Below are positions 1 to 33,999 of a DNA stretch of 33,999 bases, one piece after another. This stretch comes from a virus. The notes below the pieces were generated by a model. That model worked only from the letters and a program-made list of their open reading frames with translations. It was not told where the DNA came from and did not search any database. The stretch is from positions 1 through 33,999 of the IMG/VR virus record IMGVR_UViG_3300014050_000080; one strand, given 5' to 3'. A program made the translations under genes and the position numbers. The first letter of the stretch is position 1. Each line of letters opens with the position of its first letter.

Positions 1-2786
1 CCACGAGGCATACCATCGCCTTCGCCTTCGAGTTCGTCAGCACGGTCTCCTTCTTCTTGAAGCAACTCAAGTACAGATGGTGCAGCCTTTGGTGCTTCTT
101 CAGCAACTGGTGCTTCTTCTGGAAGTTCTGCAATTTCATCTTTCTGACCAGCAAAGCCTTCATCAGCAATATCTTTGATAAGTTTGTTTGTGTCTTCACC
201 TTGTAGTTGAAGCGCATCACGAACTGCTTCACCTGGGATTGTTGCTACAAACTTGTCGCCATCTTCTGTAGGAAGTTCAATAACAGATGAACCAGGAACA
301 TCATTGCCTGGCTCAATAGCACGGCGAAGTTCACCAACTAATTCATCTTTGTTGAATGATTGTGCAAGATAAACAGGATTATCGCTGAAACCTTCTGGAA
401 GGTTTGCATCAGGATTTTCTGGAGTTACTTCTCTCCAAGCAGCATAAGGTTCTGGGCTAAGAGCCTGATACCCCTCTGGCATTGGAATATCTTCATTCTT
501 AGGTAGATATGGAGTGTGGTCCTTTGTCTCCATATACTTATCAATTTCACTTTGGCTCATACCCTCAAGCAAAGTAGGTAGTGGAACCTTATCCATCTCT
601 GCTGCATCAAATGCAGGTTCTTGCATTGCTGGCTTTTCATCAGAAGATGGTTCGCCTGTAGCACGCTCAAATGCTTTTTCAACTGTAGGTGTTTCTTCTC
701 CTACAGATTCTTTCTTGCGCCACGCATTGAGTGCATCTTCGTTAGCAGTATCGCCAGATTTCTTGTCATAAATCTTTGCAAGTTCCATTGGAGCATCGCC
801 ACCTGCTTCATCAATAGCAAGGAATAGCGCATCTGCTGGAACAAATTCATCTCCACGAGAGAAACCTAAAACACCATAACCAGTTGCTTCATCACCCTCT
901 TCTTTTGGAATTACGGCTTCTTCAAGAGCAGCAACAAGGTCACGCTCATCAAACTGCTGAGCAAGTTCTGTTGGGTCATCTGTGTAGTCAGGGCTCTCTT
1001 GGTCTTCACGTCCCTGTGGGTCGTAGTCAACTCCTGGAGCAATCTTGTATACCTGATTTGGATACTTATACTGGAACTTGTTTCCATCTTTTTTCTCAGG
1101 TGCTTGCGGTGCTTGCGGTGCTTGCGGTGCTTGCTGCTGAGGAATAGTCGCCTTCTTCTCTGATGAACCTTTCTCAGGGAAATCACCAGCACGACGAGTG
1201 TTACCCATCAACTTACCAAAAGAAGCCCAGCGTTGTTTTTGTGCTTGACTTGGCAAATCTACATAAGCAGATGTAGACCAATCTTCAAAATCATTCCAGA
1301 AGTTAGTTGGGAAAGCATTCTTATTTTCTGTTGTAAAGAAATTCTTGATGTCTTCTTCTGACATAGTGTCAATAGCATCAATTTGTTCTTGGCTAAATCC
1401 ATAATCCTTCATAAAGGATTTGATTTGCTCACGAGTCTTCTTTGCATACTCTTCCTGCATTGAAGGTAAGGCAGCCTCTACTGCGTCCCAGTTATCAAAT
1501 GTCTGTACATCATTTACATTGTTGAATGAGCGTACTCGGATTTTTCCATCTGGCTGAATGTCTGCTTGGAAGTTTCCATTGACATAATCAAGGCGCTTTC
1601 CATTTTCATCATTTTTAGGAGTGAAGAATGTAAATTCATCATTGCTCCAACCCTCTGGAACACCTTCGTGACGTCCTCCACCAATAGGACCGTTTGCTTT
1701 AGCATCTTCTTTATCAATTGTGTCAAGAACATCTGACCAACTGCTATGTGCGCCAGAAGGACCGTCTCCTCTAACTAAACCAAGAAGATTTCCATTTGGA
1801 CCAATTCTAAAAAGGAATTTATTTCCATTACCAACACTTACTCGGAATCCACCCTTATCAAATCCGCCATCTTTATTCTTTTCCCAGCCAGCAGGTGCTT
1901 CAACAAATTTTAGGTCTGCTTCATTGAGGATTGGGTCTGAACTTGAAACCTTTGCAGGTGTTGCGCTATATCCATCTTTAGTTGGATTGATAATTGCTTT
2001 GACATACTCGGACTGTGAAGATGGGAATTCAACAATACGTCCGTCTGGAAGTTCTACCTGAACATTGTCTTCATTTGTTGGTGAGTCAGCGACTGGCTTT
2101 CCAAGTAGAGAAAAGATTCCGCCATCTGCACGACGAATAAAGGCACGCATTCCTCCACCTTGGAATGCAAAGCGTCCTAAGCGGTCACGGCGCTGTAAGC
2201 GAGCACGAAGTGAACGCTCTGCTGAAGAGTTTCCATCAGCAGTAAGTGCCATCAAAGTGTCACGAGGGATTTCTCCCTGTGGAAGTGAAGATAAAAGACT
2301 TGTGTAATAAGTACGCTCTACAGAGCCAGCATCTGCAAGAAGAGCAGAAGCAACAATGGAGCGAGTCTCTGGGTTTTTAATTCTCAAATCATCTGCATAC
2401 CAACGAGCCTTTGCTTCCTTGAGAGCAGATGCTGTCATAGCGTGACGCTTTGTAGAGCGTGGGTGCGCTACTGGAAGAAGGTCTGTGTGTGAAAGAGTAA
2501 GAGATGTAACTTTATTATTCTGTAGAAGGCTGATGTATTGTGATAATTCCTTAATAGCCATATATTCTCTTAGAGAGAATGGCAAATTTTTTGTCTGTGA
2601 CAGTGAGCGCTGAATTACTTGAAACGCAGAGCGCTTTGTAATCTTACGAGTAGTAGATGCATCAGCATTGACTGAATCAATGACGGAGATGGCAGCCTCA
2701 CGCAACTTATGTGCTTGTTGGATAGCAGCAGCACGCTTACCCTCTGGTGAGAGTGCGTAACTAAAGCGGCGAATTACTCTGCTCAT
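1..2786 (-). CDS. Large virion-associated protein, C-terminus cut by window edge
   Basis: This open frame runs from ATG at 2786 to the left edge without a stop (about 928 codons), so it is partial at its C-terminus. The start overlaps the preceding stop as ATGA and has SD GAGGAAG. The N-terminal part contains a DLLPVAHPRSTK segment matching DLLPSAHPKSTK in the upstream gene, so the two share a module. The middle has two GW-containing beta-rich segments and a (QAP)n linker near residues 550-562. Beyond about residue 600 the chain is very acidic and carries a repeated unit (PTELAQQFDERDLVAALEEA and PVYLAQSFNKDELVGELRRA). It lies in the portal operon and is probably a head or packaging-associated protein. 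I do not recognise the family and no enzymatic motif is evident. Confidence 0.75.
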   Translation of the reverse strand, partial: MSRVIRRFSYALSPEGKRAAAIQQAHKLREAAISVIDSVNADASTTRKITKRSAFQVIQRSLSQTKNLPFSLREYMAIKELSQYISLLQNNKVTSLTLSHTDLLPVAHPRSTKRHAMTASALKEAKARWYADDLRIKNPETRSIVASALLADAGSVERTYYTSLLSSLPQGEIPRDTLMALTADGNSSAERSLRARLQRRDRLGRFAFQGGGMRAFIRRADGGIFSLLGKPVADSPTNEDNVQVELPDGRIVEFPSSQSEYVKAIINPTKDGYSATPAKVSSSDPILNEADLKFVEAPAGWEKNKDGGFDKGGFRVSVGNGNKFLFRIGPNGNLLGLVRGDGPSGAHSSWSDVLDTIDKEDAKANGPIGGGRHEGVPEGWSNDEFTFFTPKNDENGKRLDYVNGNFQADIQPDGKIRVRSFNNVNDVQTFDNWDAVEAALPSMQEEYAKKTREQIKSFMKDYGFSQEQIDAIDTMSEEDIKNFFTTENKNAFPTNFWNDFEDWSTSAYVDLPSQAQKQRWASFGKLMGNTRRAGDFPEKGSSEKKATIPQQQAPQAPQAPQAPEKKDGNKFQYKYPNQVYKIAPGVDYDPQGREDQESPDYTDDPTELAQQFDERDLVAALEEAVIPKEEGDEATGYGVLGFSRGDEFVPADALFLAIDEAGGDAPMELAKIYDKKSGDTANEDALNAWRKKESVGEETPTVEKAFERATGEPSSDEKPAMQEPAFDAAEMDKVPLPTLLEGMSQSEIDKYMETKDHTPYLPKNEDIPMPEGYQALSPEPYAAWREVTPENPDANLPEGFSDNPVYLAQSFNKDELVGELRRAIEPGNDVPGSSVIELPTEDGDKFVATIPGEAVRDALQLQGEDTNKLIKDIADEGFAGQKDEIAELPEEAPVAEEAPKAAPSVLELLQEEGDRADELEGEGDGMPR

Positions 2787-3481
2787 TCTTCCTCAATCGC
2801 TGGTAATAGGTCTGCGTCTAAACTTTCATATCCAAGAGATGCTAATAATGCTGCTCGCTTGAATGGGTCATCTCCATTGCGAACACCACGAAGCCAAGAT
2901 GCACGAATTGCTGTCTCTGCTTCATAACCAAAGCCAGAGTATTCTGCCATAGCAACAATTGCGTCTTCTGGATATTCGTATGATTCTTTATCAAGAATTT
3001 CTACTGATAATTCATTTTCATAATCAAATTCTTCTCCTGAAGCAGTAACACCCTTTGTGCTCTTTGGATGCGCTGAAGGTAGAAGGTCATTGTCTGACTT
3101 GTAACTAGAGTGTTTTGGTCTTCCAGAACTAAGTAGGCGAAGGAAAGCATTTACACGACCCATAGCCCACTGATTGCGAGTCATTCCTGGGCGGTGAGAA
3201 GTAGAAAATGCTCCAGCACCACGGCGATAAACAGCCTTGAGCATTCCAAGAGTTGCTTTGCGTCCTGCTGATGCTTTTTTATTGTGTTCTTGGACTTTCT
3301 TCTTCAGAGATTCTTCAGTTGCCTTACTAAAAACAACTTTTCTACTTCCAGAAGCAGAACCCTTAGCATTTTTACTAGAACCTTTTATCTGGTCCTTTTT
3401 TGGGGCAGGCTTAGAACCAGCAGCGGCAGTAATACCTGCTTCGTCTGCCTTATCTAAGAAAACAACCCAGTCTTGTGCCAT
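2783..3481 (-). CDS. Phage head-operon protein with RGAGAFSTSHRP motif
   Basis: This 232-residue protein follows the Dps-like gene. I chose ATG 3481 (MAQDWVVF), two bases after the upstream stop, rather than the ATG at 3544, because the extra 21 residues would lie over the end of the upstream gene. Residues about 20-60 are lysine/serine-rich and low complexity. A conserved-looking core follows: KATLGMLKAVYRRGAGAFS, STSHRPGMTRNQWAMGRVNA and DLLPSAHPKST. The tail is acidic, ending LLPAIEEE. A similar core seems common next to portal genes in phages of actinobacteria, but I cannot name a function. The DLLPxAHPxST segment recurs in the next gene, with which it overlaps by 4 nt. Confidence 0.8.
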   Translation of the reverse strand: MAQDWVVFLDKADEAGITAAAGSKPAPKKDQIKGSSKNAKGSASGSRKVVFSKATEESLKKKVQEHNKKASAGRKATLGMLKAVYRRGAGAFSTSHRPGMTRNQWAMGRVNAFLRLLSSGRPKHSSYKSDNDLLPSAHPKSTKGVTASGEEFDYENELSVEILDKESYEYPEDAIVAMAEYSGFGYEAETAIRASWLRGVRNGDDPFKRAALLASLGYESLDADLLPAIEEE

Positions 3482-3483
3482 TT

Positions 3484-3957
3484 TTAGAACTCGTAATTCG
3501 CTTTTTCTTCTGAAGTAAGGAATGCATTGAGTTGCCAGCGCCACTTCTGGTGCATATCAATGCGCTCAGCAATGAAATTAGCAATTCCCTGCTCGTTGCT
3601 CTGATTAGCAATATCAAAAGTCATCTTGAGAGAGTTCAACATAATTTCATTTGCATCGTAAAGGTCTTTGCACATCGCCATAGCGTTCTGCCCAACCTGT
3701 GCATCCTGAATATCTGATGCACGAGCAAACTCAACAAGGCGATAAGGCGCTGGAGCACCTAACTTACGAATATCTTCTGCTGTATCGTCAATAGAACCGT
3801 ATACATCTTCGTAAATCTCGGCAAAGAATGCGTGGAACTGTGAAAAATCGTTTCCTACAACGTTCCAGTGATGCCCGTGAGCCTTGAAGTACATAACAAC
3901 TTCATTACCCAATACCTTTGTGAGTGCCTCAACAAGTTGCGGATTCTCTACTGCCAT
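3484..3957 (-). CDS. dps: Dps / ferritin-like protein
   Basis: This 157-residue protein has the Dps-type ferritin-like four-helix pattern: KAHGHHWNVVG, a second histidine in FSQFHAFFAEIYEDV, then DDTAEDIRKLG. These are the spaced His/Asp/Glu residues that form the inter-subunit ferroxidase site of Dps. The length fits the family (about 150-180). Dps proteins form 12-mers that oxidise and store iron and often bind DNA. The gene abuts the portal stop (TAA-ATG) and has SD AGAAGGAG, so it is translated with the head genes. That placement suggests production late in infection and possibly a role in protecting DNA or association with the virion, which is inference. No lysine-rich N-terminal DNA-binding tail is seen. 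Confidence 0.87.
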   Translation of the reverse strand: MAVENPQLVEALTKVLGNEVVMYFKAHGHHWNVVGNDFSQFHAFFAEIYEDVYGSIDDTAEDIRKLGAPAPYRLVEFARASDIQDAQVGQNAMAMCKDLYDANEIMLNSLKMTFDIANQSNEQGIANFIAERIDMHQKWRWQLNAFLTSEEKANYEF

Positions 3958-5712
3958 TTACTGTGCTCCTTCTTGTGTTGCTGGAGCCTGTGGCGCTTCA
4001 GCAGATGGTGTTTGTGTTGCTTGTTTCAATACTTCTTCTAGTGCTGGAGGAATTGGAGCAACAGAATTTGCTTGCTGAGCATTCTTCACTGCTTCCATCA
4101 TCTCTGGAGCAATCGCTCCAAGCATTGCCTCTGTTAGTTCAGGAGTAATAACTCCCTTTTCTGCCAGTAAGCGAATAGCAAGTTCGTTCGGTGTTGGTGC
4201 ATCTGCTGTTGAGAAGCCGTGAGCACGTCGCCAAGTGTCAAGAGAGATTGCGTTACGGTCTAAACCAGCATCTGCATCTGCTGCACGGTCATTGCGTGTT
4301 GCAACCGCTGATGGGTCATACCAAATAACAATCTTTTCAACATCTGTTTGGCTAAATCCCTGAGCAATAAGATATGGGCGAAGATAAACAACTGTTAAAG
4401 CATCTGAAATGAGCAACATAAGTGGCTCGATGTGTGCCTTATAGAGTGCTTCATCAATCTGTAGAGCGTTTGAGTACTTTACATTTGCAAGTCCTGTAAC
4501 AACATCCTTTGGAACATCAAGTCCCTGCAAGATACGCTCTAGTACGCGGTCAGAACGCTCAGCAAGCGCTGGGTCGAATGAACGCTCGAACTTGAATTGC
4601 TTAATCTTGTCGCCAAGTTCTGCTGGACCACGAATAATAAGTGGAACAACTGCTGATGCTGACTCCTCATCACGAATAGGAGTTGTCATCGCATCAATAA
4701 GTTGCTCTTCAAATTCATCTTCTGCTTCTTCAGCAACAAAGTTTGGATTCAACTCATTATCTGAGTCGTATGGCATATCTGGGTCGCCTTGTGCAGCAAC
4801 TGACAAACCATCTGGAAGATAAAGTGCGCCAGCATTGAGGCGAGAGCGTGCAGTGGCACGGAATGTACGGTTGAGCAGAAGAAGTTCTGCACACATATCA
4901 AGCAAACCACGAAGTGATGAATCTGCTTCATCTGAGTAGCGTGGGTGTGAACGCCAAATACGACCAACAAATGCACCACGACCTAAACGGTTCTGCGGAT
5001 TATTCTTTCCATTACCAACAGTTTGCTCACGGCGGCCAATAACATTGAATCCACCAGCAGCATCAAGAGTTACTTCATCAACAGAACGAATATCCCAAGA
5101 CTCAGGTAGGCCTGAACCTGGACGCTCTGGCATCTGTACTAAATAACATTCACCAGCAACAGAGAGATTGAGAGCAGCATCTTTGAGGAGACCTGCTTGT
5201 CCACCGTATGCTGAATCAAGTCGTGCAAGTGCACGCTCTGCTGCGGCAGCAAGTCGTGGGTCTAGATGTGAAGAGTTGCGAACTGGAATTGGTGCTTCTG
5301 CTGCATTTTCATTGATTGCTGCATAGATACGAATACGAGAAACAACAGATGCAACAAGATTGAATGCATATTTGATTTCACCAATTGCGTCGTAGTACTC
5401 CCACGCTTCTGCTTGCCACGCAGATGATGCAGCGGAGCGACGTGTTTTGAATTGTTCGTATTCACCCTTGTCATTTACTTTTACTTGGACTGCTGCTGCT
5501 GTCAAAGTGCGAGGTGTTGAGTACGCTACTGACTGCGCTTGATTACTAGAAGATAAAAATACGGACGCTGGTCCAGAAACTTTAGGTGGAGTTGTATTGA
5601 TAACTACTTGACGAGAACGATTTGTTTGGCGCTTACGACGAGGTGTTGACTTCTTTGCGACGGGAGAAGGTGTTGACTCTACTGGTTCATCACCACGGCT
5701 AAATACGCCCAC
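3958..5712 (-). CDS. Portal protein
   Basis: This 584-residue protein forms the dodecameric ring at the head vertex through which DNA is packaged. After a basic, disordered N-terminus (residues 1-60) comes an actinophage-portal-like segment with WQAEAWEYYDAIGEIKYAFN, SRIRIYA, an alanine-rich helical region, LIIRGPAELGDKIKQFKF and VLERILQGLDVPKDVVTG, matching the usual portal stem/clip order. Its length is typical. The start is GTG 5712, with SD GAGGAG six bases upstream; no better ATG exists. It is followed directly by the Dps-like gene. The Ala/Gln/Pro-rich C-terminus is probably disordered. Confidence 0.85.
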   Translation of the reverse strand: MGVFSRGDEPVESTPSPVAKKSTPRRKRQTNRSRQVVINTTPPKVSGPASVFLSSSNQAQSVAYSTPRTLTAAAVQVKVNDKGEYEQFKTRRSAASSAWQAEAWEYYDAIGEIKYAFNLVASVVSRIRIYAAINENAAEAPIPVRNSSHLDPRLAAAAERALARLDSAYGGQAGLLKDAALNLSVAGECYLVQMPERPGSGLPESWDIRSVDEVTLDAAGGFNVIGRREQTVGNGKNNPQNRLGRGAFVGRIWRSHPRYSDEADSSLRGLLDMCAELLLLNRTFRATARSRLNAGALYLPDGLSVAAQGDPDMPYDSDNELNPNFVAEEAEDEFEEQLIDAMTTPIRDEESASAVVPLIIRGPAELGDKIKQFKFERSFDPALAERSDRVLERILQGLDVPKDVVTGLANVKYSNALQIDEALYKAHIEPLMLLISDALTVVYLRPYLIAQGFSQTDVEKIVIWYDPSAVATRNDRAADADAGLDRNAISLDTWRRAHGFSTADAPTPNELAIRLLAEKGVITPELTEAMLGAIAPEMMEAVKNAQQANSVAPIPPALEEVLKQATQTPSAEAPQAPATQEGAQ

Positions 5713-5747
5713 TTATAACTCCTCGTCTATGTTACGGAATATGAGGG

Positions 5748-6032
5748 TCATTGCTTTTCCTCATACGCGGTCAACAGTCCTGCTAAGGCAGAAAACGCTA
5801 ATACGGTTTCTATCCCCAAAGTTACTACGGGAATAATGATACTAGATAATACAAGAAGTAATGCTATCCAAATGCTTGTACACCAAGTACAAGTAAACAA
5901 GTATCCAAACCAATTCTTCTCTGGCGGGAACTTCTTCCATATCCAGTTTCGTGGACGGGAAAATATTTCATCTTTTGTGACAAGTCTTGTGAGGCGATAG
6001 GTAGCCAAACCGCCTAAAACTAACTCAAGCAT
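5748..6032 (-). CDS. DUF1360-type small membrane protein
   Basis: This 94-residue protein matches the DUF1360 layout: an N-terminal LATYRLTRLVTKDEI, a PRNW..K region, a FTCTWCTSIWIAL signature (Cys-x-x-Cys-x-Ser-x-Trp), and two hydrophobic helices (about residues 50-68 and 70-88). DUF1360 proteins occur in phages and in Bacillus; their role is unknown. The start has a good SD (AAAGGAG) and overlaps the upstream stop by 8 nt. Its place in the head operon may mean late expression only. Confidence 0.8.
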   Translation of the reverse strand: MLELVLGGLATYRLTRLVTKDEIFSRPRNWIWKKFPPEKNWFGYLFTCTWCTSIWIALLLVLSSIIIPVVTLGIETVLAFSALAGLLTAYEEKQ

Positions 6033-6372
6033 TTATCTCCTTTATTGGATTCCACGCACCCAGCCTAGACCCACAGCCGCAATTATCTTCCTTACGAAAC
6101 GATAGGATTTTTCCTGTCTCTGTAATTGCTCTATGAACCTTGTCATCGCCCTTGCTATAGAAGACGCATCTTTCATTGAAAACTGTTTTAGGACCAGACT
6201 CTGAGTCAACGGCAATAATAAGTAAATCAGCAATAATGACAATCCTTGAGCGGTCTACTCTGCGAGTTCCTTGAGGAGAGAAACCTCTAGGGGTGAACTC
6301 CTCGATGGACTCCAAAGAGTCAGGTGGGGCTATTGCTACTACTGCTGGGAAAACATCAGCCAGTTTTTTCAC
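6025..6372 (-). CDS. Hypothetical protein (GTG start)
   Basis: This 115-residue protein is not recognised. The frame is open further upstream, but GTG 6372 is chosen because it shares one base with the preceding stop (TAGTG) and has SD GGAG five bases away; an earlier start would overlap the upstream gene by 118 nt. The chain has a hydrophobic VDRSRIVIIADLLIIAVDSE strand region and a C-terminal DNCGCGSRLGAW segment, which might bind metal. It could be a small beta-rich regulatory or structural protein. Confidence 0.65.
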   Translation of the reverse strand: MKKLADVFPAVVAIAPPDSLESIEEFTPRGFSPQGTRRVDRSRIVIIADLLIIAVDSESGPKTVFNERCVFYSKGDDKVHRAITETGKILSFRKEDNCGCGSRLGAWNPIKEINA

Positions 6373-6716
6373 TACTTCTCCGTATACTCTAGAGGTACAT
6401 AGAAAGTATCCCAGCCAAGAAAGGTTTTGGCTAGTGTAAGAGAGACTAGCAACGGCTTTTCTCTGCTGGCTTTTCCAACAACGAGCCATTCATCTATATC
6501 TTCTGAAGTTTTCGCTACTGGGCAATACATCCAAGAGTCAATCATCTGAAGCGTCTCAAGCGGAAAGGCTAAGGGCATATTGGACTTCTCTGAAATAAGA
6601 GTTTCAAGTGGGCGAGCCTGAGAGCGTTTATTGGCTCGCTTTGGGTTGACCCAAACGGCAATCACAAGTTGGTCTTCGGAATAAGTCCCTGATGCTGTCT
6701 TATAGGTTCTAGCCAT
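6372..6716 (-). CDS. Hypothetical protein
   Basis: This 114-residue protein is not recognised. ATG 6716 (MARTYKTAS) is preferred: it has SD AGGAGAA eight bases upstream and overlaps the upstream stop by 8 nt, whereas ATG 6767 would overlap by 59. The protein is soluble, basic in the middle (NPKRANKRSQARP) with several hydrophobic strands. It sits between the double-HTH gene and the next small gene in the head operon and is translationally coupled to both. Confidence 0.65.
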   Translation of the reverse strand: MARTYKTASGTYSEDQLVIAVWVNPKRANKRSQARPLETLISEKSNMPLAFPLETLQMIDSWMYCPVAKTSEDIDEWLVVGKASREKPLLVSLTLAKTFLGWDTFYVPLEYTEK

Positions 6717-7227
6717 TAGCAATTCTCCTAGCCATAGCCCTATAGGTAACGCCCGCAACCTTGGCAATCTCCGCTGCTGGTACTCCTCGGTTGTAGAGGC
6801 TCAAGGCAAGTGCTGTAAGTTCCCTGTTGGCAACTGCTAGGTCGCTGTTAGGGTCGCTCTTGGCACGATAGCGTCGTGAAAGAAGCGAGAGTTCTTTGAT
6901 GCGTGGTTTGAGATGCTCTGGAACTCCTGGAGAGATAGAGCGAATCTTAGGAGAGTGTTTGATAGGTGCTGATACTGTCAAAGACTTTGGCGGAGGTGTT
7001 GGTATTGGTCTGCGCTGTGGCTCTGAAGAAGCATTGAGTATCCAAAAGTGAACTGTAGATTTTGGTCGTGCTGGTTTGAGAGAATCAGCAATAATCTTGA
7101 GAGACCAGCCCGCTTCCCATAGCGCACGAAGACGTGCTGGTACTTGGGCTTTATCTAATGCGGATAGAAAAGTAACCTCGTCGTCTGGGAGTCTTACTTT
7201 CTTTTTCATTACCTTATTGTACAGCAT
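6709..7227 (-). CDS. Double helix-turn-helix protein (paralogue of 11236-11895)
   Basis: This protein of 172 residues (166 if ATG 7209 is used) appears to have two HTH units. The first is around residues 38-56 (GWSLKIIADSL...STVHFW). The second is at the C-terminus (GVPAAEIAKVAGVTYRAMARR). They are joined by a Pro-rich linker and an LKPRIKELSLLSRRYRAKS helix. The plus-strand gene at 11236 has the same order of elements (LP-E-V, GW--K-IA--L, Pro-rich linker, LKEL, GVT--A-A-R), so the two are paralogues. Likely role: DNA-binding regulator, possibly of late or early genes. Being embedded in the structural operon suggests feedback control, which is inference. No clear SD is seen at 7227. Confidence 0.7.
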   Translation of the reverse strand: MLYNKVMKKKVRLPDDEVTFLSALDKAQVPARLRALWEAGWSLKIIADSLKPARPKSTVHFWILNASSEPQRRPIPTPPPKSLTVSAPIKHSPKIRSISPGVPEHLKPRIKELSLLSRRYRAKSDPNSDLAVANRELTALALSLYNRGVPAAEIAKVAGVTYRAMARRIANG

Positions 7228-7247
7228 TTTTTAGATGCGTACAGGAG

Positions 7248-8357
7248 TTACTGGTGGACCTGGACCTTTACTCCGTAATGAACGGAAGGTTCGTGATGAA
7301 CGGCAGCAGGACGAATTGCCTTGAGGATAATGTCGTTTTTATTGCCGTGGACATCGTATCCATCTGCTCGCTTCTCATTGACAACTTGGATAGCGCCAAG
7401 GTTGACATCTACTAATCCAGTAGCGTACATCCACTTGTGGTCTTGGTCTTCGGAGAAGAAAGCAATGCCAGGACTTGTGCGCTCTGCAAAAGATGAAACA
7501 CCAACTGTGGAGAAAGTAAAGGTAGTTGCGTTAGGTGTACCAGTTACTTTGAAAGTATTATTAAGAGAACCATTTGTTTCATACTGAATAGTGACCATAT
7601 CGTCTACAGCAAGTCCGTGACTTGTTGTTACAGTTACTGTACAAACATTTCCGCTAGACACAGCAATAGTTTGAATATCTACTTGTGGGCCTGAGCCGTC
7701 ATATCCTGAACCAATAGCAATAGGAGTTCCGTTGGTTGTCTCAAGGTGCTTTCTTCCCGTCTCATCGGGGCGTTCAAGAATCCACTGGCTACCTAGAAGG
7801 GCTGCCATATCACGGGTCATATGAATAACGCCCTGCTCACCAATCGGAGATTGAGCAATGGCATACTCAAGGAAGCCTAGACCTTCTTGCATCTGAACTA
7901 GACGTCCGTAATCAACAATATTGAGAGTAGATGCCTTTGTGAGATATTGATTATCGTTGCCGTTTGCTCGTGCAGCGTAACCTTTCATAAACTCGTGCTC
8001 AATAGATTTCTGAGTTCCTGCTTCAAGTTGACGAACAATCTTTTCTTGACGCTTCTCAGGAAGCATATTTGTGGCTGTAGCAAAGTCTTCAACCTCAAGG
8101 AAGAATGGCTTTACAGTGATGTAACGCTTACTGCCTGTAGCGTCATTGATAACGTGAGCAACAGAACCGTTATCTTGTAAAAGTCTGATAGTTGGGTTTG
8201 TCTCAAAGATGTGGTCATACCCACGAACCCAGCGTTCTTCTTTGTCTAGAGTCTTTTCTCTATCTACAAGTTCTGTAAGACGAGCAACGCTCAGAATGCC
8301 GTATTCAGTTGGCTGTAAAGGGTGTGGCGGAAAATAACCCTCAAACTGTTGTGCCAC
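7248..8357 (-). CDS. Major-capsid-like protein with inserted beta domain
   Basis: This 369-residue protein is the first gene of the minus-strand structural operon. It has features I associate with HK97-fold capsid proteins: an extended N-terminus, a LEAGTQKSIEHEFMKGYAAR helix, QSPIGEQGVIHMTRDMAALL, a TTNGTPIAIGSGYDG loop and a C-terminal WMYATGLVDVNLGAIQVV strand region. Between them (about residues 230-285) sits a Thr/Val-rich insert with the SSGNVCTVTVTTSHGLAVDD and TTFTFSTVG pattern seen as a beta domain in other virion proteins. The start is GTG 8357, with SD AGAGGAG. A capsid gene upstream of the portal gene is unusual, so a minor head protein remains possible. Confidence 0.6.
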   Translation of the reverse strand: MAQQFEGYFPPHPLQPTEYGILSVARLTELVDREKTLDKEERWVRGYDHIFETNPTIRLLQDNGSVAHVINDATGSKRYITVKPFFLEVEDFATATNMLPEKRQEKIVRQLEAGTQKSIEHEFMKGYAARANGNDNQYLTKASTLNIVDYGRLVQMQEGLGFLEYAIAQSPIGEQGVIHMTRDMAALLGSQWILERPDETGRKHLETTNGTPIAIGSGYDGSGPQVDIQTIAVSSGNVCTVTVTTSHGLAVDDMVTIQYETNGSLNNTFKVTGTPNATTFTFSTVGVSSFAERTSPGIAFFSEDQDHKWMYATGLVDVNLGAIQVVNEKRADGYDVHGNKNDIILKAIRPAAVHHEPSVHYGVKVQVHQ

Positions 8358-8526
8358 CCAATTACTCCTCTAAGTTTGGTTGCTAGAAGTATACATTATC
8401 TACGGCTCTAGAAGACTTGGACGATACATCAAAATATATGAACATTTACGATTTCTGCTTTTGGCCTGCGAGAAGGCCCCGCTTGTTCGGCGCGACTTTC
8501 TAAATCGTTTCCGGAAGTTAATTTAA

Positions 8527-8567
8527 GAAATAATTTTTTATTTTTGTTTGCAAAAATTATTTTCTAA
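8527..8567. repeat. A/T-rich inverted repeat
   Basis: AGAAATAATTTTT and AAAAATTATTTTCT form a near-perfect 13-bp dyad (one extra T) around a T/G-rich loop. It could be an easily melted site, a late-promoter element or a terminator without a GC stem; nothing distinguishes these. Confidence 0.6.
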
Positions 8568-8592
8568 AAAAGTCAATGTGCCTTGCCTCTTA

Positions 8593-8606
8593 GCAAAAAG
8601 TAAAAA
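8593..8606 (+). repeat. Motif A copy
   Basis: GCAAAAAGTAAAAA, the perfect consensus. It is non-coding, with motif B starting 21 bases downstream on the same strand. Confidence 0.85.
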
Positions 8607-8626
8607 TCTACGCCTTTGGGAGCAAC

Positions 8627-8642
8627 AATTACAAACAACTTT
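8627..8642 (+). repeat. Motif B copy
   Basis: AATTACAAACAACTTT, one mismatch to the consensus AACTACAAACAACTTT. It lies in the divergent intergenic region. Confidence 0.8.
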
Positions 8643-8771
8643 CTAGGTCTTTCTGGGGCTAGATGTGTCTGGTTTCTTGAAGTGTAGTTATGTATTATGA
8701 AGTCTGATAGTTTCCTGAGAGTTAGATGTGTTTATGTCTCTGGTGATTTAGTGGCTAGGTCTGGGGTAGGT

Positions 8772-8787
8772 AACTACAAACAACTTT
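8772..8787 (+). repeat. Motif B copy
   Basis: AACTACAAACAACTTT, the exact consensus, 38 bases upstream of the -35 box of the 8883 gene. Confidence 0.85.
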
Positions 8788-8824
8788 CCAACTCTGACAA
8801 GGCTAGGGTTATCTGCTAGATTAC

Positions 8825-8853
8825 TTGACAATACTTAGGACAAGTGATAGATT
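8825..8853 (+). promoter_or_regulatory. Sigma70-like promoter for 8883 gene
   Basis: TTGACA, 17-bp spacer, TAGATT. The -10 box ends about 30 bases before the ATG, which has SD AGAAAGGG. Confidence 0.75.
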
Positions 8854-8882
8854 ATTACTAACTACAAAGAAAGGGAAAAATT

Positions 8883-9170
8883 ATGTCTTTCACACTAGAT
8901 AGAGAAGTACAGTATGGAACCTCTCTGAAGGGTTATGTAACAACAACTCTGGCGAGACTTATTGAAGTATTCGGAGAACCTGACTACTATCCTGAAGGTG
9001 ACAAAGTAACAGTGAACTGGTCTATTCTTTTTGACAATGGAACAGTCGCTACTATCTATGACTGGAAGCGGTATGAGGCAGGGCGTCCCGCACTTACTGA
9101 AGTATTCCAATACAACATCGGCGGGCTAGATAGCGAAGCCGTAACACTAGTCAAAGAGGCACTACGCTAA
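8883..9170 (+). CDS. Small phage protein, YGTSLKGYV type
   Basis: This 95-residue protein is the first of the plus-strand small genes. Its sequence (YGTSLKGYVTTTLARLIEVFG, EGDKVTVNWSILFDNGTVATIYDWK, FQYNIGGLDSEAV) resembles an uncharacterised protein family I associate with phages: alternating beta strands with a conserved VATIYDWK and IGG turn. Function unknown. The start is fixed by SD AAAGGG and its own promoter at 8825-8853. The intergenic distance to the next gene leaves room for a separate promoter. Confidence 0.8.
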   Translation: MSFTLDREVQYGTSLKGYVTTTLARLIEVFGEPDYYPEGDKVTVNWSILFDNGTVATIYDWKRYEAGRPALTEVFQYNIGGLDSEAVTLVKEALR

Positions 9171-9173
9171 GAC

Positions 9174-9202
9174 TTGACAAATAGGTAATCATTATGTATG
9201 AT
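9174..9202 (+). promoter_or_regulatory. Promoter for DUF3846 gene
   Basis: TTGACA, 17-bp spacer, TATGAT: near consensus. The -35 box begins four bases after the preceding stop codon. Confidence 0.8.
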
Positions 9203-9234
9203 TACTAAAGTAACGACAAAGAGAAAGGAAAGAA

Positions 9235-9573
9235 ATGCTCGCACTACAACTAACGACTGACGGCATACTCAATGAGTTAGCACTCAATGAAAATGGCGAA
9301 GGGCAACTAGATGTATTACAGGCTGGGGTAGGTGGCTGGGTACAAGCCATAGACCTATCCGAGAACCTTACCCTCTGGGTAAATGAAGAAGGCAAGTTAG
9401 ACGGCTTGCCAATCAACCCAATCGCTACCCGTATCTGGGAAGCGGTATTCGGGGTAGGTACAGACATTATTGTCGGAAACGCAATCTTCACAGGTGGCAC
9501 AGGCGATGAAGGCGAAACGCTGGGGCTATCTGACGAAGAGGCAAAGAAACTACGGGAAGCCGTAGGCGTCTAA
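9235..9573 (+). CDS. DUF3846-like protein
   Basis: This 112-residue protein matches the DUF3846 pattern: AGVGGWVQAIDLSENLTLWV, NEEGKLDGLPINPIATRIW, then DIIVGNAIFTGGTGDEGETL and LGLSDEEAKKLREAV. DUF3846 proteins are common in actinobacterial and firmicute phages; their role is unknown, and they often lie among early genes. Start ATG 9235 has SD AGAAAGGAAAG. It has its own promoter and is followed by a GCAA-looped intrinsic terminator at 9595, so it is a single-gene transcription unit. Confidence 0.87.
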   Translation: MLALQLTTDGILNELALNENGEGQLDVLQAGVGGWVQAIDLSENLTLWVNEEGKLDGLPINPIATRIWEAVFGVGTDIIVGNAIFTGGTGDEGETLGLSDEEAKKLREAVGV

Positions 9574-9594
9574 GCCTCAAACCCCTGACAAATT

Positions 9595-9617
9595 GACCCC
9601 CGCAAGGGGGTCTTTTT
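9595..9617 (+). terminator. Intrinsic terminator after DUF3846 gene
   Basis: GACCCCC, GCAA loop, GGGGGTC, then TTTTT. Confidence 0.9.
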
Positions 9618-9645
9618 GTTGTGACTAACACCACACTTTTAGGTC

Positions 9646-9673
9646 TTGATTATTGTTATAAAAATGTTATTGT
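9646..9673 (+). promoter_or_regulatory. Promoter for 44-residue gene
   Basis: TTGATT, 16-bp spacer, TATTGT: weaker than its neighbours. A leader hairpin follows at 9689. Confidence 0.6.
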
Positions 9674-9688
9674 TACTTTACAAGCAAA

Positions 9689-9703
9689 ACCGCAAGGGGC
9701 GGT
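9689..9703 (+). promoter_or_regulatory. Leader hairpin with AAGGG loop (1)
   Basis: Stem ACCGC/GCGGT with loop AAGGG, starting about 15 bases after the -10 box, followed by TAAGCGAG and the SD. One of four related leader hairpins. Confidence 0.7.
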
Positions 9704-9723
9704 AAGCGAGAAAGGGAAACAAA

Positions 9724-9858
9724 ATGCCAACAATTATCTGGCGTTCAGCAATTAGTTTGGAAATGGTTGAAAATCTTAGCGATGAGGCAGTCGCTGAACT
9801 AATAGAAACCCTCAACGATTCGGTGCAGGAAATCTTTGAGAGTTTTCAAGTAGAGTAA
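9724..9858 (+). CDS. Small hypothetical protein (44 aa)
   Basis: This gene encodes MPTIIWRSAISLEMVENLSD followed by an acidic helix ending FESFQVE. It is acidic and amphipathic, with no recognised family. It is supported by its own promoter, a leader hairpin, SD AAAGGG six bases before ATG and a strong terminator 30 bases after the stop, the same layout as the neighbouring small genes. Confidence 0.75.
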   Translation: MPTIIWRSAISLEMVENLSDEAVAELIETLNDSVQEIFESFQVE

Positions 9859-9888
9859 GCAAAGACCCGTCATTGTCTTGCCTAGATT

Positions 9889-9913
9889 AGCCCCCCGCAA
9901 GGGGGGCTTTTCT
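9889..9913 (+). terminator. Intrinsic terminator
   Basis: AGCCCCCC, GCAA loop, GGGGGGCT, then TTTCT. Confidence 0.9.
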
Positions 9914-9950
9914 ATGTGACCAACACCACAAAAAAAGTAGGGTTTTGGAC

Positions 9951-9979
9951 TTGCTTTTGCGTAAACTAGCACTTAGTAT
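9951..9979 (+). promoter_or_regulatory. Promoter for 10029 gene
   Basis: TTGCTT, 17-bp spacer, TAGTAT. Confidence 0.65.
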
Positions 9980-9993
9980 TCTCTTATAAGCAA

Positions 9994-10010
9994 TACCGAA
10001 AGGGTCGGTA
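9994..10010 (+). promoter_or_regulatory. Leader hairpin with AAGGG loop (2)
   Basis: Stem TACCGA/TCGGTA with loop AAGGG; the same loop as hairpin 1 but a different stem. Confidence 0.72.
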
Positions 10011-10028
10011 TAGCGAAGGGGGAAGAAA

Positions 10029-10280
10029 ATGGCTAAGAAAGTAGAAGTATTTTGCGGAACTTGCAGCAGAGAAATTAAGAAAAACGATGAAACTATCTCA
10101 ATCTCTAATAAGTCTATTAACGGAAATAAAACCGTTGTATTCCACGCAACTGCGGAAGGTTGCTCAAAGGCAAGCACCCGTAGCGTTCAATCTATCTACT
10201 ATCTTGAAATTCCTAGTTTCAACCAACTCCAACTAGCAACTTTATCCACAGGCGAGTGGGACGGTGGGGACTGGGACTAA
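10029..10280 (+). CDS. Small hypothetical protein with CxxC
   Basis: This 83-residue protein starts MAKKVEVFCGTCSREIKKND, with a CxxC knuckle near residue 9, a later HATAEGC that could supply further ligands, and a Trp/Asp-rich end (GEWDGGDWD). It may be a small metal-binding protein; the family is not recognised. It is a single-gene unit with promoter, leader hairpin and SD GAAGGGGGAAG. Confidence 0.78.
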   Translation: MAKKVEVFCGTCSREIKKNDETISISNKSINGNKTVVFHATAEGCSKASTRSVQSIYYLEIPSFNQLQLATLSTGEWDGGDWD

Positions 10281-10293
10281 CAAAACAGTAGGG

Positions 10294-10318
10294 AAGCCCC
10301 CCGCAAGGGGGGTATTCC
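10294..10318 (+). terminator. Hairpin terminator (weak U-tract)
   Basis: CCCCCC, GCAA loop, GGGGGG, with outer GGAA/TTCC pairing but TATTCC instead of a T-run. Confidence 0.75.
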
Positions 10319-10329
10319 TAATGTAATAC

Positions 10330-10364
10330 AAATCACAGAAAAAACACCCTTTATAACTTGACAC
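10330..10364 (+). repeat. Duplicated promoter-upstream block (copy 1)
   Basis: A 35-bp block beginning AAATCACAGAAAAAACACC and ending TATAACTTGACAC is repeated almost exactly at 10728-10762. It includes the -35 hexamer, so two adjacent promoters share an upstream region by duplication or common regulation. Confidence 0.85.
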
Positions 10365-10387
10365 AGCGTAAGACTAGCATTTATTAT
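10358..10387 (+). promoter_or_regulatory. Promoter for 10445 gene
   Basis: TTGACA, 18-bp spacer, TATTAT (or 17 bp to TTATTA). Confidence 0.75.
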
Positions 10388-10403
10388 TCTCTCAATAGCA
10401 AAA

Positions 10404-10418
10404 CCAACAGGGGTTAGG
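10404..10418 (+). promoter_or_regulatory. Leader hairpin with AGGG loop (3)
   Basis: CCAAC pairs with GTTAGG (one bulged A) around loop AGGG, 16 bases after the -10 box. Confidence 0.6.
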
Positions 10419-10444
10419 CTAAAAGACAAAAGGAAAAAACCACA

Positions 10445-10669
10445 ATGAAGCGTATTGACAATCAAGTAAAGAAGATTCGTGAAGAAATCGCACTTATCAA
10501 CCTCGTACCTGATACCGAAGACTGGGCAGAGCCAACACTAGGGTTCAACCTAATCACAAACCCAATCAAGGCAATCAGCAAGGCTCGATACTGCGAGTGC
10601 GGTACTAAACTCTCTATGTATAACCTAGAGAACAAGTGCTACTCACACCTAAAGGTTATCGCCTACTAA
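10445..10669 (+). CDS. Small zinc-ribbon protein
   Basis: This 74-residue protein has a C-terminal metal site, YCECGTKLSMYNLENKCYSH (CxCG, then C and H), resembling the CxCGxxL-xYNxxxxC knuckle found in phage and actinobacterial regulatory proteins. The N-terminal half is helical (KRIDNQVKKIREEIALINL). It may bind nucleic acid; no specific function is assigned. It is a single-gene unit with promoter, leader hairpin, AAAAGG SD and terminator. Confidence 0.82.
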   Translation: MKRIDNQVKKIREEIALINLVPDTEDWAEPTLGFNLITNPIKAISKARYCECGTKLSMYNLENKCYSHLKVIAY

Positions 10670-10683
10670 TCGGCAAAGGGAAA

Positions 10684-10707
10684 GCCCCCCGCAAGGGGGG
10701 TTTTTTC
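10684..10707 (+). terminator. Intrinsic terminator
   Basis: GCCCCCC, GCAA loop, GGGGGG, then TTTTTTC. Confidence 0.92.
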
Positions 10708-10727
10708 TTGCCCAAAAAGTGTAGTCT

Positions 10728-10762
10728 AAATCACAGAAAAAACACCTTTTATAACTTGACAC
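10728..10762 (+). repeat. Duplicated promoter-upstream block (copy 2)
   Basis: Near-identical copy of 10330-10364, placing the same upstream sequence before the next promoter. Confidence 0.85.
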
Positions 10763-10784
10763 GCTTGGAATACTACGATACTTT
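10756..10784 (+). promoter_or_regulatory. Promoter for WGR-like gene
   Basis: TTGACA, 17-bp spacer, TACTTT. Confidence 0.75.
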
Positions 10785-10791
10785 TCTCCTA

Positions 10792-10810
10792 TAAGCACAC
10801 AGGGTGCTTA
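10792..10810 (+). promoter_or_regulatory. Leader hairpin (4)
   Basis: TAAGCAC pairs with GTGCTTA around loop ACAGG. It keeps the AGGG string of the other leaders across the loop closure but has an unrelated stem. Confidence 0.68.
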
Positions 10811-10837
10811 GAAAACAGAACAAAAGGAAAAACCAAA

Positions 10838-11077
10838 ATGAAGTGGATTCTAGTCAAGAAGTCGGACGGAAATCGTGGCAATGCTGGTATGAAGAAAATC
10901 TACGAAGTTATCCTTGACGACAACAAGGTGCTAACACAATGGGGTAAGGCAGAAGAAGTAGCACCACAGGCAAAGCAAGAAAAAGTTTTCTTCTATCCGT
11001 TCTTGGCTAAGGCTTATGCTTTTGACAAAGTGGAAGAAAAGAAGGCAAAGGGTTACGAACTAATCCTCGTAGCCTAA
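10838..11077 (+). CDS. Single WGR-like domain protein
   Basis: This 79-residue protein looks like one isolated WGR domain: KKIYEVILDDNKVLTQWGKA supplies the strand and the WG(K) signature, followed by a Phe/Tyr-rich strand and a helix FDKVEEKKAKGYELI like the ..K..KKGYx end of WGR domains. WGR domains bind nucleic acid ends or contact partners in PARPs, polyA polymerases and bacterial regulators. The third signature residue is Lys rather than Arg. Single-gene unit with own promoter, hairpin leader and terminator. Confidence 0.75.
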   Translation: MKWILVKKSDGNRGNAGMKKIYEVILDDNKVLTQWGKAEEVAPQAKQEKVFFYPFLAKAYAFDKVEEKKAKGYELILVA

Positions 11078-11089
11078 TCGGCAAAGGGA

Positions 11090-11119
11090 AGCCCCGCTGA
11101 AAGGCGGGGTTTCTTTTTT
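11090..11119 (+). terminator. Intrinsic terminator after WGR-like gene
   Basis: CCCCGC, loop TGAAAG, GCGGGG, then TTTCTTTTTT. Confidence 0.92.
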
Positions 11120-11131
11120 GTGGCAGATGTG

Positions 11132-11145
11132 GTAAAAAGTAAAAA
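11132..11145 (+). repeat. Motif A copy
   Basis: GTAAAAAGTAAAAA followed by CTTAC; non-coding, 26 bases upstream of the palindrome before the double-HTH gene. Confidence 0.8.
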
Positions 11146-11171
11146 CTTACAGACACCAATCCGATTTGCTT

Positions 11172-11190
11172 TACAGGTTACTAACCTGTA
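11172..11190. promoter_or_regulatory. Perfect 19-bp palindrome, candidate operator
   Basis: TACAGGTTA, C, TAACCTGTA: perfect 9-bp arms around one base, in the leader of the double-HTH gene and flanked by two TGCTTTACA/GCTTTACA copies. It is a plausible binding site for a symmetric DNA-binding protein such as the gene's own product, or an RNA hairpin with a 3-base loop. Confidence 0.65.
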
Positions 11191-11235
11191 TGCTTTACAA
11201 AGAAAAGAAAACACAATGACAACGAAAGGACAACA

Positions 11236-11895
11236 ATGACAAGAGTGAACTTCAAGACTCACCCCGAACAACTTGCGAAGGCGCACTCCGCAAGAGAGTC
11301 ATTACGAACACCACGACAAAAGATAAATTATGTGCGAGCGGGCAAACCAATCAAACAAGGACAAGCACTACCGCAAGAGGTAGTGGATTTATTTTCAACT
11401 ATTGCAGACAACAAAGTGCGTGATAGTTATGTGACTGCCCTAAGTAAGGAAGGCTGGACAAACAAGTCAATTGCTAAGGCGTTGGGGAAGACGCCTGAAA
11501 CAGTACGGCGAATACTCCTAAGCCCCTCTACTGACCCGCTACCGCCCTATTTCCTAGTGCCTAGCGTTCCTCGTCACGCAGAGAAGACACCAATCACCTA
11601 CACAATGCCAACACCTGAAATCTTAGAGCGACTCAAAGAACTTCAACCGCTGGCACAAAAGGTGCGTTCTAATTCTCCACGCTTTCGTGCAGAGGCAGAG
11701 GAATACACCTATCTGCTCAACAAGGCGCACAATGAGCAAGGCGTAACTCTTTACCGCTTAGGAAAATTACTTGGCGTAACAACAAGTGCGCTTGCTTTTC
11801 GTCTCGTTCGTTATGGATACCGAACAACTGAAAACGGAAAGACAAAGGCGTATCAACCAATCAAGCACTCAAACCGCACGAGTGCTAGTTCGTAA
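11236..11895 (+). CDS. Double helix-turn-helix protein
   Basis: This 219-residue protein has an HTH at about residues 75-95 (GWTNKSIAKALGKTPETVRR), a Pro-rich linker, an LKELQPLAQKVRSNSPRF helix and a second HTH-like stretch GVTLYRLGKLLGVTTSALAF. It is a paralogue of 6709-7227. The N-terminus (first 50 residues) is basic. Likely a sequence-specific DNA-binding regulator. A 7-codon leader ORF from ATG 11216 ends in TGA overlapping this ATG, so translation may be coupled. The gene is followed by motif B and a strong terminator and is preceded by a 19-bp palindrome that may be its operator. Confidence 0.8.
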   Translation: MTRVNFKTHPEQLAKAHSARESLRTPRQKINYVRAGKPIKQGQALPQEVVDLFSTIADNKVRDSYVTALSKEGWTNKSIAKALGKTPETVRRILLSPSTDPLPPYFLVPSVPRHAEKTPITYTMPTPEILERLKELQPLAQKVRSNSPRFRAEAEEYTYLLNKAHNEQGVTLYRLGKLLGVTTSALAFRLVRYGYRTTENGKTKAYQPIKHSNRTSASS

Positions 11896-11909
11896 CTACG
11901 AACAACTTC
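11894..11909 (+). repeat. Motif B copy at stop of double-HTH gene
   Basis: AACTACGAACAACTTC, two mismatches to consensus. It starts inside the TAA stop codon and lies directly before the terminator. Confidence 0.65.
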
Positions 11910-11910
11910 A

Positions 11911-11953
11911 AGAGAAAACCCCCTGGAAGAAATTCCAAGGGGTTCTCTTTTTG
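11911..11953. terminator. Bidirectional terminator between convergent genes
   Basis: A long hairpin pairs AGAGAA with TTCTCT and ACCCC with GGGGT, with inner TGGAA/TTCCA, and ends in CTTTTTG. It separates the plus-strand double-HTH gene from the minus-strand holin-like gene. Confidence 0.85.
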
Positions 11954-11964
11954 TGGATTACTTT

Positions 11965-12258
11965 TTATGAAGCCTGATTCTTTTTATCAACTAACTTGAA
12001 AGCATCGTTGATTTCTGAAGTAGTAAGTTTTCCATCTGCAAGATAAGCACGGGACAAAGCCTCTACAACAGTAGCGACACCCAAACCACCCGCAAGGGCA
12101 ATAGACTTCCATACTTCAATACCAAAAAGAGAACCTGCTCCTACAACAGATAATCCTGAAGCCGCGAATACAGCGACAACTCTACCGACAAGCATCTTTG
12201 CTTTTTCCATTAGAGCATCATCTTTATCTTTGACTTTTTCTGCATTTGCCTTAGCCAT
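11965..12258 (-). CDS. Holin-like small membrane protein
   Basis: This 97-residue protein starts at ATG 12258 (MAKANAEKV, SD AAGGACGG); an upstream ATG at 12297 is unsupported. A charged N-terminus is followed by two hydrophobic segments (about residues 25-45 and 48-67), then a short helical tail AYLADGKLTTSEINDAFKLV. Such proteins next to cell-wall hydrolases are usually holins, which permeabilise the membrane at lysis. It is last in the lysis group and separated from the peptidoglycan-binding gene by a hairpin containing motif A. Confidence 0.65.
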   Translation of the reverse strand: MAKANAEKVKDKDDALMEKAKMLVGRVVAVFAASGLSVVGAGSLFGIEVWKSIALAGGLGVATVVEALSRAYLADGKLTTSEINDAFKLVDKKNQAS

Positions 12259-12293
12259 GTGCCGTCCTTCCATGTTCCGCACTAGCGCAGGGC

Positions 12294-12360
12294 GCAAAAA
12301 GTAAAAATCAGCGCCCAGCCCCTTAATTTTATTTGAAGGGATGGACGCTGACTTTTATTT
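12294..12360 (-). terminator. Hairpin with motif A as its T-tract
   Basis: On the minus strand TCAGCGTCCATCCCTTC pairs imperfectly with AAGGGGCTGGGCGCTGA around an A/T loop and runs directly into TTTTTACTTTTTGC (motif A, 12294-12307). It looks like an intrinsic terminator or attenuator between the peptidoglycan-binding gene and the holin-like gene, and is the one place where motif A clearly serves as a T-tract. Confidence 0.65.
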
Positions 12361-12368
12361 GTGGAAGT

Positions 12369-12863
12369 TTATTCGACTACTTTGACTGAAGTTCCTGTAA
12401 ATACTGCCTCTAAAGTTTTCTCATCGGCATCTCCTGTAATAGGAAGACCTGCAAAAGTCTGGAAGTCACGCAAGGCTTTGCGTGTTCCTTCACTAAACCA
12501 ACCAAGCGGGTCTGTTGATGAGTCCGAGTAGCCCATGACGCCTAAACGAATTTGCAACTGAGCAACTGATAGAGAATTCCGTGAATTACTCTCGAAAACC
12601 ATGCTTGATACATGAACTTCGTCTGTAATGTCTGGGACTTGTCCTACCCACGCAGCCTGAGCAAAAGCCTGAACCACATCTGCGTGTTCCACTTTTTTAC
12701 TTTTTACTGGCTGGGCTGGAAAAACTTCTTCTTCAATAACTTCGACAACTTCGTCTGCTGCCTCTGGAGCATCCGCGTTATCAACAACTTCTTGTTCTTC
12801 AACCGCAGGGGTTGTCGGAGAAACCGAAACTTCTTCCACGATTTCTACTTCTTCATTATTCAT
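12369..12863 (-). CDS. Peptidoglycan-binding domain protein
   Basis: This 164-residue protein has an acidic Val/Glu/Pro-rich N-terminal half (residues 1-55, likely disordered) and a C-terminal PG_binding_1-like domain: LSVAQLQIRLGVMGYSDSST, GWFSEGTRKALRDFQTFAGL, PITGDADEKTLEAVF. Such three-helix domains anchor hydrolases to the cell wall. The start overlaps the transglycosylase stop as ATGA with SD GGGAG, so binding and catalytic parts are made from coupled genes. Motif A lies inside the coding region at 12694-12707 (VKSKK). Confidence 0.87.
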   Translation of the reverse strand: MNNEEVEIVEEVSVSPTTPAVEEQEVVDNADAPEAADEVVEVIEEEVFPAQPVKSKKVEHADVVQAFAQAAWVGQVPDITDEVHVSSMVFESNSRNSLSVAQLQIRLGVMGYSDSSTDPLGWFSEGTRKALRDFQTFAGLPITGDADEKTLEAVFTGTSVKVVE

Positions 12864-13447
12864 ACGACTCCCTTTGGGAACTTAGCAATCCACTCTAGGG
12901 TTGCTTTTTGGTCACGACCATTATAGCCTTTACCGACCTTCCACGAAGACCAGTCTTCGCCCTGATTACTCATAAGGTAGGCAATCTCGGCATTGACCAC
13001 AGGGTCAAACAACTCGGCATTGGTAGCCAAGTCATACTTGTCTCTACGAATAACTCCCAAGTCACCAATCATGTTGATTTGGAAGATTCCATAGGATGAG
13101 TCGCCAGTAGACCTGTTGCCATTAAAAGCAAGAGGACGGCCATGTGATTCTTTCTTTACGACTGCCCATGCGACTTCAAGGGCTTTGCCCTCGAAACCGA
13201 CCGCTGACAATAAGCGGACTAGTTCTTCGTCTGAGAACGGGGTCTTCTGTTCTGCAAACTTCTTGAGTTCTAATTGCCGAAGGACTTCTTTTTGTTTGGC
13301 AATCTGTTGTTCTATTACTGCTTTATCTTCGTTGGTCATTTGCGTTGCGCTAGATGTCTGAACATAAATCGAAAATACTGATAGGAAGATGACCGAAAGA
13401 GTCAAACTAACTATTTTTTCGATAGTTCCGCCACTAAGTTTCTGCAT
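12860..13447 (-). CDS. Membrane-anchored lytic transglycosylase (SLT/lysozyme-like)
   Basis: This 195-residue protein starts at ATG 13447 (SD AAAGGAA). It has an N-terminal transmembrane or signal-anchor helix (residues 11-30), a charged coiled coil (37-66), and a catalytic domain with AWAVVKKESHGRPLAFNGN, SYGIFQIN and AEIAYLMSNQGEDWSSWKVG. The Glu at about 100 (KKESHG) is the expected catalytic acid of SLT-type transglycosylases, which cleave the MurNAc-GlcNAc bond of peptidoglycan. The anchor suggests export without holin (signal-anchor-release type) or a virion-associated role. It overlaps the peptidoglycan-binding gene by 4 nt. Confidence 0.87.
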   Translation of the reverse strand: MQKLSGGTIEKIVSLTLSVIFLSVFSIYVQTSSATQMTNEDKAVIEQQIAKQKEVLRQLELKKFAEQKTPFSDEELVRLLSAVGFEGKALEVAWAVVKKESHGRPLAFNGNRSTGDSSYGIFQINMIGDLGVIRRDKYDLATNAELFDPVVNAEIAYLMSNQGEDWSSWKVGKGYNGRDQKATLEWIAKFPKGVV

Positions 13448-13471
13448 TTGATTTCCTTTGTTAGGGGACAT

Positions 13472-13660
13472 GGACAGGGTGGCTGACTTGAAAAGCCCAC
13501 CCGTATCACCCGCTCTGGGGAGATAGGTGTAACTACCTACTTTCTAATGCGTCTTGGCATCACTAGGTCTTTCACTTACAGGTATTACTTTACCACCAAC
13601 ATAGGCTCAAAAAGCCGTATGAGGGTGGATTTACTAACTTTTTTTGTGCTATTAATCTCA
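13472..13660 (-). promoter_or_regulatory. Structured leader of transglycosylase gene
   Basis: Between 13447 and 13701 the minus strand has no gene but can form several stems: CCACC/GGTGG enclosing CATA..GGCT/AGCC..TATG; ACCTA with TAGGT enclosing GATGC/GCATT; an alternative stem using the same TAGGT with ACCTA downstream; and GGGTGG/CCACCC close to the start codon. Two mutually exclusive pairings of one strand are riboswitch-like. No named class is recognised. Confidence 0.45.
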
Positions 13661-13700
13661 TTTTACCAACTGAAACCACAATTTAGCAAAAGTGTTTCAA

Positions 13701-13853
13701 TTATTTCTCTCTACTAGCCAATGTTGCTGATGTGAGAGCAAGCAATCCGAAACACAGCGTGAACGGAATACTAGACTGTAATGCAGAAATAAAAGATGCA
13801 ACTCCGCATACAGCAGAGACAACAGCAGTCCAAACAACATTTACATTGTTCAT
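13701..13853 (-). CDS. Small two-helix membrane protein (50 aa)
   Basis: This gene begins MNNVNVVWTAVVSAVCGVAS and encodes two hydrophobic segments (about residues 5-22 and 27-45) ending SREK. Its start is supported by a perfect SD (AAGGAG). It lies directly upstream of the lysis genes, so it may be a holin, antiholin or spanin-like helper; the sequence alone cannot decide. Motif A separates it from the preceding gene. Confidence 0.75.
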   Translation of the reverse strand: MNNVNVVWTAVVSAVCGVASFISALQSSIPFTLCFGLLALTSATLASREK

Positions 13854-13875
13854 AGTTCTCCTTAAGGGTTGTAAG

Positions 13876-13889
13876 TTTTTACTTTTTAC
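13876..13889 (-). repeat. Motif A copy
   Basis: GTAAAAAGTAAAAA on the minus strand, overlapping the stop codon of the DUF7694-like gene and followed by CTTAC and the SD of the 50-residue gene. Confidence 0.85.
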
Positions 13890-14359
13890 TGCTCTTCATC
13901 ATACGGACGCTGAACAGCATTGCGAATTACAGACGGGTCTAACCCTTTGTCCCGCAACCATTGTGCAGTCTTTGGGTCATTTGCTTTGTCCGTAACATGG
14001 CGTCCTTCGTTCCAAGTGAAGAAACTTGTAGTTCCTTCAGGTAAAACCCACAGGTGATACTGATTTGATGTATCAACAAGTTGGCTTTCAGGTGGGAAGA
14101 TTTCCACAGCCTCGCGCTCTGGGCCGGCCAGTTCGTTCTTTATGCGTTGGAAGTGTCGCCAGTCCCGCACAGCCTTGCGTTCGTTGTGGCGAATAGAAAG
14201 ATGTAGCCCGCTTGCTTCTCCTAGTTCAGGTTCAAGCACAGTCTTTACGACTGTATAAAACCTGTTCTTCCACAGCGTTGAGTTCGGCTCCATAGTTACA
14301 ACCTTGTCATTTACATAACCAGTTGCTTCTACAAACTTATCCCATAGGGGTTTAGTCAT
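13886..14359 (-). CDS. DUF7694-like phage protein
   Basis: This 157-residue protein starts at ATG 14359 (MTKPLWDKFVEATG), overlapping the upstream stop by 8 nt. The core LHLSIRHNERKAVRDWRHFQ, RIKNELAGPEREAVEIFPPE, SQLVDTSNQYHLWVLPEG resembles a conserved family of actinophage proteins (DUF7694) with a strongly conserved R-DWRHFQRIKNELxGPE stretch. Function unknown; the invariant-looking charged residues hint at nucleic-acid contact or catalysis. It is in an operon of small membrane proteins upstream of the lysis genes. Confidence 0.78.
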   Translation of the reverse strand: MTKPLWDKFVEATGYVNDKVVTMEPNSTLWKNRFYTVVKTVLEPELGEASGLHLSIRHNERKAVRDWRHFQRIKNELAGPEREAVEIFPPESQLVDTSNQYHLWVLPEGTTSFFTWNEGRHVTDKANDPKTAQWLRDKGLDPSVIRNAVQRPYDEEQ

Positions 14360-14531
14360 TTGTCTTCTTTCGCTTACGCCAAGTTCTACGAACAATCCAT
14401 ACAGTTAGGACAATAATCAACGCAGGTGTATAAACCTCGAAGTTGAAGAAGTTGGAAGAAACTCCAATCCACTCCAGACGGCAGGACAAACTACAATCAA
14501 CTATTGCATTTGGGTCTGACAATGGGTTCAT
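14352..14531 (-). CDS. Small single-TM protein (59 aa)
   Basis: This gene starts MNPLSDPNAIVDCSLSC and has a transmembrane segment near residues 34-47 (YTPALIIVLTVWIV) followed by a very basic tail RRTWRKRKKTND, so N-out/C-in topology is likely. Motif A fills the space between SD (GAGAGG) and ATG. It overlaps the next gene by 8 nt. Family not recognised. Confidence 0.72.
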   Translation of the reverse strand: MNPLSDPNAIVDCSLSCRLEWIGVSSNFFNFEVYTPALIIVLTVWIVRRTWRKRKKTND

Positions 14532-14544
14532 TTTTACTTTTTAC
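14531..14544 (-). repeat. Motif A copy joining a stop to a start
   Basis: GTAAAAAGTAAAAA, immediately followed by TG, so the last A is also the start codon's first base. The motif contains the TAA stop of the upstream gene and the ATG of the next. Confidence 0.88.
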
Positions 14545-14705
14545 CTCTCTAGGATTTCTTTCCACTTGAGTTCCGACATTTCCTTACGCAGTTCTATGTT
14601 CTCCCGCATAAGTTTTCCGTAGGCACGAATAGAAACTACCATAACGAAGCACGAACCCGCTAAGGCAATCAGAATTGCAATCAGCGTTCCAGTATCTAAA
14701 ATCAT
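14541..14705 (-). CDS. Small TM plus coiled-coil protein (54 aa)
   Basis: This gene starts MILDTGTLIAILIALAGSCF: a hydrophobic helix over residues 6-25, then a charged coiled-coil helix ending EILER. It resembles spanin- or holin-like accessory proteins only in general layout. The start overlaps the upstream stop (TAATG). Its own stop lies within motif A. Confidence 0.72.
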   Translation of the reverse strand: MILDTGTLIAILIALAGSCFVMVVSIRAYGKLMRENIELRKEMSELKWKEILER

Positions 14706-14896
14706 TATGACGCCTTTCTCTTTGGTAGTGGAAGGTTCTTTACATACGCCTTCCGTGCTTCTTTTGTTGGTAGTGCGTCACGCTCTGCCAGTTGTTCATC
14801 TGACATAAACGCAAACTTGAGTAGAAACTCTGCGAAGTCATTATCCGAGAGTCCCTCTGCGTCAAGGAAGTCTTGTCCCTTTTTAGTTATCCGCAT
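14705..14896 (-). CDS. Hypothetical protein (63 aa)
   Basis: The sequence MRITKKGQDFLDAEGLSDND continues with helices and a basic end LPKRKAS. ATG 14896 is chosen because the upstream zinc-ribbon gene ends at 14883; starts at 14932 or 14956 (GTG) would overlap it by 50-74 nt. Possibly a small winged-helix-like or helical protein; not recognised. Confidence 0.6.
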   Translation of the reverse strand: MRITKKGQDFLDAEGLSDNDFAEFLLKFAFMSDEQLAERDALPTKEARKAYVKNLPLPKRKAS

Positions 14897-15032
14897 TTGC
14901 AGATTCTTTCGCTTTAGCATTGGCGCAGTCATAGCACCATTTTTCTGTTTCCACACCTAGTAGGAAGGCATCTACGCCCGAATAAACCAACTCGGTGCTT
15001 TCGCAATTATCTGTTGCACACTTTTTACTCAT
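14883..15032 (-). CDS. Small zinc-ribbon protein (49 aa)
   Basis: This gene encodes MSKKCATDNCESTELVYSG, then a KWCYDC knuckle, giving two Cys pairs (CxxxxC and CxxC) about 23 residues apart as in zinc ribbons. The start overlaps the preceding stop (TAATG) and has SD GGGGGAA. Partner or target unknown. Confidence 0.75.
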   Translation of the reverse strand: MSKKCATDNCESTELVYSGVDAFLLGVETEKWCYDCANAKAKESANADN

Positions 15033-15217
15033 TACTTTGTTCCCCCTTCAGGAAAGAAGCACTCTAAACTTGACTTGAAACAATAGTGGTCGCCCACCCA
15101 GTTGATGTGGTCTGTTAGCCACATAAGACCAGCGAGCGCAGATACCGCCAACACAACTGCGATAACAAACGCAATTCTGCGTCTTACAATAAACTTTCTA
15201 TCCATTAGCATTTGCAT
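15032..15217 (-). CDS. Small membrane protein (61 aa)
   Basis: A basic N-terminus (MDRKFIVRRRIAFV) leads into a hydrophobic helix over residues 15-34, followed by a short domain with two cysteines (HYCFKSSLECFFPEG) probably outside the membrane. The first gene of this operon: promoter at 15271-15299, leader hairpin GTTATTGG/CCAATAAC and SD GGAAAG. Function unknown. Confidence 0.75.
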   Translation of the reverse strand: MQMLMDRKFIVRRRIAFVIAVVLAVSALAGLMWLTDHINWVGDHYCFKSSLECFFPEGGTK

Positions 15218-15244
15218 TTTCTTTCCTGTCCTTTCGTCATTTGG

Positions 15245-15268
15245 TTATTGGCTTTTCAACCAATAACT
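15245..15268 (-). promoter_or_regulatory. 5' leader hairpin
   Basis: GTTATTGG/CCAATAAC with an 8-base loop begins within a few bases of the expected transcription start of the 15217 operon. Confidence 0.65.
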
Positions 15269-15270
15269 GA

Positions 15271-15299
15271 ATAATACAACCTTGCCGAGATAAAGTCAA
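15271..15299 (-). promoter_or_regulatory. Promoter for 15217 operon, -35 inside an inverted repeat
   Basis: TTGACT, 17-bp spacer, TATTAT. The -35 lies in the loop of a 9-bp inverted repeat GCCGAGATA/TATCTCGGC (15284-15312), which may be the terminator of the phosphatase gene. Confidence 0.82.
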
Positions 15300-15312
15300 G
15301 CCCTATCTCGGC
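15284..15312. terminator. Inverted repeat overlapping a promoter
   Basis: GCCGAGATA/TATCTCGGC, perfect 9-bp arms with an 11-base spacer, 10 bases downstream of the phosphatase stop. There is no clear T-run, so termination is not certain. Confidence 0.55.
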
Positions 15313-15321
15313 GTGTCGGAA

Positions 15322-15855
15322 TTATTTTGTAGGTTGCTTCCGCAACCAATTCACGAACGATTTGTTGAACAAGGCGTTCGGGTGACGCTTCGTTCTAATC
15401 AAGGTAATCGCTTCATCTGCCGTGTATCCCTCTTTCATAAGGATAAGTGCAGTCACAAGCCCTGAACGATTCATTCCAGCCTGACAACGGACAAGCACTC
15501 GCTTGCCACGCTTCCAGTCTGCGTGTCCGATTCGCACAAGGTCGTAGATTTCTCTAAGGTCTGCGTCTTTCAGGTCTGCGTCATAAAATCCGTAGCGAAG
15601 TTCCTTCACCAACCAGTCCGCAGGGTTAGCCCACGCATAGACCGTGATACAAGTATCAAAGTCTTTCTTTGTGATAGCGCACTTACTTGATAGCGCAATT
15701 TCGTGAATTGTGTCGTCATCATCAGTTCCCCCCATAAATAGCCCGGGAACAATCTCGTTCCATAGGTCTTCAGGATAGTCAATGAGATAGCGTGGTCGTT
15801 CAACCGACCAGTCAATTTGTTCTAACTCTAGATTTTCTAGTGTCTCTTTCGTCAT
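15322..15855 (-). CDS. Dual-specificity phosphatase-like protein
   Basis: This 177-residue protein has the cysteine-phosphatase P-loop VRCQAGMNRSG (Cys at about 124, Arg at about 130; CX5R) and an upstream acidic loop YDADLKDADL likely to supply the general-acid Asp. The layout and length fit the DSP/PTP fold (IVPGLFMGG start, C-terminal RxxRxPNALFNKSFVNWL). It would remove phosphate from tyrosine/serine/threonine residues or small molecules. It has an exact-consensus promoter, suggesting strong expression, and is a monocistronic unit. Target unknown. Confidence 0.88.
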   Translation of the reverse strand: MTKETLENLELEQIDWSVERPRYLIDYPEDLWNEIVPGLFMGGTDDDDTIHEIALSSKCAITKKDFDTCITVYAWANPADWLVKELRYGFYDADLKDADLREIYDLVRIGHADWKRGKRVLVRCQAGMNRSGLVTALILMKEGYTADEAITLIRTKRHPNALFNKSFVNWLRKQPTK

Positions 15856-15881
15856 TTGGGTTTCCCCCCTTTCTTTCTATT

Positions 15882-15910
15882 ATTATAGCATTTCAAGAGG
15901 GCTTTGTCAA
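15882..15910 (-). promoter_or_regulatory. Consensus sigma70 promoter for phosphatase gene
   Basis: TTGACA, 17-bp spacer, TATAAT: an exact match to the consensus. Confidence 0.9.
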
Positions 15911-15918
15911 ATCCTAAC

Positions 15919-16149
15919 TTATCCCTGCTTTTCCTGCTTCTTCAGAAACTCTTTGTATTCCTTAGTCTGAAAGATAGGAAACTTACGCAATGAGAGGAAG
16001 AAAGTGGAGAGTCCGCTAGTAATCCACTCACCCATAAGTTCATAGGTCTCATCATTGACAAGACCGCTCTTACGCTTCTTTGAGGCTTTCATAGCACCTT
16101 TCGCACGCTTGCCGAAGCCTACTACTGCGTTATCAGGTAGTCCATACAT
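15919..16149 (-). CDS. Hypothetical protein (76 aa)
   Basis: The N-terminus is basic (GKRAKGAMKASKKRKSG), followed by an amphipathic helix and a Lys-rich end EFLKKQEKQG. Highly positive, so it could bind nucleic acid, but there is no recognised domain. It has its own promoter (16180-16207) and SD GAAAGAAA. Confidence 0.72.
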   Translation of the reverse strand: MYGLPDNAVVGFGKRAKGAMKASKKRKSGLVNDETYELMGEWITSGLSTFFLSLRKFPIFQTKEYKEFLKKQEKQG

Positions 16150-16179
16150 TTTCTTTCCCTTTCTTTCTGTCTTGGTGTA

Positions 16180-16207
16180 ATAATACTACATCTACCCCTA
16201 AAGTCAA
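16180..16207 (-). promoter_or_regulatory. Promoter for 16149 gene, -35 inside an inverted repeat
   Basis: TTGACT, 16-bp spacer, TATTAT. ACCCCTA/TAGGGGT (16194-16200 and 16212-16218) flank the -35 hexamer. Confidence 0.78.
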
Positions 16208-16244
16208 GTTCTAGGGGTGTGATTTGTATAACAATTTGATAACA

Positions 16245-16346
16245 TTAGCAACTACCGCAGACCAGCCCATTGTAGTAGTCGTCTTGCTTGATACGCATTT
16301 GTCGCCCGCATTTCCAGCAAGCCACATAAATCATAACTGCCTTCAT
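16245..16346 (-). CDS. Tiny zinc-ribbon protein (33 aa)
   Basis: This gene encodes MKAVMIYVACWKCGRQMRIK followed by a short turn and VCGSC. The CWKC and CGSC knuckles about 17 residues apart form a minimal zinc ribbon. Supported by SD AAAGG and a good promoter at 16374-16402. Function unknown. Confidence 0.75.
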   Translation of the reverse strand: MKAVMIYVACWKCGRQMRIKQDDYYNGLVCGSC

Positions 16347-16373
16347 AACTCTGCCTTTCTCTAAGTTGGGTAA

Positions 16374-16402
16374 ATAATAGAACATACTTGCCAAGAAGTC
16401 AA
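16374..16402 (-). promoter_or_regulatory. Promoter for 33-residue zinc-ribbon gene
   Basis: TTGACT, 17-bp spacer, TATTAT. Confidence 0.82.
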
Positions 16403-16449
16403 GCACCTTCAGGCGTGTCGTTCAGTTGGACTAGCCATCTTGGTTTTCC

Positions 16450-16465
16450 AAAGTTGTTTGTAGTT
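16450..16465 (-). repeat. Motif B copy
   Basis: AACTACAAACAACTTT on the minus strand, exact consensus, non-coding. Confidence 0.87.
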
Positions 16466-16500
16466 CGAGCACCGGACCCAACCGCGAGGATGTCTGGCGG

Positions 16501-16514
16501 GCAAAAAGTAAAAA
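16501..16514 (+). repeat. Motif A copy
   Basis: GCAAAAAGTAAAAA followed by CTTGCA; the outer GCAA/TTGC are self-complementary. Confidence 0.87.
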
Positions 16515-16575
16515 CTTGCATTTGTCGAGTGGCGGCATTTGCACGAAGAAGAAATTGTTTGTGGTTAAAGCAAGA

Positions 16576-16606
16576 AGCGAGCCAGCGTTTCCGCCAACTC
16601 GCTCTT
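16576..16606 (-). terminator. Hairpin terminator after 16621 gene
   Basis: AGCGAG/CTCGCT with inner GCG/CGC around GAAA, followed on the minus strand by TCTTGCTTT. Moderate support. Confidence 0.55.
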
Positions 16607-16620
16607 GGAATTATTTGGTG

Positions 16621-16755
16621 TTAGCCACCGACCTCGCAGTCGTGACCATACCCGACCTCATCGGGCGTGAGGTCTTTGTTGCACTCACCGCACATTGGCA
16701 CGACCTTGCCATTAGCGTAAAGGTTGAGGTATTTGATAACTGTTGGTTCAGACAT
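16621..16755 (-). CDS. Small Cys-containing protein (44 aa)
   Basis: This gene encodes MSEPTVIKYLNLYANGKVVP, then MCGECNKDLTPDEVGYGHDC: a CxxC knuckle followed by His and Cys, a probable small zinc site. SD AAAGGGG and promoter 16787-16815 support it. Not recognised. Confidence 0.75.
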   Translation of the reverse strand: MSEPTVIKYLNLYANGKVVPMCGECNKDLTPDEVGYGHDCEVGG

Positions 16756-16786
16756 TGTGACCCCTTTGTTTGTGGTTTGTGTAGTT

Positions 16787-16815
16787 AGTATAACACTTTA
16801 CCTAACTAAAGTCAA
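16787..16815 (-). promoter_or_regulatory. Promoter for 16755 gene, -35 inside an inverted repeat
   Basis: TTGACT, 17-bp spacer, TATACT. TTTACCTAACT (16797-16807) and AGTTAGATAAA (16815-16825) form an 11-bp dyad with one mismatch around the -35; the right arm contains the upstream gene's stop. Confidence 0.8.
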
Positions 16816-16816
16816 G

Positions 16817-17035
16817 TTAGATAAAGATTCCCCACGCACTCATGTCGCCAGTTTTATCAACGACATAGCGTTGCACCGCAGACCATGCGCTCTCTCCGTA
16901 GAAATACTTTTTGGGTTGCCCCTTGATTTCTACTTTGTAGAAGTCCGAGAAGTTCTCCGACTCAACTACCAATACATTTTCTGTTTGCCAGACTTTTTCC
17001 CAGCCAGTTACATCTTGTAGTTTTGGTTTTGCCAT
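16817..17035 (-). CDS. Hypothetical protein (72 aa)
   Basis: The sequence MAKPKLQDVTGWEKVWQTEN leads into beta-strand-like segments (VLVVES, FYKVEIKG) and ends GDMSAWGIFI. A small soluble beta-rich protein; not recognised. It shares one base with the preceding stop (TAATG) and forms an operon with 17035-17223 and 17226-17546. Confidence 0.7.
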   Translation of the reverse strand: MAKPKLQDVTGWEKVWQTENVLVVESENFSDFYKVEIKGQPKKYFYGESAWSAVQRYVVDKTGDMSAWGIFI

Positions 17036-17223
17036 TATCTATACCCCGCCTTGTGTAGTGCCCGATAAATATTAAGGACTCGCTCCTCAATACCTTTCTT
17101 GTGATTTTCCATTCCGGGTTCCGTAAATAAATACGTCTCCGCTTGTTGTAGGACTAAATCCAGTTGAGCAATTTGTTGAGCGTCAAACTCAACCGTAATT
17201 GTTGTTCCCATTGCGATACCCAT
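17035..17223 (-). CDS. Hypothetical protein (62 aa)
   Basis: The sequence MGIAMGTTITVEFDAQQIAQ continues as helices. ATG 17223 is chosen over ATG 17211 because SD GGAG lies five bases before it. A VEFD-type strand start also appears in the gene at 29532 (ITFEFDSEQI), a weak resemblance. Function unknown. Confidence 0.7.
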   Translation of the reverse strand: MGIAMGTTITVEFDAQQIAQLDLVLQQAETYLFTEPGMENHKKGIEERVLNIYRALHKAGYR

Positions 17224-17225
17224 TT

Positions 17226-17546
17226 TTACTCCTCATCCTCATCTTCGTATTCATCGTCATCGTCACCCTGACCGATTAGTGTTTCGAAGCCCAAGTTAGG
17301 GTCATCGTGGTTGGTACTTACTGCGTCAATAAATCGTAGGAAGCATGAGCCCGCATACCATTGCTTGAGAGTTTCCAGCATTTGTGTTGGAGTCATTTCT
17401 TCATTTGTAATCAGCGGGTCATACCCATAACCTCGCATTGTTTCTACCTGCTCGTCATCCATAAGCAAGTAAATCTTGTGGCAAGTATCGAAAGCGATAG
17501 CCTTAGCGTCCGCTACTCGTTCTTCAACTAAACTAAAATCAGCCAT
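17226..17546 (-). CDS. Small phage protein with acidic tail (106 aa)
   Basis: The sequence MADFSLVEERVADAKAIAFD, then CHKIYLLMDDEQVETMRGYG, YDPLITNEEMTP and CFLRFIDAV resembles a family of uncharacterised actinophage proteins. The C-terminus is a run of Asp/Glu (GDDDDEYEDEDEE), suggesting electrostatic mimicry or a disordered tail. SD AAAAGGGG; promoter 17580-17607. Confidence 0.8.
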   Translation of the reverse strand: MADFSLVEERVADAKAIAFDTCHKIYLLMDDEQVETMRGYGYDPLITNEEMTPTQMLETLKQWYAGSCFLRFIDAVSTNHDDPNLGFETLIGQGDDDDEYEDEDEE

Positions 17547-17579
17547 TTTGTTTCCCCTTTTCTTTTGGCTTACTTAGTA

Positions 17580-17607
17580 AGTATAACACTTTTGTCTAGA
17601 AAGTCAA
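17580..17607 (-). promoter_or_regulatory. Promoter for 17546 operon
   Basis: TTGACT, 16-bp spacer, TATACT, directly downstream of the 17621-17700 hairpin RNA. Confidence 0.8.
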
Positions 17608-17620
17608 GTATCTTTGTTAG

Positions 17621-17700
17621 ATTCGGTAGGGAGTCGTATTGTTTCCGCCCCTTGCAAGTTCTAGGCGTTCAGGTGACCAGCGACTTTCCCCTACCGAATT
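17621..17700 (-). ncRNA. Candidate structured small RNA (about 80 nt)
   Basis: Both ends pair: 11 perfect base pairs (17621-17631 with 17689-17699) continue, after a 3-nt bulge, as 5 more (17632-17636 with 17681-17685). They enclose about 44 nt that can form CGCC/GGCG with a CTTGCAAG loop and a GGTCACC element. A promoter (17707-17735) places the start at about 17700, exactly the base of the stem, and another promoter begins 14 bases beyond the 3' end. No ORF or SD is present. It is not a recognised tRNA or riboswitch class. Confidence 0.65.
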
Positions 17701-17706
17701 AGAAAT

Positions 17707-17735
17707 ACAATAACACTTTATCCAAGTAATGTCAA
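17707..17735 (-). promoter_or_regulatory. Promoter for the 17.6-kb RNA
   Basis: TTGACA, 17-bp spacer, TATTGT; predicted start about 7 bases downstream, at the first base of the long stem. Confidence 0.78.
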
Positions 17736-17822
17736 GTTAAAAAAGTGTAATCTATCTCACAGTAAAAATGTCCGATTTGTCTTCACATTTTGTGAGTCAA
17801 GGTTTTTTGGATTTTTGCTTCC

Positions 17823-17838
17823 AAAGTTGTTTGTAGTT
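17823..17838 (-). repeat. Motif B copy
   Basis: Exact consensus on the minus strand. Confidence 0.87.
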
Positions 17839-17876
17839 AGTCCTCGCCGGCGTTCGCCTGGATTAACACTTGCAGA

Positions 17877-17890
17877 TTTTTACTTTTTGC
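17877..17890 (-). repeat. Motif A copy
   Basis: GCAAAAAGTAAAAA followed by TCTGCAAG. Confidence 0.87.
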
Positions 17891-17923
17891 TTAGGCGATG
17901 CTGCCGCAGCCATGACGCACTCG

Positions 17924-17939
17924 AAAGTTGTTTGTAGAA
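17924..17939 (-). repeat. Motif B copy
   Basis: TTCTACAAACAACTTT: matches at 14 of 16 positions. Confidence 0.8.
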
Positions 17940-17983
17940 AAGCGAAGGGACGCTGACATTTCTGCCAACGCCCCTGCGTCTTT

Positions 17984-17999
17984 ATAACTTATAAGTTAT
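17984..17999. repeat. Perfect 16-bp palindrome at a stop codon
   Basis: ATAACTTATAAGTTAT, a perfect palindrome whose right end overlaps the TAA of the next minus-strand gene. Candidate operator or part of a terminator. Confidence 0.7.
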
Positions 18000-18232
18000 T
18001 ACCTGTCGAGTCTAAGGATTCTTACCAAGTCACCCGCAGTAATTTCCCAACCTGCCTCTGTCTTGACGGCACACGCTGGGTGCGGCTCTATCTCCGCAGG
18101 AAGCGTTACTACCGCTTGGTAGTCTTCCTCTTGATAAAGTTGCCAAGCCTTGATTGCTGGCTCTGCGTAGTCAAGTGGTAGTGGTGGATAAAAGTTTCCC
18201 CGCAAGTGATAACCCATTGAGATTGTGTCCAT
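17999..18232 (-). CDS. Small phage protein, MGYHLRGNFYPPLP type (77 aa)
   Basis: ATG 18232 (MDTISMGYHLRGNFYPPLPL) has SD AAAGGG; the longer frame from 18277 would begin inside the leader. The GYHxRGNFYPPLPxxYAEPA start and the C-terminal GDLVRILRLDR recall an uncharacterised actinophage family. Pro-rich N-terminus, acidic middle; function unknown. Monocistronic with own promoter. Confidence 0.78.
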   Translation of the reverse strand: MDTISMGYHLRGNFYPPLPLDYAEPAIKAWQLYQEEDYQAVVTLPAEIEPHPACAVKTEAGWEITAGDLVRILRLDR

Positions 18233-18267
18233 GAGATTCCCTTTCTCTCTGTTTATTGAACACGGAG

Positions 18268-18296
18268 AGAATAACACAACCGCAGATAAAAGTCAA
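18268..18296 (-). promoter_or_regulatory. Promoter for 18232 gene, -35 inside an inverted repeat
   Basis: TTGACT, 17-bp spacer, TATTCT; GCAGAT (18282-18287) and ATCTGC (18302-18307) flank the -35. Confidence 0.78.
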
Positions 18297-18322
18297 GGGC
18301 AATCTGCTGAAGGAAGACTATA

Positions 18323-18336
18323 AAAGTTGTTTCTAG
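18323..18336 (-). repeat. Degenerate motif B copy
   Basis: CTAGAAACAACTTT, just downstream of the stop of the proteasome-like gene. Confidence 0.55.
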
Positions 18337-18338
18337 CC

Positions 18339-18917
18339 CTACTCGATTTGCGTCTTAACGTGGATGGGCGGACTGCAATAAGCGTCCCACTTGGTAGCGA
18401 TTTCCACAGACTTATACACAATCTGTTCTGCCCGCTTAATATTTTTCGTTGCCTTCTCGATTCCTAAAGCAACCATTGCGCCTAATGCGACATCTCCGCC
18501 TGAACCGCCATAGTAAATGTTCCGTGCCTCTCTGTCCCAAGAGTAATCCTCAAAGATAGGGTAGATAACTCCACGCACAGCAATAATAAAACTGCTGTCC
18601 TGCATAGCCGTATCCCCGTCATCCTTCATGTCGTAACCTGAAGCAATAAAAACTTTACGAAGTGACGGGATAAACTTCTTCGTCATAAACTTGTCAAGAC
18701 TATCCAAGTTGTTCGTTCTTGGCGGGGCTGGTGGAGTCCAGCCAAACTGCGAAATGTTTCCGCCTCGACTTGCACCTGATACCGCAATTAGGTAGCCATT
18801 GTTCTCAATAATCTTGTGTGTAGCCAAGTCCATGACTCTGCCACTCTCATCTGAAGCACGGGAGTCACAGCCGATAACTGCAAAGCCTTCACCCTGAAAT
18901 GCCGCAAGTGTTGTCAT
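18339..18917 (-). CDS. Proteasome beta / HslV-like Ntn hydrolase
   Basis: This 192-residue protein has the T1-peptidase pattern. After removal of Met, Thr1 would be the nucleophile (TTLAAFQGEGFAVIGCDSRA), Asp falls at position 17 (CDSR) and Lys at about 34 (ATHKI), close to the Thr1/Asp17/Lys33 triad. A glycine-rich YYGGSGGDVALGAMVALG matches the region around Ser129. Length is near HslV (about 175-200). Such proteins are self-compartmentalised threonine proteases. No propeptide and no ATPase partner are adjacent, so it may work alone, use host Mpa/ARC, or be an inactive scaffold. SD AGAGAGGG; motif A lies just upstream. Confidence 0.85.
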   Translation of the reverse strand: MTTLAAFQGEGFAVIGCDSRASDESGRVMDLATHKIIENNGYLIAVSGASRGGNISQFGWTPPAPPRTNNLDSLDKFMTKKFIPSLRKVFIASGYDMKDDGDTAMQDSSFIIAVRGVIYPIFEDYSWDREARNIYYGGSGGDVALGAMVALGIEKATKNIKRAEQIVYKSVEIATKWDAYCSPPIHVKTQIE

Positions 18918-18938
18918 CTGTCCATCCCTCTCTGCAAG

Positions 18939-18952
18939 TTTTTACTTTTTGC
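18939..18952 (-). repeat. Motif A copy
   Basis: GCAAAAAGTAAAAA followed by CTTGCA, between the stop of 18953-19198 and the SD of the proteasome-like gene. Confidence 0.88.
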
Positions 18953-19198
18953 TTAGTTGTCGAAGTCGTCCCAGAGTTCGCTACGAAGTTGTTCGTATTT
19001 ATCCCCGTGATGACCATTGTATTTTGCAGAGATGTCTTCGTCCCTAGCAAGATAGTCTAGCGACATGACCGCAACATAGTCACTATCCTCAAACATAATT
19101 ACTAACTTGATGTCGCCATCCGCAGGGTTATCCACAAGTGCCGCCATGAACGGCTGGGCTGAACCATTAGCGTGGTAGTCCTTAGCGATAATCTTCAC
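18953..19198 (-). CDS. Hypothetical protein (81 aa, GTG start)
   Basis: This protein begins at GTG 19198 and continues KIIAKDYHANGSAQPFMAAL. It has hydrophobic strands (IKLVIMFEDSDYVAVMSL) and an acidic end WDDFDN. No SD is visible before the GTG, and the overlapping ATG at 19200 would stop at once; the structured element upstream may control initiation. Family not recognised. Confidence 0.62.
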   Translation of the reverse strand: MKIIAKDYHANGSAQPFMAALVDNPADGDIKLVIMFEDSDYVAVMSLDYLARDEDISAKYNGHHGDKYEQLRSELWDDFDN

Positions 19199-19233
19199 AT
19201 TGCCAAGGGTAGTGGAAGTTTAGACGGGTGATT

Positions 19234-19352
19234 ATTAAACACCAAACCCCCGCACAGACAGGGTTGCGGGGGCAGGCGGAGCAAGTCGGGTAGTCTCGCT
19301 CTTCATCTAGCCATAGCGAGAAAGGGGTAACTCTATGGCTAGGTGTTCTAAT
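19234..19352 (-). promoter_or_regulatory. Multibranched structured RNA element, possible pseudoknot
   Basis: About 120 bases without an ORF fold as follows (plus coordinates): closing stem ATTAAACACC with GGTGTTCTAAT; CCCCCGCA/TGCGGGGG (19247-19254 with 19265-19272); GAGC/GCTC; and a perfect 10-bp stem CTAGCCATAG/CTATGGCTAG (19307-19316 with 19333-19342). The loop of the last stem can pair with TCTCG upstream (19294-19300 with 19315-19321), so a pseudoknot or switch is possible. It is upstream of the SD-less gene 18953-19198. Confidence 0.55.
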
Positions 19353-19360
19353 TCTACAAG

Positions 19361-19374
19361 ATTTTACTTTTTAT
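19361..19374 (-). repeat. Degenerate motif A copy
   Basis: ATAAAAAGTAAAAT, between the stop of 19381-19734 and the structured element. Confidence 0.65.
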
Positions 19375-19380
19375 GAAACC

Positions 19381-19734
19381 TTACAGAACTTTATCAACGA
19401 TAGCCACAGGGACAATAACTTCGGCAGACGCCGTAGTTCCGTCCGCCGACTTACGAACAAACCTTCCTTTCGGGTTTTCCAAAGTAATAGCAATCTTGCT
19501 TCTCCGTATTCCAACTACGAAGCCGTAATCACCAACAAGATACTTAGTGCCACAACGCTCGTTGATACGAACCTTGTCACCAATCATAAAGTCGCTGGCA
19601 TTGAGATTACCTCGTATCTCCGCAAGGCGTTTGTCAATCGTGTCCTTGAGGATTTGTAGGTGTGCGTCTAACTCACCGCTATCTATTTTGTCGGTGGTAT
19701 CAACTACAAAGTCTAGATTAGAACTCGTCTTCAT
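19381..19734 (-). CDS. Hypothetical protein with SH3/KOW-like segment (117 aa)
   Basis: The N-terminal half is helical (HLQILKDTIDKRLAEIRGNL). The second half, GDKVRINERCGTKYLVGDYG and FVVGIRRSKIAITLENPKGR, has the turn-rich beta pattern of SH3/KOW-type barrels. Such domains bind nucleic acid or ribosome/RNAP partners, but no family is identified. The start overlaps the upstream gene by 17 nt. Confidence 0.68.
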   Translation of the reverse strand: MKTSSNLDFVVDTTDKIDSGELDAHLQILKDTIDKRLAEIRGNLNASDFMIGDKVRINERCGTKYLVGDYGFVVGIRRSKIAITLENPKGRFVRKSADGTTASAEVIVPVAIVDKVL

Positions 19735-19957
19735 CTATTTCATCACCATTTTCGTCAATCACTCCGATTTGCTTGGATACTGCTTTTACATCAAATCCGT
19801 AGTAATCTTTCATAAAAATAGAAGCAACACGAACCGCAAAGTCTTGGTCGCCTTCATCTTCTAGTCGTAGTGACTCATCTAAGACAACTGTTGTCATCAA
19901 AGTAAAGTAGTCGCCTACGAACATTACTGTCCGAGAGAACTCAATAACATCTGTCAT
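19718..19957 (-). CDS. Hypothetical protein (79 aa)
   Basis: The sequence MTDVIEFSRTVMFVGDYFTL continues TTVVLDESL, a helical middle FAVRVASIFMKDYYGF and an acidic end DENGDEIDEDEF. Small soluble alpha/beta protein, not recognised. ATG shares one base with the upstream TAA. Confidence 0.7.
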   Translation of the reverse strand: MTDVIEFSRTVMFVGDYFTLMTTVVLDESLRLEDEGDQDFAVRVASIFMKDYYGFDVKAVSKQIGVIDENGDEIDEDEF

Positions 19958-20070
19958 TACTTCCCCCTAGCCTTAGCATTTCGCTGGTCTCTTGCGTCTT
20001 TAGCAAGACCGCTAGCAACTGCTAGACAAGAGAGTGCCACATAAGCACCTGTCATTATTTGTGCAAACAT
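19957..20070 (-). CDS. Tiny hydrophobic protein (37 aa)
   Basis: The sequence MFAQIMTGAYVALSCLAVAS is a hydrophobic helix followed by a basic tail ending NAKARGK. It is either a single-TM peptide or has a lipoprotein-like box (LSCL). It fits exactly between neighbours (TAATG overlap downstream) and has SD GGGGTAA. Function unknown. Confidence 0.62.
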   Translation of the reverse strand: MFAQIMTGAYVALSCLAVASGLAKDARDQRNAKARGK

Positions 20071-20073
20071 TTA

Positions 20074-20346
20074 TTACCCCTTTGCGTCATTGTCGGCGTT
20101 AGCAATGTGTTCTGCAATGTCGTCAGGGTCAGCCCCCGCACTAATCAGAACTTTGCGCCATAAGTTCATAGCACCCATTTTTTTATCCATTACGAAGAAT
20201 AACTTTTCCATAGACATTTCGTTCTTGTTCTTCCAGCCCTCAATGTCGGTGGCAAGCATTGTGATAAATAAGCCGAGTCCCATTTGTAGGAAATCAACTT
20301 CTTCTTCCGTAACTCTTATTTCTATTGTCCGTGTTTCATCAGCCAT
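20074..20346 (-). CDS. Hypothetical protein (90 aa)
   Basis: A beta strand (RTIEIRVTEEEVDFL) precedes long amphipathic helices (GLGLFITMLATDIEGW, KLFFVMDKKMGAMNLWRKVL) and an acidic end. Not recognised. First gene of the small operon 20346-19381, with promoter 20375-20403. Confidence 0.7.
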   Translation of the reverse strand: MADETRTIEIRVTEEEVDFLQMGLGLFITMLATDIEGWKNKNEMSMEKLFFVMDKKMGAMNLWRKVLISAGADPDDIAEHIANADNDAKG

Positions 20347-20374
20347 TTGGCTAATCCCCTTTCTGTCTAGTTAT

Positions 20375-20403
20375 AGAATAGCATACCCTTACTATTCTGT
20401 CAA
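20375..20403 (-). promoter_or_regulatory. Promoter for 20346 operon
   Basis: TTGACA, 17-bp spacer, TATTCT. The -35 overlaps the last codons and stop of the upstream gene. Confidence 0.8.
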
Positions 20404-20729
20404 GCCTCTGTATCAGGAAAAATGTGAGAGATTAGTAAGTAATCAAGTTGTTCCATTTCTTCGTAGAAACACAAGACCGCACACTCTTCACACTCTCTTT
20501 TGATTTTGCCCGCAAGTCGTTGAACAATACTGTTATAGACAAAGTTTGTAATTATGTCTGCCTTCTCCGCACTCTTTTGACACATTGGTATCCACCGAGT
20601 CTCTGAAGTAATTTTTACTTCATCACCTTCGGCAACATAGTTTGGTGAAGAAGGGTCATCACTCCATACTGGTTCGTATTGGTGTAACCCATTGGCAAAC
20701 AACTTCTTTACTGGCGTCTCTTCTGACAT
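20400..20729 (-). CDS. Hypothetical protein (109 aa)
   Basis: The sequence starts MSEETPVKKLFANGLHQYEP, has a beta-type GDEVKITSETRWIP, and a Cys-containing helical region (KRECEECAVLCFYEEMEQLD) with CxxC. Not recognised. Motif A lies 18 bases upstream of the ATG, between a terminator and the SD (GGAAGAGAG). Confidence 0.7.
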   Translation of the reverse strand: MSEETPVKKLFANGLHQYEPVWSDDPSSPNYVAEGDEVKITSETRWIPMCQKSAEKADIITNFVYNSIVQRLAGKIKRECEECAVLCFYEEMEQLDYLLISHIFPDTEA

Positions 20730-20746
20730 TTTCTCTCTTCCGCAGA

Positions 20747-20760
20747 TTTTTACTTTTTAC
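20747..20760 (-). repeat. Motif A copy
   Basis: GTAAAAAGTAAAAA followed by TCTGCGG, just after a terminator and before the 20729 gene; it occupies the place where a promoter would be expected. Confidence 0.87.
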
Positions 20761-20772
20761 TGAACTACTTGT

Positions 20773-20806
20773 GAGAAAACCCCCACCCGAAGGTGGGGGC
20801 TTCTCC
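20773..20806 (-). terminator. Intrinsic terminator after 20815 gene
   Basis: GAGAAGCCCCCACC, short TTCG-type loop, GGTGGGGGTTTTCTC on the minus strand. Confidence 0.9.
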
Positions 20807-20814
20807 CAATCAAA

Positions 20815-21225
20815 TTACTTGATTGTGTCCAAGCGTGTGAAGGAAGTTTCTTCTGTGAAACTCAATACGAGTTCAAGAAGTTCAGGATTTGCCTGAAGGA
20901 ACTTATCCTTCTTGAAGTTCTCACGGCTTTGTGAAGAAACCTTCACAACCGCAACGCCTTCAATAGTTCCCTGTTCAGCGATACCAATCCACTTATCGCC
21001 TACCTTCTTGTAACCAAGAAGTCCGTAGATTTCTGCCTGAAGAGCCTTGTATTCGGCTTCAATTACTGCCTTATCGTTCTTGTTCTTCTCGAACTTTGCG
21101 ATAAGTTCTCTTGCGTTTGTGTCGTCAAGTGCGACAACATTTTTTTCGTGAGCGACAACTGCTTCGCGTTGTTCTACAACAACCTTAGCAACCTTTCGCT
21201 CAACGCCCTTTGCCTTTGTAGACAT
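20815..21225 (-). CDS. Coiled-coil protein with recombinase-associated-like C-terminus
   Basis: In this 136-residue protein a long charged helix (ARELIAKFEKNKNDKAVIEA) is followed by a small domain: LLGYKKVGDKWIGIAEQGTI, VKVSSQSRENFKKDKFLQAN, PELLELVLSFTEETSFTRLD. The latter resembles the C-terminal extension of YqaJ-type phage nucleases and their stand-alone partners (VVVxxxSRxxFDxxxFxxxHPE). I see no nuclease active site. It could be a recombination accessory protein. It has its own promoter, a leader with GTAAGTG/CACTTAC hairpin, and a strong terminator. Confidence 0.6.
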   Translation of the reverse strand: MSTKAKGVERKVAKVVVEQREAVVAHEKNVVALDDTNARELIAKFEKNKNDKAVIEAEYKALQAEIYGLLGYKKVGDKWIGIAEQGTIEGVAVVKVSSQSRENFKKDKFLQANPELLELVLSFTEETSFTRLDTIK

Positions 21226-21270
21226 TGGTGTCCTTTCGTCTCTTAGGAGATTGAGATTTTCAATCTGCTG

Positions 21271-21304
21271 GTGAGTAGTAAGTGGGTTTCAATCACTTAC
21301 AAGA
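21271..21304 (-). promoter_or_regulatory. 5' leader hairpin of 21225 gene
   Basis: GTAAGTG pairs with CACTTAC (7 bp) close to the predicted transcription start. Confidence 0.6.
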
Positions 21305-21307
21305 ACA

Positions 21308-21336
21308 AAGATACACTACTGTTTATTCCCTGTCAA
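21308..21336 (-). promoter_or_regulatory. Promoter for 21225 gene
   Basis: TTGACA, 17-bp spacer, TATCTT. Confidence 0.8.
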
Positions 21337-21379
21337 GTTGAAATAGGGGATTGTTTTTGTGATTTAGATTACATTAGGA

Positions 21380-21541
21380 TTAGGGGAGAGGCTCTATCTC
21401 AATCTCGGTAGCCCTCGCTAGGTCGTGTCCGTATTCGGACTCCAACCACTCTAGGGCAACTGACTCCGCACCTCGCTGGGTTTCAGACTCCACCTCTGTT
21501 CCGAAGTGGGAAATGAAAGTGACCTTCCAACGCTTACTCAT
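21380..21541 (-). CDS. Hypothetical protein (53 aa)
   Basis: The sequence MSKRWKVTFISHFGTEVESE has a strand-helix layout ending ARATEIEIEPLP. ATG 21541 overlaps the upstream stop by 8 nt and has GGAG close by; the longer frame would overlap by 47. Not recognised. Confidence 0.68.
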   Translation of the reverse strand: MSKRWKVTFISHFGTEVESETQRGAESVALEWLESEYGHDLARATEIEIEPLP

Positions 21542-21761
21542 CTCCGACCACCTTTTCTGCAATCTCAACGAAGTCGTCACCCGCAGACCCCTGCCAATGC
21601 CACTCTCCGTCTTCGTAGGCTTCTACAACCAACGACCATTGGGTTTCGGACATAGTAGGTGCGCCATAGCCCTCTACTGTTTCTTTATCCCAATAGGCAA
21701 CAATAAGTTCGGTTTCATCTGTGTAAGCCTCTAACTGCGCTTTCAAGTCTTTTACTTTCAT
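21534..21761 (-). CDS. Hypothetical protein (75 aa)
   Basis: The sequence MKVKDLKAQLEAYTDETELI, VAYWDKETVEGYG, QWSLVVEAYEDGEW resembles small phage proteins with an N-terminal helix for a DxELxVxYWDKE-type core (like those at 29723). The function is unknown. Overlaps both neighbours by 4-8 nt. Confidence 0.72.
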   Translation of the reverse strand: MKVKDLKAQLEAYTDETELIVAYWDKETVEGYGAPTMSETQWSLVVEAYEDGEWHWQGSAGDDFVEIAEKVVGDE

Positions 21762-22003
21762 ACCAAAATCTCTCCCGTTTCTTCATCAACCTTAATAACT
21801 TTTTTCTTTGTTTTCTTCTTTGCAGGTTTTTGCTTTTTGCCAATAAAGTATCCAATAGTTCCAAAAATGACTGCGCTGAAAGTTTCAGGGCTCTTCGCCA
21901 ATCCACCAAGAAATGCTGAACCTAAATAAAACAAACCAAAGTAGACAAGCCAGCGAAGCCACTTCGGTTCAATCTTCTGCAACTTCTGAAAATGTTTTTT
22001 CAT
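21758..22003 (-). CDS. Small membrane protein with Lys-rich tail (81 aa)
   Basis: ATG 22003 (MKKHFQKLQKIEPKWLRWLV) overlaps the upstream stop as ATGA. Two hydrophobic segments (about residues 15-30 and 40-55, the second GTIGYFIGKK) are followed by a strongly basic KPAKKKTKKKVIK tail. Topology would put the tail inside. Not recognised. Confidence 0.7.
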   Translation of the reverse strand: MKKHFQKLQKIEPKWLRWLVYFGLFYLGSAFLGGLAKSPETFSAVIFGTIGYFIGKKQKPAKKKTKKKVIKVDEETGEILV

Positions 22004-22158
22004 GCTGCGACTTTTCCCCACGCTTGGGGTATGTGTCCGTGAGCCTCTCCGTTAGAAAAACCACATACTGACTGACCCGTTGTGTCCGTCCATACGCCAA
22101 AGTCAAGGTGGATAGCCCAGCCACAATCACGGCAGACCTTCATACTCTTATTCATCAT
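22000..22158 (-). CDS. Small Cys-rich protein (52 aa)
   Basis: The sequence MMNKSMKVCRDCGWAIHLDF contains CxxC and continues TTGQSVCGFSNGEAHGHIP, so a Cys3His-type zinc site is likely. SD GGAG lies six bases before ATG 22158; ATG 22155 is an alternative. Overlaps the preceding gene by 11 nt. Function unknown. Confidence 0.7.
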   Translation of the reverse strand: MMNKSMKVCRDCGWAIHLDFGVWTDTTGQSVCGFSNGEAHGHIPQAWGKVAA

Positions 22159-22363
22159 GCCCGTCTCCAAACATTGCAATCCAGCAATCAGGGTGTGTGC
22201 CTGAAATGAGTTGTTCACGCATTTCCTTATCTAGTTCAGGAAAAGCCTCTTGAACGAAAGCACCTGCCGTCCACTTTAGATAGCCCTCACCTGAAACAAC
22301 TACTGAACCTTGCTTACCGCAATGAAAACAAGTCTTGGTATTTACAATTACCGCAGTAGACAT
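22148..22363 (-). CDS. CxxC phage protein, GTHPxCW type (71 aa)
   Basis: The sequence has a CFHCGKQGSVVVSGEGYLKW start, then FVQEAFPELDKEMREQLISG and THPDCW. This resembles a common uncharacterised actinophage protein (CxxCG, WxxGxFxQxAFPE, LLSGTHPxCW) that probably binds zinc through CxxC and the distal His/Cys. First gene of the 22363-21380 operon, promoter 22391-22419, SD AGAAAGGG. Confidence 0.85.
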   Translation of the reverse strand: MSTAVIVNTKTCFHCGKQGSVVVSGEGYLKWTAGAFVQEAFPELDKEMREQLISGTHPDCWIAMFGDGHDE

Positions 22364-22390
22364 ACTTTCCCTTTCTCTTTAGTTATTTAC

Positions 22391-22419
22391 ATCTTAGCAT
22401 TATCAAATTGTTTTGTCAA
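22391..22419 (-). promoter_or_regulatory. Promoter for 22363 operon
   Basis: TTGACA, 17-bp spacer, TAAGAT. Confidence 0.8.
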
Positions 22420-22422
22420 GTA

Positions 22423-22935
22423 TTAGAAGTGAAAGTCCACAGGCACTAGGAATTGCTTTGTTGGATTTTCTTCAGCCCGCTTCTTGAAATACTCCAAGTT
22501 AGCCGTGTGTTCCTTTAGGTCGTAGACACCCGTATCTGAAGTCCAATCATTGAGCAACAACTTTCCTAGTCGTTGAATTGACCAGACACCATGAACATCT
22601 TTGTAATCAAACTCGTAAGGATTGTAAGTTTTTACTTTTTCCTCTAACGAAAGTTTCTCCGCACTTACCTGTTCAAGATAATGTCGCATTGTCTGAATAC
22701 GATTGCCAAGAAAGTGTTCAACCATGTCGTCCGCAAGTTGTTTATTCTCTGCGTAGCCAAGAACATTTCTTGTCTCTTCCCAGCCCTCGAACAAGCCATC
22801 CCAACGCCCGCCGATTTCATGCCAATCAGACCACGCAGGGTAAGCCTCTTCCGCATAGGTGATAGCACCTTTAACTTGGTCGAGTGCGTCTTCAGCATCC
22901 TCTGCCTCTACCAACATAATCTGACAAGTGTGCAT
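22423..22935 (-). CDS. Hypothetical protein with SDWHEIGGRWDG motif (170 aa)
   Basis: An N-terminal ferredoxin-like pattern (CQIMLVEAEDAEDALDQVKG) leads to the motif YPAWSDWHEIGGRWDGLFEG, seen in a family of uncharacterised phage proteins. A helical region and a C-terminal LVPVDFHF follow. The start ATG 22935 directly follows motif A (SD GAAAGG is 12 bases away, across the motif). A second motif A copy lies inside the gene (22629-22642), encoding KVKTY. Confidence 0.75.
   Translation of the reverse strand: MHTCQIMLVEAEDAEDALDQVKGAITYAEEAYPAWSDWHEIGGRWDGLFEGWEETRNVLGYAENKQLADDMVEHFLGNRIQTMRHYLEQVSAEKLSLEEKVKTYNPYEFDYKDVHGVWSIQRLGKLLLNDWTSDTGVYDLKEHTANLEYFKKRAEENPTKQFLVPVDFHF
22629..22642 (-). 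repeat. Motif A copy inside a gene
   Basis: GGAAAAAGTAAAAA followed by CTTAC, in frame as EEKVKTY. Confidence 0.75.
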
Positions 22936-22948
22936 TTTTACTTTTTAC
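22935..22948 (-). repeat. Motif A copy at a start codon
   Basis: GTAAAAAGTAAAAA followed by TG: the last A is the first base of ATG 22935. Confidence 0.88.
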
Positions 22949-22971
22949 CTTTCTCTACTTTGGTTAGAAGT

Positions 22972-23000
22972 ATTATTACATAAACTTACGAAATTGTCAA
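22972..23000 (-). promoter_or_regulatory. Promoter for 22935 gene
   Basis: TTGACA with AATAAT (17 bp) or TAATAA (16 bp); the -35 overlaps the end of the upstream gene. Confidence 0.7.
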
Positions 23001-23423
23001 GTTCTCTAGGGTTTCGATATTCATACTCTCTTCACGAACATAAGCACTCGCAACCATAATCGCCTCGCCTATCGTGTGTTCAACACAATCAAGGTGTTCC
23101 CCATAGGCATACAAGTCAAACCAGTTGTTCATGTCGTATTCAAGTTCAGTAGCATTACGAAGGTCTAAATCATTTGTAATACCAGCGTCAAAGAAATCAG
23201 TAGTTGAACGAAGTATTTGGTCTTTATAGATTGCCCGCAAATCTCCATCCGAATAAATCTTTACTGCAATTTGTTTGTAGGAAACTGTGGCGATAGCACC
23301 TAAGCCTTGATAGAACATAGCGTCTTGCTGATTGTCTAGGTCAGGCTCGAAAGATAAGTGCCACTCTATGTCCGCACCTTCCAACCAATTTTCAAGTGCG
23401 AAACTAACTTCCTTTATCGTCAT
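22986..23423 (-). CDS. Hypothetical protein (145 aa)
   Basis: The sequence has MTIKEVSFALENWLEGADIE, YKQIAVKIYSDGDLRAIYKD, then helices and HLDCVEHTIGEAIMVASAYV. It is acidic and alpha/beta, with no recognised family. SD AGGAAAAT. The three-way-junction element lies 42 bases upstream of its start and may regulate it. Confidence 0.7.
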   Translation of the reverse strand: MTIKEVSFALENWLEGADIEWHLSFEPDLDNQQDAMFYQGLGAIATVSYKQIAVKIYSDGDLRAIYKDQILRSTTDFFDAGITNDLDLRNATELEYDMNNWFDLYAYGEHLDCVEHTIGEAIMVASAYVREESMNIETLENLTIS

Positions 23424-23464
23424 TTTATTTTCCTGTCATTTGTCGTTTTGTATTTGTCCTAGAA

Positions 23465-23578
23465 GGTGAAGCACCGAGAAAAGGTAAGGTGCTTCACCCA
23501 CTTAGGGGTCTTGGTTCGTAGGTTCAGTTGTGGTGGAACTGAATTGCGTTTGGAAGGACGCACCACACGAACCAAGAC
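23465..23578 (-). promoter_or_regulatory. Hairpin plus three-way-junction RNA element
   Basis: Within the 168-base gap between two minus-strand genes: a perfect 11-bp hairpin (GGTGAAGCACC/GGTGCTTCACC, 23465-23498) and a three-way junction. Closing stem GTCTTGGTTCGT/ACGAACCAAGAC has 12 perfect pairs (23508-23519 with 23567-23578). Inside are TTCAGTT/AACTGAA (23523-23529 with 23537-23543) and TGCGT/ACGCA (23545-23549 with 23558-23562). No promoter is evident, so it may be a cis element, processing site or 3' structure of the VWA mRNA. Confidence 0.65.
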
Positions 23579-23591
23579 TTCTTTTAGAACA

Positions 23592-25376
23592 TTAGGCAAC
23601 CGCCCTCTGTCCAACTTTCGTTAGAACCTTAGCGCAAGCCTTGCCAATAACTTCGGCATACTCGGCAGGGTTTCCTGTTTCCTTGATAACTTCGGCATAG
23701 CCATTTCCTATGTCCACCGCATTGTAGCCATTGTCAAAGGGTAGCCACAAGATTGCCACGCCAGCCTTTTTACATTGTTCAACCGCATAGCGAGCGAACT
23801 TGGTTTCTTCGCTTGTGTATTGTCCATCCGAGACGATTACAAGCAATCGTGCGCCAGTTCCGTGTAGAAGGTTGAGTGCGCCATCCAAAGCCTTGAAAGC
23901 CTTCTCGAACTTTTCAGTTCCGTCCGAAGCAGTATAAACATTTACCTGTTCTAACTTCTGCCCCGCTTTGAGAGTTGGGAACACATCATTTCCGTAATAG
24001 ACCATAGCGCAACGACCCTGAATACGATTGACCGCATTAGCCATAACCCACGCAGTTGTCGCCATTGGGTTCATAGCACTTCCCATTGAACCTGAAATGT
24101 CCACCATAATTCCAACATTGAGTGTTGGGTTCTCTGTCATTTTGCGAACTGTTCTACGGAAAGGTTCTGCCTTAGCCATAACACCTCTTGAACGAAGTGC
24201 CTCTCGCTGAAGGATTGCTCTACTGCGTAGGCGACCCGGCGGAGTTTCGCTAACAAGTTCTGTAACATCTCGCTCACGATACTTAGCCTTCTCTAACCAG
24301 TTGCCAATCTTTACTGAAGCAATCTTTTCTTCAGTTGTTGCAGGGCGTTGCTCACGAAGTCGTGACGCAGACTTAGTGCCACCCGGCCCCGAAGTCTTTT
24401 GGAAAACATCATTAGCAACATCTTTGTTTTCCATACGCTCTTTTGCTTCGTTTGCTTTTGCGTTTGCTTGCTCTTTGTATTCTTCAGATTGCTCTGCGTC
24501 AGCAAGTTCGTCAAAGTTATTTACCGCAACATCTGCGATTGCTTCGCCAAGTGCGTCCTTGATTGCGTCAGCCAATTCCTTTGGCATTGGGAAACAACCC
24601 TTACCCATTGGCTTATCGTCTCCACGCTCTTTAGCAAGTTCACGAACAATCTTCGCCCACTCTTTTGCGATTGGATAAACTTCAGTTAGGTCAGAGTGAT
24701 TATCGTGTTGTTGGAAATCGTATGCAAGCGAGCGCAACTTAGCAACAACTTCAAGACCTAAGTTGTCTTCAATCAGGTCTGTAAGTTTGATAACTTCATC
24801 TGCTTCCAAGATACCTGCGTCCACTCTTGCGTGAGCAAGACCAACAAGATTAGTTAGTGATTGTGTTTGGGTATTTGTTTCAAGACCTTCCTCTGTATCA
24901 GCGAGAACAATCTCCATAGCGCAAGCACGAAGGAAAGGTCGTGCGTCAGGCATAGCCTTCAATCCCTGATACTCAATGCGAGTCTCTTCTAACAAGTTGA
25001 GTGCTTCGTATTCATCTCGCTCTAGTTCGGCGTATGCCTTTGGCATAGACCACTTAGAGAAGCGAGCGTGAAATGCTTCGTGCATAATCGCACCAGTTGC
25101 TTTTGGAAACTCGAACTGTGCAGAAGTTTTGCGTAGGTCGCCAATAGTTTCAGGACTTACTCCCGCACCGAAAGCAACTTCAACATTTACTTCAATCTCC
25201 GCAGTTGCAGGTGTGTAGCAGGCAGGTGCCGGACCACCAGCACCCGGACCAACATAAGCAACCAAGTCGTCACGCAAAGCCCAACGATTTGCGAGAACAC
25301 CAATGTCACGACCTACTCCCAACCATTGTGGGTCTGTTGCCTGAACTTTGGTTTCGCCTGTCTTTAGGTGAGCCAA
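23592..25376 (-). CDS. Zincin-VWA protein (CobT-like partner of MoxR ATPase)
   Basis: This protein of about 594 residues has an N-terminal metallopeptidase-like motif AIMHEAFHARFSKW (HExxH at about residues 99-103) with NLLEETRIE about 30 residues later as a likely third metal ligand. A long acidic/helical middle follows, then a C-terminal VWA domain with MIDAS motif VDISGSMGS (DxSxS) and VIVSDGQYTSEE. It resembles CobT/ViaA-type proteins that work with a MoxR/CobS AAA+ ATPase, which is encoded directly upstream (25543-26595). TTG 25376 is preferred for its AAGGAG SD; ATG 25409 lacks an SD and lies only about 10 bases from the predicted transcription start. Confidence 0.85.
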   Translation of the reverse strand: MAHLKTGETKVQATDPQWLGVGRDIGVLANRWALRDDLVAYVGPGAGGPAPACYTPATAEIEVNVEVAFGAGVSPETIGDLRKTSAQFEFPKATGAIMHEAFHARFSKWSMPKAYAELERDEYEALNLLEETRIEYQGLKAMPDARPFLRACAMEIVLADTEEGLETNTQTQSLTNLVGLAHARVDAGILEADEVIKLTDLIEDNLGLEVVAKLRSLAYDFQQHDNHSDLTEVYPIAKEWAKIVRELAKERGDDKPMGKGCFPMPKELADAIKDALGEAIADVAVNNFDELADAEQSEEYKEQANAKANEAKERMENKDVANDVFQKTSGPGGTKSASRLREQRPATTEEKIASVKIGNWLEKAKYRERDVTELVSETPPGRLRSRAILQREALRSRGVMAKAEPFRRTVRKMTENPTLNVGIMVDISGSMGSAMNPMATTAWVMANAVNRIQGRCAMVYYGNDVFPTLKAGQKLEQVNVYTASDGTEKFEKAFKALDGALNLLHGTGARLLVIVSDGQYTSEETKFARYAVEQCKKAGVAILWLPFDNGYNAVDIGNGYAEVIKETGNPAEYAEVIGKACAKVLTKVGQRAVA

Positions 25377-25425
25377 TTTTTTCTCCTTTTCTCCGAAGTT
25401 GGCTTCCATACCAACTTACATAGTA

Positions 25426-25454
25426 AGTCTATACTACTATCCCTATTCTGTCAA
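25426..25454 (-). promoter_or_regulatory. Promoter for VWA gene
   Basis: TTGACA, 17-bp spacer, TAGACT. Confidence 0.78.
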
Positions 25455-25470
25455 GTTATGAGGTGGGAAG

Positions 25471-25515
25471 GGGCAGAGTTGGAAAAACCACTAACCAATC
25501 TCTGCCCACTCCCCG
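25471..25515 (-). terminator. Hairpin after MoxR-type gene
   Basis: GGGCAGAG..TTGG pairs with CCAA..CTCTGCCC (12 bp with one bulge) around an A/C-rich loop. No strong T-run follows, so it may be a processing or pausing hairpin. Confidence 0.6.
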
Positions 25516-25542
25516 ATTGCCTAATCTAAGGAAGGGATTTAC

Positions 25543-26595
25543 TTAGATTTTGGCGGGCTTGTATTCTGCCCCGAAGGTTCGGGAGAGAACATCAGCCACA
25601 GTTGGTCTATCGCTTTCAGGTGCGCTCGCAATCAAGTTTGCGATTGCGAACTCTGTTCCGAAAGTTGTTGCTATGTCACGGAAACCTAGAAGTTCACGCA
25701 TTTGTGGACACCAAGAAGTTTCGTTAGACAACATCTTGCGATAGAGATTTTGTGAGGCAGTAACAATCATGGCTGGAACGCCAAGTTTCTTAGCCAAGTT
25801 CCAATCAGTTGTCATTTCAACTTGAAGCAAGAAGCGAGATAACAATGCTTCACTAAGACGAACGCCGGGAGCGTTAGGGTTAGTTGCTGATACTACGAAG
25901 AAGTTAGGGTGAGCCTTTACAGTTCCTCTTTCAGGGTTCGCAGTTACTACTACTTCTCTGCGTCCATCCATAGCACCATAAATAACTGAAAGAACCTTTG
26001 TGTCAATCAGACCAATTTCGTCAATGAAATAGACCCAACCATTTTCCATAGCCTTGATAAGACCGCCATCCACCCACTCAAAGTTTCCGCTTGGAGTTTG
26101 GACATAACCACCAACCAAGTCGGCAACTTCAATGTCACCATTACCAAGAAGAGTGATAACTTCCTCACCGAAAGAGGCTTCAACTAGCGCAGTTTTACCT
26201 GTGCCGGGTGCGCCATAAAGCATTGGGAATAGCGGAGAACCTTCACCTGAAACAACAGATTTTATTGTTGCTTCTCTTGCGTTGCGAAGTGTCATAACAT
26301 CTTGATGTTCTCCCCAAAGGCGAGCAACATACTTAGCACCATTAGGACGAAGGTATTCGTCCGAACCGCCAAGTCCTTCAATCTTTGTCATAACAACCTT
26401 CTTGCGTGGGGCTCTTGCGTCACCAACTGCTCTTTCAACATAGCGACCTTGTGGCTGAACACTAGCGTTTAGTGTTAGACCAGCATTTTCATTTACTCCT
26501 TGCGAAGCAACATCTATAATCATTTCCCAAAGTGTCGGAGACAAGTTAGGACTTAGGTGAGCATAACGCTCTTTCATTGTTGTCATTGTTGTCAT
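25543..26595 (-). CDS. MoxR/CobS-type AAA+ ATPase
   Basis: In this 350-residue protein the Walker A motif is GAPGTGKTAL (about 128-137), Walker B VYFIDEIG (188-195), sensor 1 in FFVVSATNPNAPG, and LLSRFLL carries the arginine finger. The EVADLVGGYVQTPSG segment is typical of AAA_5/MoxR proteins. These ATPases remodel partners through VWA proteins, and the neighbouring gene encodes one with a HExxH domain. It lacks an obvious lid extension beyond about residue 340. The start could be any of three ATGs (26595, 26586, 26577). Confidence 0.9.
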   Translation of the reverse strand: MTTMTTMKERYAHLSPNLSPTLWEMIIDVASQGVNENAGLTLNASVQPQGRYVERAVGDARAPRKKVVMTKIEGLGGSDEYLRPNGAKYVARLWGEHQDVMTLRNAREATIKSVVSGEGSPLFPMLYGAPGTGKTALVEASFGEEVITLLGNGDIEVADLVGGYVQTPSGNFEWVDGGLIKAMENGWVYFIDEIGLIDTKVLSVIYGAMDGRREVVVTANPERGTVKAHPNFFVVSATNPNAPGVRLSEALLSRFLLQVEMTTDWNLAKKLGVPAMIVTASQNLYRKMLSNETSWCPQMRELLGFRDIATTFGTEFAIANLIASAPESDRPTVADVLSRTFGAEYKPAKI

Positions 26596-26607
26596 TTGGT
26601 ATCCCTA

Positions 26608-27063
26608 TTACACTAGACTTGGAAAGTCTAGAGCCTTTCTCGAAATGTGGACTCGATACAACATTTTGTTAGGTGTCTTTCCTGCGAGTATGTCGTCTGC
26701 GTCAAAGCGAGACATTTCAATCAGGATAGGCTTCTTTTCCAAAGTCCAGCCCTGCGCTAGAACATTGTCAAAGTAAGAAGTAGCGTGGCGCATACGAAGT
26801 TCAGCGAAACCTTCTTTTTCTGTATCTGAAATTGTTTTGCCATTTTCTACAAGTTCGTTCAATTCTGCTGAACGAAGTGGAGAAACCTGCCATTGTTTCT
26901 TTGGTGTATGAGGTGTTACGATACGGCGAACGAAACCCATTGGGGCAAGTCGTCCAGTATTTGAATAAGCGTCAGGTGTAATAAGGATTTGCATAACCTG
27001 CCCCGGCTTGCGGAACTCGGCATACACGCCAATACCCTGAACTGGCTTTTCTTTTGTAAGCAT
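26608..27063 (-). CDS. Hypothetical protein (151 aa)
   Basis: The sequence has MLTKEKPVQGIGVYAEFRKP, PMGFVRRIVTPHTPKKQWQV and a C-terminal YRVHISRKALDFPSLV. Beta-rich and basic; not recognised. It lies 12 bases upstream of the MoxR ATPase, so it is probably co-transcribed and may be a third component or substrate adaptor. SD AGAAGGG; promoter 27105-27133. Confidence 0.72.
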   Translation of the reverse strand: MLTKEKPVQGIGVYAEFRKPGQVMQILITPDAYSNTGRLAPMGFVRRIVTPHTPKKQWQVSPLRSAELNELVENGKTISDTEKEGFAELRMRHATSYFDNVLAQGWTLEKKPILIEMSRFDADDILAGKTPNKMLYRVHISRKALDFPSLV

Positions 27064-27104
27064 TTGTTTCCCTTCTGTTTGGTTTTTTCTGACTTACAAG
27101 AACT

Positions 27105-27133
27105 AATTTACACGACTATTCTTCTTTTGTCAA
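27105..27133 (-). promoter_or_regulatory. Promoter for MoxR operon, overlapping a gene end
   Basis: TTGACA, 17-bp spacer, TAAATT. The -35 lies within the last codons (FDLTKEE) of 27116-27325. Confidence 0.75.
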
Positions 27134-27325
27134 ATCGAAACTTTCCGTGTCGTCAGGCGTGGATTTATACCTATCGGCAATCTCCATAGCGAGCGTGGCT
27201 CGCTCGTTGTCAGAGGCGTTCTCAATCTCTGTCCACTCGGACTCCAAGAAAGTTGAAGTTTCAACTAAAACAATCCCATCCGCATCCCCATAGTTTCCAT
27301 CCATAGCAAAGTATGAAACTGACAT
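27116..27325 (-). CDS. Hypothetical acidic protein (69 aa)
   Basis: The sequence MSVSYFAMDGNYGDADGIVL leads into strands and a helix SDNERATLAMEIADRY. It is strongly acidic and not recognised. The ATG abuts the YubB-like gene's stop, so the two are coupled. Confidence 0.7.
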   Translation of the reverse strand: MSVSYFAMDGNYGDADGIVLVETSTFLESEWTEIENASDNERATLAMEIADRYKSTPDDTESFDLTKEE

Positions 27326-27997
27326 TTATTCACTCACAATCTGAACATCACGAACTTCGTGTAGTTCTATAACTTTATTCTTGCCGGGGCAATCGTCATA
27401 CCAATAACTTTCGTCTTCTTCATTAGCACAGTTGCAACTATCTTCTTGGTCTCTATCAACATAGTCGGCGTGAGAGTTTGGTTCGTCATAAGACTTTATT
27501 TCAGTTCCCACTCCACCAAGAAACTCAATCTCTCCACCCCAACCACCTTCTTCTTCGTATGCCAAAGTTATTGTTAGTTCAGGGTGTTGCTCTGAAAGTT
27601 TTTCAATCGCAGAGGTTGGTGGAGACCACGCAGTATCGAAGCGATAACGCAAATGACCTTCATCATCATCTTCAAGAGAAGTGTCGGAGTATTTCACATT
27701 GTCGGAAACACCAACATCCCACTTTGTTCCCCACTCACGATTGTTGAAGTTATACCAGTTGTAAGGAGTGTTGCCCTGTTGCTCTCCATCCTTGTAACCA
27801 TGAACACCTTCGTATTCATCTAACTTATCCGCAGGTGGGCGAATAATGTTCCAGAAAGAAAATACTGGATTACTAAAAACAACTGCACCTTCATCAGCAT
27901 AGTTGCGAGTGTATGGTGCGTTGAGTTGTTCCTTTGCTTTCTGAACCTGTTCGTTATCACCTTCAATAGTGAGGTGATTGAATACCCAGTTTGGCAT
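27326..27997 (-). CDS. YubB/Api92-like ferredoxin-fold protein
   Basis: The start MPNWVFNHLTIEGDNEQVQK, then FSFWNIIRPPADKLDEYEG and NNREWGTKWDVGVSD are the hallmarks of Api92/YubB (ferredoxin-like) proteins: an N-terminal MPNWxxNxLxxxG, FxxxxPxP and NWGTKWD signature. The family is frequent in phages and plasmids and has no proven activity. A second half (TAWSPPTSAIEKLSEQHPEL, GGWGGEIEFLGG) continues it, followed by an extra Cys-containing acidic tail CNCANEEDESYWYDDC. SD AGAAAGG. Confidence 0.87.
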   Translation of the reverse strand: MPNWVFNHLTIEGDNEQVQKAKEQLNAPYTRNYADEGAVVFSNPVFSFWNIIRPPADKLDEYEGVHGYKDGEQQGNTPYNWYNFNNREWGTKWDVGVSDNVKYSDTSLEDDDEGHLRYRFDTAWSPPTSAIEKLSEQHPELTITLAYEEEGGWGGEIEFLGGVGTEIKSYDEPNSHADYVDRDQEDSCNCANEEDESYWYDDCPGKNKVIELHEVRDVQIVSE

Positions 27998-28036
27998 TTG
28001 TTTCCTTTCTCTTTGGTTGGTTGGTTTGGGGAAGAA

Positions 28037-28056
28037 GGTGGGGGATTACTCCCCCA
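28037..28056 (-). terminator. GC-rich hairpin at end of 28046 gene
   Basis: GGTGGGGG/CCCCCACC-type hairpin spanning the stop codon, followed on the minus strand by TTCTTCC; a weak terminator or attenuator before the YubB-like gene. Confidence 0.55.
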
Positions 28057-28579
28057 CCCCGAACACGCTACGAAGTTGAGATAACTTCTTCTCCGCAACC
28101 TTTGCTCGTTTTTCAATGTCAGCAAGTTGAGAGAGTTTCTTCTCCGCAACCTTTGCTCGCTTCTCCCACATCTCTGCCTTCTCTTTGTAGTCGGCAATCA
28201 TTGTTGAAAGAAGTGTTGCCAAATCTTCAGGGGTATTTTTCTTTTCTTTCTCTTTCCCCTTTAGGTGGCGACCTGATTTGTTGTTGTGAATACGACCAAT
28301 GTGGTGTCCAATGACCTGTCTGTTATTGGCTTGTTGTCCGCAGATAAGGCAACCATAGGTTTCCACAATTTCGTTTTGCTCGTTGAGCCATAGAAGTTTG
28401 ACAATGTTTTGGAAGAAAGAGCGTTTGCCCTCTCTAGAAATCATTGGCGTATGGACTTTCTCCACACTTCCTAAAATACTTCCGCTAGTAATTCCAGCGA
28501 AAGAAATGTCAGGAGTGAACTTCCCCTGAACATTGGCGATAAGTAGTGTTGCGTCTTGCGTCTCTGTGTTTGTGTTCAT
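28046..28579 (-). CDS. Zinc-finger and coiled-coil protein (177 aa)
   Basis: The middle carries a C2H2-like finger YGCLICGQQANNRQVIGHHI followed by GRIHNN (CxxC...H...H). The C-terminal third is a coiled coil with a tandem 13-residue repeat KRAKVAEKKLSQL (twice). The repeat is also clear at the DNA level, pointing to recent duplication. Likely a DNA- or RNA-binding protein. SD AGGAGTT, promoter 28587-28614. Function unknown. Confidence 0.78.
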   Translation of the reverse strand: MNTNTETQDATLLIANVQGKFTPDISFAGITSGSILGSVEKVHTPMISREGKRSFFQNIVKLLWLNEQNEIVETYGCLICGQQANNRQVIGHHIGRIHNNKSGRHLKGKEKEKKNTPEDLATLLSTMIADYKEKAEMWEKRAKVAEKKLSQLADIEKRAKVAEKKLSQLRSVFGVGE

Positions 28580-28586
28580 AACTCCT

Positions 28587-28614
28587 ATTTTACTCGTTTA
28601 GTTGGTTTTGTCAA
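28587..28614 (-). promoter_or_regulatory. Promoter for 28579 gene
   Basis: TTGACA, 16-bp spacer, TAAAAT. Confidence 0.78.
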
Positions 28615-28623
28615 GAGTAGCAA

Positions 28624-28773
28624 TTACTTTTCTTCTTCAATGGCTTTACGGCGTTGCTCGGCTCTTGTCCGATTTCGCTTTGTCCTTTTGTCTTTGAAGA
28701 TGTGTGCCTTTTGGTTCAGCACATAACCGCTACGACCTCTAACAAACTTCTCTATCAGTTTCTTCCCGTTCAT
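28624..28773 (-). CDS. Small very basic protein (49 aa), probably leaderless
   Basis: The sequence MNGKKLIEKFVRGRSGYVLN is followed by KDKRTKRNRTRAEQRRKAIE. About 40% Lys/Arg, so nucleic-acid binding is likely. ATG 28773 is chosen because the promoter (28781-28808) predicts a transcript starting about at the ATG, and the longer frame (28842) lies upstream of that promoter. No SD is present, as expected for a leaderless mRNA. Confidence 0.65.
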   Translation of the reverse strand: MNGKKLIEKFVRGRSGYVLNQKAHIFKDKRTKRNRTRAEQRRKAIEEEK

Positions 28774-28780
28774 AGCAACT

Positions 28781-28808
28781 ATTTTACAGTAAATCCCTGT
28801 AAAGTCAA
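28781..28808 (-). promoter_or_regulatory. Promoter giving a leaderless transcript
   Basis: TTGACT, 16-bp spacer, TAAAAT; the predicted start is within about 3 bases of ATG 28773. Confidence 0.7.
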
Positions 28809-28844
28809 ATCGTGTTCGGTTCGACCGGCGTTCGTTTTGCATAC

Positions 28845-28860
28845 AACTACAAACAACTTC
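28845..28860 (+). repeat. Motif B copy
   Basis: AACTACAAACAACTTC, one mismatch. Confidence 0.85.
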
Positions 28861-28886
28861 GGGGACATCTGGCGGACATCTGCAAG

Positions 28887-28900
28887 TTTTTACTTTTTAC
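28887..28900 (-). repeat. Motif A copy
   Basis: GTAAAAAGTAAAAA on the minus strand, followed by CTTGCA. Confidence 0.87.
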
Positions 28901-28920
28901 TAGACGAGCGTAAATCCCAA

Positions 28921-28934
28921 GCAAAAAGTAAAAA
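28921..28934 (+). repeat. Motif A copy (inverted pair)
   Basis: GCAAAAAGTAAAAA, facing the copy at 28887 across about 20 bases. Confidence 0.87.
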
Positions 28935-29012
28935 TGTGCACGGTCTTCTTGGCAACATCGAAACAACTTCTGGATTACTACAGCGTGCAGCGGCAGCAGT
29001 GCATCGCTGTGG

Positions 29013-29028
29013 AACTACAAACAACTTC
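29013..29028 (+). repeat. Motif B copy
   Basis: AACTACAAACAACTTC, one mismatch. Confidence 0.85.
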
Positions 29029-29069
29029 CCGTTGGAACTCAGATGGCGGAACTCAGAGCAAGGGCGAGC

Positions 29070-29110
29070 CGTTAAATAAAAAACGACCCGCCCAGTAAGG
29101 GCGAGCCGTT
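29070..29110 (-). terminator. Intrinsic terminator after 29126 gene
   Basis: On the minus strand ACGGCTCGCCC, TTACT loop, GGGCGGGTCGT, then TTTTTTATTT. Part of it (AGGGCGAGCCGTT) is directly repeated at 29060-29072. Confidence 0.9.
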
Positions 29111-29125
29111 TCTTTTATTTGAGTC

Positions 29126-29530
29126 TTAGATTGCTTTGTCTACTGGATAGACCCGTTGCTTCCAGCCATCACCTTCCATACGGAAGCCAAACATCTTGCC
29201 GAGTTCATCAGCGACCTCATCGCTAATGTCAGTCCAGCCCTCGCCCTCAATCGGTAGCGAGCCACCGTTAGGAATGTTAGGCAAGTCAGAGTCCTCGGGG
29301 TAATCACCGTAGACGAAGCATCGGTCACCAGCCCAGCGACCTGAAATAGGTGAGGCAGGTAAGTCTCCCCCGCCTCGGTTAGGGCTTGTCATTGTGAGAA
29401 CATAAAGAGCATCGGCAAGCGTGCCGTTGAACTCTCCAAGGTGTTCCCATTGCTTGAGACCCAAGCCGAGTGCGTGTGGCACTACGGTTTCCTTCTTGTC
29501 GTAATTTACTAGCACATGGTATTGACCCAC
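29126..29530 (-). CDS. GQYHVLVNYDK-type phage protein (134 aa)
   Basis: The sequence GQYHVLVNYDKKETVVPHAL, GLGLKQWEHLGEF, SGRWAGDRCFVYGDYPEDSD and a C-terminal RVYPVDKAI resembles an uncharacterised family common in actinophages and actinobacteria (GQYHxxVNLDK, HPHxLGDGLKLWE). Probably an alpha/beta enzyme-like fold; no activity known. The start is GTG 29530 with SD AGAAGGG, immediately after the upstream stop. Confidence 0.82.
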   Translation of the reverse strand: MGQYHVLVNYDKKETVVPHALGLGLKQWEHLGEFNGTLADALYVLTMTSPNRGGGDLPASPISGRWAGDRCFVYGDYPEDSDLPNIPNGGSLPIEGEGWTDISDEVADELGKMFGFRMEGDGWKQRVYPVDKAI

Positions 29531-29531
29531 T

Positions 29532-29723
29532 TTAGTTTCCCTTCTCTATGGTTGTACGAACCGCGCCGTGCAGTTCGTTGTACTTAACCATCGAATAAAT
29601 GTCATCAACAAAACATTCAACCGCATAGTCAAGTAATTCTTGTTCGGACATAGGTTCTTCTCTATCCGCATTGATTTGTTCGGAATCAAATTCAAAGGTA
29701 ATGCCTGCCGTAATTTTTGCCAT
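29532..29723 (-). CDS. Hypothetical protein (63 aa)
   Basis: The sequence MAKITAGITFEFDSEQINAD continues as acidic helices (SEQELLDYAVECFVDDIYSM). Weak resemblance in its first strand to 17035-17223. It shares one base with the upstream stop (TGATG). Not recognised. Confidence 0.7.
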   Translation of the reverse strand: MAKITAGITFEFDSEQINADREEPMSEQELLDYAVECFVDDIYSMVKYNELHGAVRTTIEKGN

Positions 29724-29956
29724 CAGCCCTCGACCTCATCACGAATTATTTGTAGTGCATCCATCCAGGCAAGTGCACGCTGGTCATTCAAGATTTCATC
29801 AGTCTCATAGGCATCAACAAACTTTTGCCATTGCTCATCAGTAATCTCGTAACCTAGGTCAGCCTCTACATCTGACTTATCAACGATGCTTGCCGAGATA
29901 AGTTCTTCTTTGTCTAACTTGAGAATAATCTCTAATGCTTCTTTTGCTTTCATCAT
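29723..29956 (-). CDS. Hypothetical protein (77 aa)
   Basis: The sequence MMKAKEALEIILKLDKEELI, DLGYEITDEQWQKFVDAYET is helical and acidic; the ITDEQWxxFVDAYE segment parallels SETQWSLVVEAYED in 21534-21761, so the two may be distantly related. First gene of its operon, promoter 29981-30009. Confidence 0.72.
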   Translation of the reverse strand: MMKAKEALEIILKLDKEELISASIVDKSDVEADLGYEITDEQWQKFVDAYETDEILNDQRALAWMDALQIIRDEVEG

Positions 29957-29980
29957 TTCACTTTCTCTTAGGTTGGTTAC

Positions 29981-30009
29981 AAACTAGCAGCATTACAGCG
30001 AATTGTCAA
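29981..30009 (-). promoter_or_regulatory. Promoter for 29956 operon
   Basis: TTGACA, 17-bp spacer, TAGTTT; overlaps the end of the zinc-ribbon gene. Confidence 0.75.
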
Positions 30010-30172
30010 ACATCAACAACTGGCCGAAGCCCGTGCCCAACTGGCCAGGGCCATGCACATCAAAACAACTTTGGCATTGATAGGCCCAAGGACCCATCTT
30101 GGTGCGTGCATCGTATTTTGCTGTGTCGCCGCAGAAGTCGCAGTTGACGGGCGCCATAATTTTTACAGCCAT
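29993..30172 (-). CDS. Small zinc-ribbon protein (59 aa)
   Basis: The sequence MAVKIMAPVNCDFCGDTAKY, TKMGPWAYQCQSCFDVHG has CxxC pairs 20 residues apart, with the GPWAYxCxxC and GxGxGTGxGQ pattern typical of a small actinophage zinc-ribbon family. ATG 30172 has SD AGAAGA; the longer frame from 30205 overlaps the promoter. Function unknown. Confidence 0.8.
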   Translation of the reverse strand: MAVKIMAPVNCDFCGDTAKYDARTKMGPWAYQCQSCFDVHGPGQLGTGFGQLLMFDNSL

Positions 30173-30203
30173 GTGAATCTTCTTTCTCTTTGGTTGTGAA
30201 TAC

Positions 30204-30232
30204 ATCTAACCATACTCGTGACACTTTGTCAA
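30204..30232 (-). promoter_or_regulatory. Promoter for 30172 gene
   Basis: TTGACA, 17-bp spacer, TTAGAT. A TGACA/TGTCA dyad overlaps the -35. Confidence 0.75.
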
Positions 30233-30242
30233 GTCGTAGGTC

Positions 30243-30283
30243 AAAAAAAAATAATGTCCCCGTGTTGCGCCAAAGGCGGGGAC
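30243..30283 (-). terminator. Intrinsic terminator
   Basis: On the minus strand GTCCCCG pairs with CGGGGAC, followed by ATTATTTTTTTTT. Confidence 0.9.
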
Positions 30284-30350
30284 CACCCTTTGAACCAAGC
30301 CCGAACGGAAGTACCGCGAGAAAGGTCAGCAGGTACCAAGGCTTTGCGAC
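30243..30350 (-). ncRNA. Candidate small RNA bounded by promoter and terminator
   Basis: A promoter at 30357-30386 and an intrinsic terminator at 30243-30283 delimit a transcript of about 105 nt without an SD-preceded ORF. Internal pairings include AAGCC/GGCTT enclosing GTACC/GGTAC. The terminator T-run is nine bases long. No named RNA family is recognised. Confidence 0.5.
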
Positions 30351-30356
30351 ATCAGT

Positions 30357-30386
30357 ACTATAGACAGTCCTCAAGACGTGTGTCAA
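30357..30386 (-). promoter_or_regulatory. Promoter for the 30.3-kb RNA
   Basis: TTGACA, 18-bp spacer, TATAGT. Confidence 0.65.
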
Positions 30387-30593
30387 ATCAAGCACGGTTG
30401 ATTCCTGGAGTCGAGGCCCTTGAACATCGCAAGTTGTTTGCGGTTTACTTTCGCAACGGAGTTGCGAAAGCGAGTCTAGTCCCAAGAACGCAAGTTGTCA
30501 ACGGTTGAACAGCATCAACGTTCTGGCTTACCTGGTCAGGCAACTACAAACAACTCACAGCGGTTAAGCGCAGCGGCGGTTCTATCCTCGCCG

Positions 30594-30607
30594 CTTTTAC
30601 TTTTTGC
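30594..30607 (-). repeat. Motif A copy
   Basis: GCAAAAAGTAAAAG. Confidence 0.78.
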
Positions 30608-30719
30608 GTGAACAACATACGAAGCGGTTACCTCGCCGCCATCTGGTCCTCAACCACCAACAACTCCTTGCCGTTACCTGGCCCGTTATCCTCGCCGCCA
30701 GTACTTGCCGTTAGTGGCA

Positions 30720-30762
30720 GTAGTAGTAATAACTCCTTATTTATAAGGAGTATTACTACTAC
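30720..30762. repeat. Long A/T-rich inverted repeat
   Basis: GTAGTAGTAATA(A)CTCCTTA and TAAGGAGTATTACTACTAC form about 19 pairs with one bulged A and a TTTA loop. AGTAGTAATAACT also occurs in a gene at 31712. It could form a cruciform or RNA hairpin. Confidence 0.8.
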
Positions 30763-30851
30763 CACTACGGGTACTGGAGTTGGATTACCATCACGGTTCA
30801 ACTACATACAACTTGCGAGCCGTTACCTGGCCAGACAGCAGCGGTTGCACG

Positions 30852-30865
30852 TTTTTACTTTTTGC
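30852..30865 (-). repeat. Motif A copy
   Basis: GCAAAAAGTAAAAA followed by CGTGC. Confidence 0.87.
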
Positions 30866-30903
30866 TTACGGTTACCTGGAGCGGGCCGCGCCCGTGCCGC
30901 TTA

Positions 30904-30919
30904 AACTACAAACAACTTT
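30904..30919 (+). repeat. Motif B copy
   Basis: Exact consensus. Confidence 0.88.
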
Positions 30920-30995
30920 AGCCAGGGGCTCAGCGCTCCACCCGGGTGGCGGTTTCAAGCGCTCGCCGTTTCGAGCCGCTGCGGCGGTTAATACA

Positions 30996-31011
30996 AACTA
31001 CAAACAACTTT
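30996..31011 (+). repeat. Motif B copy
   Basis: Exact consensus. Confidence 0.88.
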
Positions 31012-31218
31012 TTTCTGTCCACGCCTGGTTACTGTCCGACTCGAACTAGCGGTTAAGGAACTCACAAAACTTTGCGACAGCAAAAAGCATCACAGCGGTT
31101 ACGCTTATGAACTGCGCTAGCGGTTTGAACATTATGTGTACACCTTTGACATTAGCCCTGTACTAATACTACAAGACTCTGAACATTATGATGCTGCGGT
31201 TTACCTGGCCGCCATTGC

Positions 31219-31234
31219 AACTACCAACAACTTT
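31219..31234 (+). repeat. Motif B copy
   Basis: AACTACCAACAACTTT, one mismatch, 5 bases after a motif C copy. Confidence 0.83.
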
Positions 31235-31260
31235 TCGACACGGGCAGGCCCTCTTCAGCA

Positions 31261-31389
31261 TCAGCCGTTGGCTCGCCGTTCTTCTGCTGGAAGAACCTTC
31301 TCCTGCTTGAAGGCACAGTTCGGGCAGTTGTCTTTGGAACGGTCATATGACTGACCACACCAGAAGCAACTTGTTAGTACTTGTTCCAT
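31261..31389 (-). CDS. Small zinc-ribbon protein (42 aa)
   Basis: The sequence MEQVLTSCFWCGQSYDRSKD, then NCPNCAFKQ contains two CxxC knuckles 14 residues apart, a compact zinc ribbon. The start is weakly supported (AGGAAAG is about 15 bases upstream). It is a coding island at the edge of the repeat region. Function unknown. Confidence 0.68.
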   Translation of the reverse strand: MEQVLTSCFWCGQSYDRSKDNCPNCAFKQEKVLPAEERRANG

Positions 31390-31426
31390 GTCCACGGTTA
31401 ATCTTTCCTCGCTCTATCCTTGCCGC

Positions 31427-31440
31427 TTTTTACTTTTTAC
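31427..31440 (-). repeat. Motif A copy
   Basis: GTAAAAAGTAAAAA followed by GCGGC. Confidence 0.87.
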
Positions 31441-31454
31441 TAGCGGTTCTCGAC

Positions 31455-31483
31455 TTGACAAACTCTAAGTTATTTACTAAACT
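31455..31483 (+). promoter_or_regulatory. Plus-strand promoter facing minus-strand genes
   Basis: TTGACA, 17-bp spacer, TAAACT. The predicted transcript would be antisense to 31501-32566 and would begin inside the 31476-31505 dyad. Confidence 0.6.
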
Positions 31484-31505
31484 TACTACTCGTAGTTAGT
31501 TTAGT
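31476..31505. repeat. Inverted repeat overlapping promoter and stop codon
   Basis: ACTAAACTTACTAC, TC, GTAGTTAGTTTAGT: 14-bp arms with one mismatch. It covers the -10 of the plus promoter and the stop of 31501-31680. Candidate operator, cruciform or terminator. Confidence 0.7.
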
Positions 31506-31680
31506 TAATAACTCCGTTAGCGCTCGCCGTTCTGATTGCATCAAGAAGTTCAGCGGCTTCGTTAGCACGAGCCGTTACTCGTATGTGCTCTTCACGGTGA
31601 GTAGCATATTTAATATCTTCGGTTATCCGTTCGACCAGGCGGGCCGCTAACTCTTCTAAGTTGTTGTTACTTGTGGTCAT
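31501..31680 (-). CDS. Hypothetical helical protein (59 aa)
   Basis: The sequence MTTSNNNLEELAARLVERIT, then a helical ANEAAELLDAIRTA is acidic/helical. ATG 31680 overlaps the end of the upstream gene by 14 nt. Co-transcribed with the possible small terminase; not recognised. Confidence 0.68.
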   Translation of the reverse strand: MTTSNNNLEELAARLVERITEDIKYATHREEHIRVTARANEAAELLDAIRTASANGVIN

Positions 31681-32566
31681 CTTCAGCGGTTCCCGTTTCC
31701 TGGTTCGGTTGAGTAGTAATAACTTCTGCATCTTCAATCTGGGCAGCCATGTTTGCTGCTCCTTGGGCAAGCCGTTGAAGTCGTTCGTTCAAGATGTCGG
31801 CTGGACTTCGTAGGGAGACCTCGCCCTGCACATCAATCTCCACGCCGCCTCGCACGCCAGCACGGTCAAGGATTTCCTTGGCAGCATTGAGTCGTGTCGG
31901 TTCACCTTGAGCGGTTTCCATTAGTTCCTCAAGGACATCTACAGCGTATGGGGCAGACTGCATTAGTTTTGCTCTGGCCTTCTCTACATCCTGGCCAGCC
32001 TTGCGCTTGTTATTCTGCAAATGGATTCGGCACAAGCCGTCATCGGTTACGAGCCCTGATGACCAGAGTAGGCAACGGATTCCATCTTGCTTGACAAATT
32101 TACAACGGTGTGGTAGACTGGCAGGTTTCTTGCCAGGCTTTGCTCCGCCAGCCTCTTGCTCCTTTACCCATTTACGAGTCGCGCCGATAACCCACGGTGG
32201 GGTGATTTTGCACGCCGCTTCGTCTATGATTAGGTCGAGGCCCGTTAAGAAGTCCGAGTTGTTGCTAGTTGGGTCCATCAACAGCGGCCGGCGCTCGCTC
32301 AGTCCCATCAAGCGGCGGGACTTTTGTGATTCCTTTGAGCGGGCTGCGATGAGACCCGTTGGGTGTCCTAGTTGGTCGTAGACATAATCCCAGTTGAAGT
32401 TGGCTTGACGCAGGACAGCACGGTTCTCATAGGTGTCCTGAACCACGCCCTTCTCATGTTCAAGCAGCCCAATCTCAGAGAGGTCAGGTCGTAGGTCCAA
32501 CGGCTGACTAATGTCAGGAAGTTGTTTGTCCTTGTCCTCGTCATCTGAAAGGGGGTCATAAATCAT
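31667..32566 (-). CDS. Possible small terminase subunit / zinc-binding packaging protein
   Basis: This 299-residue protein has a Cys/His cluster HRCKFVKQDGIRCLLWSSGL with CRIHL (HxC...C...C..H), followed by APYAVDVLEELMETAQGEPT and LNAAKEILDRAGVRGGVEID, a helical pattern common in small terminases and related phage DNA-recognition proteins. The N-terminus is acidic. A large terminase is not adjacent within the window, so the assignment is tentative. Motif A forms the space between SD (AGGAG) and ATG 32566. Confidence 0.5.
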   Translation of the reverse strand: MIYDPLSDDEDKDKQLPDISQPLDLRPDLSEIGLLEHEKGVVQDTYENRAVLRQANFNWDYVYDQLGHPTGLIAARSKESQKSRRLMGLSERRPLLMDPTSNNSDFLTGLDLIIDEAACKITPPWVIGATRKWVKEQEAGGAKPGKKPASLPHRCKFVKQDGIRCLLWSSGLVTDDGLCRIHLQNNKRKAGQDVEKARAKLMQSAPYAVDVLEELMETAQGEPTRLNAAKEILDRAGVRGGVEIDVQGEVSLRSPADILNERLQRLAQGAANMAAQIEDAEVITTQPNQETGTAEDDHK

Positions 32567-32579
32567 TTTTACTTTTTGC
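32566..32579 (-). repeat. Motif A copy at a start codon
   Basis: AGGAGCAAAAAGTAAAAATG: SD, motif A and ATG fused; last A shared. Confidence 0.9.
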
Positions 32580-32584
32580 TCCTT

Positions 32585-32646
32585 AAAAAGGCGTGCCGTC
32601 CCAGGAAATTATTTTTGATTATTTTTTATCCAGGGACGGACACGCC
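32585..32646 (-). terminator. Intrinsic terminator after holin gene
   Basis: On the minus strand GGCGTGTCCGTCCCTGGA pairs with TCCTGGGACGGCACGCC (one bulge) around a 22-base A/T loop, then TTTTTAAGG. The T-run leads into the SD of the next gene. Confidence 0.88.
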
Positions 32647-32660
32647 AAACTGAGTTGTTG

Positions 32661-32951
32661 CTAGTTGCTCTTCTTCTTCGCTGCCGCTGCCTTCTTCGCT
32701 GGTGCTGGAACAACTACGAGTTCTGTCTCGGTTGATTCCCCTGCCAGTGAAGGACCTGTCTTACCGAAGGAAGACGAGCCGAATGAAGTAAGGATTGAAA
32801 GTAGGGCTGCTGAACCAGCCACCTTGATTGAAGCGGTCTGGTTTACAGTAATCCAGCCAGCCGCATCTGTTCCTGCCAAAGCAAGGAAGGTTTGTACGAA
32901 AGTTTTGATGGCACGCTCGAAAGTTGCCGTCAAGAATTTCTTGTCGAACAT
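32661..32951 (-). CDS. r1t-type holin
   Basis: This 96-residue protein starts MFDKKFLTATFERAIKTFVQ, then a hydrophobic TFLALAGTDAAGWITVN and a second SIKVAGSAALLSILTSFGSS, matching the Phage_r1t_holin layout (amphipathic start, two TM segments, A/T/K-rich tail). Holins oligomerise in the cytoplasmic membrane to trigger lysis. The tail PAPAKKAAAAKKKSN is basic. SD TAGGAGATA. It lies far from the other lysis genes (11965-13853), which include a second holin-like protein. Confidence 0.87.
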   Translation of the reverse strand: MFDKKFLTATFERAIKTFVQTFLALAGTDAAGWITVNQTASIKVAGSAALLSILTSFGSSSFGKTGPSLAGESTETELVVVPAPAKKAAAAKKKSN

Positions 32952-33178
32952 CGTTATCTCCTAAAGGCGAGATGGAAGGTTCTCGCACTAAACATCATTC
33001 TGACATATATGATGCGGAAAGATTTTTCTTAGATTGCTGATATCTAGCCACCCTTTCATAAAGAGGGGTCTCCAAAAATCAGCGGTTTACGCACGATTTC
33101 AACCGTTTATCCTATAGATTTTTTGTCCAGCAAAAATCTTAAAATATATAAAAAAAGTGTTTTTGCTTTTCTATTTAA
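32952..33178. other. Non-coding spacer
   Basis: No gene is seen. Contents: a CCCTTT/AAAGAGGG hairpin near 33050-33067 and an A/T-rich stretch (33133-33175) before the stop of 33179-33514. No strong promoter was identified. Confidence 0.5.
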
Positions 33179-33514
33179 CTAGGATAGATTCTTATAATCT
33201 TCAGAAGTAACCTTGCGGTCAAAGTTTCTGTAGTCCTGTTCCATTGTATGTATTTCACCTTCTGGAATTTCTTTGACCACATCAATCGCATGGCGAAGTC
33301 CTAGTTCATAGAACTTCTCAGAACCATCAGGGAAACTTTCTTCCCACTTCTTGACTAATACAATCAAGGCATCTGTCAAGTCGTGTTGGTACTGCTGGAA
33401 CATTTCAGAGACAGCCGCCATTGCATCCATCATTGTGTCTGGGCTAAGGCGTTGCTCCATCATCATTCCGACAAGACGCTCTCGGACTAGATTCTCGTAA
33501 TCTTCTCTTTTCAT
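33179..33514 (-). CDS. Hypothetical helical protein (111 aa)
   Basis: The sequence MKREDYENLVRERLVGMMME, QRLSPDTMMDAMAAVSEMFQ is mostly helical, then LTDALIVLVKKWEESFPDGS. ATG 33514 has SD GGAGATA and overlaps the upstream stop region by none (1-base gap). It resembles uncharacterised actinophage proteins; function unknown. Confidence 0.75.
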   Translation of the reverse strand: MKREDYENLVRERLVGMMMEQRLSPDTMMDAMAAVSEMFQQYQHDLTDALIVLVKKWEESFPDGSEKFYELGLRHAIDVVKEIPEGEIHTMEQDYRNFDRKVTSEDYKNLS

Positions 33515-33515
33515 T

Positions 33516-33999
33516 CTATCTCCATTGGTCTTGGCAGTTTTGGCAAAGCATTGCATCATAGCCAGTTGCGGTGTAGGAAATGATTCCGTCCTTGCTTACA
33601 GCACAAGGTCCGATACGACCATCGGTCTCTCCACATCTATCGCAAGCAACATCTATCAGCCACTCAAACTTGAAGTTTCTTTTGATGGATTCCAACATAC
33701 CTAGGGTTAGGGCGTGACCTCTTGTATCTGCTGAAGTTCTACGGATAAAGATTCGTAGGTTCTCAACTTGGAGAACTGGCTTCAACTTCTTGCAAGGACA
33801 TTGGTACTTAGATGGGCGACAGTCAACAACTCCCTCAAAAGCATTGTGGGCATTGACCGAGTGACCGCAGAGGCAGACTCGGTTGTCAGGGGCTTTGCGA
33901 GAAGTCTTGATATTTTCATTGTAGTCAAGCAGGGTGTCTATGGGTAGCCCCGTCATCTTCTCAATCCTTGCAATTTTTTCTTTTTGTTCTTCGGTGTAG
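33516..33999 (-). CDS. Cys-rich phage protein, N-terminus beyond window
   Basis: The frame stays open to the right edge (EEQKEKIARIEKMTG before the first ATG at 33956), so the true start is probably outside. It has CLCGHSVNAHN, CRPSKYQCPCKK and later CDRCGETDGRIGPC with CQNCQDQW: several CxxC/CxC knuckles expected to bind zinc in two ribbons. Family resembles actinophage proteins of unknown function. It may act in nucleic-acid binding. Confidence 0.75.
   Translation of the reverse strand, partial: YTEEQKEKIARIEKMTGLPIDTLLDYNENIKTSRKAPDNRVCLCGHSVNAHNAFEGVVDCRPSKYQCPCKKLKPVLQVENLRIFIRRTSADTRGHALTLGMLESIKRNFKFEWLIDVACDRCGETDGRIGPCAVSKDGIISYTATGYDAMLCQNCQDQWR

Follow-up and report, generated by a model that had tools for sequence, protein, structure and literature searches.

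A small structured RNA of phages with probably actinobacterial hosts keeps its apical loop self-complementary through sequence change

Does a short stretch lying between two phage promoters give rise to an RNA with a function of its own, or to no more than the leader of the next gene? We addressed this question in the virus record IMGVR_UViG_3300014050_000080, of which a stretch of 33,999 nt was analysed (the window hereafter). The element occupies 79 nt of the minus strand (17699-17621). The sigma-70-type promoter that a preliminary description of this DNA had placed before it was confirmed on the minus strand (17735-17707), with the -35 hexamer TTGACA (17735-17730), a 17-nt spacer and the -10 hexamer TATTGT (17712-17707) preceded by TG. 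It scores 10 of 12, ranks among the best promoters in the surrounding 2.5 kb and is separated from the element by 7 nt; transcription is predicted to start at the first base of the element or 1 nt earlier. The minus-strand fold reaches -28.1 kcal/mol (z -3.0), a value equalled by 0 of 200 shuffles. The plus strand of the region folds no better than its shuffles (z +1.3), on which ground a plus-strand RNA was rejected. A coding reading was also discarded, in agreement with the earlier view, as no frame survives the single-base indels of relatives. A second promoter (TTGACT-16-TATACT, 17607-17580, minus strand), likewise anticipated just past the 3' end, begins 14 nt beyond the RNA. It precedes the next gene, an ORF of 106 aa (17546-17226, minus strand) that belongs to no known family and lies outside the RNA unit; comparable promoters are found in seven other representatives.

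In the window, no terminator was found directly 3' of the RNA. Hairpins that look like strong terminators lie at 17975-17946 and 16604-16575 (both minus strand); the two are built alike and carry GAAA-type loops (AGGGGCGTTGGCAGAAATGTCAGCGTCCCT and GAGCGAGTTGGCGGAAACGCTGGCTCGCTT). The former, upstream of the promoter of the RNA, probably ends the preceding transcript. The window also holds ten dispersed copies of a 20-bp motif, GCAAAAAGTAAAAACTTGCA, on both strands (positions 11132, 13870, 16501, 17871, 18933, 21821, 22623, 28881, 28921 and 30846), where none is expected by chance. The copies fall mostly in the small-gene region, the motif is present in related phages too, and it may serve as an operator or a stoperator-like site.

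Phage contigs carrying the same element were reached through relatives of the 106-aa protein, and IMG/VR DNA was then scanned with patterns that were opened stepwise; all members thus come from one viral collection. About 55 IMG/VR phage contigs with 34 distinct RNAs were recovered. Every member scores far above background with two covariance models (R1 and R2); as a specificity control, 19 records of related phages that lack the element gave no match with these models. A final, looser scan of the viral collection added chance matches only, which suggests that the family is bounded at the sensitivity reached. Among sequenced phages, blastn with three queries returned chance matches only and no isolated phage was matched. 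A single-pattern scan of bacterial genomes gave 102 stretches, about the chance expectation, and none of the 80 that were checked fits the model. Of 31 positive records, 30 have the element once. A single phage record, a 131-kb contig (G026, the source of loci L201 and L228), has two copies; they lie 9 kb apart (103794-103867 and 94958-95031) and differ both in the palindrome and in the type of the second helix, P2. WhiB genes were found in 13 of 19 records tested and, among 14 control genomes, only in Corynebacterium. This distribution suggests that the hosts are probably actinobacteria; on general grounds, they are probably freshwater ones.

Comparison of the relatives defines the structure. 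When 26 RNAs are aligned without gaps, standard pairs fill 98.3% of the cells at proposed pairs, with 126 double changes; 13 of the 21 pairs change on both sides, and covariation reaches 0.60, compared to 0.18 when shuffled and at most 0.21 when slid. With divergent members included (34 RNAs), 99.8% of the cells are paired, with 141 double changes, 12 of 17 pairs changing and a covariation of 0.67 against 0.17 shuffled, in an alignment that was fitted to the model and hence leans towards it. The closing helix (P1), P2, which is reached via a one-pair step, and the apical helix (P3) all covary. G-U cells number nine against at most one A-C cell, which fixes the transcribed strand. Compensatory changes among homologues, whose absence had been named beforehand as one refuting outcome, are abundant, and since they are massive across 34 distinct homologues, the feature is well beyond chance on this comparative evidence. 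The structure itself is near certain.

P1 joins AUUCGGUAGGG (17699-17689) to CCCUACCGAAU (17631-17621), where an 11-bp inverted repeat (ATTCGGTAGGG/CCCTACCGAAT) had been noticed earlier. Eight P1 pairs were modelled, of which seven show changes on both sides and one is constant; the outer half changes almost freely, and the inner half keeps purines on the 5' strand and pyrimidines on the 3' strand. In relatives, the P1 3' strand is usually followed by an unpaired CUAA. The junction J1/2 (17688-17685) reads G-N-X-A, that is, an invariant G, a free N, a base X whose partner is 17632 and an A (17685) that in the main group is bulged and invariant. The X pair (17686:17632) is thus flanked by a 2-nt bulge on one side and, for the main group, by that bulged A on the other, and all 32 readable cases in relatives have it paired (AU 18, CG 6, UA 6, GC 2). 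P2 pairs GUCG (17684-17681) with CGAC (17636-17633), the latter followed by X' (U, 17632), and its covariation is seen in the versions GUCG/CGAC, GCCG/CGGC, GGCG/CGCC and CCGG/CCGG. Of the "11+5-bp" stem in the preliminary description, the 11 bp stood; the 5 bp had to be redrawn as the 4 bp of P2 plus the separate pair 17686:17632, because relatives show this pair across the invariant bulged A.

Beyond P2 lies an asymmetric internal loop formed by J2/3 (CUGGUCACCUGAA, 17680-17668) and J3/2 (GAAACAAUA, 17645-17637), both nearly invariant; its strands UGGNCACCUGAA and GAAACAAU barely vary across the family. A kink-turn was considered for this loop and rejected, as canonical G-A pairs do not fit on inspection. 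Mimicry of the 16S rRNA 3' end (GCUGG-N-CACCU against GCUGGAUCACCU) was also set aside, its upstream half being lost in the divergent group. P3 pairs CGCC (17667-17664) with GGCG (17649-17646) and covaries, with the versions CGCC/GGCG, CGAC/GUCG, CGGC/GUCG, CGUU/GACG and CGCU/GGCG. This stem and the palindrome CTTGCAAG lie where they had been described.

The preliminary description had overlooked that this palindrome stays self-complementary while its letters change. The apical loop has 14 nt, NNNAA-octamer-G, and the octamer of the window, CUUGCAAG (17658-17651, minus strand), is the proposed homodimer contact. Seven versions of the octamer occur in the 34 RNAs, all self-complementary: CUUGCAAG in 11, ACCUAGGG (aCCUAGGg) in 8, CUCUAGAG in 8, CGCAUGCG, CCUGCAGG and CUCUAGGG in 2 each and CGCUAGCG in 1. 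Five are perfectly so. The other two have three of four Watson-Crick pairs, one being a 6-nt palindromic core with an A/G flank and the other carrying a G-U in place of a Watson-Crick pair; as background, 2.8% of other sequence windows reach at least three of four pairs. The G after the octamer is present in 34 of 34 RNAs and the AA before it in about 31 of 34, and columns 41-46, 42-45 and 43-44 are paired in all 26 RNAs of the gap-free alignment. Moreover, four sets of RNAs, each sharing its flanks (identical P1/P2), carry different palindromes, indicating that whole palindromes were exchanged with self-complementarity retained. These statistics rest on related sequences, in which the independent changes (at least four) outweigh the number of RNAs.

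Folded on itself, the octamer could form two pairs at most, and a hairpin of that size needs no palindromic centre. Since the central four bases are nevertheless always palindromic (UGCA, CUAG or CAUG), intermolecular pairing is the simplest explanation. Computed self-duplexes range from -8.6 to -14.3 kcal/mol, and for each octamer except CUCUAGGG the most or nearly the most favourable partner is a second copy of itself. Pairing between different octamers is much weaker in most cases, the CUAG-centred versions among themselves being the exception, and the two palindromes of G026, CCUGCAGG and CGCAUGCG, cross-pair at only -3.2 kcal/mol. Together, these data suggest that the RNA likely forms a homodimer via its palindromic loop. 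Such a loop recalls the HIV-1 DIS (SL1) kissing loop, an element of retroviral genomic RNA with a 9-nt loop and a 6-nt palindrome. The likeness lies in the self-complementary core, in the purine flanks (AA before, a purine after) and in the occurrence of several natural palindromes; the DIS-like property of an octamer that is kept self-complementary through change is found throughout the seven versions. The phage RNA differs in its size of about 80 nt, its 14-nt loop and a palindrome that spans 8 nt in most versions. By analogy, then, the resemblance is one of the loop and its way of working, not of common descent.

A cmscan of the window and 12 family loci against Rfam 15 gave no match at the gathering threshold, in line with the earlier statement that no known class fits; the best match at E<=10 was CyVA-1, with 11.6 bits and on the wrong strand. 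The suggested likeness to 6S RNA did not hold, since no 6S model matched and a short 79-nt rod, with a single asymmetric loop and an apical loop that is palindromic, is unlike the ~180-nt rod of 6S RNA with its promoter-like central bubble. GOLLD, ROOL and OLE are structured non-coding RNAs of unknown function that self-assemble without protein, GOLLD being phage-borne (PMC12286853). They share with the element their structured, non-coding nature and, for GOLLD and ROOL, their occurrence in phages and prophages, but they are large (GOLLD often over 800 nt), form many-contact dimers or nanocages and are in Rfam, whereas the phage RNA has one palindromic contact and no Rfam match. In the guanidine-II (mini-ykkC) riboswitch, a bacterial leader RNA, palindromic loops also kiss (PMC7357161); that RNA consists of two small hairpins with ACGR loops and a 2-bp kiss, different from one rod with a 6-8-bp palindrome. 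RNA anti-CRISPRs (Racr) are promoter-driven small phage RNAs that occupy host proteins (PMC10651486). A Racr mimics the CRISPR repeat of its host and differs where that repeat differs, whereas the loop strands here are invariant across phages, which makes a Racr identity unlikely. The best reading of the sequences is a previously uncatalogued class of phage RNA without an Rfam match.

The genomic position of the element was surveyed at 38 representative loci, where it measures 75-81 nt. By inspection, nearly all of them have a -10-like hexamer whose end lies 5-8 nt upstream of P1, the automatic choice differing in several. An ORF directly follows the RNA at 30 loci, which makes the RNA, at the least, the 5' end of an mRNA as well; at 28 of these a Shine-Dalgarno (SD) sequence and a start codon follow 16-39 nt on, and two (L231 and L232) have a damaged or unusual start. 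In L231 and L232 the ORF seems to have no usual start codon although relatives conserve its product (MGKSFAGIDAPKYPEIEV family), which would fit an insertion of the RNA at the ORF start. At the other eight loci (the window, L005, L200, L206, L201, L208, L224 and L227) a new promoter comes first, some of these second promoters (L200 and L206) being identified by inspection only. In L201 and L208 a strong terminator-like hairpin also precedes the next gene, with a U-rich stretch behind it in L208. The first downstream ORFs belong to 21 unrelated families, and relative to conserved neighbours, for instance the HslV-like peptidase gene, the RNA can lie on one side or the other. The window's own HslV-family peptidase gene (phrog_1040) lies at 18339-18917 (minus strand), and such genes are near the RNA in many of these phages.

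The ORFs bear on the main rival explanation, that of a cis-acting 5' leader (riboswitch-like or protein-responsive) whose loop would bind a ligand and whose P1 would compete with the pairing of its own 3' strand (CUCCC) to the ribosome-binding site (GGGAG), thereby tuning translation of the next gene. The frequent position before an ORF fits such a leader, and a highly conserved internal loop within covarying helices is aptamer-like. The P1 3' strand also pairs with the SD of its own locus at -9.3 kcal/mol, compared to -8.3 kcal/mol for swapped loci (p 0.002, confounded by relatedness), and slightly better than with other SDs of the same phage (p 0.03). This pairing is poor in L203, L212, L228 and L230, however, so that the preference expected of a riboswitch with an anti-SD platform is weak and inconsistent across loci. 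Moreover, the 21 downstream families hold no constant gene class, and P1, with its 9-12 bp, has a stability far above that of a switching helix. Eight loci have a new promoter before the next gene, two of them with a terminator-like hairpin, and the palindromes would not be explained. We therefore consider a cis-acting leader unlikely.

An indifference to the following gene would be expected of an antiterminator, in which the nascent RNA binds the host RNA polymerase in cis and lets it read through early-region terminators. The putL and putR RNAs of phage HK022 are about 70 nt long and lie directly after an early promoter (PMC9378689); the similar length (about 70-79 nt), the position directly at the transcript start and the copy number of one or two per phage are features shared with HK022. 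Compared by description, put consists of two stem-loops side by side and is not known to have a palindromic loop, whereas the consensus here is a single rod; besides, a tethered monomer needs no self-complementary loop, and a fresh promoter follows the RNA at 8 of 38 loci, all of which leaves a Put-like role quite improbable. The RNA might instead do nothing but protect or enhance the translation of any mRNA as a hairpin at +1, as P1 begins at the predicted +1 in nearly all loci and stands generically before unrelated genes. Stability alone, however, requires no invariant loop strands, no covarying single pair between bulges and no kept palindrome, and the element is single-copy in phages with many promoters, making a mere 5'-end stabiliser or translation-enhancing leader very improbable. 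Inverted repeats and palindromes exist in DNA too, as in an operator, a cruciform or a recombination or replication site; yet the ratio of G-U to A-C cells (about 9 to 1), the -10 box at a fixed distance before P1 and the invariant, strand-specific loops within nested helices render a DNA element exceedingly improbable.

The sequences are best read as an RNA that has a function of its own, because it is promoter-started, stably closed, present once per contig, indifferent to which gene comes next and endowed with a self-complementary loop that is kept. We prefer action in trans to action in cis because of the single copy, the 21 downstream families, the mobility relative to neighbours and the promoters and terminator-like hairpins after the RNA; a function in trans with a protein partner is what we infer. 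The preferred explanation, a new class of phage RNA that forms homodimers and works in trans with a protein bound at its internal loop, has in our view about an even chance of being right. Transcription would start at the first base of the closing helix, burying the 5' end in an 11-bp helix, so that the RNA should resist 5'-end-dependent decay. It would fold into a rod of P1, a one-pair step with 2-nt and 1-nt bulges, P2, the asymmetric loop (UGGNCACCUGAA / GAAACAAU), P3 and the 14-nt apical loop. Two such RNAs would join by their palindromes, as kissing loops or an extended duplex, and the symmetric dimer would display the invariant internal loop twice and act in trans, with a host or phage protein bound via this loop (decoy or scaffold). 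More tentatively, we propose that this actinobacteriophage RNA could be an obligate homodimer whose palindrome is exchanged between lineages as a barcode, such that only like RNAs pair and two invariant loops are shown to a protein target.

Functional RNA oligomers are reported to be rarely observed in nature (PMC7357161). If true, our proposal would add a clean natural case, a small phage RNA in which evolution defends self-complementarity while changing the letters. Frequent change of the palindrome's letters may prevent cross-pairing between the RNAs of paralogues or of co-infecting phages. The short RNA, its predicted ends and its natural variants (seven palindromes, four P2 versions) make dimerisation, specificity and partner directly testable. 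The family further indicates that RNA databases lack structured RNAs which occur in phages of probably actinobacterial hosts.
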